DNA of 42,208 bases, taken from positions 1 through 42,208 of the forward strand of contig WJOT01000059.1 in the NCBI GenBank assembly GCA_009619095.1, read 5' to 3'. This document shows, piece after piece, positions 1 to 42,208 of the stretch (position 1 is its first letter; every line of letters begins with the position of its first letter). A program made the position numbers and the translations under genes. The DNA is from Clostridia bacterium. Lineage in GTDB: Bacteria > UBA6262 > WVXT01. Under the pieces are notes generated by a model. The model ran no database searches, was not told the origin of the DNA, and saw only the letters and a program-made list of their open reading frames with translations.

Positions 1-308
1 ATTAGAGCTTCTCGAATATCGGAAGAAGTAACCGCCCCAAAAATTTTCTCGCTCTCACCTGTCTTTACAGTAATGGTGCAAGAAATTTTATCTAACTTAC
101 TGGCAAATGTGACTGCTGATCTCAAAACCTTCTCGTCTTTCTCTCCTTCTTTTCGCTTCTCCTCTTTCAACCTGCGGATATTCTTCTCGTTCGCCTCCCA
201 GGCCAGGCAGCGAGGGATGAGATAGTTCCGAGCATAACCATCGCTAACCAAGATTACATCTCCTCTCTCACCAAGGCTTTTAACTGTCTGACACAGTATG
301 ATTTTCAT
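1..308 (-). CDS. rplI: 50S ribosomal protein L9 (C-terminal end beyond window)
   Basis: Minus-strand translation MKIILCQTVKSLGERGDVILVSDGYARNYLIPRCLAWEAN... is L9-like; follows rpsR as in the rpsF-ssb-rpsR-rplI cluster. No stop in window. Confidence 0.95.
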   Translation of the reverse strand, partial: MKIILCQTVKSLGERGDVILVSDGYARNYLIPRCLAWEANEKNIRRLKEEKRKEGEKDEKVLRSAVTFASKLDKISCTITVKTGESEKIFGAVTSSDIREAL

Positions 309-341
309 CCTTCCCCCTAATTTCTTCTCCAAAATTTGTGG

Positions 342-452
342 GTAGTGTAGCCCTTTATGGGCGTAATTCTTACGGGCATGAAGCCCTACACTACCAAATC
401 ATTATTCGTAGTGTAGCCCTTTATGGGCGTCCCGATTTATCGGGAAGCTACA
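342..452. repeat. Two adjacent GTAGTGTAGCCCTTTATGGGCG palindromic units
   Basis: GTAGTGTAG (342-350)/CTACACTAC (386-394) arms; second GTAGTGTAGCCCTTTATGGGCG at 408 followed by TCCCGATTTATCGGGA. Confidence 0.8.
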
Positions 453-566
453 ATATTTAAAGATAATTTGTGAAGCTCTTGGAATTTCAGCCAATAACTA
501 GGAAAAATTAAAGGTATGACTTTCTAATCCAGAATAAATGGAATATCTTGGAGAGAATGACATCTT

Positions 567-848
567 CTATCTCGTGGTGAATGGTAATAAACTGATACTT
601 CTTGCTCTCTTTACGGCTCTACTCAAGCTACGCTGGTGCTTAGCACAGTTTCCAGTAACCTTATTGGATAGAATCTTGCCTCTATCTGTAATGTAACTCC
701 TGAGGAGTGCTATATCTTTATAATCGATATACTTTGTCTTCTTTACACAGAAACGACATACCTTCTTTCGAAAAGGCCGATACCGTCTCCTCCTGGGATC
801 GAAGCCTCCTCTTCTTCCTCTACTTTTCTTTTCTCCATTGGCAACCAT
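567..848 (-). CDS. rpsR: 30S ribosomal protein S18
   Basis: [53 protein letters not shown] is the S18 core. Confidence 0.97.
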
Positions 849-873
849 TTTTTCTCTCTTTCTAATAATCGCA

Positions 874-968
874 GGTCGGGCACTGTTCAGAATGCTGTCT
901 GGTCGGGCACTGTTTACAGTGCCGATTCCGTCACCCCGATATTTATCGGGGAAAGGGCGACCGACCTG
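874..968. repeat. Intergenic palindromic repeat GGTCGGGCACTG...GGGCGACCGACCTG with partial tandem copy
   Basis: GGTCGGGCACTGTTC at 874 and GGTCGGGCACTGTTT at 901; closes with GGGCGACCGACCTG. Confidence 0.8.
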
Positions 969-971
969 AAT

Positions 972-1424
972 TCAAAACGGAATTTCGTCTTCCGATTCAC
1001 TCCCTTTTATTTCTTCGTCTTTGGGGAGTTCTTTCTCTTCCAAAACCCCTTCTGGTGGAGGAGCTTGCTCAGTAGCCTTAACTTCGCCTTTAGCCCCAAG
1101 CATCTGCATCTGATTAGTTATAATTTCTGTTACAGATCTTTTGTTTCCATTCTTGTCTTCCCAGCTACGCGTTTCCAGTCTCCCCTCAATATACACGTGG
1201 CTTCCCTTCTTGAGATATTCGCCACAAATCTCGGCCAACTTTCTCCAGACTACTATCCTATGCCAATCCGTCCTCTCCTGTTGATTACCTTTCTGGTCTT
1301 TCCAAACCCTGTTCGTTGCTATTCTAAAATTTGCTACAGCATCACCATTCGGTGTATACCGAAGTTCTGGATCACTACCCAAACGACCAATTAGAATAAC
1401 TTTATTGACAGTACCTCTAGCCAC
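972..1424 (-). CDS. ssb: Single-stranded DNA-binding protein
   Basis: OB-fold [33 protein letters not shown] and acidic tail ending DEIPF. Confidence 0.97.
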
Positions 1425-1443
1425 TATTAATCCCCCTTTCTAT

Positions 1444-1809
1444 TTAGACATCACTGGTTGGGCTTTCTTTTCCCTCCTCATCTTTTGACTCCTCACTGGT
1501 TGCTTTTTCCTCTTTCAGTTTTTTCTTGTCTACCTTCACGATTAAGTGTCTGATCACTTTATCAGTAACGCGGTAATTCTTTTCCAATTCAGCAATCAGA
1601 GTCGGCGGAGAATTAAAATTTAGGCAATACATAAAACCTTCTTTATAACCTTTTATTTCATACCCCAGCTTCCTGCGTCCCAATTTATTACAGGAAATTA
1701 CCTTGCCCTGCCCCTGGGTTATGATTTTCTCAAACTTTCTGGCAAGTTCCTCCAGTTCTTCGGTTGATAAATCTGGTGGACAAACAAAGATACTTTCGTA
1801 AATAGGCAT
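1444..1809 (-). CDS. rpsF: 30S ribosomal protein S6
   Basis: MPIYESIFVCPPDLSTEE...LGRRKLGYEIKGYKEGFMYCLNF; gene order with ssb/rpsR. Confidence 0.95.
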   Translation of the reverse strand: MPIYESIFVCPPDLSTEELEELARKFEKIITQGQGKVISCNKLGRRKLGYEIKGYKEGFMYCLNFNSPPTLIAELEKNYRVTDKVIRHLIVKVDKKKLKEEKATSEESKDEEGKESPTSDV

Positions 1810-2095
1810 AAGATATCCTCACTTTGTTCGGATACTTCCATAGGGGCTTCGCCCCTCTGGCGCTCCAACATGCTCCTCTTCGTCGCATTTTTTCGCTGTC
1901 ACCCCTTGGGAGAAATCAAATTATTTCTCCCAAGCCCTCTAATCCGCATCCCGATTATTATCGGGATGCTTATAAAATTTATTCCCTCCTATTCATCTCA
2001 AAGACGAAAAATTCATTAGAATTATATAAAATTGGCTTCGGCATTGCAAGAAAAAAATCCCCATCTACTGTAGGGGTTGACGGTTCTGTCAGCCC

Positions 2096-2193
2096 AGTCA
2101 ATGGACAGACACGGCGGTCTGTCCCTACACGATATCTATGGGTCCAGTCAAGGGACAGACACGGCGGTCTGTCCCTACACGATATCCATGGTC
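2096..2193. repeat. Two tandem 50-bp repeats each holding a GGACAGAC/GTCTGTCC hairpin
   Basis: AGTCAATGGACAGACACGGCGGTCTGTCCCTACACGATATCTATGGGTCC and AGTCAAGGGACAGACACGGCGGTCTGTCCCTACACGATATCCATGG. Confidence 0.85.
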
Positions 2194-3257
2194 TAGACGT
2201 GAAATCTAAAACGCACTATATCACCATCTTGAATTTCGTAATCCTTTCCCTCTATCCTGACCAATCCTTTCTCATGGAGTATCTTCTCATCACCCTTCTC
2301 TAAATCTTTAAAGGAGAAGACCTCGGCCTTGATAAATCCTTTCTCCATATCAGAATGTATCTTCCCTGCTGCCAATACGGCAGGAAAACCTCGTTTTATT
2401 GTCCAGGCTCTTACTTCGGTCCCCACAACAGTGAAAAAAGTAATTAAGTTGAGCAACCTATAAGAAGACAGGATCAGGCGCTCCAATGCGCCCTTGTCTA
2501 TACCCAGCTCTTTTCTAAATTTCTCCCTTTCTCCTTTCTCCAATTGAGCAATTTGAGCTTCCACTTCTGCCGACACACTCAAAGTCTCGGCTCCTTCACC
2601 TTGGGCATACTCCTCCACCTTCTTCCCCGAAGCGGGGTCCTTCTCATCCACGTTAGCCAAATATAGAACTGGTTTCGCTGTAAGTAAGTTGTAGGAGGCT
2701 CGTAAATCTTCAGGAACTTCTATTCTCCTTGCAGAGATTCCCTTCTCCAAGCCTTCTTTTATCTGTTCCAGTGTTTTCAGTTTTTCTTTAGCTTTTTTAT
2801 CGCCACTTTTAGCTGAACCGCTCAATTTTTCAATATTTCGCTCCACCACTTCCAAATCTGCCAGCATAAGCTCGGTGTTGACAACTTCGATATCCCTCAC
2901 CGGATCGATATCTCCCATAACATTAACTACCTTCTCCTCTGGAAAACAGCGAACGAGGTGGACTAAAGCATCCACCTCCCGAATATGGGATAGAAATTTG
3001 TTTCCCAGACCTTCGCCCTTCGATGCTCCCTTTGCCAGACCGGCCACATCTAAGAATCTTATCGTAGTATGGGTCAACTTTTGAGGTTTATAAATCTCTC
3101 CTAGCTTCTCCAGCCTCTCATCAGGAACTTCCACAATTCCAACATTAGGCTCGATAGTACAGAAGGGATAGTTGGAAGCTGGAGCATGACCCGTAGTTAG
3201 AGCATTAAACAGTGTCGATTTCCCTACGTTGGGAAGACCAATAATTCCTAATTCCAT
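2193..3257 (-). CDS. ychF: YchF/Obg-like ribosome-binding ATPase
   Basis: MELGIIGLPNVGKSTLFNALT...NYPFCTIEPNVGIVEVPD and C-terminal TGS-like domain. Confidence 0.96.
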   Translation of the reverse strand: MELGIIGLPNVGKSTLFNALTTGHAPASNYPFCTIEPNVGIVEVPDERLEKLGEIYKPQKLTHTTIRFLDVAGLAKGASKGEGLGNKFLSHIREVDALVHLVRCFPEEKVVNVMGDIDPVRDIEVVNTELMLADLEVVERNIEKLSGSAKSGDKKAKEKLKTLEQIKEGLEKGISARRIEVPEDLRASYNLLTAKPVLYLANVDEKDPASGKKVEEYAQGEGAETLSVSAEVEAQIAQLEKGEREKFRKELGIDKGALERLILSSYRLLNLITFFTVVGTEVRAWTIKRGFPAVLAAGKIHSDMEKGFIKAEVFSFKDLEKGDEKILHEKGLVRIEGKDYEIQDGDIVRFRFHV

Positions 3258-3313
3258 ATCTTTTCCCGAAAAAAAGGAATAGGCAAAAAAGTACCTGTCA
3301 CCTTTTTTGTTTT

Positions 3314-5410
3314 TTATAGGAAGAGGATGACCAGCCAGTTGTGGGATGCCAGAATCGCATTAGCAAATACTAAAGATACAATAGCCATCAACTTCAATAA
3401 GATATTTAAGGAGGGACCCGCTGTATCCTTGAAAGGGTCTCCCACAGTATCGCCAATGACCGAAGCCTTATGCACTTCCGAGCCCTTTCCACCTAAATTG
3501 CCTTCCTCAATATATTTTTTGGCATTGTCCCAGGCTCCTCCTGCATTAGCGAGAAATATTGCCAGGGGAACTCCTGTAACAAGAGAGCCAGCCAAAAACC
3601 CACCCAGTGCTTCCACTCCTAAAATGGTTCCTACGATGAGAGGCAAGAGGACAGCTGCAATTCCTGGAACCACCATCTCTCTCAAAGCTCCCCGAGTGGC
3701 AATATCCACACAGCGAGCCGAATCCGGCCTTGCCGTACCAGCCATAAGCCCGGGAATCTCCCTGAACTGTCTCCTCACTTCTTCCACGATTTTAAAAGCC
3801 GACCTGCCCACTGCCTGCATTGTGGCTGCAGAAAAGAGAAAAGGAACCACACCGCCGATAAACAGTCCAGCAACAACCTGTGGTTTCATTATATTTATAA
3901 TAAGTTGTGAAGTCATGGTAACTTCGTCATATACGCTCAATCCCACTGTCTGGGCAAAAGCAGTGAACAGAGCCAACGCAGTTAAAGCAGCAGAGCCAAT
4001 AGCAAATCCTTTACCAATGGCTGCGGTTGTGTTGCCCACTGCATCGAGTCTTTCAGCTCGCCGCCTCACCTCAGGAGCCATTCCAGCCATTTGGGCAATG
4101 CCACAAGCATTATCAGCAATTGGTCCATAGGCATCTATAGCCACAGTCATCCCTGTGATGGATAACATCCCCACCGCCGAAAGGGCTATGCCAAAAACAT
4201 TTGCAAACCTATAAGCAACAATAGTAGCCACTCCTATGGCTACTACAGGAATTGCTACACTGAACATTCCCGAGGATATCCCCTGCAGGATATTAATAGC
4301 TGGACCGGTGCGGGATGATTCGGCTATATTTCGCACAACTTTGCCCGATGTATAATACTCCGCAGTAAATCCCACAACCATTCCCGCAGATAATCCCGAA
4401 AGAATGGCAAAGAAAACATTGACTTTTCCATACCAGAAAGTTGCCAGGAAGAAGGCGCCAATTATGAAAAGAGAAGCGCTGGCAATCATTCCTTTACGCA
4501 GAGCTCTCTGAGGGTCTTCTCCCTCAGCGGTGCGGACGAAGAAGATTCCAATAATGGAAGAGATAATTCCCCAGGCAGGCAGAAGCAGTACTAACATTAC
4601 TCCCTTAATGTTTTGAAAAGCTACGGCAATAACAATTGCCGAAATTATTGCCCCTACATAGGATTCGAAGAGGTCTGCACCCATACCCGTAACATCGCCA
4701 ACATTGTCTCCAACATTATCTGCAATCACTGCTGGATTACGAGGATCGTCCTCGGGAATACCCGCTTCGACTTTGCCCACTAAATCCGCACCCATATCGG
4801 CAGCTTTGGTATATATCCCACCACCAACACGAGCGAAAAGGGCTACAGATGAAGCCCCCATACTGAAACCAACGATAAGTTGGGTTGCCTCGATAATCCT
4901 ATCCAGAAAGTTTTCATAATGGAGACCGGCAAGGTGGAGAAAGATTAAGAATACAAGAGATAATCCGAATAGACCAAGAGCGGCAACACTAAGCCCCATT
5001 ACTGCTCCGCCGGGAAAAGCGATCCCTAGCATTTCATTAAAACTTTTGGTAGCTCCCTGGGCAGTACGGGCGTTCGAGCGAGTAGCAATCTGCATTCCTA
5101 AATAACCTGCCAGAGTGGAACAGAATGCTCCTGACACAAATGCTATTGCTGTCTTTTTAGCCACAAAAAAGTAAAGAACCACGCCCAAGGTAACCACGAA
5201 GAGAACAATCGCCGAAAACTCACGGGAAAGAAAGGCCATGGCCCCCTCGTGAATCATTTCCGATATTTCTCTCATCTTCTCTGTTCCCTGACTTTTTCTG
5301 AGAATCTTTATGGAGAGATAGACCACAAACAATAATCCAAGAAATCCTGCTCCTAAAGCCACTCCTATACCGGGTAAATCTCTGAGCGATTCAACCACTT
5401 CATCCTCCAT
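3314..5410 (-). CDS. hppA: Membrane-bound ion-pumping pyrophosphatase, probably K+-dependent type
   Basis: GGGIYTKAADMGADLVGKVEAGIPEDDPRNPAVIADNVGDNVGD and DAVGNTTAAIGKGFAIGSAALTALALF motifs. Confidence 0.96.
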   Translation of the reverse strand: MEDEVVESLRDLPGIGVALGAGFLGLLFVVYLSIKILRKSQGTEKMREISEMIHEGAMAFLSREFSAIVLFVVTLGVVLYFFVAKKTAIAFVSGAFCSTLAGYLGMQIATRSNARTAQGATKSFNEMLGIAFPGGAVMGLSVAALGLFGLSLVFLIFLHLAGLHYENFLDRIIEATQLIVGFSMGASSVALFARVGGGIYTKAADMGADLVGKVEAGIPEDDPRNPAVIADNVGDNVGDVTGMGADLFESYVGAIISAIVIAVAFQNIKGVMLVLLLPAWGIISSIIGIFFVRTAEGEDPQRALRKGMIASASLFIIGAFFLATFWYGKVNVFFAILSGLSAGMVVGFTAEYYTSGKVVRNIAESSRTGPAINILQGISSGMFSVAIPVVAIGVATIVAYRFANVFGIALSAVGMLSITGMTVAIDAYGPIADNACGIAQMAGMAPEVRRRAERLDAVGNTTAAIGKGFAIGSAALTALALFTAFAQTVGLSVYDEVTMTSQLIINIMKPQVVAGLFIGGVVPFLFSAATMQAVGRSAFKIVEEVRRQFREIPGLMAGTARPDSARCVDIATRGALREMVVPGIAAVLLPLIVGTILGVEALGGFLAGSLVTGVPLAIFLANAGGAWDNAKKYIEEGNLGGKGSEVHKASVIGDTVGDPFKDTAGPSLNILLKLMAIVSLVFANAILASHNWLVILFL

Positions 5411-6051
5411 TAATCTCGGGAATTGTTTTTGGGAATCTTAGCTGTAATAGAATAGTCTTCGGGAGTAATAATCCCCGCTGAGACCACCAATTTCATAGCC
5501 TCTTCAACTGTCATCTTTAAGGGAATCACCTCTTCTTCAGGAACAATCACGAAGAAACCAGAGGTGGGATTGGGAGTTGTAGGGATAAAAAGAGAAACAT
5601 TTTTCTTCCCTTTTTCCTCATAAACGTTGGTTACGAAAGCAATTGTGTAAACTCCTTTGCGCGGATACTCCACTAGCACCACCTGGCGCAGGGCTGTTTT
5701 GGAAACAATTATCGTTTGAATGATTTGTCTTATAGTCTGGTAGATACGGTTAACTACAGGGGCTTTGAGTAGCAGAACTTCTGGTAATTTAAGGATTTTT
5801 CTACCAACAATATTTGTGGCTACCAGACCAATTATCCAGATAATGACGAAAGTTATTAGAACCCCTATAACCCTTATCGCAATAACAGGCATTTCTTGCA
5901 AAAGAGGTATCCTTATCAGTAAAGGCGCGACAGATTTGCTTACGAAGTTAAACAAAGTCCAGACGATATATAAGGTCAGTCCTATGGGCAAGAGGACAGC
6001 TAATCCAGCGAAAAATTGTCTTTCGATTATCTTTCTAAAATTGATCGCCAT
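5410..6051 (-). CDS. DUF502 family membrane protein
   Basis: Two N-terminal TM helices, then VLLLKAPVVNRIYQTIRQIIQTI and FIPTTPNPTSGFFVIVPEEEVIPLKMTVEEAMKLVVSAG typical of DUF502. Confidence 0.9.
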   Translation of the reverse strand: MAINFRKIIERQFFAGLAVLLPIGLTLYIVWTLFNFVSKSVAPLLIRIPLLQEMPVIAIRVIGVLITFVIIWIIGLVATNIVGRKILKLPEVLLLKAPVVNRIYQTIRQIIQTIIVSKTALRQVVLVEYPRKGVYTIAFVTNVYEEKGKKNVSLFIPTTPNPTSGFFVIVPEEEVIPLKMTVEEAMKLVVSAGIITPEDYSITAKIPKNNSRD

Positions 6052-6139
6052 TTTAAACCTGCCTTTTCAATCCATCGTGCGATGGGATTTGGTGTAGCGA
6101 GCATTTCTTGTAGCAGCAAAGCGTAAGCTTTGCCTTCCC

Positions 6140-6200
6140 TGTAGGGGACGGACTCCGTGCCGTCCCTCCCTTTGGGCGACCACAGAGTGTCGCCCCTACA
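6140..6200. repeat. Intergenic palindromic scaffold element
   Basis: Outer TGTAGGGG/CCCCTACA, inner GGGACGG/CCGTCCC and GGGCGAC/GTCGCCC. Confidence 0.8.
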
Positions 6201-6226
6201 ATGCAGAGCTTCACTCTGCAGCTACA

Positions 6227-7537
6227 CTATCTCCAAACCAGCCAGATAAAAGTAGAGCTGGCTAATACTGCAAAGAATGTGAATGGCAAACCGATGCGTA
6301 TAAATTGGATGAAACCTACAGTATAATTATTCCTCTTCAACATTCCACAGGCAACCACATTAGCTGAGGCACCAATAGGAGTAATGTTGCCTCCCACAGA
6401 AGCGCCAATCAACAGGCCAAAATAGAGAAGGGACGGACTCATTTCCATTCCCAGCGCTAAACTGCGCACAACGGGAAGCATGGCAAGAACATAGGGAACA
6501 TTATCTACGAACGCAGAAAAGAAGACCGAGCCCCAGACAATTGCCAAATAGGCCATTAATCGACTGTCTCCCGCAAAGCGTATAAAGAAATTGGCTAAAT
6601 CATCAATAATTCCCGCTTTAGTTAAGGAGCCTACTATGAGAAAGATGCCGGCAAGAAAGAAAAAGGTCTCCCAGTCGAGAATCCTGATGTCATGGAAGAG
6701 GGTACTTCCCAGTTTTCCTCGATTAAATTTCCTAACTCCCAACCCGGTCAGCTCGTGCCACATTAAGCCAATAAAACCAAAGACCATACAAATAATCCCC
6801 GATAGATTAACTGAAAGACGGTGCCCAATGGAACTACCCAGAAAGGAAGCTCCCACCAAGCTTAGAACCATAAAACCCAATAGAAAAGTTGGTATCCATG
6901 TTGTCACCTTAGCCCTTTCCACAACTCCCACACGCTCTTTATTTCTTCGAAAAACAAAATAGAGAACTCCTAAGGAGGCCAATGCACCAAGTTCAATAGC
7001 AAAAAAGATGGACGGTCTGCCAGAAAGAAAGAAAAAATCGTTAAAGTTCATCTTAGCGAATCCTGCCAGGATTATACTGGGCGGATCGCCAACTAAGGTA
7101 GCTGCCCCCTGTAAGTTACTAGAGATGGCAATACCGATCAAAAAGGGAACAGGATTCACTTTCAACTTCTGGGCGATTGCCAGAGCTATGGGAGCAACTA
7201 TGAGGACAGTGGCCACATTCTCTACAAAAACAGAAATAGCTCCTGCCACCAGGCAGACTGAAAGAATTGCCCAGTTAACATATTTTGCCTTTACTACCAA
7301 AATGTTAGCCAAATAGGCTGGGACGCCAGAAAGACTGAACAGTTGAGCCAAAACCAGTGTCCCCCAGAAAATACCCAACACGTTCCAATTGATTATGGTG
7401 AAAATATCAGAAAATCTAATTATCCCGAAAAGGAACAAAACAGCACAGGCAACCCAGCATACCTGTGCCTTATACTGCTTCTTCCAGATAAAAAAAAAGT
7501 AAGCTATGACGAAAATAGAAAGGGTAAACAGTTTCAT
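6227..7537 (-). CDS. ArsB/NhaD/SLC13-type ion transporter family protein
   Basis: Polytopic; NLQGAATLVGDPPSIILAGFAKMNFNDFFF and FVDNVPYVLAMLPVV...GGNITPIGASANVVACGML motifs of the IT superfamily. Confidence 0.85.
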   Translation of the reverse strand: MKLFTLSIFVIAYFFFIWKKQYKAQVCWVACAVLFLFGIIRFSDIFTIINWNVLGIFWGTLVLAQLFSLSGVPAYLANILVVKAKYVNWAILSVCLVAGAISVFVENVATVLIVAPIALAIAQKLKVNPVPFLIGIAISSNLQGAATLVGDPPSIILAGFAKMNFNDFFFLSGRPSIFFAIELGALASLGVLYFVFRRNKERVGVVERAKVTTWIPTFLLGFMVLSLVGASFLGSSIGHRLSVNLSGIICMVFGFIGLMWHELTGLGVRKFNRGKLGSTLFHDIRILDWETFFFLAGIFLIVGSLTKAGIIDDLANFFIRFAGDSRLMAYLAIVWGSVFFSAFVDNVPYVLAMLPVVRSLALGMEMSPSLLYFGLLIGASVGGNITPIGASANVVACGMLKRNNYTVGFIQFIRIGLPFTFFAVLASSTFIWLVWR

Positions 7538-7581
7538 CTATCAACCTTAATAAAATTTAATATTTGTTCACCTATTTCTGA

Positions 7582-7760
7582 TTTAAAAGATAGTTTGTGA
7601 AGAGCTTTTGAAATTTTAGCCAAAAAACGAGGACGGTCTCTTCCCTTTCAAGCAAATCACTGTTTGACGAGCGGAGCGAGGAGTTTTGATTTGCGCCTTG
7701 CAGAGTCCAAGTTTTTTGGCAATAAAAAATTTCTTAGCGATGAACAAACTGTCTTTTAAA
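7582..7760. mobile_element. Fold-back MITE-like element with imperfect ~75-bp terminal inverted repeats
   Basis: 5' arm TTTAAAAGATAGTTTGTGAAGAGC...TTTTAGCCAAAAAAC and reverse complement of the 3' end TTTAAAAGACAGTTTGTTCATCGC...ATTGCCAAAAAAC; internal palindrome GCAAATCA...TGATTTGC around GACGAGCGGAGCGAGGAG. Confidence 0.6.
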
Positions 7761-7764
7761 TTGC

Positions 7765-8382
7765 TCACCATTTTCTACTCACTGCTGCATCAATACCCTC
7801 AGTAATTATTACCTCTACCACCTGGCATGCTCTTCCCACCATCTCCTCCACAAAACTCTCTTCCTGTTCACTAAATTTCTGGAGGACATATTCGGCGGGG
7901 TCGAGATCTTCTTCCGGCCTACCAATTCCCAACCTCAAACGAGGAAACTCTTCTGAACTTAAGGATTCGATTATAGATTCCAATCCATTATGCCCGCCAG
8001 AGGAGCCCCTTTTTCTCAACCTCAACTTTTCCTTTTCAAGATTAAAATCGTCACAAATAACCAGAATTTCCTCTTCCCCTATTTTGAGCCAATCGCATAG
8101 AGCCTTCACCGCTTCCCCACTACCATTTACAAAAGTCAAGGGCTTGGCCAGAATAATAGTTGGGAGAGAGAAACTTCTACTTAAAGCATTGGATGTCCAC
8201 TTAAAAGTTTTGCGGCAAGAAACTGAGGAGTGCTTTTTCTCGCCAATCAGCGAAAGACATTTATGTCTGGTGAGCTTTATTCCCCATTGATTGGAGAGCG
8301 CATTTACCACTCTAAATCCAAGATTATGCCTTGTATATTCATACTGCTTCCCAGGATTGCCCAAACCAACGACAAGCCTCAC
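7765..8382 (-). CDS. pth: Peptidyl-tRNA hydrolase (GTG start, 4-nt overlap with rplY stop)
   Basis: MRLVVGLGNPGKQYEYTRHNLGFRVV...KPLTFVNGSGEAV...CDDFNLEKEKLRLRKRGSSGGHNGLESI. Confidence 0.96.
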   Translation of the reverse strand: MRLVVGLGNPGKQYEYTRHNLGFRVVNALSNQWGIKLTRHKCLSLIGEKKHSSVSCRKTFKWTSNALSRSFSLPTIILAKPLTFVNGSGEAVKALCDWLKIGEEEILVICDDFNLEKEKLRLRKRGSSGGHNGLESIIESLSSEEFPRLRLGIGRPEEDLDPAEYVLQKFSEQEESFVEEMVGRACQVVEVIITEGIDAAVSRKW

Positions 8383-9182
8383 TGTTTAGCCCCTTCTTCC
8401 TTCTTCTCTTTCTTCTTTTCTTTTTCTTTTTCTTTTTCTTTTTCTTTCTCCTTCCCCTTCTCTTTTTCCTTTTCTTTCCCTTCCTCTTTCTCTTCCTCTT
8501 CTTTTTCTTCTTTCTTTCCTTTACCAATAACCTCAGGTTCTGCAGCCTCTTCAGGAGCAACCTCCTCCTCAACCGGCTTCTCCTCTACTATAGTAGGAGC
8601 AATAATGCTTACCACAATCTTTTCCGGGTCGTCTAAGACTTCTACACCTTGGGGTATTTTTAAATCCTTAATGGTCAAGGTCTCTCCTGCCTCTAAGGAG
8701 GAGACGTCGCAAATAATCTTATCTGGTATTTTTGTTGGTAAACACTTCACTGCAACTTCGTGAACAACGTGGTCGAGCACTCCTCCACTTTTCTCAACTC
8801 CAGGAGCTTCGCCGTAAATTTCAAGGGGAACATTAACTTGAATCTCTTCTTTCAAAGATATGCGATATAAGTCGACGTGGAGCAAGTTCCTGGTTACGGG
8901 ATTTATCTGAATCTCTTTAATAATCACTGCTACAGGTTTTTCTCTTGTCTTGGAGGCAGTAGCTCCTGAGCCGGAAACATAAAGGGAGATAATCACATTC
9001 TCTCCATGCTCTGTGTGTCGGGCTTTTAGAAATTCCTTCTGGTCAATAACTACGGGTAGCACCGGCTCTTTCCCCCCATATAACACTGCCGGGAGCTTCC
9101 CCTCCCGACGTAGCTGATGGGTCCTGCCCTTGGTGGTATTCTCCCTCGGTTGAGCATTTAAGACTACTTCTTCCTGAGCCAC
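8379..9182 (-). CDS. rplY: 50S ribosomal protein L25/general stress protein Ctc with long (E/K)-rich C-terminal tail
   Basis: N-terminal AQPRENTTKGRTHQLRREGKLPAVLYGG and TL5/CTC domain; C-terminus EEKEEEEKEEGKEKEKEKGKEKEKEKEKEKEKKKEKKEEGAKQ. Confidence 0.92.
   Translation of the reverse strand: MAQEEVVLNAQPRENTTKGRTHQLRREGKLPAVLYGGKEPVLPVVIDQKEFLKARHTEHGENVIISLYVSGSGATASKTREKPVAVIIKEIQINPVTRNLLHVDLYRISLKEEIQVNVPLEIYGEAPGVEKSGGVLDHVVHEVAVKCLPTKIPDKIICDVSSLEAGETLTIKDLKIPQGVEVLDDPEKIVVSIIAPTIVEEKPVEEEVAPEEAAEPEVIGKGKKEEKEEEEKEEGKEKEKEKGKEKEKEKEKEKEKKKEKKEEGAKQ
8420..8445. repeat. (TTTTTC)n microsatellite encoding (EK)n
   Basis: Four perfect consecutive CTTTTT hexamers in a longer pyrimidine-rich tract, inside rplY. 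Confidence 0.85.
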
Positions 9183-9203
9183 TTGTAACCTCCCAAAAAA
9201 TAA

Positions 9204-10142
9204 TTAGACGAACAGCGTACTGACTGAAGTCTCTTTATTAATTCTCTTAATTGCCTCTCCCAAAAGCCCAGCAACTGAAAGGACAATAATCTTTTTACAT
9301 TTCTTTTCATTTCCTAAAATGATGGAATTGGTAATCACCAGCTCCTTCAGTTGAGACTCCTCAATCTTTTGCACTGCCGAACCGGATAAGACTCCATGGG
9401 AACAGGCAGCAAAGACATCCCGAGAACCCTTCTCCTTTAATGCCTTGACCACGCCTACGACTGTTCCCCCAGTATCAATCATATCATCAAGAATAATCAC
9501 ATCTCTACCTTCAACTTCGCCAATGATATTCATTATTGAAGCCACATTGGCTGCTGGACGGCGTTTATCTACTAATGCCAGCGAAGCTTTTATCCTTTTG
9601 GCAAAAGCACGAGCGCGTTCCACTCCTCCAGGATCAGGTGAAATTACTACTAACTTCTTTAACCCCTTTTTCTGGAAGTAATCGAGCAAAACCGGTGTGG
9701 CATAGAGATTATCAACAGGAATTTTGAAGAAACCCTGAATCTGAGCAGCATGGAGGTCCATAGTGAGAATTCGATGGGGCCCCGCTGCGGTAATTAAGTC
9801 GGCAACCAATTTAGCTGTAATGGGAACACGGGGTTCGTCCTTCTTGTCCTGTCGACCATAACCGTAGTAAGGAATAACAGCTGTAATCCTCCTGGCAGAA
9901 GCCCGGCAAAAGGCATCGATCATGGTCAAAAGTTCCATTAGATTATCGTTTACCGGGGGACAGGTAGGCTGAACTATGAAACAGTCAGTTCCCCTAACGT
10001 TCTCCTTTATCTTCACTTTGCATTCACCATCAGCAAATTGCGTAACCATTGCTTTTCCCAGAGGGACTTTAACATATCTACATATCTCTTCAGCCAGTTT
10101 AGGATTTGCCCTTCCAGTAAATATCTTTAATGTATTTCCCAT
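9204..10142 (-). CDS. prs: Ribose-phosphate pyrophosphokinase (start trimmed from ORF track to ATG at 10142, preceded by AGGAG)
   Basis: MGNTLKIFTGRANPKLAEEICRYVKVPLGKA...GRQDKKDEPRVPITAKLVADL...VIILDDMIDTGGT. Confidence 0.95.
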   Translation of the reverse strand: MGNTLKIFTGRANPKLAEEICRYVKVPLGKAMVTQFADGECKVKIKENVRGTDCFIVQPTCPPVNDNLMELLTMIDAFCRASARRITAVIPYYGYGRQDKKDEPRVPITAKLVADLITAAGPHRILTMDLHAAQIQGFFKIPVDNLYATPVLLDYFQKKGLKKLVVISPDPGGVERARAFAKRIKASLALVDKRRPAANVASIMNIIGEVEGRDVIILDDMIDTGGTVVGVVKALKEKGSRDVFAACSHGVLSGSAVQKIEESQLKELVITNSIILGNEKKCKKIIVLSVAGLLGEAIKRINKETSVSTLFV

Positions 10143-10240
10143 AAAAACTCCTCTCCTTATCACAATATTAAAAGATAGTTTGTGAAGAGTATTTGGAATT
10201 ATCGAAGATTGTAGAAGCAAAGCGTAAGCTTTGCTTCCTT

Positions 10241-10326
10241 TGTAGGGGACGGACACAGTTTATGCCGATTTTTCGGCGTGCCGTCCCTCCCTCGGGCGAC
10301 CACCCCGCTTTATCGGGGCCCCTACA
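10241..10326. repeat. Intergenic palindromic scaffold element (TGTAGGGGACGG...GCCGTCCCTCCCT...GGGCGACCAC...CCCCTACA)
   Basis: Same scaffold as 6140-6200 with different inner hairpins. Confidence 0.75.
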
Positions 10327-10362
10327 CTGACGCAGAGCTATCGTCCCGATGAATCGGGACAG

Positions 10363-11742
10363 CTACTTCTTTCTTTTTTTATCCTTAATTACTTGCCTTG
10401 CTCTGGCAATAGCCAATTTACCCGCAGGTACATCCTCTGTAATCGTTGAGCCGGCACCAATGACTGCACCCTTTCCAATTTTGACCGGAGCTATAAATTT
10501 TGCATCCGAACCAACAAATGTATTGTCTCCTATCCGGGTTATATTTTTCCTAACGCCATCAAAATTGCAGGTAATTGTTCCTGCGCCTATGTTAATACCC
10601 TTTCCCAAAAAGGCATCTCCTATATAAGAAAGGTGGGAAACCTTTGTCCCCCGACCAATTCTCGATTTTTTCACTTCACAAAAATTTCCTACCCTAGCCC
10701 CCTCTCCAACGAACGTCCCTGGGCGAATGTGGGAAAAAGGACCAACCTTTGCTCCCTTAGCAATTTTGGCACCATAGATAAAGGATGCGCGGACCTCTAC
10801 CCCATTTTCTATCTGGCAATTCTGAATGAAGGCATAAGGGCCCAGCTTACAATTCTCCCCAATTCTCGTCTTCCCTAAAATTGTCGAACCAGGATAAATA
10901 ATCGTGTCCCTGCCAACCCTTACTGTGAAATCGATAAAAGTTGAGGATGGGTCGACAATTGTAACTCCAGTTAGTAGCAAACGTTCTAAGTTTTTCATAT
11001 TAACATATTTTTGAATGTTTACCAGTTGTTTTCGATTATTTACTCCCTCAACCTCGCGGGAATCTTTAGTGATAACCATTCCTACCCTCTTGCCCATCTC
11101 TCCCAAAATCTCTACTGCGTCCGTGAGATAATACTCCCTTTTTCTATTATCTGGCTTAATTTTATCTATCGCCTTAAATAGATCTTCTGCTCTAAAACAG
11201 TACACCCCAACATTAACGCGATTAATTCTCCGCTCTTTCGGGGTAGCATTTCTCTCCTCTACTATTCTTATCCCTTTTCCATTACTCTTCTCAATAATCC
11301 TTCCATAGCCATAAGGATTTTCCAAAGTAGCACCCAGGATAGTCAGAGAATTATCCTGTTTATAATGAGTTTGAATTAACCTGTTCAGAGTTCTTCCACT
11401 CAAAAGAGGAAGGTCACCATAAACCACCAGGACATTGCCTCTATAACCTCTCAAATCTTTTTTCACCTGAAGAACCGCATGTCCCGAGCCGAGTAACTTG
11501 GTCTGCTTGACAAATTCAATCCCCCTTTTCCTAAGTGGTAGAAAATTCCTTAACACTTCGATTATTTTCTCCCCTTTATGTCCTACCACCAAGTAATTCT
11601 TCCCACAACCAGCCCTGAGGACCGCTTTCAACACATAAACGAGCATCGGCTGACCGCATATCTGGTGCAAAACCTTGGGAAAGGTCGATTTCATCCTCGT
11701 ACCTTCTCCCGCCGCAAGAATAATGGAAACCAGATTTCTCAA
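10363..11742 (-). CDS. glmU: Bifunctional UDP-N-acetylglucosamine pyrophosphorylase/glucosamine-1-phosphate N-acetyltransferase
   Basis: IILAAGEGTRMKSTFPKVLHQICGQPMLVYVL plus left-handed beta-helix IGNFCEVKKSRIGRGTKVSHLSYIGDAFLGKGINIGAGTITCNFDG. Confidence 0.96.
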   Translation of the reverse strand: MRNLVSIILAAGEGTRMKSTFPKVLHQICGQPMLVYVLKAVLRAGCGKNYLVVGHKGEKIIEVLRNFLPLRKRGIEFVKQTKLLGSGHAVLQVKKDLRGYRGNVLVVYGDLPLLSGRTLNRLIQTHYKQDNSLTILGATLENPYGYGRIIEKSNGKGIRIVEERNATPKERRINRVNVGVYCFRAEDLFKAIDKIKPDNRKREYYLTDAVEILGEMGKRVGMVITKDSREVEGVNNRKQLVNIQKYVNMKNLERLLLTGVTIVDPSSTFIDFTVRVGRDTIIYPGSTILGKTRIGENCKLGPYAFIQNCQIENGVEVRASFIYGAKIAKGAKVGPFSHIRPGTFVGEGARVGNFCEVKKSRIGRGTKVSHLSYIGDAFLGKGINIGAGTITCNFDGVRKNITRIGDNTFVGSDAKFIAPVKIGKGAVIGAGSTITEDVPAGKLAIARARQVIKDKKRKK

Positions 11743-11851
11743 AATAGTTCACCACCCATAATCGAGCGCCCAGCCCGATACATCGGGAACATGATTATAA
11801 TTCCCGGGATTTTTGGGTTGGACGATTTGAAATCGCACCTTCAAATGTAAG

Positions 11852-11922
11852 CTGGGGAGATAGGATTCGAACCTATGATGGCGGCTCCAAAGGCCGCTGC
11901 CTTTCCGCTTGGCTACTCCCCA
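11852..11922 (-). tRNA. tRNA-Gln (anticodon TTG), no encoded CCA
   Basis: Minus strand TGGGGAGTAGCCAAGCGGAAAGGCAGCGGCCTTTGGAGCCGCCATCATAGGTTCGAATCCTATCTCCCCAG; acceptor TGGGGAG/CTCCCCA, anticodon loop CTTTGGA, T-loop GGTTCGAATCC. Confidence 0.95.
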
Positions 11923-11943
11923 ATCTACGAAAAGTAAATGGGT

Positions 11944-12306
11944 TTATTTTTTCTCTTTTTCTTCTTCTTCTTTTTCTTTTTCTTTTTCTTTTTCTTTTGC
12001 TGGTTCTTTTGCTGGTACTTCACCACCCCCAAACTCAGTTGGAAGAGGAGTCTCCTTAATCTTTTCTTGATAGGCAGCCAGAACTTTCTCCTCAATCATT
12101 CTGCGAACCTCGTTCTTTATGGGATGAGCTATGTCCTTATGACTGCCATCAGCCATTTTTCTCGAAGGCATCGCCACAAACAATCCATTCTGCCCTTGGA
12201 TCACTTTTAGATTGCGAACCACAAAAGAGTCATCAAAAGTCACCGTAACAAACGCCTTTAGCTTCTCTTCATTCCTCGGGTAGACTCGCACCTCCGTAAT
12301 CTGCAT
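11944..12306 (-). CDS. spoVG: SpoVG family regulator with (EK)-rich C-terminal tail (start trimmed to ATG after GGAGG)
   Basis: MQITEVRVYPRNEEKLKAFVTVTFDDSFVVRNLKVIQGQNGLFVAMPSRK...HKDIAHPI; ends KEKEKEKEKEEEEKEKK. Confidence 0.94.
   Translation of the reverse strand: MQITEVRVYPRNEEKLKAFVTVTFDDSFVVRNLKVIQGQNGLFVAMPSRKMADGSHKDIAHPIKNEVRRMIEEKVLAAYQEKIKETPLPTEFGGGEVPAKEPAKEKEKEKEKEEEEKEKK
11970..11995. repeat. (TTTTTC)n microsatellite encoding (EK)n in spoVG
   Basis: Four perfect CTTTTT hexamers, same unit as in rplY. Confidence 0.85.
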
Positions 12307-12481
12307 CTTTGCTTCCTCCTTTGCCAATCATCGGATGCTCAATAGGGTTAAGACTCACGCGCCATGAACGGCTAATTGGCGGTAATGAATTACCATCATT
12401 GGCAGCATTGTAGTCGGAATTCTGAAAACAAATTTCCAGACAAAACCGACTGCTAAATCGCACCCTTCACTTTGAGCAGCT

Positions 12482-13402
12482 CTAAACTGTTTTGACCAGC
12501 CAAGTAGAAAATTTATACTTCTCCATCTTCTTCTGCAACTTTTTCCCTACTCTCTGGTCCTTCAAAAGAGCAAAAACTGTCGGGCCACTACCCGACATTA
12601 AAGCACAATCAGCACCTCCTTCCAGAAGCTCTTTTTTTATTTGAGAAATAACGGGATAGTAGGCACTAGCAACTTCTTCTAACCGATTATATATCAGTTT
12701 CTTTACGCCGTCTTTTAAAATCTTCTTTATCTTGCCAATAGTCAGAAGCGAGCTTCCCGAAAGAAAAGATTCCCTTTTTCTTCCAGATTGACACTGGCGA
12801 GTTTTTATTTTAATAATATTTACAGGCTCTGTCAACCCTATTTTACCAAGATGTCTATAAACCCACTTCGTGGAGAGCATAAAATCAGGCTTAACTAAAA
12901 GAACCCACTTCTTCTTTATCCCAGGAAGGGGGGTCACTATCTCTCCATACCTTTCTCCTAAAGCAGTATGGCCGTAAAGAAAGAAGGGTACATCACAGCC
13001 AAGTTGTGCCGATATGGGAAGTAGAGTGTTGCGTCCATAATTTAACTTCCATAGTCTATTCAACCCTTTCAAGGTCGCTGCAGCATCGGATGAACCACCA
13101 CCCAATCCAGCGCCAACAGGAATATTCTTTATGATTTCTATGTTTATGCCCCTTTTGATTCCCGCATATCTTCTCAATAATGATGCTGCCTTATACACCA
13201 GATTTTTCGGGCCTTGGGGAACTAAGGGATGGTCGCAGAGAACCTTTATTCCCTGGCTTTCAGTGTTGGATAAAATGACCTCATCATATAGACCTATAGT
13301 TTGGTAAATTGTCTGTAGCCTATGGTATCCCTTTCCCCCTCTGGGGAAGTCATCCAATACCTGTAAATACAAGTTTATCTTTCCATAAGCTCGAATTCTC
13401 AT
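12482..13402 (-). CDS. ispE: 4-diphosphocytidyl-2-C-methyl-D-erythritol kinase
   Basis: AYGKINLYLQVL...YHRLQTIYQTIGLYDEV...IPVGAGLGGGSSDAAATLKGLN...ALMSGSGPTVFAL (GHMP kinase). Confidence 0.95.
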   Translation of the reverse strand: MRIRAYGKINLYLQVLDDFPRGGKGYHRLQTIYQTIGLYDEVILSNTESQGIKVLCDHPLVPQGPKNLVYKAASLLRRYAGIKRGINIEIIKNIPVGAGLGGGSSDAAATLKGLNRLWKLNYGRNTLLPISAQLGCDVPFFLYGHTALGERYGEIVTPLPGIKKKWVLLVKPDFMLSTKWVYRHLGKIGLTEPVNIIKIKTRQCQSGRKRESFLSGSSLLTIGKIKKILKDGVKKLIYNRLEEVASAYYPVISQIKKELLEGGADCALMSGSGPTVFALLKDQRVGKKLQKKMEKYKFSTWLVKTV

Positions 13403-14868
13403 TATTTCTTCAATTGTTTCTTTGCGTTTCTTATTTTCTCCATTAACTTCTTATTTTTTTTATCCAGCTGTAATGCTTTACGATATGCATCAAGAGCTCT
13501 CCTGGTTTCACCCAGTTTATTATAAGTATCACCAAGATGTTCATAAATTACCGGATCCTTCATCAATTTTATTGCTTTTTTCAACTCTTCCCGGGCTCTT
13601 ACATACTCCTCTTGCTGAAAGTATACCCAGCCCAGGCTATCAATATAGGCGCCGTTTTCAGGATCAATCTCCAGGGCTTTCTGAATATGTTCTAATGCCT
13701 TATCTAAATTTATACCGCGTTCAGCCCAGGAATAACCAAGGTAGTTGCGCGCCTGAGCATGGCGGGGATTGATCCTGATTACTTCCTCCAAAGCTTCGTA
13801 AGAAAGGTTGAAGTTTTTTAGCCGGTCATAACAGATGCCCAGATGGAAATAGACTTCTGTATTCTGTGGGTCATATTTTATTGCCTTAGAAAAAGCATCT
13901 ACTGCCTCAGAATATTTCTTCTCGTCCTCCAGGCAAATTCCCAAAAAATACCAGATATTGGCATCCTCCGGTTTGAATTCAGCTGCTTCTTGCAGAACTT
14001 CCTTCGCTTTCTGATAATCGCCTTTCTGTAAATATATAATTCCCAGATGCAGGTAGGTCTCCATTACATCTTTCTGGAGGAAATTAATCTTCTCCAGGTA
14101 TTCGATTGCCCGGTCCAAGTCTTTCTCCTGCTCGAAAATCAGAGCCATGCTGTGGAGAGCTCTTAAATTATGGGGATCTATCTCTAAACTCTTGGAGAAG
14201 TTTTCCTTCGCTTTGGAGACATTCTTAATAGAAAAATAGAGCGCACCGAGTTTATTATAAATCTGCGGATTTTCCGGGTCGATTTTTATACATTTTAAGT
14301 ACCCTTCTATTGCTTTTCTGTATTTACCCTGGAATTCGTAAATTGCCGCCAGGGAAAGGCGAGCTTCCCAGTGCTCTGGATCTATCCTGATTATTTTTTT
14401 GTACTCCTCAATTGCCAGGTCAATTTTTTTCACCTCTTCGTACATTCTCGCTAAATCGAGCTTGGCTTCCAAATCTTCAGGATTCAACTCTATTATCTTT
14501 TTATAAAATTCAATGGCTTCCGAGTCTTGTTCTCTCCTTTTGTAAATCTCCGCCAAATACTGGTAAGCCTCTCGATTATTTTCTTGGAAATTCAAAGTCC
14601 TATAAAACTCCTCCACCGCCTCATCGAACCGCCCTAAAGCATAATATACTTTTCCCAGCTCCATGTGAAGAAATGGTGAACTACTATCCAGTTGCACCGC
14701 CTTTTCATATTCCGAAGCAGCAGCTCTTATATCCCCGTCCTCATAATAGATGCTCCCCAAAAGGTAGTGGAAGATAGGCTCATTCTCAACCTCAGTTGCT
14801 TGGAGAGAAATATTGGGTAACCAGCCAATCAGCAAAAGAACAATAACCAAGAGAAATATCTTTTTCAT
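13402..14868 (-). CDS. Secreted/periplasmic TPR-repeat protein
   Basis: Signal peptide MKKIFLLVIVLLLIGWLPNISLQA followed by about a dozen TPR units (e.g. AIEFYKKIIELNPEDLEAKLDLARMYEE). Confidence 0.9.
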   Translation of the reverse strand: MKKIFLLVIVLLLIGWLPNISLQATEVENEPIFHYLLGSIYYEDGDIRAAASEYEKAVQLDSSSPFLHMELGKVYYALGRFDEAVEEFYRTLNFQENNREAYQYLAEIYKRREQDSEAIEFYKKIIELNPEDLEAKLDLARMYEEVKKIDLAIEEYKKIIRIDPEHWEARLSLAAIYEFQGKYRKAIEGYLKCIKIDPENPQIYNKLGALYFSIKNVSKAKENFSKSLEIDPHNLRALHSMALIFEQEKDLDRAIEYLEKINFLQKDVMETYLHLGIIYLQKGDYQKAKEVLQEAAEFKPEDANIWYFLGICLEDEKKYSEAVDAFSKAIKYDPQNTEVYFHLGICYDRLKNFNLSYEALEEVIRINPRHAQARNYLGYSWAERGINLDKALEHIQKALEIDPENGAYIDSLGWVYFQQEEYVRAREELKKAIKLMKDPVIYEHLGDTYNKLGETRRALDAYRKALQLDKKNKKLMEKIRNAKKQLKK

Positions 14869-14934
14869 GTTTGCCTGCCTAGCCAACGTCCCGATTCATC
14901 GGGACTACTCCCAAACATTTTGGAGTAGCAGAGC

Positions 14935-16260
14935 TTACTCAATTTTATTAATTACTAAACCACTCAACAACTTGGGATAAAAAAATGTTGATTTTTTGGG
15001 CATTATCTCCCCGGCTTCAACTACGGCTTTAAACTCAGACACTTTTACCGGTCTGAGGAAAAAGGCTACACAGTGCGAACCATTTCTTACTTTACGAACC
15101 ATCTCATTAATCTTTTCGGAATAAGTGATACTTTGTTGACTCTCCGGGAAAATTTTCAAAACCTTCTCGATAATTAAAGTGTGCAATATTACTACATCGA
15201 GCTCACAAAAAATCTCCGCTCTTCCTTTAATCAACTCTTTAGTAATTCTTTCATCTTTCAAACTTAATAGATAAAATTCGCTCCCACCAACATACATTCC
15301 TATTCTGTGTTTTGCTTTCTCGTCTTTCATTTGACTCAATAACTCTTTTAGGTTGTTAAGCATTTTTATATCAAAATATTCCCCTGCTTCCGCAATTAAT
15401 CTCTTCTCATCAAATCCCTCAAAGTTCCTGATTGCTCGATGGGTAGGCAAAATCTCAAGTCCACCATTTTTCATATTTACGAAGTATGACATTACATAGT
15501 TATAACTCTCCTGGGATGAATGTCTGGGATTATTCTTCCTTAACTCATTTCGATACTCCAGGGCACTCTCATAACGATGGTGACCATCGGCGATAAACAA
15601 TTTCTTATCTCTCATTCCTTCTACTATCCAGTTAAGTGACTTCTGGTCATCTATTCTCCACAGCCTATGTCTAATATTTTCTTCATTGCTAAGGTCGATT
15701 AGCGGGGACTCATTCTTTTTCTCCTCCCACAGTCTATCGATTCTATTTTCTGGGTCCTCGTAAGTGGTAAAAATCTGGGAGAAGTTTGCCCTGCAGGCTC
15801 TGATAAGATTCAACCTATCTCTCTTTGGCTCAGCCATTGTTCCTTCATGTGGTCGCACTATTCCTTTGGAGAAATCCTCCAACCGGGTAAGAGCTATAAA
15901 GCCACGCCTCTTAATAATTTTTCCTTTACCTTTAGGAGCCATCTCTCCGAACATATCGCTTCTCAATTCATATTCCTGTTCCAGAAGATAGATAGCGGGC
16001 GAATCATCCCTTATCAGTATCTCTTCCTCAAGCCACTCCTGAAAAAACTGGGCTGATCTGGTATATCTATTATTGGCTTCATTATCGCCGGGAAATTTTT
16101 TTTCTAAAATGAGTCTAATTACGTTGTATGGACTCATCTCGTAGTACCTCTCCTGTGCCTCACTAGAAATAATATCGTAAGGTGGAGCAAGGACCCACGG
16201 TAGCTCCTTTATTTTTTCTCGATTATAGAAAATGCCTCTAAAAGGAAGAATACTGGCCAT
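14935..16260 (-). CDS. DUF1015 family protein
   Basis: LPFRGIFYNREKIKELPWVLAPPYDIISSEAQERYYEMSPYNVIRLIL...FIADGHHRYESALEYR. Confidence 0.92.
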   Translation of the reverse strand: MASILPFRGIFYNREKIKELPWVLAPPYDIISSEAQERYYEMSPYNVIRLILEKKFPGDNEANNRYTRSAQFFQEWLEEEILIRDDSPAIYLLEQEYELRSDMFGEMAPKGKGKIIKRRGFIALTRLEDFSKGIVRPHEGTMAEPKRDRLNLIRACRANFSQIFTTYEDPENRIDRLWEEKKNESPLIDLSNEENIRHRLWRIDDQKSLNWIVEGMRDKKLFIADGHHRYESALEYRNELRKNNPRHSSQESYNYVMSYFVNMKNGGLEILPTHRAIRNFEGFDEKRLIAEAGEYFDIKMLNNLKELLSQMKDEKAKHRIGMYVGGSEFYLLSLKDERITKELIKGRAEIFCELDVVILHTLIIEKVLKIFPESQQSITYSEKINEMVRKVRNGSHCVAFFLRPVKVSEFKAVVEAGEIMPKKSTFFYPKLLSGLVINKIE

Positions 16261-16270
16261 CCTCTACCTC

Positions 16271-16858
16271 TTATTTGCTTCCCGGTTTTTGTAAAGGAAT
16301 TCCCTTCTTACAAATTGGACACTCCTCGGGAGAATAAGTCTCTATATCTATTCTCAGAAGACTGTTTAAGGGTAAATTTAGAGTGGCCAGCTCATCTGAA
16401 AAGGAAGGTTTGCTACGGTCAACAATTACTCCAATTCCTTCGACCTTTCCCCCCATACCCTGCACAATCTCTACTATCTCCTTAACCGAACCACCTGTAG
16501 TGATTACGTCTTCTACAACTACCACTCTCTCCTCTTTTCGTATTTCAAATCCACGACGTAATTTCATCTTGCCCTCTTCTCGCTCGCAGAATATGGCTCG
16601 ACAGCCTAAAACTTTAGCCACCTCTTGACCAACGATTATTCCTCCAATAGCGGGAGAAATGACAGCATCAATCTTTGACCCACGAAGCTCAAGCCTGGAG
16701 GCGAGTTGATTACAAAGCTTTCCCGCCAAATCCGGATATTGAAGAACCAACGCACACTGAAGATATTCGCTCGAATGTAAACCAGAAGAGAGCCTGAAGT
16801 GTCCGGAAAGCAGTGCACCACTTTTCTGGAATATCTCTAAAACCTCTCTCTCAGTCAA
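16271..16858 (-). CDS. pyrE: Orotate phosphoribosyltransferase
   Basis: EIFQKSGALLSGHFRLSSGLHSSEYLQCALVLQYP...VVVVEDVITTGGSV; CPICKKG C-terminus. Confidence 0.95.
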   Translation of the reverse strand: MTEREVLEIFQKSGALLSGHFRLSSGLHSSEYLQCALVLQYPDLAGKLCNQLASRLELRGSKIDAVISPAIGGIIVGQEVAKVLGCRAIFCEREEGKMKLRRGFEIRKEERVVVVEDVITTGGSVKEIVEIVQGMGGKVEGIGVIVDRSKPSFSDELATLNLPLNSLLRIDIETYSPEECPICKKGIPLQKPGSK

Positions 16859-16899
16859 TTTATCCTTTTCCTTATGCCCATTTTTGACAGAATAATCAT

Positions 16900-16954
16900 T
16901 GTAGGCACAGATTCAATCTGTGCAAATTTTTGCACGGTTGAAACCGTGCCTACA
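16900..16954. repeat. Palindromic repeat between pyrF and pyrE
   Basis: TGTAGGCACAGATTCAATCTGTGCAAATTTTTGCACGGTTGAAACCGTGCCTACA; outer arms TGTAGGCAC/GTGCCTACA. Confidence 0.8.
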
Positions 16955-16967
16955 AATGTTCCCGATT

Positions 16968-17669
16968 TCATTTGAATTTTCCTGTTCCCATCTCCTGCAA
17001 TATCGCTTTAACTGCCCCAACAGGGTCGGGGGCTTCTATGATTGGCCTTCCTACAACAATATAGTCGGCTCCCTTCCTTAAAGCTTCGCCAGGAGCCATT
17101 ACCCTTTTCTGGTCATCAGCTAAAGACTTCTCCCCCGCCAGAGGTCTTATCCCCGGGGTAATTATGAGAAAATCTTTTCTGGTAGCCTTCCTGATGAGTT
17201 CAATTTCAAGAGGGGAAGCCACGACACCTTCCAATCCTGCGCTTTCGGCCATCTTCGCCAGAGCTACAACTTCATCACCAATCTCTCTGGATATTCCCAG
17301 TTCCTTCATATCGGGAGAATCTATGCTGGTCAAAATTGTGACTCCCCAGAGGAGAGGTCGGGGATGAATGGAAGCTGCCGCCTCCAACATCTTCCTCCCT
17401 CCAAGAATAGAGAGAGTCAAAGAGAAGACCCCGTGTCTTTGGGCCATTCTGACAGAGTTACTCACCACGTTGGGAATATCACAATACTTTAAATCTAAGA
17501 ATACTTTCCCTCCTTTTTTTACTACCATATCTAAAACTTTCGGGCCCTCGGCAGTGAACAGGAAACTACCAACTTTAAACAATTTCGCATAGGGAATCAA
17601 AGAATCGACTAAATTTTCTGCCTTTTCTATTTCATCAACATCAAGGGCTACAATTAGCTTTTCGGACAC
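16968..17669 (-). CDS. pyrF: Orotidine 5'-phosphate decarboxylase
   Basis: LIVALDVDEIEKAENLVD...GKVFLDLKYCDIPNVV...ITPGIRP...DYIVVGRPI. Confidence 0.96.
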   Translation of the reverse strand: MSEKLIVALDVDEIEKAENLVDSLIPYAKLFKVGSFLFTAEGPKVLDMVVKKGGKVFLDLKYCDIPNVVSNSVRMAQRHGVFSLTLSILGGRKMLEAAASIHPRPLLWGVTILTSIDSPDMKELGISREIGDEVVALAKMAESAGLEGVVASPLEIELIRKATRKDFLIITPGIRPLAGEKSLADDQKRVMAPGEALRKGADYIVVGRPIIEAPDPVGAVKAILQEMGTGKFK

Positions 17670-18604
17670 TTCAATCTCCCTACTATCGATTTTATATCTT
17701 TAATTTTATTGTTTACCATATACTCTCTTATTCCATCAATAACCTTAATCGGGATTAGAGGGTCAACGAAGTTACCTGTGCCAATAGCCACAGCTTTCGC
17801 CCCAGCAATAATAAATTCTAAGGCATCACCAGCGGTCATAATTCCCCCTATACCGATTATGGGAATCCTCACTGCTTTATGAACTTCATAGACCATCCTC
17901 AGAGCTATCGGCTTAATTGCCGGGCCGGAAAGCCCCCCTGTAACCTGGCGTAGCATGGGCTTTCTATTTTCCACGTCTATTGCCATACCCGTAAATGTGT
18001 TTATCAGGGAGACTCCATCCGCTCCCGCTTCCTCACACATCTTGGCAATAGAAGCTATATCCGTAACATTAGGAGAAAGCTTCACCATAAGGGGAAGACT
18101 TATCGCCTTCCTTACTCTACTGACCACCTGATGAGTCGCTTGGGGGTTCTGGGCGAACATAAGTTTCCTTTTATATTTAATGTTGGGACAGGAAAGATTC
18201 AATTCTAGCCCGGTAATCTTCTCTCCTTGCAAGGTCTTCGCCAGTTGCACATACTCATCTGTGGTCTCACCAGCAATACTCACAATTAAAGGAACATCGT
18301 ATTCCTTGAAGAACGGTAACTTCTCATTAATGAACGTATCTATACCAACATTTTGTAGACCAATTGAGTTTAGGACCCCTGAGGCAGTCTCCACAATCCT
18401 GGGGGGGTCGTTTCCCAGCCTCGGCTTCAAAGTAATGGTCTTGGCAACAATTGCTCCCAGCCTATTTAAATCTACAAGCTGGGCATACTCTTCTCCGTAG
18501 CCAAATGTTCCCGAGGCGACCATTACAGGATTTTTCAAAGAAATTCCTGCAAGTTTTATTGCTAAATTCGGGGGTTTCTCTTTTGCCTTTCGCATCATTC
18601 CCAA
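17654..18604 (-). CDS. pyrD: Dihydroorotate dehydrogenase B, catalytic subunit
   Basis: LKNPVMVASGTFGYGEEYAQLVDL...LELNLSCPNIKY...VKLSPNVTDI...PIIGIGGI. Confidence 0.95.
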   Translation of the reverse strand: MGMMRKAKEKPPNLAIKLAGISLKNPVMVASGTFGYGEEYAQLVDLNRLGAIVAKTITLKPRLGNDPPRIVETASGVLNSIGLQNVGIDTFINEKLPFFKEYDVPLIVSIAGETTDEYVQLAKTLQGEKITGLELNLSCPNIKYKRKLMFAQNPQATHQVVSRVRKAISLPLMVKLSPNVTDIASIAKMCEEAGADGVSLINTFTGMAIDVENRKPMLRQVTGGLSGPAIKPIALRMVYEVHKAVRIPIIGIGGIMTAGDALEFIIAGAKAVAIGTGNFVDPLIPIKVIDGIREYMVNNKIKDIKSIVGRLKCPKS

Positions 18605-19446
18605 ATCAACTCCCCAGCGTCAAAGACAGGGCCATCTTTACAGACTCGCTTATAAGTGTAAGTAGAACCTTTGGTTTTAACCACGCAACCAAGGCAGGCA
18701 CCCACTCCACAGGCCAGGCGTTCCTCTAAGGAAACCTGGCAGGGAAATCGATGTTTCCTGGAAATCTTTCCTATCATTTTTAGCATCTCAGAAGGTCCAC
18801 AGGCAAAGACTATCGGCTTGGGTCTATCCCCTGAAAGTGGCAGGCACTTTTCTAAAAGCTCACTGACCAGACCCTTATATCCTCTTGTACCATTTTCCGT
18901 AGCTACTTCCACCCGACAACCCAGTCTTCTAAAATCTCCTTCACACAGAAGTTCCTCTCTATTCTTAGCCCCAACGAGAACGAGAATTGATAATTCGGGA
19001 TTGGCAACGGAAATCGATTCTGCTAAGAAGAGAAGGGAAGCCACCCCTGTGCCTCCGGCTACAAGGATAATATCTGATATCTTTGATGTGGCAGATGGTA
19101 ACTGATACCCCTTCCCCAAAGGACCCAGAATATCCAGATATTCTCCTCCCTTCTTTCTGCTTAAAATTTCTGTGCCTTTCCCCACAACTTTATACAGTAT
19201 CTCAATCTTTTGACCTTGTACACGATGGACGCTAAATGGTCTGCGCAAAAGAGGAAGAAAACCTTTAGAAACTCTTACATGAATAAATTGACCAGGCTTC
19301 GCCTGGCATCCAATTTGAGGAGCAGAAAGGGCCATCTTATACCGCTGGGATCCAAGCTCTCTATTCTCTAAAATCTTCGCATCAACCTGCACCATATCTG
19401 TCCTCTGGGAAACATGGGGGATTTTTTCCGAACGACTTGAGGACAT
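18595..19446 (-). CDS. pyrK: Dihydroorotate dehydrogenase B, electron-transfer subunit
   Basis: FAD/NAD and 2Fe-2S ferredoxin-reductase-like; LLRRPFSVHRV...CGPSEMLK...SLEERLACGVGACLGCVV. Confidence 0.93.
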   Translation of the reverse strand: MSSSRSEKIPHVSQRTDMVQVDAKILENRELGSQRYKMALSAPQIGCQAKPGQFIHVRVSKGFLPLLRRPFSVHRVQGQKIEILYKVVGKGTEILSRKKGGEYLDILGPLGKGYQLPSATSKISDIILVAGGTGVASLLFLAESISVANPELSILVLVGAKNREELLCEGDFRRLGCRVEVATENGTRGYKGLVSELLEKCLPLSGDRPKPIVFACGPSEMLKMIGKISRKHRFPCQVSLEERLACGVGACLGCVVKTKGSTYTYKRVCKDGPVFDAGELIWE

Positions 19447-19511
19447 GCTTTTTCGCCTTCGGTAAAAAAAGAGGTTCCCTAGGAAGTGAGGATAAATTCG
19501 CCAAGGCTTTC

Positions 19512-20813
19512 CTAAACGAGCTTTCCATCTTTCATTACCACTTTACCCCCAACTATGGTAGTCACGGGGAACCCCTTCAACTCCATACCAATAAATGGGG
19601 AATTCTTACTCTGCGAAGTGAATTTGTTGCCAATTTTCTTTTTCAGATTCAAATCGATTATGGTGAGGTCAGCATCAGACCCTATAGAGAGAGACCCTTT
19701 CTCCAGTCCCAGAATATTTGCCGGGTTCACAGTCAATTTTGCTATTGCTTGATTTAAGTTTAGTATCTTCTTACTTACCAGATTTGTAAAAATCAAGGGT
19801 AACGTCGTCTCCAGTCCGATTATGCCAAAAGGAGCTATATTATATTCTAAATCTTTCTCCACGTCCAGATGGGGAGCATGGTCTGATACTATACAATCGA
19901 TTGTGCCATCAGCCAGTCCTTCACATAATGCCTTGATATCATCCTTAGTTCTTAAAGGAGGATTTATCTTCGTATTAGTGTCATAACCCTGAACCTCCTC
20001 TTCGGAAAGAGAGAAGTAGTGGGGTGCGGTTTCACAGGTTACCTTTATTTTCTTCTTCGCCTGGCGAATTAGTTCCACAGAGCGACGGGTAGTAATGTGG
20101 GCTAAATGTAACTTTCCACTGGTCAACTCTGCCAGGGCGATATCCCGGGCAACCATTATCTCCTCAGCCTGCCTGGGTATTCCTTTTAAACCTAAAACTG
20201 TGGAGGTAAATCCTTCGTTCATTACCCCACCCATAGAAAGGTTTAAATCCTCACAGTGAGAGATCACCGGGAGATTGAACATCTTAGCATATTCTAATGC
20301 CCTACGCATTATCTGAGCGTTCATCACTGGTTTGCCATCATCAGAGATACCCACAATTCCAGCAATTCTCATTTTCCCTATCTCTGCCAGTTCCTCTCCT
20401 TTTCGTCCTTTGGTTATGCTTCCTATAGGATAAACATTAGCCACCCCTTCCTGGGAAGCTGTGGTGAGAATAAATTTCACGCCAGAGACAGAATCGATAA
20501 CCGGCTGCGTATTGGGCATACAACAGATAGAGGTAAATCCTCCCTGCGCAGCAGCGCGGGTTCCGGAAGCAATTGTTTCCTCGTCTTCCCTGCCCGGTTC
20601 TCGTAAATGGGTATGTATATCGAGCAACCCAGGAGTGACCACCTTAGCCGTGGCATCAATTGTTATCGTAGACCTGGTAACATCTCCCGGCCTGAATTTT
20701 GAAGATTCTCCAATCTTCGTTATTTTTCCATCTTCAATCAGGATGTCTACTTTCTTATCAATCTTATTTTTAGGATCGACTACTCTTCCATTTCTAATGA
20801 TTAATCTCAACAC
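19512..20813 (-). CDS. pyrC: Dihydroorotase
   Basis: VTPGLLDIHTHLREPGREDEETIASGTRAAAQGGFTSICCMPNT...SDHAPH. Confidence 0.95.
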   Translation of the reverse strand: MLRLIIRNGRVVDPKNKIDKKVDILIEDGKITKIGESSKFRPGDVTRSTITIDATAKVVTPGLLDIHTHLREPGREDEETIASGTRAAAQGGFTSICCMPNTQPVIDSVSGVKFILTTASQEGVANVYPIGSITKGRKGEELAEIGKMRIAGIVGISDDGKPVMNAQIMRRALEYAKMFNLPVISHCEDLNLSMGGVMNEGFTSTVLGLKGIPRQAEEIMVARDIALAELTSGKLHLAHITTRRSVELIRQAKKKIKVTCETAPHYFSLSEEEVQGYDTNTKINPPLRTKDDIKALCEGLADGTIDCIVSDHAPHLDVEKDLEYNIAPFGIIGLETTLPLIFTNLVSKKILNLNQAIAKLTVNPANILGLEKGSLSIGSDADLTIIDLNLKKKIGNKFTSQSKNSPFIGMELKGFPVTTIVGGKVVMKDGKLV

Positions 20814-20838
20814 GCTCCTCCCGAGATGATTGTGATTC

Positions 20839-21777
20839 CTATCTTTTCATACCCCGACTATCTCCCCCAGCCAGAAGGTAAAGGACCGCCATCCTGACGG
20901 CAATCCCATTGGTCACCTGTTCGGTGATTACAGAACGTGAACCCTCTGCCACCGAGGAGGATATCTCTATCCCTCTATTCATTGGACCGGGATGCATCAC
21001 CAGAAGATCTTTCTTCGCTCTTTTCAATCTTTCATCGGTAATGCCAAAAATTTCGTTATACTCCCGCAAGGAAGGAAATAGATTCTCCTTCTGTCTCTCT
21101 ATCTGAATTCTCAAAATGTTAATCACGTCAAGCTCATCAATTATTTCGTCCAGATCGTAGAAGATTTTCACGCCCATCTGTTCAATCTTGGGAGGTATCA
21201 AAGTTGCTGGCCCTACCACGTACACCTTTGCTCCCATCTTATTCAATCCCCAGATATTCGAACGAGCAACACGCGAGTGGAGAATGTCTCCCACAATAGC
21301 AACCTTCAGGCCTGAGATTCTCCCCTTCTTCTCCCAGATAGTAAACATATCCAATAACCCTTGCGTGGGATGCTCGTGAGTTCCATCACCAGCATTAATT
21401 ATGGAGGCACTTATTGTTCGGGCAAGAATCTGGGGAGCTCCTGACATGGAATGGCGAATAACCACGAAGTCGGCCTTCATTGCTTCTAAAGTTTTTGCGG
21501 TATCGATTAGACTTTCACCCTTGGCCACACTGGAGGTGGAGGCAGAAATATTCAAAACATCGGCACTCAACCTCTTGGCTGCCAGCTCGAAAGAAATTCT
21601 GGTTCTGGTTGAGGGCTCGTAGAAGAGAAGCACCACGGTCTTACCCCGTAAAGGAGGGACTTTCTTTACTGAGCGGGTAAACAGCTCCTTAAATGGTTTG
21701 GCTGTCTCTAAAATTAAATTTATCTCTTCCTTATCCAGATATTCCAGACCGAGCAAATCCTTATTCTTTAACCGCAT
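20839..21777 (-). CDS. pyrB: Aspartate carbamoyltransferase catalytic subunit
   Basis: [19 protein letters not shown]...[15 protein letters not shown]...[13 protein letters not shown]. Confidence 0.97.
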
Positions 21778-21780
21778 TCA

Positions 21781-22323
21781 TCACTCCTCTCTTAAAACCA
21801 CACTATCCTCTCCATCCACTTCTTTCAAATTCACCGAGACAAGCTCTTTCTTAGAAGTGGGATAAGTTTTCCCTACAAAGTCGGGCTGGATAGGAAGTTC
21901 TCTAAGACCCCTATCAATTAGAACTGCCAATCTTATAATTTTGGGACGCCCGAAATCGATGAGTTCATCGAGGGCAGCCCTTACAGTCCTTCCGGCAAAG
22001 AGAACATCGTCAACAAGAACTACTTTCTTATCGGTAATATCGAAAGGAATTTTTGTTTCCTTAACCAGAGGCTGATGTGCTATTGAATCCACATCATCAC
22101 GGTAGAGGGTGATGTCCAGAGACCCCACGGGAACTTCCTTCTTCTCAATAGTCTCTATCTCCCTGGCAATCCGCTTAGCAAGATGAACTCCCCTGGTCTG
22201 AATTCCCACAATGACAAGGTCTTTTATTCCGTAATTCTTCTCCACAATTTCGTGAGCCATCCTCTTTATTGTCCAGGAAATTTCCTTTGCATCCATTATG
22301 GCTTTCTTCTTTTGGGATACCAC
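21781..22323 (-). CDS. pyrR: Bifunctional pyr operon regulator/uracil phosphoribosyltransferase
   Basis: [19 protein letters not shown]...[21 protein letters not shown]...[20 protein letters not shown]. Confidence 0.95.
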
Positions 22324-22387
22324 TAGACCCTCCCTGCTTCCTATCTTATAAAAACCTCAAATCACCGCTTAGATTTTTCCGCATTTG

Positions 22388-22416
22388 AATATACCATAAA
22401 TAGTCTAAAAAGTCAA
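22388..22416 (-). promoter_or_regulatory. Sigma70-like promoter for the pyr operon
   Basis: Minus strand TTGACT (22416-22411), 17-nt spacer, TATATT (22393-22388), ~65 nt upstream of pyrR. Confidence 0.75.
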
Positions 22417-22483
22417 ACTTTTCTTCCGCTAAATCAGAAGCTGTAGTAGCCCCGATGAATCGGGACGAAGCTCTGCCTGTGAG

Positions 22484-22523
22484 GCAAAAAAATAAAAAAC
22501 TCACACTGTGGAAGTGTGAGTTT
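22484..22523 (-). terminator. Intrinsic terminator downstream of the GAF/HD-GYP gene
   Basis: Minus strand AAACTCACACT-TCCAC-AGTGTGAGTTT followed by TTTATTTTTTT; perfect 11-bp stem. Confidence 0.9.
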
Positions 22524-22549
22524 AAAAATATTACCAATCCATCTGGTAA

Positions 22550-23773
22550 TCATTGATATCTGTTTTGAATTAACCCTGTCCCTTTATTTAACATCTCAAG
22601 AAAAGTCTCCACAACTTTCGGATCGAACTGCGTTCCACTATTTTCTCTCAACTCTTTAATTGCTCTCTCTGGAGAATATGCTTTCCTATACGGTCTTTCT
22701 GATAACATAGCATCAAAGGCATCAGCTACAGCCATTATCCTTGCTCCTATATCTATTTCCCCGTCTCTGTAGTGGCCGGGATAACCTTTCCCATCATATC
22801 TTTCGTGATGCTGCTTGACCATATCAATTACTCCGTCAAGGAAAACAACCAGAGGTGCCAGTATTTCAGCACCTTTAAGCGAATGGAGCTTTATTTCTTC
22901 CCATTCTTCATCAGTTAATTTATCGGGCTTGAGGAGGATAAAGTCGTGCACTCCAATCTTACCAATATCGTGTAAATGGGAAGCCTGCCTGATAAGCTCT
23001 ACCCGCTCAGGAGGGAGTTTCATCGCTTCAGCAATAGCTACAGCGTATTCAGCCACCATCTCCGAATGTCTCCTGGTATAATGGTCACGCGCATCGATAG
23101 TAGCTGCTAAGGTGGTAATGGTGCGCATATAAAGATTGCTTAAACTCCTGTAAAGTCTAACATTTTCGATAACTATCGCTACCTGAGCAGCGATCTGCTT
23201 GAGCAATCGAAAGTCTTCCCGATTAAAGATTCTTCTCGTCTTTTTGTTGTTTACATTGATAACTCCTATAACCTTATTCTTTATAGCCAAAGGAACACTC
23301 ATTAGAGATTTATTATAATACTTCTCCTCATTACTCTTAGCAAAGCGAGTATCTTTCTCAATATTTTTCACCAAAATTGGTCTATTATGTTTTACTACCC
23401 AGCCCGAAATCTTATTTCCCACTTCAAGTTCTGTATCCTTCAAAATTTTTTGTTCCAGTCCCTTAGCACATTCAACTGATAACTTGCCAGTCTTATCATT
23501 TATTAAGAGAATAGAGCATATTTTCACATTCAGAATCGAACCCACCTTTTCCACAATTACCTTTAAAACATCCTTCATCTTCAACTTATTTGAAACATCT
23601 CTTTCTATCCTGTAGAGAAAAGATAGTGCCTTCGTCTTCTGCCTTATTTTTCTTGACAACTCTTTCCTGAGTTCTATCAGCTTACTATTGGTATTAACCA
23701 ACTCCGAGGTTTTCTCTCCCAACTCTTCTCCCAGCTCTCTTATTTTTCTGGCTAAATCTTCCTTTTCCATCAC
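22550..23773 (-). CDS. GAF + HD-GYP domain protein (putative cyclic-di-GMP phosphodiesterase)
   Basis: GAF region (VIVEKVGSILNVKICSILLIND...) then HD-GYP HLHDIGKIGVHDFILLKPDKLTDEEWEEIKLHSLKGAEIL...QHHERYDGKGYPGHYRDGEIDIGARIMAVADAFDAMLSERPYRKA. Confidence 0.93.
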   Translation of the reverse strand: MMEKEDLARKIRELGEELGEKTSELVNTNSKLIELRKELSRKIRQKTKALSFLYRIERDVSNKLKMKDVLKVIVEKVGSILNVKICSILLINDKTGKLSVECAKGLEQKILKDTELEVGNKISGWVVKHNRPILVKNIEKDTRFAKSNEEKYYNKSLMSVPLAIKNKVIGVINVNNKKTRRIFNREDFRLLKQIAAQVAIVIENVRLYRSLSNLYMRTITTLAATIDARDHYTRRHSEMVAEYAVAIAEAMKLPPERVELIRQASHLHDIGKIGVHDFILLKPDKLTDEEWEEIKLHSLKGAEILAPLVVFLDGVIDMVKQHHERYDGKGYPGHYRDGEIDIGARIMAVADAFDAMLSERPYRKAYSPERAIKELRENSGTQFDPKVVETFLEMLNKGTGLIQNRYQ

Positions 23774-23815
23774 TGGCTCCTAATAAAAATTCTCCCTCAA
23801 AGAATTCCCTCATCT

Positions 23816-23867
23816 GAAAAACAAAAAGCCGAATTACCAAACCTTAATAATCTTTGATAATTCGGCT
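23816..23867 (-). terminator. Intrinsic-terminator hairpin inside the 5' leader of the HD-GYP gene
   Basis: Minus strand AGCCGAATTA-TCAAAGATTATTAAGGTTTGG-TAATTCGGCT then TTTTTGTTTTT; no minus-strand gene lies immediately upstream, so it reads as a leader element. Confidence 0.65.
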
Positions 23868-23969
23868 ATAATCTATTTTTTGAACTCATGGCCCCTCTCC
23901 CGGTAAAACTAGATAGAAGTCAACCTTTATTTCCCCGGCGCACTATCCTCATCTTTTTCTTCTAAAAAG

Positions 23970-24021
23970 TTTATATCCAAAATATAACATTTGTGTAAAA
24001 AAGTTGTAAACTTTCTGTAAA
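23970..24021 (-). promoter_or_regulatory. Promoter plus three 11-bp-phased TTTACA half-sites facing the HD-GYP gene
   Basis: Minus strand TTTACA at 24021-24016, 24010-24005, 23999-23994; the last is 18 nt from TATAAA (23975-23970). Confidence 0.65.
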
Positions 24022-24044
24022 TTTTCCCTGCACCCACTTAAAAA

Positions 24045-24109
24045 TTAACAAAAAATTAACAAAAAATTAACATTTTCTTAACCTATCCATAACATAAGTA
24101 GTTTATACT
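24045..24109 (+). promoter_or_regulatory. Promoter plus four 11-bp-phased TTAAC[A/C] half-sites facing the surface island
   Basis: TTAACA at 24045, 24056, 24067 and TTAACC at 24078 (exact 11-bp steps), then TATACT at 24104-24109. Confidence 0.65.
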
Positions 24110-24115
24110 TTTAGT

Positions 24116-24228
24116 GACAGATGACAATGGAGACAGGCAAAGCCATAAGGTCATAACCAAGCTTACCTTGTTCTACCAGTATTCCAGGGGAACATATGGC
24201 TTAATGGGGATAAGCTTGGTTTTTTTTG
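24116..24228 (+). promoter_or_regulatory. Candidate attenuator/riboswitch-like leader ending in an intrinsic terminator
   Basis: AAGCCATA (24140-24147) pairs with TATGGCTT (24195-24202); ACCAAGCTTA (24156-24165) pairs with TAAGCTTGGT (24211-24220) followed by T7; the helices interleave 1-2-1'-2'. Confidence 0.6.
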
Positions 24229-24250
24229 TTGAAAAATGGAGGTAAGTAAA

Positions 24251-25390
24251 ATGAAAAAACAAAGTTTATTAATGGTATTGTTGATGTGTTTGGTATTTGG
24301 AAGTAGCGTGGTATTTGGAAAAGCAGTGACAGGAGTAGCGATTCTAAACCAGGCAATAGGAGTGAGGCAATTAGGCATGGGAGAAGTAGCCACAGGTCTA
24401 TCAGATGATGCAGCAGCAATGCATTATAACCCAGCAGGTATTGCCACAGTAAGAAACATAGAACTTAATGCAATGTATCATCAGAACATTATTGATACGC
24501 GGAATGAAGCACTAAACCTCATTTATCCATTAAAAGGAGGGCTACTCTTAGGGAACAAAGCAAGTATCGGCCTGGGAGTACTTGCCTATCAAGGAGGAGA
24601 TATTGAGTGGATTCAGTTAAATCCAGATGAAACAATAAAGTCGAGGGAAACATTAAAAGCAGAGAGTGACTATCAGATAGGGCTATGTTACGCTCAGGAG
24701 ATAGCCAGCTTTTCAGGAAATACCTATGTAGGAGTAATGGTAAAGTGGATTCAATCAAAATTAGTGGAGGAATACACAGCAGGGGCATTCGGGATAGATA
24801 TGGGAGTTTTGCATAAGGTAGGAGGGTTTGGCTTAGGAATGGCGCTACAGAACATGGGAACAGGGATGAAGTTCATAGAAGTAGCAGACAGTCTACCATT
24901 TACCATAAGATTAGGAGGAAGTTATGAGAGAAAACTCGGTAAGATAGTAAAGATGGTAGCAGGTGTAGATGGGATAAAGATAAAGAATGATGATATGAGA
25001 TACAACTTGGGAGGGGAATGCTGGATAGCCGATATCTTAGGGATAAGAGCAGGGTATAAGATAAAGGATGAAGATAAGGTAAGTATAGGAGCAAGTATAA
25101 GGTATAAATGGGTGCAGTTGGATTATGGGTATAAGATGATGGATGTATTCAGCAATACCCACCAGGTGGCAATCACATTACGGATGGGCTCTCCTGAGAT
25201 AAGTAAACAAGCAAAAATTAAACAGATGAAGAAGCATTATATGCGAGCGACGACATATTACAAGAAAAGGATGTACAAAGAAGCAATAAGTGAGTGGGAG
25301 AAAGTATTAAAGATAGACCCTAATCATAAACAATCAAAAGAAGCGATAGAGAAAGCAAAGAAGAAGATGGAACAGACGGCAAAGAAATGA
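24251..25390 (+). CDS. UPF0164/PorV-like outer-membrane beta-barrel protein with a C-terminal TPR-like extension
   Basis: Signal peptide MKKQSLLMVLLMCLVFGSSVVFG; AIGVRQLGMGEVATGLSDDAAAMHYNPAGIATV; repeated amphipathic strands; tail YYKKRMYKEAISEWEKVLKIDPNHKQS. Start set to ATG after GGAGG. Confidence 0.85.
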   Translation: MKKQSLLMVLLMCLVFGSSVVFGKAVTGVAILNQAIGVRQLGMGEVATGLSDDAAAMHYNPAGIATVRNIELNAMYHQNIIDTRNEALNLIYPLKGGLLLGNKASIGLGVLAYQGGDIEWIQLNPDETIKSRETLKAESDYQIGLCYAQEIASFSGNTYVGVMVKWIQSKLVEEYTAGAFGIDMGVLHKVGGFGLGMALQNMGTGMKFIEVADSLPFTIRLGGSYERKLGKIVKMVAGVDGIKIKNDDMRYNLGGECWIADILGIRAGYKIKDEDKVSIGASIRYKWVQLDYGYKMMDVFSNTHQVAITLRMGSPEISKQAKIKQMKKHYMRATTYYKKRMYKEAISEWEKVLKIDPNHKQSKEAIEKAKKKMEQTAKK

Positions 25391-25403
25391 CAGGAAGGAA
25401 AAG

Positions 25404-25682
25404 ATGAAAACAAAATTACACATAGTTCTTATCATGACCCTAAGCCTGGCATGCCTGACACTACTGCAGGCTGTGTGTCTGGGAGTAGACTATAAGCTCA
25501 GTAATAATGTAAATGTTGCATGGAGGATTGGATATAATACAAAGACCACTGATGTTGGAGGATTAGGTGGGTGTAGTCTTGGTTTAGGTGGTAATTTTAA
25601 AAGGTATAGGGTAGACTATGCCTTTGTCCCCTTTGGCGATTTAGGAGATACACACAGAATATCCATTAGCATCAGTTTTTAA
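25404..25682 (+). CDS. 92-aa secreted protein resembling the terminal strands of a PorV/UPF0164-type barrel
   Basis: Signal peptide, then KLSNNVNVAWRIGYNTKTTDVGGLGGCSLGLGGNFKRYRVDYAFVPFGDLGDTHRISISISF; 13-nt gap after the upstream CDS. Confidence 0.6.
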   Translation: MKTKLHIVLIMTLSLACLTLLQAVCLGVDYKLSNNVNVAWRIGYNTKTTDVGGLGGCSLGLGGNFKRYRVDYAFVPFGDLGDTHRISISISF

Positions 25683-25771
25683 TATGAATCAAAGGGACAG
25701 GCTATCTTTTCGAAAATAATATTGAGTTTTAAATCAAAATTATAATGATATATTTTATAGGGGGTTACTAA

Positions 25772-28195
25772 ATGAAAAGTAGAATTTTAGTTTCTGTAAT
25801 AATTGGTTTTCTGGTTATGGCGTTCAGTTCCACTTTTGCCGTAGATTCGAGTAATGTAGACCTAATCGGCAAACTTGCTGGGGGTGTCCCTGAAGATGTA
25901 TTTGTTCAGGGGGACTATGCTTATGTTGCTGCTTTTGGTATCTTGTCGATACTGGATGTTTCGGACCCACAAAACCCAATACAGGTTTCTTGGTATGATA
26001 GTTCTATTAGAGCTAGTGGAGTCTATGTCTCTGGTAATTATGCTTATGTTGCAGATGCCACCTCTGGATTGAGAATAATAGATATAAGTAATCCCTCAAA
26101 CCCTTTTGAGGTGGGTTATTACGACACCGATGGCGATGATGCCAATGATGTCTATGTATCTGGAGATTATGCCTATGTAGCAATTGGGAATGCTGGCCTG
26201 GTAATAATAGATATAAGTAATCCCTCAAACCCTTCTAAGGCAGGTTCTTTTGATACTCCAGGCAATGCTTACGAAGTCTATGTTTCAAGTAATTATGCCT
26301 TTGTTGCAGATGGTGGGTCTGGTTTGAGGGTAATAGATATAAGCGACCCTTCGAATCCTTCTGAGGAGGGTTTTTATGATACCCTTGGCTATGCTTATGG
26401 AGTCTATGTATCCAGTTATTGTGCCTTTGTTGCAGATGGTGGGTCTGGTTTGAGGGTTATAAATATAAGCAACCCTTCGAATCCTTATGAAGAGGGTTTT
26501 TATGATTCCAATTTTCCCTCTACTCGCGGGGTTTTTGTTTCTGGTGATTACGCATATATAGCTGATTACTGGAATGGCTTAAGGGTAATAGATATAACCG
26601 ATCCCTCAAATCCCTTTCAAGCAGGTTCTCACGATACACCTGGGAAGGCATTAGGGATTTATATTTCCGGAAACTATGCGTATGTCGCTGATTGTTGGCG
26701 TGGTTTAAGAATAGTAGATATAAGTACTCCATCATCTCCAGATGAAGAGGGTTACTATGATACCCCTGGACAGGCTAGTAGAATTTATGTATCTAATCAT
26801 TATGCATATGTAGGTGATATAGACTCTGGCTTAAGGATATTAGATATAAGTGACCCTTCGAATCCTTCTGAGGTCGGTTCTTGTGATACCCCTGGGTTTG
26901 CTTCTGGAGTCTTTATTTCTGGAAACTATGCCTATGTTGCAGATGGTTGGTCTGGCTTAAGGGTAATACATGTAGGCACTCCTTCAAATCCATTTGAGGT
27001 GGGTCATTATGATACTCCTGGGTGGGCTAGTGATGTTTATGTATCAGGAGACTATGCCTATGTTGCAGATGAAGATTCTGGTTTAAGGATAATAGATATA
27101 AGTGATTCCTCAAATCCTTCTGAGGAGGGTTTTTATGATACTCCTGGCCAGGCAGTAGGAGTTTGTGTCTCAGGAGACTATGCCTATGTTGCTGATAGAG
27201 ATTCTGGCTTGAGGATATTAGATATAAGCAATCCTTCAAATCCTTTTGAAGCTGGTTTTTATGATACCCATGGGGATGCTCATGGAGTCTATGTCTATAA
27301 TCAGTATGCATATGTAGCTGATGGAAATTCTGGATTAGGGATAATAGATGTAAGCAATCTTTCATCTATATATGAGGTTAATTATTATGATACAGATGGC
27401 ATTACTTGGGGAGTTTATGTTTCTGGAGATAATGCATATATTGCTGATTACTGGAGTGGTTTAAGGATAATAAACATATATGACCCTTTATCGCTATCTG
27501 AGGTAGGGTATTACGATACCCCTGGGTGGGCTATTGGTGTTTATGTCTCCGGTGATTATGCTTATGTTGCTGATTCTGCGTCTGGATTATGGGTTTTTGA
27601 ATACATAGATTTAATTCCACCTAATCAACCTCCTGTTGCCAATGCTGGGCCGGACCAGACGGTAATTGACGAGGACAACAATGGCGAAGAGCAGGTCACC
27701 CTTGATGGCTCTGCTTCACAAGACCCCGATGGTACAATTGCAAGCTTTGTCTGGAGTGAAGATGGTTTACAGATTGCTACTGGTATAAATCCAACGGTAA
27801 TCCTATCCACTGGAACACATTCAATTACACTCACTGTAACCGATAATGGAGGGTTAAAAGATACTGATAGTGTAACCATTAAAGCGTTAGAAGAAGGTAA
27901 AGGATTCGGAGAACTGCCGACAGGTTGCTACAACAATGTCTTTAATCCTACAAAAGGAGAAAAAGCATTAATTGTAGTAAAACTATCAAAACAAGCTCAT
28001 GTAAGATTAAATCTTTATAATGCAAGAGGCAATAGAATAAGAGAACTCGCAGATGAAGAGAAAGAAGCTGGGACACATAAGTACTACTGGGATGGTAAGA
28101 GTGACAATGGCAATGTAGTTGGCAGTGGGTTATATTTTGTCCATATACAGGCGGGGGATTATAAGAAGACAAAGAAGATTGTTGTGGTGAAATAA
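25772..28195 (+). CDS. Secreted LVIVD-repeat beta-propeller protein with PKD-like domain and FlgD/T9SS-like C-terminal domain
   Basis: Signal peptide MKSRILVSVIIGFLVMAFSSTFA; 14 repeats of ~42 aa (GDYAYVADxxSGLRIIDISNPSNPxExGxYDTPG); PKD-like PPVANAGPDQTV...; CTD ends GLYFVHIQAGDYKKTKKIVVVK. Confidence 0.88.
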   Translation: MKSRILVSVIIGFLVMAFSSTFAVDSSNVDLIGKLAGGVPEDVFVQGDYAYVAAFGILSILDVSDPQNPIQVSWYDSSIRASGVYVSGNYAYVADATSGLRIIDISNPSNPFEVGYYDTDGDDANDVYVSGDYAYVAIGNAGLVIIDISNPSNPSKAGSFDTPGNAYEVYVSSNYAFVADGGSGLRVIDISDPSNPSEEGFYDTLGYAYGVYVSSYCAFVADGGSGLRVINISNPSNPYEEGFYDSNFPSTRGVFVSGDYAYIADYWNGLRVIDITDPSNPFQAGSHDTPGKALGIYISGNYAYVADCWRGLRIVDISTPSSPDEEGYYDTPGQASRIYVSNHYAYVGDIDSGLRILDISDPSNPSEVGSCDTPGFASGVFISGNYAYVADGWSGLRVIHVGTPSNPFEVGHYDTPGWASDVYVSGDYAYVADEDSGLRIIDISDSSNPSEEGFYDTPGQAVGVCVSGDYAYVADRDSGLRILDISNPSNPFEAGFYDTHGDAHGVYVYNQYAYVADGNSGLGIIDVSNLSSIYEVNYYDTDGITWGVYVSGDNAYIADYWSGLRIINIYDPLSLSEVGYYDTPGWAIGVYVSGDYAYVADSASGLWVFEYIDLIPPNQPPVANAGPDQTVIDEDNNGEEQVTLDGSASQDPDGTIASFVWSEDGLQIATGINPTVILSTGTHSITLTVTDNGGLKDTDSVTIKALEEGKGFGELPTGCYNNVFNPTKGEKALIVVKLSKQAHVRLNLYNARGNRIRELADEEKEAGTHKYYWDGKSDNGNVVGSGLYFVHIQAGDYKKTKKIVVVK
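25880..27605 (+). repeat. 14 degenerate ~126-bp tandem repeats coding LVIVD units
   Basis: Repeated TCTGG(a/t)GA(t/c)TATGC(c/t)TATGTTGC(a/t)GAT ... ATAGATATAAG(t/c)(a/g)A(t/c)CC(c/t)TC. Confidence 0.85.
27926..28192 (+). repeat. C-terminal domain cassette copy 1 (89 codons)
   Basis: CYNNVFNPTKGEKALIVVKLSKQAHVRLNLYNARGNRIRELADEEKEAGTHKYYWDGK...; near-identical to 29082-29348. Confidence 0.9.
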
Positions 28196-28199
28196 AGAT

Positions 28200-29351
28200 T
28201 TGGAGGTGGATAAAATTAAAAAACAGAGATTATTAATGATATTGTTAACGTGTTTGGTATTTGGAACCAGCCTGGCATTTGCCAAAATTGGAGATATACA
28301 GGTAAATGAAGGTGTGACCTTAGAAGTGCCTCTTTCTGCTTATGACCCTGATGGAGATAACTTAAGTTTTTCCTTAAGTAATAATCCTAGCTTTGTTAGT
28401 TTAATTGATAATGGTGATGGCACAGGCTTATTAATTATCAGCCCTGACTTTGATGATGCCGGAACCTATACACAAGTAAGAATCACAGTTACTGATGATG
28501 GCTCACCTCCTTTATCTGACTATGAGGAGATTACCATTACTGTCAATGATGTTTCCCTTACCTATACTATCACCGCCACAGCAGGTCCAGGTGGTTCTAT
28601 TGCCCCCAGTGGCGCAGTTACAGTAAATCATGGAGCTAACCAGACCTTTACCATCATTCCAGATCCAGGATACCATATTGCTGATGTCTTAGTAGATGGT
28701 TCATCTGTGGGAGCAGTACCTACCTATACCTTTACTAATGTCACAGCTGACCATACTATTGAGGCTATATTTGCCCTGGATAACCGTCCTCCAGTACTTG
28801 AGCCAATAGGTGATAAATCAGTCAGAGTTGGTGAGACATTAACTTTCACAGTCAATGCCACAGACCCTGATGAAGACCCGATAACCTATTCAGTCGAGGG
28901 ACTGCCAGGTGGTGCAACATTCGAAAATCAGACATTCACCTGGACACCAGAAGGCAGCGATGTGGGTGAGCATCAGGTAACATTTACTGCAAGTGATGAT
29001 GAAGAACTTTCCCATAGTGAGACAATAATAATCATCACAATAGAGGGATATAAAACAAAGCCAGATAAAACAGAACTTAAATGTTATAACAATGTGTTTA
29101 ATCCAACAAAAGGAGAAAAAGCACTAATCGTAGTGGAACTACCAAACCAAGTTCATGTAAAATTAGGTCTGTATAATGCAAGAGGCAATAGGATAAAAGA
29201 ACTCGCAGATGAAGAAAAGGAACCGGGGACACACAAATATTATTGGGATGGGAAGAACGGTTCAGGCGAGGTCGTTGGCAGTGGATTATACTTTGTTCAT
29301 ATACAGGCGGGAGATTACAAGAAGACAAAGAAGATTGTGGTGGTGAAATAA
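28200..29351 (+). CDS. Secreted cadherin/Ig-like protein with InlB-type B-repeat and FlgD/T9SS-like C-terminal domain; start probably ATT at 28215
   Basis: Signal peptide KKQRLLMILLTCLVFGTSLAFA; ITATAGPGGSIAPSGAVTVNHGANQTFTIIPDPGYHIADVLVDG; He_PIG-like PPVLEPIGDKSVRVGETLTFTVNATDPDEDPITYSVEGLPGGATF; shared CTD. Confidence 0.82.
   Translation: MEVDKIKKQRLLMILLTCLVFGTSLAFAKIGDIQVNEGVTLEVPLSAYDPDGDNLSFSLSNNPSFVSLIDNGDGTGLLIISPDFDDAGTYTQVRITVTDDGSPPLSDYEEITITVNDVSLTYTITATAGPGGSIAPSGAVTVNHGANQTFTIIPDPGYHIADVLVDGSSVGAVPTYTFTNVTADHTIEAIFALDNRPPVLEPIGDKSVRVGETLTFTVNATDPDEDPITYSVEGLPGGATFENQTFTWTPEGSDVGEHQVTFTASDDEELSHSETIIIITIEGYKTKPDKTELKCYNNVFNPTKGEKALIVVELPNQVHVKLGLYNARGNRIKELADEEKEPGTHKYYWDGKNGSGEVVGSGLYFVHIQAGDYKKTKKIVVVK
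29082..29348 (+). repeat. C-terminal domain cassette copy 2 (89 codons)
   Basis: CYNNVFNPTKGEKALIVVELPNQVHVKLGLYNARGNRIKELADEEKEPGTHKYYWDGK... Confidence 0.9.
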
Positions 29352-29366
29352 TACCTAAAAACAGGA

Positions 29367-30470
29367 CTATACTATAGTCTTTTCTGTCTTCTTATCAAAA
29401 ACATGAATCTTATCCATATCAAAGACCATTTCTATATCCTGGTTAACTTTTGCTTTATTGTGTGAACCAACGCGGGCAACAAAAATATTCTTGCCAGTGG
29501 TTAAATGTAACAGTATCTCAGCACCCATAGGCTCCACAACCTCTACAGTACTGGAAATTGTGTTATCCCGGGTAGCTCCTGCAGAATAGAGCTTATCATA
29601 AATATCTTCTGGTCGGATACCAAAGGTTACTTCTTTCCCCACATAGGGTTCGAGGGCTTTTCCCATCCTCTTACTGACTTTTACTTCGTAGTTTCCTTCA
29701 TCTATATATATTCCAGCCTCCTTCTTTATTATCCGGCATTCCATAAAGTTCATTGGAGGCGTCCCGATGAACCCGGCCACAAACTTATTTACCGGCTGGT
29801 CATAGAGAGTGATTGGATCTGCCACTTGGTAAATGATACCATCCTTCAGTACTGTAATCTTGTCTCCCATGGTCATAGCCTCGACCTGGTCGTGGGTCAC
29901 GTAGATCATAGTAGCTTGCAGCCGCTTGTGAAGCTTGCTGAGTTCTGTCCTCATCTGAACTCTCATCTTTGCGTCTAAATTACTTAAAGGTTCATCGAAT
30001 AAGAAGACTTTTGGTTTACGAACTATAGCCCTTCCCACTGCTACCCTCTGTCTCTCTCCGCCAGAGAGTGCCTTTGGCCTTCTATTTAGAAGACGCCGGA
30101 TGCCTAAAATCTCTGCCGCTTCTTCTACCCTGTGTTGTATTTCTTTCTTGGGATACTTTCTCAATTTTAGTGCAAAAGCCATATTTTCATAGGCAGTCAT
30201 ATGGGGGTAAAGAGCGTAATTCTGGAAAACCATAGCAATATCCCTGTTTTTAGGAGGGATGTCATTGATCAGTCTATCATCAATATAGATTTCTCCTTCA
30301 GTAACTTCCTCCAGGCCAGCAATCATTCGTAGCGTGGTTGATTTACCACAGCCTGAGGGTCCAACTAAAATGCAGAACTCTCTATCAGCAATTTCCAAAT
30401 TAATATCCTTGGCGCCGATAACACCTCCAGGATATATCTTAGTCGCCTTCCTTAAAACAACTCGCGCCAT
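29367..30470 (-). CDS. MalK/UgpC/MsmX-type sugar ABC transporter ATP-binding protein
   Basis: Walker A VGPSGCGKSTTLRMIAG, LSGGERQRVAVGRAIVR, FLFDEPLSNLDAKMR, C-terminal TOBE-like domain. Start trimmed to 30470. Confidence 0.93.
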   Translation of the reverse strand: MARVVLRKATKIYPGGVIGAKDINLEIADREFCILVGPSGCGKSTTLRMIAGLEEVTEGEIYIDDRLINDIPPKNRDIAMVFQNYALYPHMTAYENMAFALKLRKYPKKEIQHRVEEAAEILGIRRLLNRRPKALSGGERQRVAVGRAIVRKPKVFLFDEPLSNLDAKMRVQMRTELSKLHKRLQATMIYVTHDQVEAMTMGDKITVLKDGIIYQVADPITLYDQPVNKFVAGFIGTPPMNFMECRIIKKEAGIYIDEGNYEVKVSKRMGKALEPYVGKEVTFGIRPEDIYDKLYSAGATRDNTISSTVEVVEPMGAEILLHLTTGKNIFVARVGSHNKAKVNQDIEMVFDMDKIHVFDKKTEKTIV

Positions 30471-30521
30471 TTCCTGCCTCCTGTGAATCAACCCCTACTC
30501 AATAACAATAGTAATTATAAC

Positions 30522-31820
30522 TTAAAAATTGAAATCTATCAAGTCTCTATCTATTATAATCGTCTCCTCTCTGCTTCTGCCCATAGAGACTATGGAGACT
30601 TTTGCCTGAACCAGGCTTTCTATTTTACTTAAATATCTCTTTGCATTTCGGGGTAGTAAATTAAATTTCTGAATGCCTTTAGTCTTCTCTTTCCATCCTT
30701 TTAACTCTATATAAACTGGTTTACAATCTTTGAAAATTTCTCTGCCAGTGGGAAACTCCCTGATCAATTTTCCCCGGTAGCGATATGCTACGCAAATTTT
30801 TAAAGGGTCAATCCCATCCAGAACATCCAGCTTGGTCAAAGCTAAACTCCTCAGACCATTTACCCTAACCGCGTGTCGGACAATAGAGGTGTCAAACCAG
30901 CCACAGCGTCGAGGCCGACCTGTAGTTGCTCCAAACTCTTTTCCCTTTTCCTGCAATAGTTTACCTATGCTATTGGAAAGCTCTGTGGGAAATGGTCCCT
31001 CTCCTACCCTGGTCGTATATGCCTTGACAATTCCTAAGACTCGATCGACTTGAGTGGGGCCTATACCTATACCCACACAGGCTCCACCAGCCACAGGATT
31101 GGAAGAGGTAACATAAGGATAACTTCCATAATCAACGTCCAGTAGAGTCCCCTGAGCACTCTCCAGGATAACATTCCTTCCTTGAGAAATTATCCGGTTA
31201 ATCATTATCGCTGAATCTACCACGAGGTCTTTAATTATGGGTAGCTGCTTTTTTCTTTTTTCCAGAATCTCTCGTCTCAACTCAGAGAGCTTACACGCTT
31301 TCCTCAGAAGAGGAGCCTTTTCTTTCAAGTTCCTCTCCAATAGTTCCTTGAATAGGCGTAGGGAAAGGAAATCAGCCATTCTTATACCCACTCTCGCCAC
31401 CTTATCAGCGTAGGCTGGCCCGATTCCTTTTCGGGTAGTGCCGATTCTCTTCTTACCCTGCTGGATTTCCCTGAGCTGATCCATCCAGCGATGATAGGGC
31501 AGAATAATATGGCAGGCATCACTGACAAAAAGCCTGTCTTCTATTTTTATTCCTTTCCTCTCAAGAAAGCGAATCTCTTCTACCAGTGCCTGGGGATCTA
31601 CTACCACTCCACTTCCAATAATACATTTCTTGCCCGGCTCGAGGATTCCCGCTGGAACCAAGTGGAGAATGAATTCCTGACCATTAAAGACAACAGTATG
31701 TCCCGCATTGTTGCCACCCTGGTAGCGGATAATATAATCGGCCTTCTCTGAGAGAAGGTGGACAACTTTACCTTTGCCTTCGTCGCCCCACTGGGTACCT
31801 ACCACAACTAAAGTAGCCAT
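30522..31820 (-). CDS. purA: Adenylosuccinate synthetase
   Basis: VVVGTQWGDEGKGKVVHLLSEKADYIIRYQGGNNAGHTVV; GRPRRCGWFDTSIVRHAVRVNG. Confidence 0.97.
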   Translation of the reverse strand: MATLVVVGTQWGDEGKGKVVHLLSEKADYIIRYQGGNNAGHTVVFNGQEFILHLVPAGILEPGKKCIIGSGVVVDPQALVEEIRFLERKGIKIEDRLFVSDACHIILPYHRWMDQLREIQQGKKRIGTTRKGIGPAYADKVARVGIRMADFLSLRLFKELLERNLKEKAPLLRKACKLSELRREILEKRKKQLPIIKDLVVDSAIMINRIISQGRNVILESAQGTLLDVDYGSYPYVTSSNPVAGGACVGIGIGPTQVDRVLGIVKAYTTRVGEGPFPTELSNSIGKLLQEKGKEFGATTGRPRRCGWFDTSIVRHAVRVNGLRSLALTKLDVLDGIDPLKICVAYRYRGKLIREFPTGREIFKDCKPVYIELKGWKEKTKGIQKFNLLPRNAKRYLSKIESLVQAKVSIVSMGRSREETIIIDRDLIDFNF

Positions 31821-31868
31821 ATTTTATGCTCCGCCTCCCCGTTCCGTTGAAAGTGAAACAGAGATACT

Positions 31869-33161
31869 TTACAGTTTTAGCCGTTTAAAGATTATATTCA
31901 CATATCTCAAGTAATAGTTGAGATTGAAGCAGGCATCAATTTCTCTTTTTGTAAGATATTTCTTTACTTCTTTGTCCTTTTTTAGAAGCTCACGATATTC
32001 ACTGCCTTCCTTCCAGGCCCTCATAGCATTTCTTTGAGTCAACTCATATGCTCTCTCTCGAGAAAGTCCCTTTTTTACCAGTCCCAGAAGAACTCTCTGG
32101 GAGAAAATGGCATTTTTGCTTTTCTCCATATTCTTCTTCATATTCTGAGGATAGACTATTAGTCTTCTCACAATATTTTCGAACTTCTGCAACATATAAT
32201 CGAGGAGAATTGTACTATCAGGAATAATAACTCTTTCTATAGAAGAATGGGTGATATCTCTTTCGTGCCATAGAGGTATATTATCTAAGGAGGCTCCCGC
32301 ATTGGAGCGAACAAGACGCGCCAGTCCACAAATTCTCTCACAAGTTATGGGATTCCTCTTGTGAGGCATTGCTGAGGAGCCTTTCTGGGTAGGGCTGAAA
32401 TACTCTTCTACCTCCAGTATCTCAGTCCTCTGGAGGTTTCTGATTTCCAGGGCAAATTTCTCCAACGATGCGGCTACCAACGCCAACAGGGAAAGGTATT
32501 CAGCATGGCGGTCTCTTTGAATTATCTGTGTGGAAATGGGGGCTGGTTTCAACCTAAATTTTTTGCAGACATAGAGTTCCACTTTAGGATTCACGTGAGC
32601 ATAAGTTCCCACTGCCCCTGAAATTTTTCCCACACCAATCACTTCCCTTGCCCGCCTGAGTCTCTCTAAGCTTCTCAGGGTCTCCTGATACCAGAGTGCC
32701 AGTTTCAACCCAAAAGTAATCGGCTCAGCATGGATTCCGTGGGTTCTGCCTACCATTATTGTATTCTTATGCTTTATGGCTCTCTTCTTCAGAGTCCGGG
32801 AAAGATTCTCCAGGTCCTCGATTAAAATATCTATAGCTTCAACCATCTGCACAGCCAATGCAGTATCCAGGACATCGGAAGAGGTCAATCCCAGATGAAT
32901 ATATCTTCCTTCTCTACCTACACTTTCACTCAAAGAAGATATAAAAGCAATCATATCGTGATGCACTTTGCTCTCTATCTTTTTAATCCTTGCCAAGTTA
33001 AAGCGTGCTTTTCTCTTAATTTTAATGAGCGCACTCCTGGGAATCTCTCCAAGATTACTCAGAGCTTCGCAAACAGTTATCTCAATCTCCATCATTATCC
33101 TGAACCTGTTTTCGTCAGTCCAGATTTTACCCATTTTAGGAAGAGTATAGCGAGAAATCAA
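31869..33161 (-). CDS. purB: Adenylosuccinate lyase
   Basis: YIHLGLTSSDVLDTALAVQM; GSSAMPHKRNPITCERICGLARLVR. Confidence 0.96.
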   Translation of the reverse strand: MISRYTLPKMGKIWTDENRFRIMMEIEITVCEALSNLGEIPRSALIKIKRKARFNLARIKKIESKVHHDMIAFISSLSESVGREGRYIHLGLTSSDVLDTALAVQMVEAIDILIEDLENLSRTLKKRAIKHKNTIMVGRTHGIHAEPITFGLKLALWYQETLRSLERLRRAREVIGVGKISGAVGTYAHVNPKVELYVCKKFRLKPAPISTQIIQRDRHAEYLSLLALVAASLEKFALEIRNLQRTEILEVEEYFSPTQKGSSAMPHKRNPITCERICGLARLVRSNAGASLDNIPLWHERDITHSSIERVIIPDSTILLDYMLQKFENIVRRLIVYPQNMKKNMEKSKNAIFSQRVLLGLVKKGLSRERAYELTQRNAMRAWKEGSEYRELLKKDKEVKKYLTKREIDACFNLNYYLRYVNIIFKRLKL

Positions 33162-33196
33162 TTTATCCTCCCCATAAATAAACTATATTTTAGCTT

Positions 33197-33640
33197 CTAT
33201 TTTAACTGGCAGAGCTCCGCTTTTGCCTCTTTAAATAGTTCCTGTGCCATCTCATCAGGATACTCACCTTTAAAAACAGCTCGAGTTATCCCGGCCTGAA
33301 TTATCATTTTGGCACAGAGAATACAAGGTTGATGCGTGCAATATATGGTAGCATTCTTTATATTTACACCATTGGCAGCAGCAAATAACAATGCATTCTG
33401 TTCAGCATGGAGTCCCCGGCACACTTCCTGCATCTGACCGGAGGGAATGTTTTTCTTCTCTCGAATACATCCTACTTTTTCACAATGGATCAGCCCAGTT
33501 AAAGCCCCATTATATCCTGTGGCAAGAATCCTCTTGTCCCGCACAATGATTGCTCCCACTCGCCTCCTCAGACAGGTGGAACGTTTAGCCACAGTATCAG
33601 CAATTTCCATAAAGTAGTCATCCCACGATGGTCGTCCCAT
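33197..33640 (-). CDS. dCMP/cytidine deaminase family protein (ComEB-like)
   Basis: ATGYNGALTGLIHCEKVGC...GLHAEQNALLFAAANGVNIKNATIYCTHQPCILCAKMIIQAG zinc-site motifs. Confidence 0.92.
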   Translation of the reverse strand: MGRPSWDDYFMEIADTVAKRSTCLRRRVGAIIVRDKRILATGYNGALTGLIHCEKVGCIREKKNIPSGQMQEVCRGLHAEQNALLFAAANGVNIKNATIYCTHQPCILCAKMIIQAGITRAVFKGEYPDEMAQELFKEAKAELCQLK

Positions 33641-33668
33641 TTTCCCCCTCTGTTCGTCACCCTGCCCT

Positions 33669-33722
33669 GGTCGGGCACTCTTTAGAGTGCCACATTCGTC
33701 ACCCTAAAGGGCGACCGACCTG
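33669..33722. repeat. Intergenic palindromic repeat GGTCGGGCACTCTTTAGAGTGCC...GGGCGACCGACCTG
   Basis: Same family as 874-968. Confidence 0.8.
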
Positions 33723-33757
33723 CCCTTTGAAAAATGACTCTGACCCCTTTTCTTTTT

Positions 33758-35323
33758 TTAATGTCTGAAATGGCGCATTCTGGTGAAGGCCATAGCAATT
33801 TTATGCTCATTACAAGCAGTAATCGACTCCTTATCCCTCAAGGAACCCCCCGGCTGAATAATTCCTGTAACCCCAAAGGTAGCAGCCAAATCGACAGAGT
33901 CGCGGAAAGGAAAGAAAGCATCTGAAGCTAAAACTATAAGCCCCTTATATTTCCCGAATTGCTCCCCCATCTTCCTCGCCGCAATTTTCACTGCATCAAC
34001 ACGAGACATCTGACCAGCTCCAATACCCAGCGTCTGGCTTTCGCTTGCCAGAACAATGGCATTCGACTTAACGTGCTTACAAACCTTCCAGGCAAACTGG
34101 AGAGCTTTCAATTCCACATCGCTTGGCTTCCTTTCAGTAACTACTTCCAGACCATCAGCAAAAGTTTTCAAATCCTTCGCCTGAGCTAACAGCCCTCCGG
34201 AAACTCTCCGGTAATCAAGCTGGGAAGAAGATAGTTTTCTTTCACCAGACAATTTTAACAGTCGGATATCCTTCTTTACTTTCAGAACCTTAACTGCTTC
34301 ATCTTCAAAATCCGGGGCAATTACTGCCTCAACAAAAGTCTTAACAATCTCTTCTGCGGTCTTACTATCCACCTTCCGATTGAACCCCACAATGGAGCCA
34401 AAGGCACTAACCGGGTCGCATTGGCGAGCTTTCTTATAAGTCTCAAGGAGAACCTCACCAGTAGCCACACCACAAGGATTGGTATGCTTAATAATCACTG
34501 CTACTGGCTGTTCAAATTCTTCCACTATATTGACTGCTGCATCTAAATCCAGAATATTGTTAAAAGAAAGCTCCTTGCCCCACAATTGTTCTATACCCGC
34601 TATCCCTTGCCCTTTTCCTTTAACTGACTCTCTATAGAATGCTGCACTTTGATGGGGATTCTCTCCATACCTCAAATCCTTTACTTTCTCCAGCTGGAGT
34701 TGCAATAAATCCGGAAAAAGAGAAGGAGAGGAATAGGAAGCGAGAAAGTACTGATAGATATGGTAGTTATATTTAGATAAATTCTGGAAGATATCTGTAG
34801 TTAATTTTAGAGAGGTCTCCTCGCTTATCGCACCTTTATTCTTTCTCATCTCTTCCATGACGGAACCATAATGGCGGGGGTTAGAAATCGGCACCACCCA
34901 CTTATAATTTTTGGCTGCTGACCTCAACATAGTTGGACCACCGATGTCGATATTCTCAATAACCTCCTCTTTAGTGACGCCCTCTTTGGCAACTGTATCT
35001 TCAAAAGGATAGAGGTTAATTACCACCATATCAATCAGTTCTATGTTATGCTTTTCTATCTCTTTCCTGTGCTGGGGATTATCCCTGACGGCAAGCAAAG
35101 CCCCATGAACTTTAGGATGCAAAGTCTTCACCCTTCCCTCCAGTACCTCAGGAAAACCTGTATAATCTGAAACTGAGCGGATGGGTATTCCTGCTTCCTT
35201 TAACATCTTAGCAGTCCCGCCAGTAGATATAATCTCCACTCCCAAATCTTTTAAACCACCGGCAAACTCTACAATTCCTGTCTTGTCAAACACACTAATA
35301 AGAGCTCTCTTAATTTGCGGCAT
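33758..35323 (-). CDS. purH: Bifunctional AICAR formyltransferase/IMP cyclohydrolase
   Basis: RALISVFDKTGIVEFAGGLKDLGVEIISTGGTAKMLKEAGIPIRSVSDYTGFPEVLEGRVKTLHPKVHGALLA; KHTNPCGVATG. Confidence 0.97.
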   Translation of the reverse strand: MPQIKRALISVFDKTGIVEFAGGLKDLGVEIISTGGTAKMLKEAGIPIRSVSDYTGFPEVLEGRVKTLHPKVHGALLAVRDNPQHRKEIEKHNIELIDMVVINLYPFEDTVAKEGVTKEEVIENIDIGGPTMLRSAAKNYKWVVPISNPRHYGSVMEEMRKNKGAISEETSLKLTTDIFQNLSKYNYHIYQYFLASYSSPSLFPDLLQLQLEKVKDLRYGENPHQSAAFYRESVKGKGQGIAGIEQLWGKELSFNNILDLDAAVNIVEEFEQPVAVIIKHTNPCGVATGEVLLETYKKARQCDPVSAFGSIVGFNRKVDSKTAEEIVKTFVEAVIAPDFEDEAVKVLKVKKDIRLLKLSGERKLSSSQLDYRRVSGGLLAQAKDLKTFADGLEVVTERKPSDVELKALQFAWKVCKHVKSNAIVLASESQTLGIGAGQMSRVDAVKIAARKMGEQFGKYKGLIVLASDAFFPFRDSVDLAATFGVTGIIQPGGSLRDKESITACNEHKIAMAFTRMRHFRH

Positions 35324-35377
35324 AATTTCTCCTTTATTATAATTTTGTTATTGCCAGTCCCGATACCCCTCTTTTAT

Positions 35378-35460
35378 TCCCCCTCACCCTAACCCTCTCC
35401 CCGAGGGGAGAGGGAATTTTCTTTTCTCACCCTGACCTTCTCACTTGAAAGGAGAGGAAA
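35378..35460. repeat. Dispersed-type repeat CCCTCACCCTAACCCTCTCCCCGAGGGGAGAGGG
   Basis: Palindromic CCCTCTCCCC/GGGGAGAGGG with a degenerate second unit. Confidence 0.6.
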
Positions 35461-35469
35461 ATAATTTTC

Positions 35470-36390
35470 TTAGAATTGGTTATATTCTTTATAATCCTTT
35501 AATTCCTTTAGATAGGGGACAGACCTTGCGCCCATCCTGGTAATGGAAATGCTCGCTATAAGATTAGCAAATTTTACAGATTTTTCCAAATCCCAATTAT
35601 TTAAATCACCAAAAATAAACCCGCAAGAGAAGGCATCACCAGCCCCTGTCTTGTCCACAGGCATGAATTCCTTATACGAGTCAATAAATTTCTTGACCGA
35701 ACCAGAATAGACAAAACATCCTTTTTCTCCCAGAGTGGTAAGAACAATTTCCGGTCCATGTTCTGCAATGGTTTCCGAGGCATCGAGAAGTTTTTCTCTT
35801 TTGGCTAACTCTTTTATTTCTGTCTCATTAAATTTCACTATTGTTGCTTTATTCAAAATTCCTTCAAGCATTTTCAGTCCCTTTTCCACAAATATGTATC
35901 CCGGGTCGAAAAATACTTTCACTCCAGATTCTTTAGCATAACGGGAAGCAAGTTCCATCGCCGGGATAGTCTCTTCACCTTCAATGCTACTTAAGAAGAT
36001 ATACTTAGAGGATTTTATATAATCTTTATCAATATTTTCAGGAGATAGTTTTGCATTGGCTCCTTGATAGGCAAAAAGAATCCTCTCACCACCTTCATTA
36101 ACAATGGCAATAACGCTCCCACTATTTCCCTTACAAACTTTTAAGCAAGATATATCGACCTTCTCCGTTTTCAAACCATCCCTCAGGATTTCTCCAAAAT
36201 AGTCTCCTCCCACATTTCCAATGAACCCGGAAGTTACTCCCAGGCGGGAAATCCCACAGGCAACATTGGCAGCAGAACCACCGCCAACCATATCCCAGCT
36301 TCTGATTACAGTCTCCTGGTCAGGGTTGGGAAACCTATCTACCTTAGCCACTAAATCGATGTTTACAGCACCTATAGAGACAACATCCAT
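35470..36390 (-). CDS. PfkB-family carbohydrate/nucleoside kinase (start approximate)
   Basis: VVSIGAVNIDLVAKVDRFPNPDQETVIRSWDMVGGGSAANVACGISRLG; VDKTGAGDAFSCGFIFG. Confidence 0.92.
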   Translation of the reverse strand: MDVVSIGAVNIDLVAKVDRFPNPDQETVIRSWDMVGGGSAANVACGISRLGVTSGFIGNVGGDYFGEILRDGLKTEKVDISCLKVCKGNSGSVIAIVNEGGERILFAYQGANAKLSPENIDKDYIKSSKYIFLSSIEGEETIPAMELASRYAKESGVKVFFDPGYIFVEKGLKMLEGILNKATIVKFNETEIKELAKREKLLDASETIAEHGPEIVLTTLGEKGCFVYSGSVKKFIDSYKEFMPVDKTGAGDAFSCGFIFGDLNNWDLEKSVKFANLIASISITRMGARSVPYLKELKDYKEYNQF

Positions 36391-36394
36391 CTTC

Positions 36395-37387
36395 TCATCC
36401 CAAACTTCCTGCCTCACCCCTTACACTCTTCCTGAATCTTTCGCTTTCAGAAATGAGACGTTCTCTATTATTTCCACTTACCACTTCCAGTAGAGGGAGC
36501 TTTTCTTTCCAGTTTTCTACCAACTCCATCACCTTTCCCTTACCTCCCTGGGAAAAAGCATCTGCAAGGACTGAAATGGGAGCTGTATTTTCTGAAATAC
36601 AGACTACTTCAGCCTTCTCGATTGCGTATCTATTGCCATTAAAAGATACTGCCAATCCTCCATTTTCTCTTATAAAACTTAATGCCTCTCGATCAGTAAT
36701 GCTATCTCCCACATACATAGCATCTTGAGGACTGTTGTTACATTTCTTTAGACTATCTTTTATGGCATTGACTTTCTCTCGTCCTCCCACCGGATTAACC
36801 TCTTCCAGCATTTTACCCGATTTCATAGAAATTATTTCTTTCCAGAAAATCTCTTCCAATCTATCTATAGCCTCTTTAGTCTGAGGGCTTAAATTGTTAA
36901 TTTCAGAAACTTCTATTAAAGGATAAGCCAATATCTCTTTGCTAAATTCCTTAAGTTTTTCTATCTCCTCCTTAGAGATATTATACTTGTCTATGTTTAG
37001 CTCGGTACAATAAACATTTTCAGGAGGAAACTCTACGACTTCACAGAGCGCCTGAATATAGGGCTGGTAACTGGTGCTGACAATGAAGGAAGGCATCCTC
37101 TCCTGAACGAAACGGAGTGTCTCTTTAGCGCCAGGCATTAAAAGAATATTCTTTCTTGAATATTCTACAATTTTTTTATCTGTGGTGCCGTAGGCTTTCA
37201 GAAACGGAAGGACCAATCTCAATGTATCCCCTGCCTTGTATCCTTCCCTTCCGGTTAATGCTAAAAAGTCATCATACCTGCTAAGCTGGGTAAAAAATTT
37301 CTCGCCTTCTGGCAGAAAATTGGTTGCCAGTTCTAAGGCGTTATCATTCTTAGAGATAGGTCCTTCACAATCAGTAATAAATTGCAT
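36395..37387 (-). CDS. HAD-superfamily protein resembling EhaR (COG4030-type)
   Basis: MQFITDCEGPISKNDNALELATNFLPEGEKFFTQLSRYDDFLALTGREGYKAGDTLRLVLPFLKAYGTTDKKIVEYSRKNILLMPGAKETLRFV; MYVGDSITDREAL. Confidence 0.75.
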   Translation of the reverse strand: MQFITDCEGPISKNDNALELATNFLPEGEKFFTQLSRYDDFLALTGREGYKAGDTLRLVLPFLKAYGTTDKKIVEYSRKNILLMPGAKETLRFVQERMPSFIVSTSYQPYIQALCEVVEFPPENVYCTELNIDKYNISKEEIEKLKEFSKEILAYPLIEVSEINNLSPQTKEAIDRLEEIFWKEIISMKSGKMLEEVNPVGGREKVNAIKDSLKKCNNSPQDAMYVGDSITDREALSFIRENGGLAVSFNGNRYAIEKAEVVCISENTAPISVLADAFSQGGKGKVMELVENWKEKLPLLEVVSGNNRERLISESERFRKSVRGEAGSLG

Positions 37388-37390
37388 CTT

Positions 37391-38182
37391 CTATTTTATC
37401 GTTTCGTTCAAGCAATAACCTTTTGTAGCTTCCCCCTCTGTGGTCACCACCCTCTTTTCCTCTATCCGTACTTTTCCATCAGCAAATGCCTTTATTGTAT
37501 GGATAACCAGAGGAGATTCTCTTCTGAATTCTTCCTCCCGAATTTTAGAGAAGAGTTTACAGTAGTTACCGGTAGAGTAGTACTCCTTCCACAGTGGCTC
37601 GTAATCTCTTCCCACAATGGGAAATGTGCAATATGAGATGGGAGGACCCTTGTCTAATTCGGGCGTTACCAGATGCATCATACAACCCGCTTCTTTTGCA
37701 TTTGACTCAATCAATTCCCTCATCACTTCCTGCCAGCTACCTTGAGGACCACCGGGTGGTGCTGGATGGAGATTCAGAATGTTGTAAGACTTACACATTT
37801 CAGGTCCAATTATAAGCATGTAACCTACGAGATAGATGTCGAAGGATTGAGGAATCCTCTCCATTATTTCTTTATCATACTCGTTTCTCCACTGGATAAG
37901 GAGAGGAGAATCGCTTCCCCCACTCTTGCTTTCCTCAACAGCCTTCTCTCTCATCTCCCTGTTAAAACTTTTAGAAGAAAAAGTGATTAACTCAATCCCG
38001 CAGTCTCTCACCAATTTAAGAAGCGAGTCGGTTATCTCCTTTTCTCCTTCAACTCTGTTGCAGAATAGATAGGCTATCTCTCCGTTTATGACTCCCTGTT
38101 CAATGCTATTATATACTTCTTGAAAAAGCTTGATCGCTTCATTATCTCTTCCTGTAGAGAATATTCCAAACTTATAGTTCAT
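37391..38182 (-). CDS. Formyltransferase-family protein, divergent PurN-like
   Basis: YNILNLHPAPPGGPQGSWQEVMRELIESNAKEAGCMMHLVTPELDKGPPISYCTFPIVG keeps the N-x-H-P and downstream Asp pattern of formyltransferases; overlaps purM by 4 nt. Confidence 0.75.
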   Translation of the reverse strand: MNYKFGIFSTGRDNEAIKLFQEVYNSIEQGVINGEIAYLFCNRVEGEKEITDSLLKLVRDCGIELITFSSKSFNREMREKAVEESKSGGSDSPLLIQWRNEYDKEIMERIPQSFDIYLVGYMLIIGPEMCKSYNILNLHPAPPGGPQGSWQEVMRELIESNAKEAGCMMHLVTPELDKGPPISYCTFPIVGRDYEPLWKEYYSTGNYCKLFSKIREEEFRRESPLVIHTIKAFADGKVRIEEKRVVTTEGEATKGYCLNETIK

Positions 38183-39126
38183 ATTATCTTCACCTGACGC
38201 CTGCCAGAAACCACCTCTCCAATAGGCCGAGCCTGCGGTAAGCGAGATAAGAGTCTCTTTCTTTTAGCCGGGGAGACAATCAGAACCATGCCTATTCCCA
38301 TATTGAAAGTATGAAACATCTCTTTTTCTTTAATCTTTCCCTTTTTCTGAACGAGCTGGAAAATCTGGGGAACTCTCCAGGAACCCTGATGGATTATTGC
38401 CTGGCACTTCTGAGGGAGAATGCGAGTAATGTTATCAATAAATCCTCCCCCGGTGATATGGGCAATTCCCCGCACAATAGACCTTACTGAAAGGACATCT
38501 TTCACATATATCTTTGTGGGTTTCAATAACTCCTTACCCAGGCTTCTCAATTCTTTCTGGGAAAAAATCTTGCGCACCAGAGAGAAACCATTACTATGCA
38601 AGCCCGAAGAAGGAAGACCAAAAATTATATCACCCGGTTTAATCTTTTTTCCATCTATTACTTCTTTTCTATCCACAATACCCACACAAAAGCCGGCTAA
38701 ATCGTATTCGCCTTTCTTATAGAAACCAGGCATCTCAGCAGTCTCTCCTCCTATCAATGGGCAGCCACCCTGAAGGCAGCCTTTATGAATTCCCTTGATT
38801 ACTTCCTCAGCAACTCCCAGCTCCAGCTTTCCCGTGGCAAAGTAGTCAAGGAAGAACATCGGTTTTGCTCCACAAGTTATAATGTCGTTAACACACATTG
38901 CCACAAGGTCGATACCCACTGTATTATGTTTTCTTATGAGTTGTGCAATTTTTAGTTTTGTTCCTACCCCGTCAGTGGAAGCAACGAGAAAGGGTTTCTT
39001 ATATCTCGCCAGCTCCATCGGGTAAAAACCAGAAAACCCCCCAATTCCAGAAACAATCCCTTTTATTTTCTTTACCAGCTTCTCTGCCTTCTTAATGTCT
39101 ACTCCGGCTTCTTTATAAGTAACCAT
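38179..39126 (-). CDS. purM: Phosphoribosylformylglycinamidine cyclo-ligase (start trimmed)
   Basis: MVTYKEAGVDIKKAEKLVKKIKG...STDGVGTKLKIAQLIRKHNTVGIDLVAMCVNDIITCGAKPMFFLDYFATG...GGETAEMPGFY. Confidence 0.96.
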   Translation of the reverse strand: MVTYKEAGVDIKKAEKLVKKIKGIVSGIGGFSGFYPMELARYKKPFLVASTDGVGTKLKIAQLIRKHNTVGIDLVAMCVNDIITCGAKPMFFLDYFATGKLELGVAEEVIKGIHKGCLQGGCPLIGGETAEMPGFYKKGEYDLAGFCVGIVDRKEVIDGKKIKPGDIIFGLPSSGLHSNGFSLVRKIFSQKELRSLGKELLKPTKIYVKDVLSVRSIVRGIAHITGGGFIDNITRILPQKCQAIIHQGSWRVPQIFQLVQKKGKIKEKEMFHTFNMGIGMVLIVSPAKRKRLLSRLPQARPIGEVVSGRRQVKII

Positions 39127-39275
39127 AAGAACCTCCCTCCCTTTCGGGAGGATTCCAAAAACTCTGGAGTCCCCCGATGAAATCGGGGGCAACTAAATTC
39201 TGGAGTGTGAAACGAGAGTTTCACTGAGTCAAGCTTTCGCTTGACACTCCACCCTTCCCTTTCGGGAGGACTCCA

Positions 39276-40931
39276 CTAAACTTTTTCCTTTTCCTCAATA
39301 TGCTCCCTTTCCTCAATATGTTCCCACTGTAGCGGAGAAATAACCGCCTGACCGATATTGGTCAGATGGTCCCCTATCTTTTCAAAGTTACTAACCATCT
39401 CCAGAAAAACTATCCCGGAAAGCACTTTACATGTTCCATCTTCTAACCTCTTAACATGATTCTGATTTAATTTATTCCTCAAAAGGTTAACTCGAGACTC
39501 CCTCTCAATTACCTTTTGTGCCTCCTTAACCTCATTGGTCTTAAGTGCAGAAATAGCCTCCTTCACCATCTCATCTATTTCTCCCTGTAGCTGGCGGATT
39601 TCACTATTTGCCATCTTGGAGAAAGGTAACTTTTCATCAATTTTCCTTTCTGCCAGGTCCCTCAAGTTTTCCGCATGGTCGCCGATTCGCTCAACATCAT
39701 TAATTATGTGCAAAAGAGATGGTATCTTCTTCGACTCTTCCTCGCTCAATTCCCTCTGCATCAGTTCCACCAGATAATTTGAAACCGCCATCCTCAAGCT
39801 GTCCACAGCCTCTTCACCCTGGGAAACTTTATCCAATGCCTTAATATCGTCTTCCATAAATCCTTCAATAGAATCATCTATCATCTCTTTGACCAGACCT
39901 AGAGTATGAATCGTCTCATGTATACCTGCTTGCAAAGCTAAAACAGGTGTGTTTAAAAGGTGTTTTTCCAGATGCTTAGGACCTGCCTCCACAACAGTCT
40001 CCTTGCCAGGAACAACTTTTTCAATCGTGCGGGCCAGAACTCCTGCCAGGGGAAGGAAAAGCATAGTAATCATTACATTAAATATTGTATGGGCATTAGC
40101 ACATTGGCGCATAATATTAGTTGTAGTAGCCGCAATCAACTTTTGATAATAAGGCAGGAAAATCAAGAGAAGAACGACTCCTACAACTTTAAATGTAACA
40201 TGGGCAATGGCTGTCCTCTTTGCAGAAATAGTCGTGCCCATAGAAGCAAGAAGTGCAGTTATACAAGTACCAATATTGTCTCCCAAAATTAGAGGTATTG
40301 CTCCACTTAAGTCTATTAACCCCGTAGAAGCTAAAGCCAAAACTAAGCCCACGGTAACACTACTCGATTGGACCAGCATTGTTACTATCATACCAGTAGC
40401 TATGCCAGTGATAGGACTCTTACTAAAGATGATAAAGGCATTACGCACAGACTCACTAGCTCCAAAAGGCTCTACTGAACCCGTCAATATCTTCAGACCC
40501 AAAAAGAGAATACCGAAACCGAACAGAAATTCTCCAATACTCTTATAGAATTTCTTTTTAGCGAAGATGTTCATCGCCATACCCAGCCCGATAATTGGTA
40601 AAGCAAAATCAGTCAATTTAAAAGCGATTAATTGAGCAGTAATTGTCGTGCCAATATCGGCTCCCAAAATCACGCCAATTGCCTGTCTCAAAGTCATCAG
40701 CCCGGCATTAACAAATCCCACCAACATCACCGTAGTAGCGCTGGAGGACTGAATAAGCGATGTTACTCCTGCGCCAACGAGCATACCCATAAATGGTGTA
40801 GAGGTTAGAGCAGCAAGGATTTTCCTGATCTTATCTGCAGAAGCTTTGTGTAGCCCGGCACCCATAAGATGTATACCAAATATAAATAAGCCCAGCCCAC
40901 CAACTACGCCAAATATTGTCTCTCTAATCAT
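39276..40931 (-). CDS. Na+/phosphate cotransporter family protein with C-terminal PhoU-like domains
   Basis: QSSSATTVMLVGFVNAGLMTLRQAIGVILGADIGTTITAQLI and second QSSS repeat; PhoU-like helical tail. Confidence 0.92.
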   Translation of the reverse strand: MIRETIFGVVGGLGLFIFGIHLMGAGLHKASADKIRKILAALTSTPFMGMLVGAGVTSLIQSSSATTVMLVGFVNAGLMTLRQAIGVILGADIGTTITAQLIAFKLTDFALPIIGLGMAMNIFAKKKFYKSIGEFLFGFGILFLGLKILTGSVEPFGASESVRNAFIIFSKSPITGIATGMIVTMLVQSSSVTVGLVLALASTGLIDLSGAIPLILGDNIGTCITALLASMGTTISAKRTAIAHVTFKVVGVVLLLIFLPYYQKLIAATTTNIMRQCANAHTIFNVMITMLFLPLAGVLARTIEKVVPGKETVVEAGPKHLEKHLLNTPVLALQAGIHETIHTLGLVKEMIDDSIEGFMEDDIKALDKVSQGEEAVDSLRMAVSNYLVELMQRELSEEESKKIPSLLHIINDVERIGDHAENLRDLAERKIDEKLPFSKMANSEIRQLQGEIDEMVKEAISALKTNEVKEAQKVIERESRVNLLRNKLNQNHVKRLEDGTCKVLSGIVFLEMVSNFEKIGDHLTNIGQAVISPLQWEHIEEREHIEEKEKV

Positions 40932-40949
40932 TTATTATTTACTCCTTAA

Positions 40950-41474
40950 TTATGAACTTGAGTATTTCTGGTAGCCCAATCTTTCCAATCTCTTACCTTT
41001 CTTCTCCACATCCTTCGCCAAGTCAGCTTTATATTTCTTCAATTTTTTCCGAATCTTTGCATTACTTAAAGCAAGAATCTCCACTGCCATAATAGCTGCA
41101 TTTATCGCCCCTGATTTCCCAATGGCCATCGTGGCCACAGGCACTCCTTTAGGCATCTGCACAGTAGAGTATAGAGAGTCTCTCCCCTTCAGTGGACCTG
41201 TATGCATAGGAACGCCAATAACAGGAAGAGTGGTGTGAGCAGCAATTACTCCCGCAAGATGTGCTGCTCCGCCAGCGCCAACAATTAAAACTTTCAGTCC
41301 CCTCTTCTCCGCTCTCTTAGCGTAATCGAGTGTCCTCTTAGGAGAACGGTGCGCAGAGGAGATTGTCATCTCATAAGGGACCTTAAATTTTTCCAGGATT
41401 TTTGTCGACTCTTTCATAGTAGAAAGGTCCGAATCCGATCCCAATACTATTCCCACAACTGCCTTTTTCATCAT
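40950..41474 (-). CDS. purE: N5-carboxyaminoimidazole ribonucleotide mutase
   Basis: VGIVLGSDSDLSTMKESTKILEKFKVPYEMTISSAHRSPKRTLDYA...GAGGAAHLAGVIAAHTTLPVIGVP. Confidence 0.96.
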   Translation of the reverse strand: MMKKAVVGIVLGSDSDLSTMKESTKILEKFKVPYEMTISSAHRSPKRTLDYAKRAEKRGLKVLIVGAGGAAHLAGVIAAHTTLPVIGVPMHTGPLKGRDSLYSTVQMPKGVPVATMAIGKSGAINAAIMAVEILALSNAKIRKKLKKYKADLAKDVEKKGKRLERLGYQKYSSS

Positions 41475-41496
41475 CTCTCCTTTTGCGACGAGCAAA

Positions 41497-42208
41497 CTAA
41501 CTTTTCTTCACTCTCAATCCCTTAGCTCCGATATCCTTCCTATAATGCATTCCCTCAAAACTAATTTCTTTAACAGCCTCATAGGTCAAATCTATTGCCC
41601 CTTCCAAGGTATCTTTCCAACCGGTGACTCCCATAACCCGACCACCAGAAGTTAAGAAACGACTCCCATCTTTCTTCGTTCCCGCATGGAATACATAAAC
41701 ATCGTTCCTTTTCCCAACCTTATCCAGCCCGGATATCTCTTTGCCCTTTTCGTACGACATTGGATATCCACCCGAGGCAACCACAACACAGACACAGGAC
41801 TTCTTCTCCCACTCAATTGGAACATCTTTTAATTTCCCATCAATCGTAGCTTCCAGGAGATCAACTAAATCTGTCTTTAACAAAGGTAAGACTGCCTGGT
41901 TTTCCGGGTCACCAAAGCGAACGTTGAACTCAAGAACTTTGGGCCCCTCTCTAGTAACCATAATCCCGGCATATACTACACCTTTAAATTCTATCCCTTC
42001 CGCTTTCACCCCTTTAAGAAAATTATTGAAAATCCTCCCTTCGGCCCAGCAATAAACTTCCTCAGTCACCACCGGTGCAGGAGCATATGCTCCCATTCCT
42101 CCTGTATTTGGTCCCCTATCCTGGTCAAAAACTGGTTTATGGTCCTGCGAAGGTATTGTGGGAATAATGGTTTCTCCATCACAAAGTCCAATCAGTGATG
42201 CTTCTTCC
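41497..42208 (-). CDS. purD: Phosphoribosylamine-glycine ligase (N-terminal part beyond window)
   Basis: Minus-strand reading continues to the window edge: EEASLIGLCDGETIIPTIPSQDHKPVFDQDRGPNTGGMGAYAPAPVVTEE...FNVRFGDPENQAVLPLL. Confidence 0.96.
   Translation of the reverse strand, partial: EEASLIGLCDGETIIPTIPSQDHKPVFDQDRGPNTGGMGAYAPAPVVTEEVYCWAEGRIFNNFLKGVKAEGIEFKGVVYAGIMVTREGPKVLEFNVRFGDPENQAVLPLLKTDLVDLLEATIDGKLKDVPIEWEKKSCVCVVVASGGYPMSYEKGKEISGLDKVGKRNDVYVFHAGTKKDGSRFLTSGGRVMGVTGWKDTLEGAIDLTYEAVKEISFEGMHYRKDIGAKGLRVKKS

Follow-up and report, generated by a model that had tools for sequence, protein, structure and literature searches.

The leader of the PorV-like gene at 24116-24228 of the window (the whole stretch of 42,208 nucleotides that was analysed) had been put forward in a sequence-only reading as a candidate novel riboswitch or attenuator, and the question is whether this RNA senses a ligand or controls the gene in some simpler way. 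We found an intrinsic terminator in the position of an attenuator. The term "attenuator-like leader terminator" is well supported, since a strong terminator stands between a promoter and the PorV ribosome-binding site, while a new riboswitch class is unlikely.

Genome context and promoter

The window belongs to a 2.0-Mb draft genome (G000), for which the relatives search gave three species of the same genus (G001-G003) and two of the same order (G004 and G005); genomes found beyond these shared the domain alone. The gene behind the leader (24251-25390, + strand) encodes a PorV-like/UPF0164 outer-membrane protein with a C-terminal TPR (Pfam PF03687, 1.6e-6; TPR_2, 4.1e-6), and its Shine-Dalgarno GGAGG is located at 24238-24242, just 3' of the terminator. 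It is followed by a 92-aa ORF, for which no Pfam match was found, then by genes for an LVIVD beta-propeller protein and an Ig/PKD protein. Both of these proteins carry FlgD_ig/Por_Secre_tail-type C-termini, which suggests that the PorV/LVIVD/PKD genes form a type IX-like secretion cassette. Upstream lies a divergent gene for a GAF/HD-GYP protein (22550-23773, - strand). As had been noted from the letters alone, no + strand gene precedes the leader, so the leader terminator does not close another gene.

The promoter region contains five direct repeats spaced by 11 bp (24045-24094, + strand), namely TTAACA, TTAACA, TTAACA, TTAACC and ATAACA at 24045, 24056, 24067, 24078 and 24089, followed by the -10 element TATACT (24104-24109). 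Transcription is predicted to start at about 24116, some 40 nt before the terminator arm. Repeats with such 11-bp spacing are typical of PhoB/OmpR-family regulators, and we take the TTAACA repeats to be comparable with a PhoB/PhoP box; literature searches gave no match for a Pho box of TTAACA type. In four genomes of the genus, the three-repeat pattern TTAACA-N5 had 29 matches versus 0 for the reversed control, and OmpR/PhoB-type DNA-binding domains were found in all of the four genomes searched, so that an OmpR/PhoB-type regulator probably binds the repeats of the PorV promoter. The orthologue in G002 has a similar promoter segment with TATAAT at comparable spacing from the repeats, and other repeat-array promoters of the genus carry TATACTT. 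Some of these arrays drive c-di-GMP-I riboswitch leaders.

An intrinsic terminator in the leader

Helix 2 of the sequence-only reading pairs ACCAAGCTTA (24156-24165) with TAAGCTTGGT (24211-24220). On checking the sequence, all the named helices were where they had been placed, in the order 1-2-1'-2', and helix 2 is even longer than described, with 11 perfect pairs (24155-24165/24211-24221). An inner CCUUGUU/AAUGGGG pairing lengthens it to a 17-bp stem with one bulged A and a small inner hairpin, which together make up the terminator hairpin at 24155-24221 on the + strand. The T tract reported after helix 2 was also recovered, as a U8 tract at 24220-24227 (one T shorter in G003). The folding energy of 24155-24228 is -25.9 kcal/mol (z = -3.53 versus shuffled sequence), and in the complete leader (-32.8 kcal/mol) the terminator has a pairing probability of 0.99. 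When 24116-24228 was shuffled 2000 times with its dinucleotides preserved, 0.3% of the shuffles had a perfect stem of at least 10 bp and 6.9% one of at least 8 bp, so helix 2 is clearly non-random. A stable hairpin with a U-rich tract directly after it is an intrinsic terminator, and its place between the repeat promoter with its -10 element and the PorV Shine-Dalgarno is that of an attenuator, given the predicted start. The terminated RNA is expected to be about 110 nt long, with its 3' end at the U8 tract. A consensus terminator scan did not list this terminator, as expected from the scan's loop limit of 8 nt.

Competing pairings are weak

Helix 1, the candidate antiterminator, joins AAGCCATA (24140-24147) to TATGGCTT (24195-24202), the latter lying within the terminator loop and being identical in G003; both arms are on the + strand, and sequence and folding favour the helix weakly. 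In separate shuffles, 1.8% gave a perfect 8-bp match of the 5' part to the terminator loop (p about 0.02), which makes helix 1 only marginally non-random. When it was forced in the full leader, the energy was -21.4 vs -32.8 kcal/mol, a cost of 11.4 kcal/mol. Folding of full and truncated leaders, which had been suggested as a check, also lent little to the switch: among the prefixes sampled, the pairing probability of helix 1 peaked briefly at 0.32 (prefix ending at 24205), and prefixes ending at 24175-24210 showed no excess structure over shuffles (z -0.5 to +0.2). The other local pairings proposed, ATGAC (24121-24125) with GTCAT (24150-24154) and TGTTC with GAACA, are present, the former in a weak 5' hairpin, ATGAC-A-ATGG(12-nt loop)CCAT-AAG-GTCAT, at 24121-24154 (-6.5 kcal/mol, z -1.57). 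An H-type pseudoknot with helices 1 and 2 formed together is unlikely on geometry, because the 8-nt connector (24148-24155) would need to span the 17-bp stem. The attenuator idea stands as far as the position of the terminator goes; its proposed antiterminator is disfavoured on energy. With alternative pairings this weak, read-through would be either fixed or raised in trans, and in the folding model the terminator should win over helix 1 unless something in trans intervenes.

No recognisable aptamer

At gathering score, a cmscan of the window against Rfam gave a tRNA alone and left the leader unmatched. Searching the leader against the Rfam models at E<=10, another of the suggested checks, returned only three sub-threshold eukaryotic models, and no credible match to a known family was among them; assignment to a described riboswitch class was rejected for want of any Rfam aptamer match.

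The stretch GGCAAAGCC (24136-24144, + strand) had been called faintly reminiscent of part of the c-di-GMP-I aptamer. This likeness was worth testing because c-di-GMP-I riboswitches abound in the genus: G000 has 16 confident ones over the family cut-off plus one below it, and G001-G003 have 8-16 each among the matches listed. In the genus, these switches with their terminator platforms precede many signal-peptide-bearing proteins, including PorV-like ones. The loci in G000 (for example, L063-L077) include a tandem pair (L065). The consensus as seen in the genus is GGCAAACC..GAAA..GCAAAGCC..GCCGGGUUGCCGA. We built a genus covariance model (R1) from 11 aptamers of G000 and ran it with filters off over 23600-24400, where no + strand match in 24116-24228 was obtained up to E=10. 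The best match in this range reached 5.3 bits and fell outside the leader, and the one overlapping the leader end had 2.2 bits on the opposite strand (E 2.9), compared with 27-90 bits for the c-di-GMP-I loci of the genus under the same model. RF01051 itself gave no match to the leader either, and membership in that family was rejected with both models. The resemblance is thus superficial, as the genus covariance model found nothing credible. Neither Rfam nor the genus c-di-GMP-I model nor a covariance model made from the leader gave any positive sign of an aptamer in it.

Distribution of the leader among relatives

No further copy of the leader was found in its own genome. A search of 60 related or other genomes found it in G003 only, other matches being short fragments with E 4e-4 or weaker; viral contigs gave no copy. 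The leader covariance model matched only itself in six genomes, missing the half-leader of G003 because of a run of N there. PorV relatives among GTDB genome contigs were limited to the contig of G003, and the PorV orthologue occurs in three genomes. In G003 (WVXT01000070, L062), 36 of 37 comparable columns are identical from AACATATGG up to and including the T tract, and the 5' half of the leader is an assembly gap of 57 N, so that conservation of the stem is judged by the 3' arm. Identity over the whole intergenic region is 82%, a background that includes functional sites, and 37 columns are few; the excess conservation is for these reasons only suggestive.

The closest relative is G002 (purA identity to G000: G002 98%, G001 96%, G003 94%; HD-GYP DNA identity: G002 96.5%, G003 89.1%), whose PorV protein shares 87% amino acid identity. 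Its promoter is kept and runs straight into AATGGAGACAGG-TGAAATG, without the leader terminator. In the window, AATGGAGACAGG is kept at 24126 and a second AATGGAGG stands at 24235, so the element is flanked by an AATGGAG repeat, compatible with either insertion or deletion. The presence of the element in G000 and also in G003, which is more distant than G002, makes loss in G002 the simpler and favoured reading. Insertion of a mobile element was considered and rejected, there being no second copy and insertion being less parsimonious than loss. In G001, the whole PorV/LVIVD/PKD cassette is missing (about 24034-29365 of the window vs L118, G001:C109). There the next ABC-transporter gene abuts the HD-GYP promoter, a clean presence/absence difference of about 5.3 kb.

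The leader terminator thus appears lineage-restricted (G000 and, in part, G003). Because G002 does without it, the element is dispensable, and termination may amount to a fixed damping of expression instead of a regulatory step. The proposal of a novel riboswitch was not sustained, given the lack of a credible Rfam match, of excess upstream structure and of a second copy, and the absence of the element from G002.

A short leader ORF and the neighbouring HD-GYP leader

A putative 11-codon ORF, MTMETGKAIRS*, can be read at 24121-24156 (+ strand), without a Shine-Dalgarno, and its stop codon (24154-24156) falls at the base of the terminator stem. On the other strand, the leader of the HD-GYP gene (24021-23774, - strand) has TTTACA-N5 repeats at 24021, 24010 and 23999, a -10 element TATATT, a Shine-Dalgarno, a 7-codon ORF MSS(K/R)NRL* (23889-23866) and a terminator hairpin (23867-23827; -17 to -19 kcal/mol) followed by a T run. 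The stop of this ORF overlaps the base of the hairpin. All four species of the genus share this conserved arrangement of repeat promoter, Shine-Dalgarno, 7-codon ORF and terminator, for which no credible Rfam match was found. Judged from sequence, the HD-GYP leader would be a better-supported attenuator candidate than the PorV leader.

Explanations for the PorV leader

We consider it likely that the 5'-UTR intrinsic terminator attenuates the PorV-like gene, and probably also the genes for secreted proteins behind it. RNA polymerase would start at about 24116 from the 11-bp direct-repeat promoter, probably under an OmpR/PhoB-type regulator, and make about 110 nt, after which the hairpin 24155-24221 with its U8 tract would release most transcripts. 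The fraction reading through would be translated from GGAGG at 24238. This fraction may be fixed, or it may be raised in trans by a ribosome translating the short leader ORF or by an antitermination factor, not by a recognisable aptamer. What is observed directly is the hairpin with its T tract, their location between the gene and promoter-like sequence, and a 3' half that is conserved in a sister species; the start site is inferred, as are in vivo termination and the setting of the read-through fraction by some factor, and regulation by the terminator is plausible. The genus has the same layout of promoter, leader terminator and PorV or secreted-protein gene at other sites, there with a c-di-GMP-I aptamer ahead of it.

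The strongest rival, which we hold possible but do not favour, is a fixed, unregulated terminator that only lowers expression and whose gain or retention in some species is due to drift. It fits the dispensability in G002, the weakness of alternative structures and the fact that a conserved upstream RNA cannot be demonstrated, but the near-identity of the 3' half in G003 against its less conserved surroundings suggests that the element is maintained. Leader-peptide attenuation, in which a ribosome on MTMETGKAIRS* reaches the stop and blocks the 5' arm of the terminator, is rather unlikely. The stop sits exactly at the stem base, and the divergent HD-GYP leader is built in the same way, its Shine-Dalgarno being clear and its ORF kept in four species; however, no Shine-Dalgarno was found before 24121, the 5' UTR ahead of the ORF would be only about 5 nt, the peptide has no run of a diagnostic amino acid, and the ORF is absent from G002 and covered by the N gap in G003. 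An independent small RNA gene of about 110 nt, from which the PorV gene is reached by read-through, seems improbable: the unit does have its own promoter and terminator, but in G002 the same promoter serves the PorV gene directly, and neither a second copy nor an Rfam family was found for the RNA.

Ligand sensing is less probable again. A new riboswitch or ligand-sensing attenuator would need a small molecule that stabilises or destroys an antiterminator, either helix 1 or GGAGACAGG with CCTTGTTCTACC. The interleaved complementary segments, the transient rise of helix 1 in truncated leaders and the many riboswitch-controlled terminators ahead of similar genes speak for it, and the thiS motif/HMP-PP riboswitch (PMC7266159) is a precedent for an aptamer that lies inside a terminator stem. 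Against this, the RNA ahead of the terminator arm is only about 40 nt long and no more stably folded than shuffled sequence, the energy cost of helix 1 is high, Rfam gave nothing credible, the covariance model found no homologue of this single-copy leader, and the closest relative lacks the element; we regard it as very improbable. Marginally less credible still is a compact unclassified RNA sensor within the terminator, with 24126-24155 and the loop as a ligand- or ion-stabilised antiterminator regulating the PorV-like secretion gene; if true, it would act where c-di-GMP-I riboswitches serve paralogous sites. The least probable of all, close to negligible, is a diverged or truncated c-di-GMP-I riboswitch. 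The motif likeness of GGCAAAGCC, the abundance of such switches in the genus, some of them ahead of PorV-like genes, and the HD-GYP gene next door favour it, but neither the genus model nor RF01051 recognises the leader.

The element in the PorV leader is, on present evidence, one lineage-restricted leader terminator, and its setting is of more interest. Control of genes for outer-membrane and secreted proteins in this uncultured genus takes place at leader terminators, for the most part through c-di-GMP-I riboswitches, and goes along with promoters of the 11-bp-repeat type. With a terminator but no aptamer, the PorV gene offers a natural comparison for the gain and loss of such control; its cassette is missing from one sibling species (G001), and the terminator from another (G002).

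Comparison with known systems

The PorV leader resembles a generic 5'-UTR terminator/attenuator in its promoter, short leader, hairpin with U tract, Shine-Dalgarno and gene, and in its competing upstream complementarity, but it differs in having no demonstrated antiterminator, sensor or leader peptide and in being phylogenetically narrow. With the c-di-GMP-I (GEMM) riboswitches of RF01051 it shares the genus, the PorV-like or secreted gene type, the intrinsic-terminator platform and the short GGCAAAGCC likeness, whereas the aptamer, the rest of the consensus and a credible covariance-model match are missing. The thiS motif/HMP-PP riboswitch differs in its unrelated gene, and the PorV leader has neither an Rfam sequence match to it nor evidence of conservation; what the two have in common is that the terminator itself makes up most of the leader RNA.
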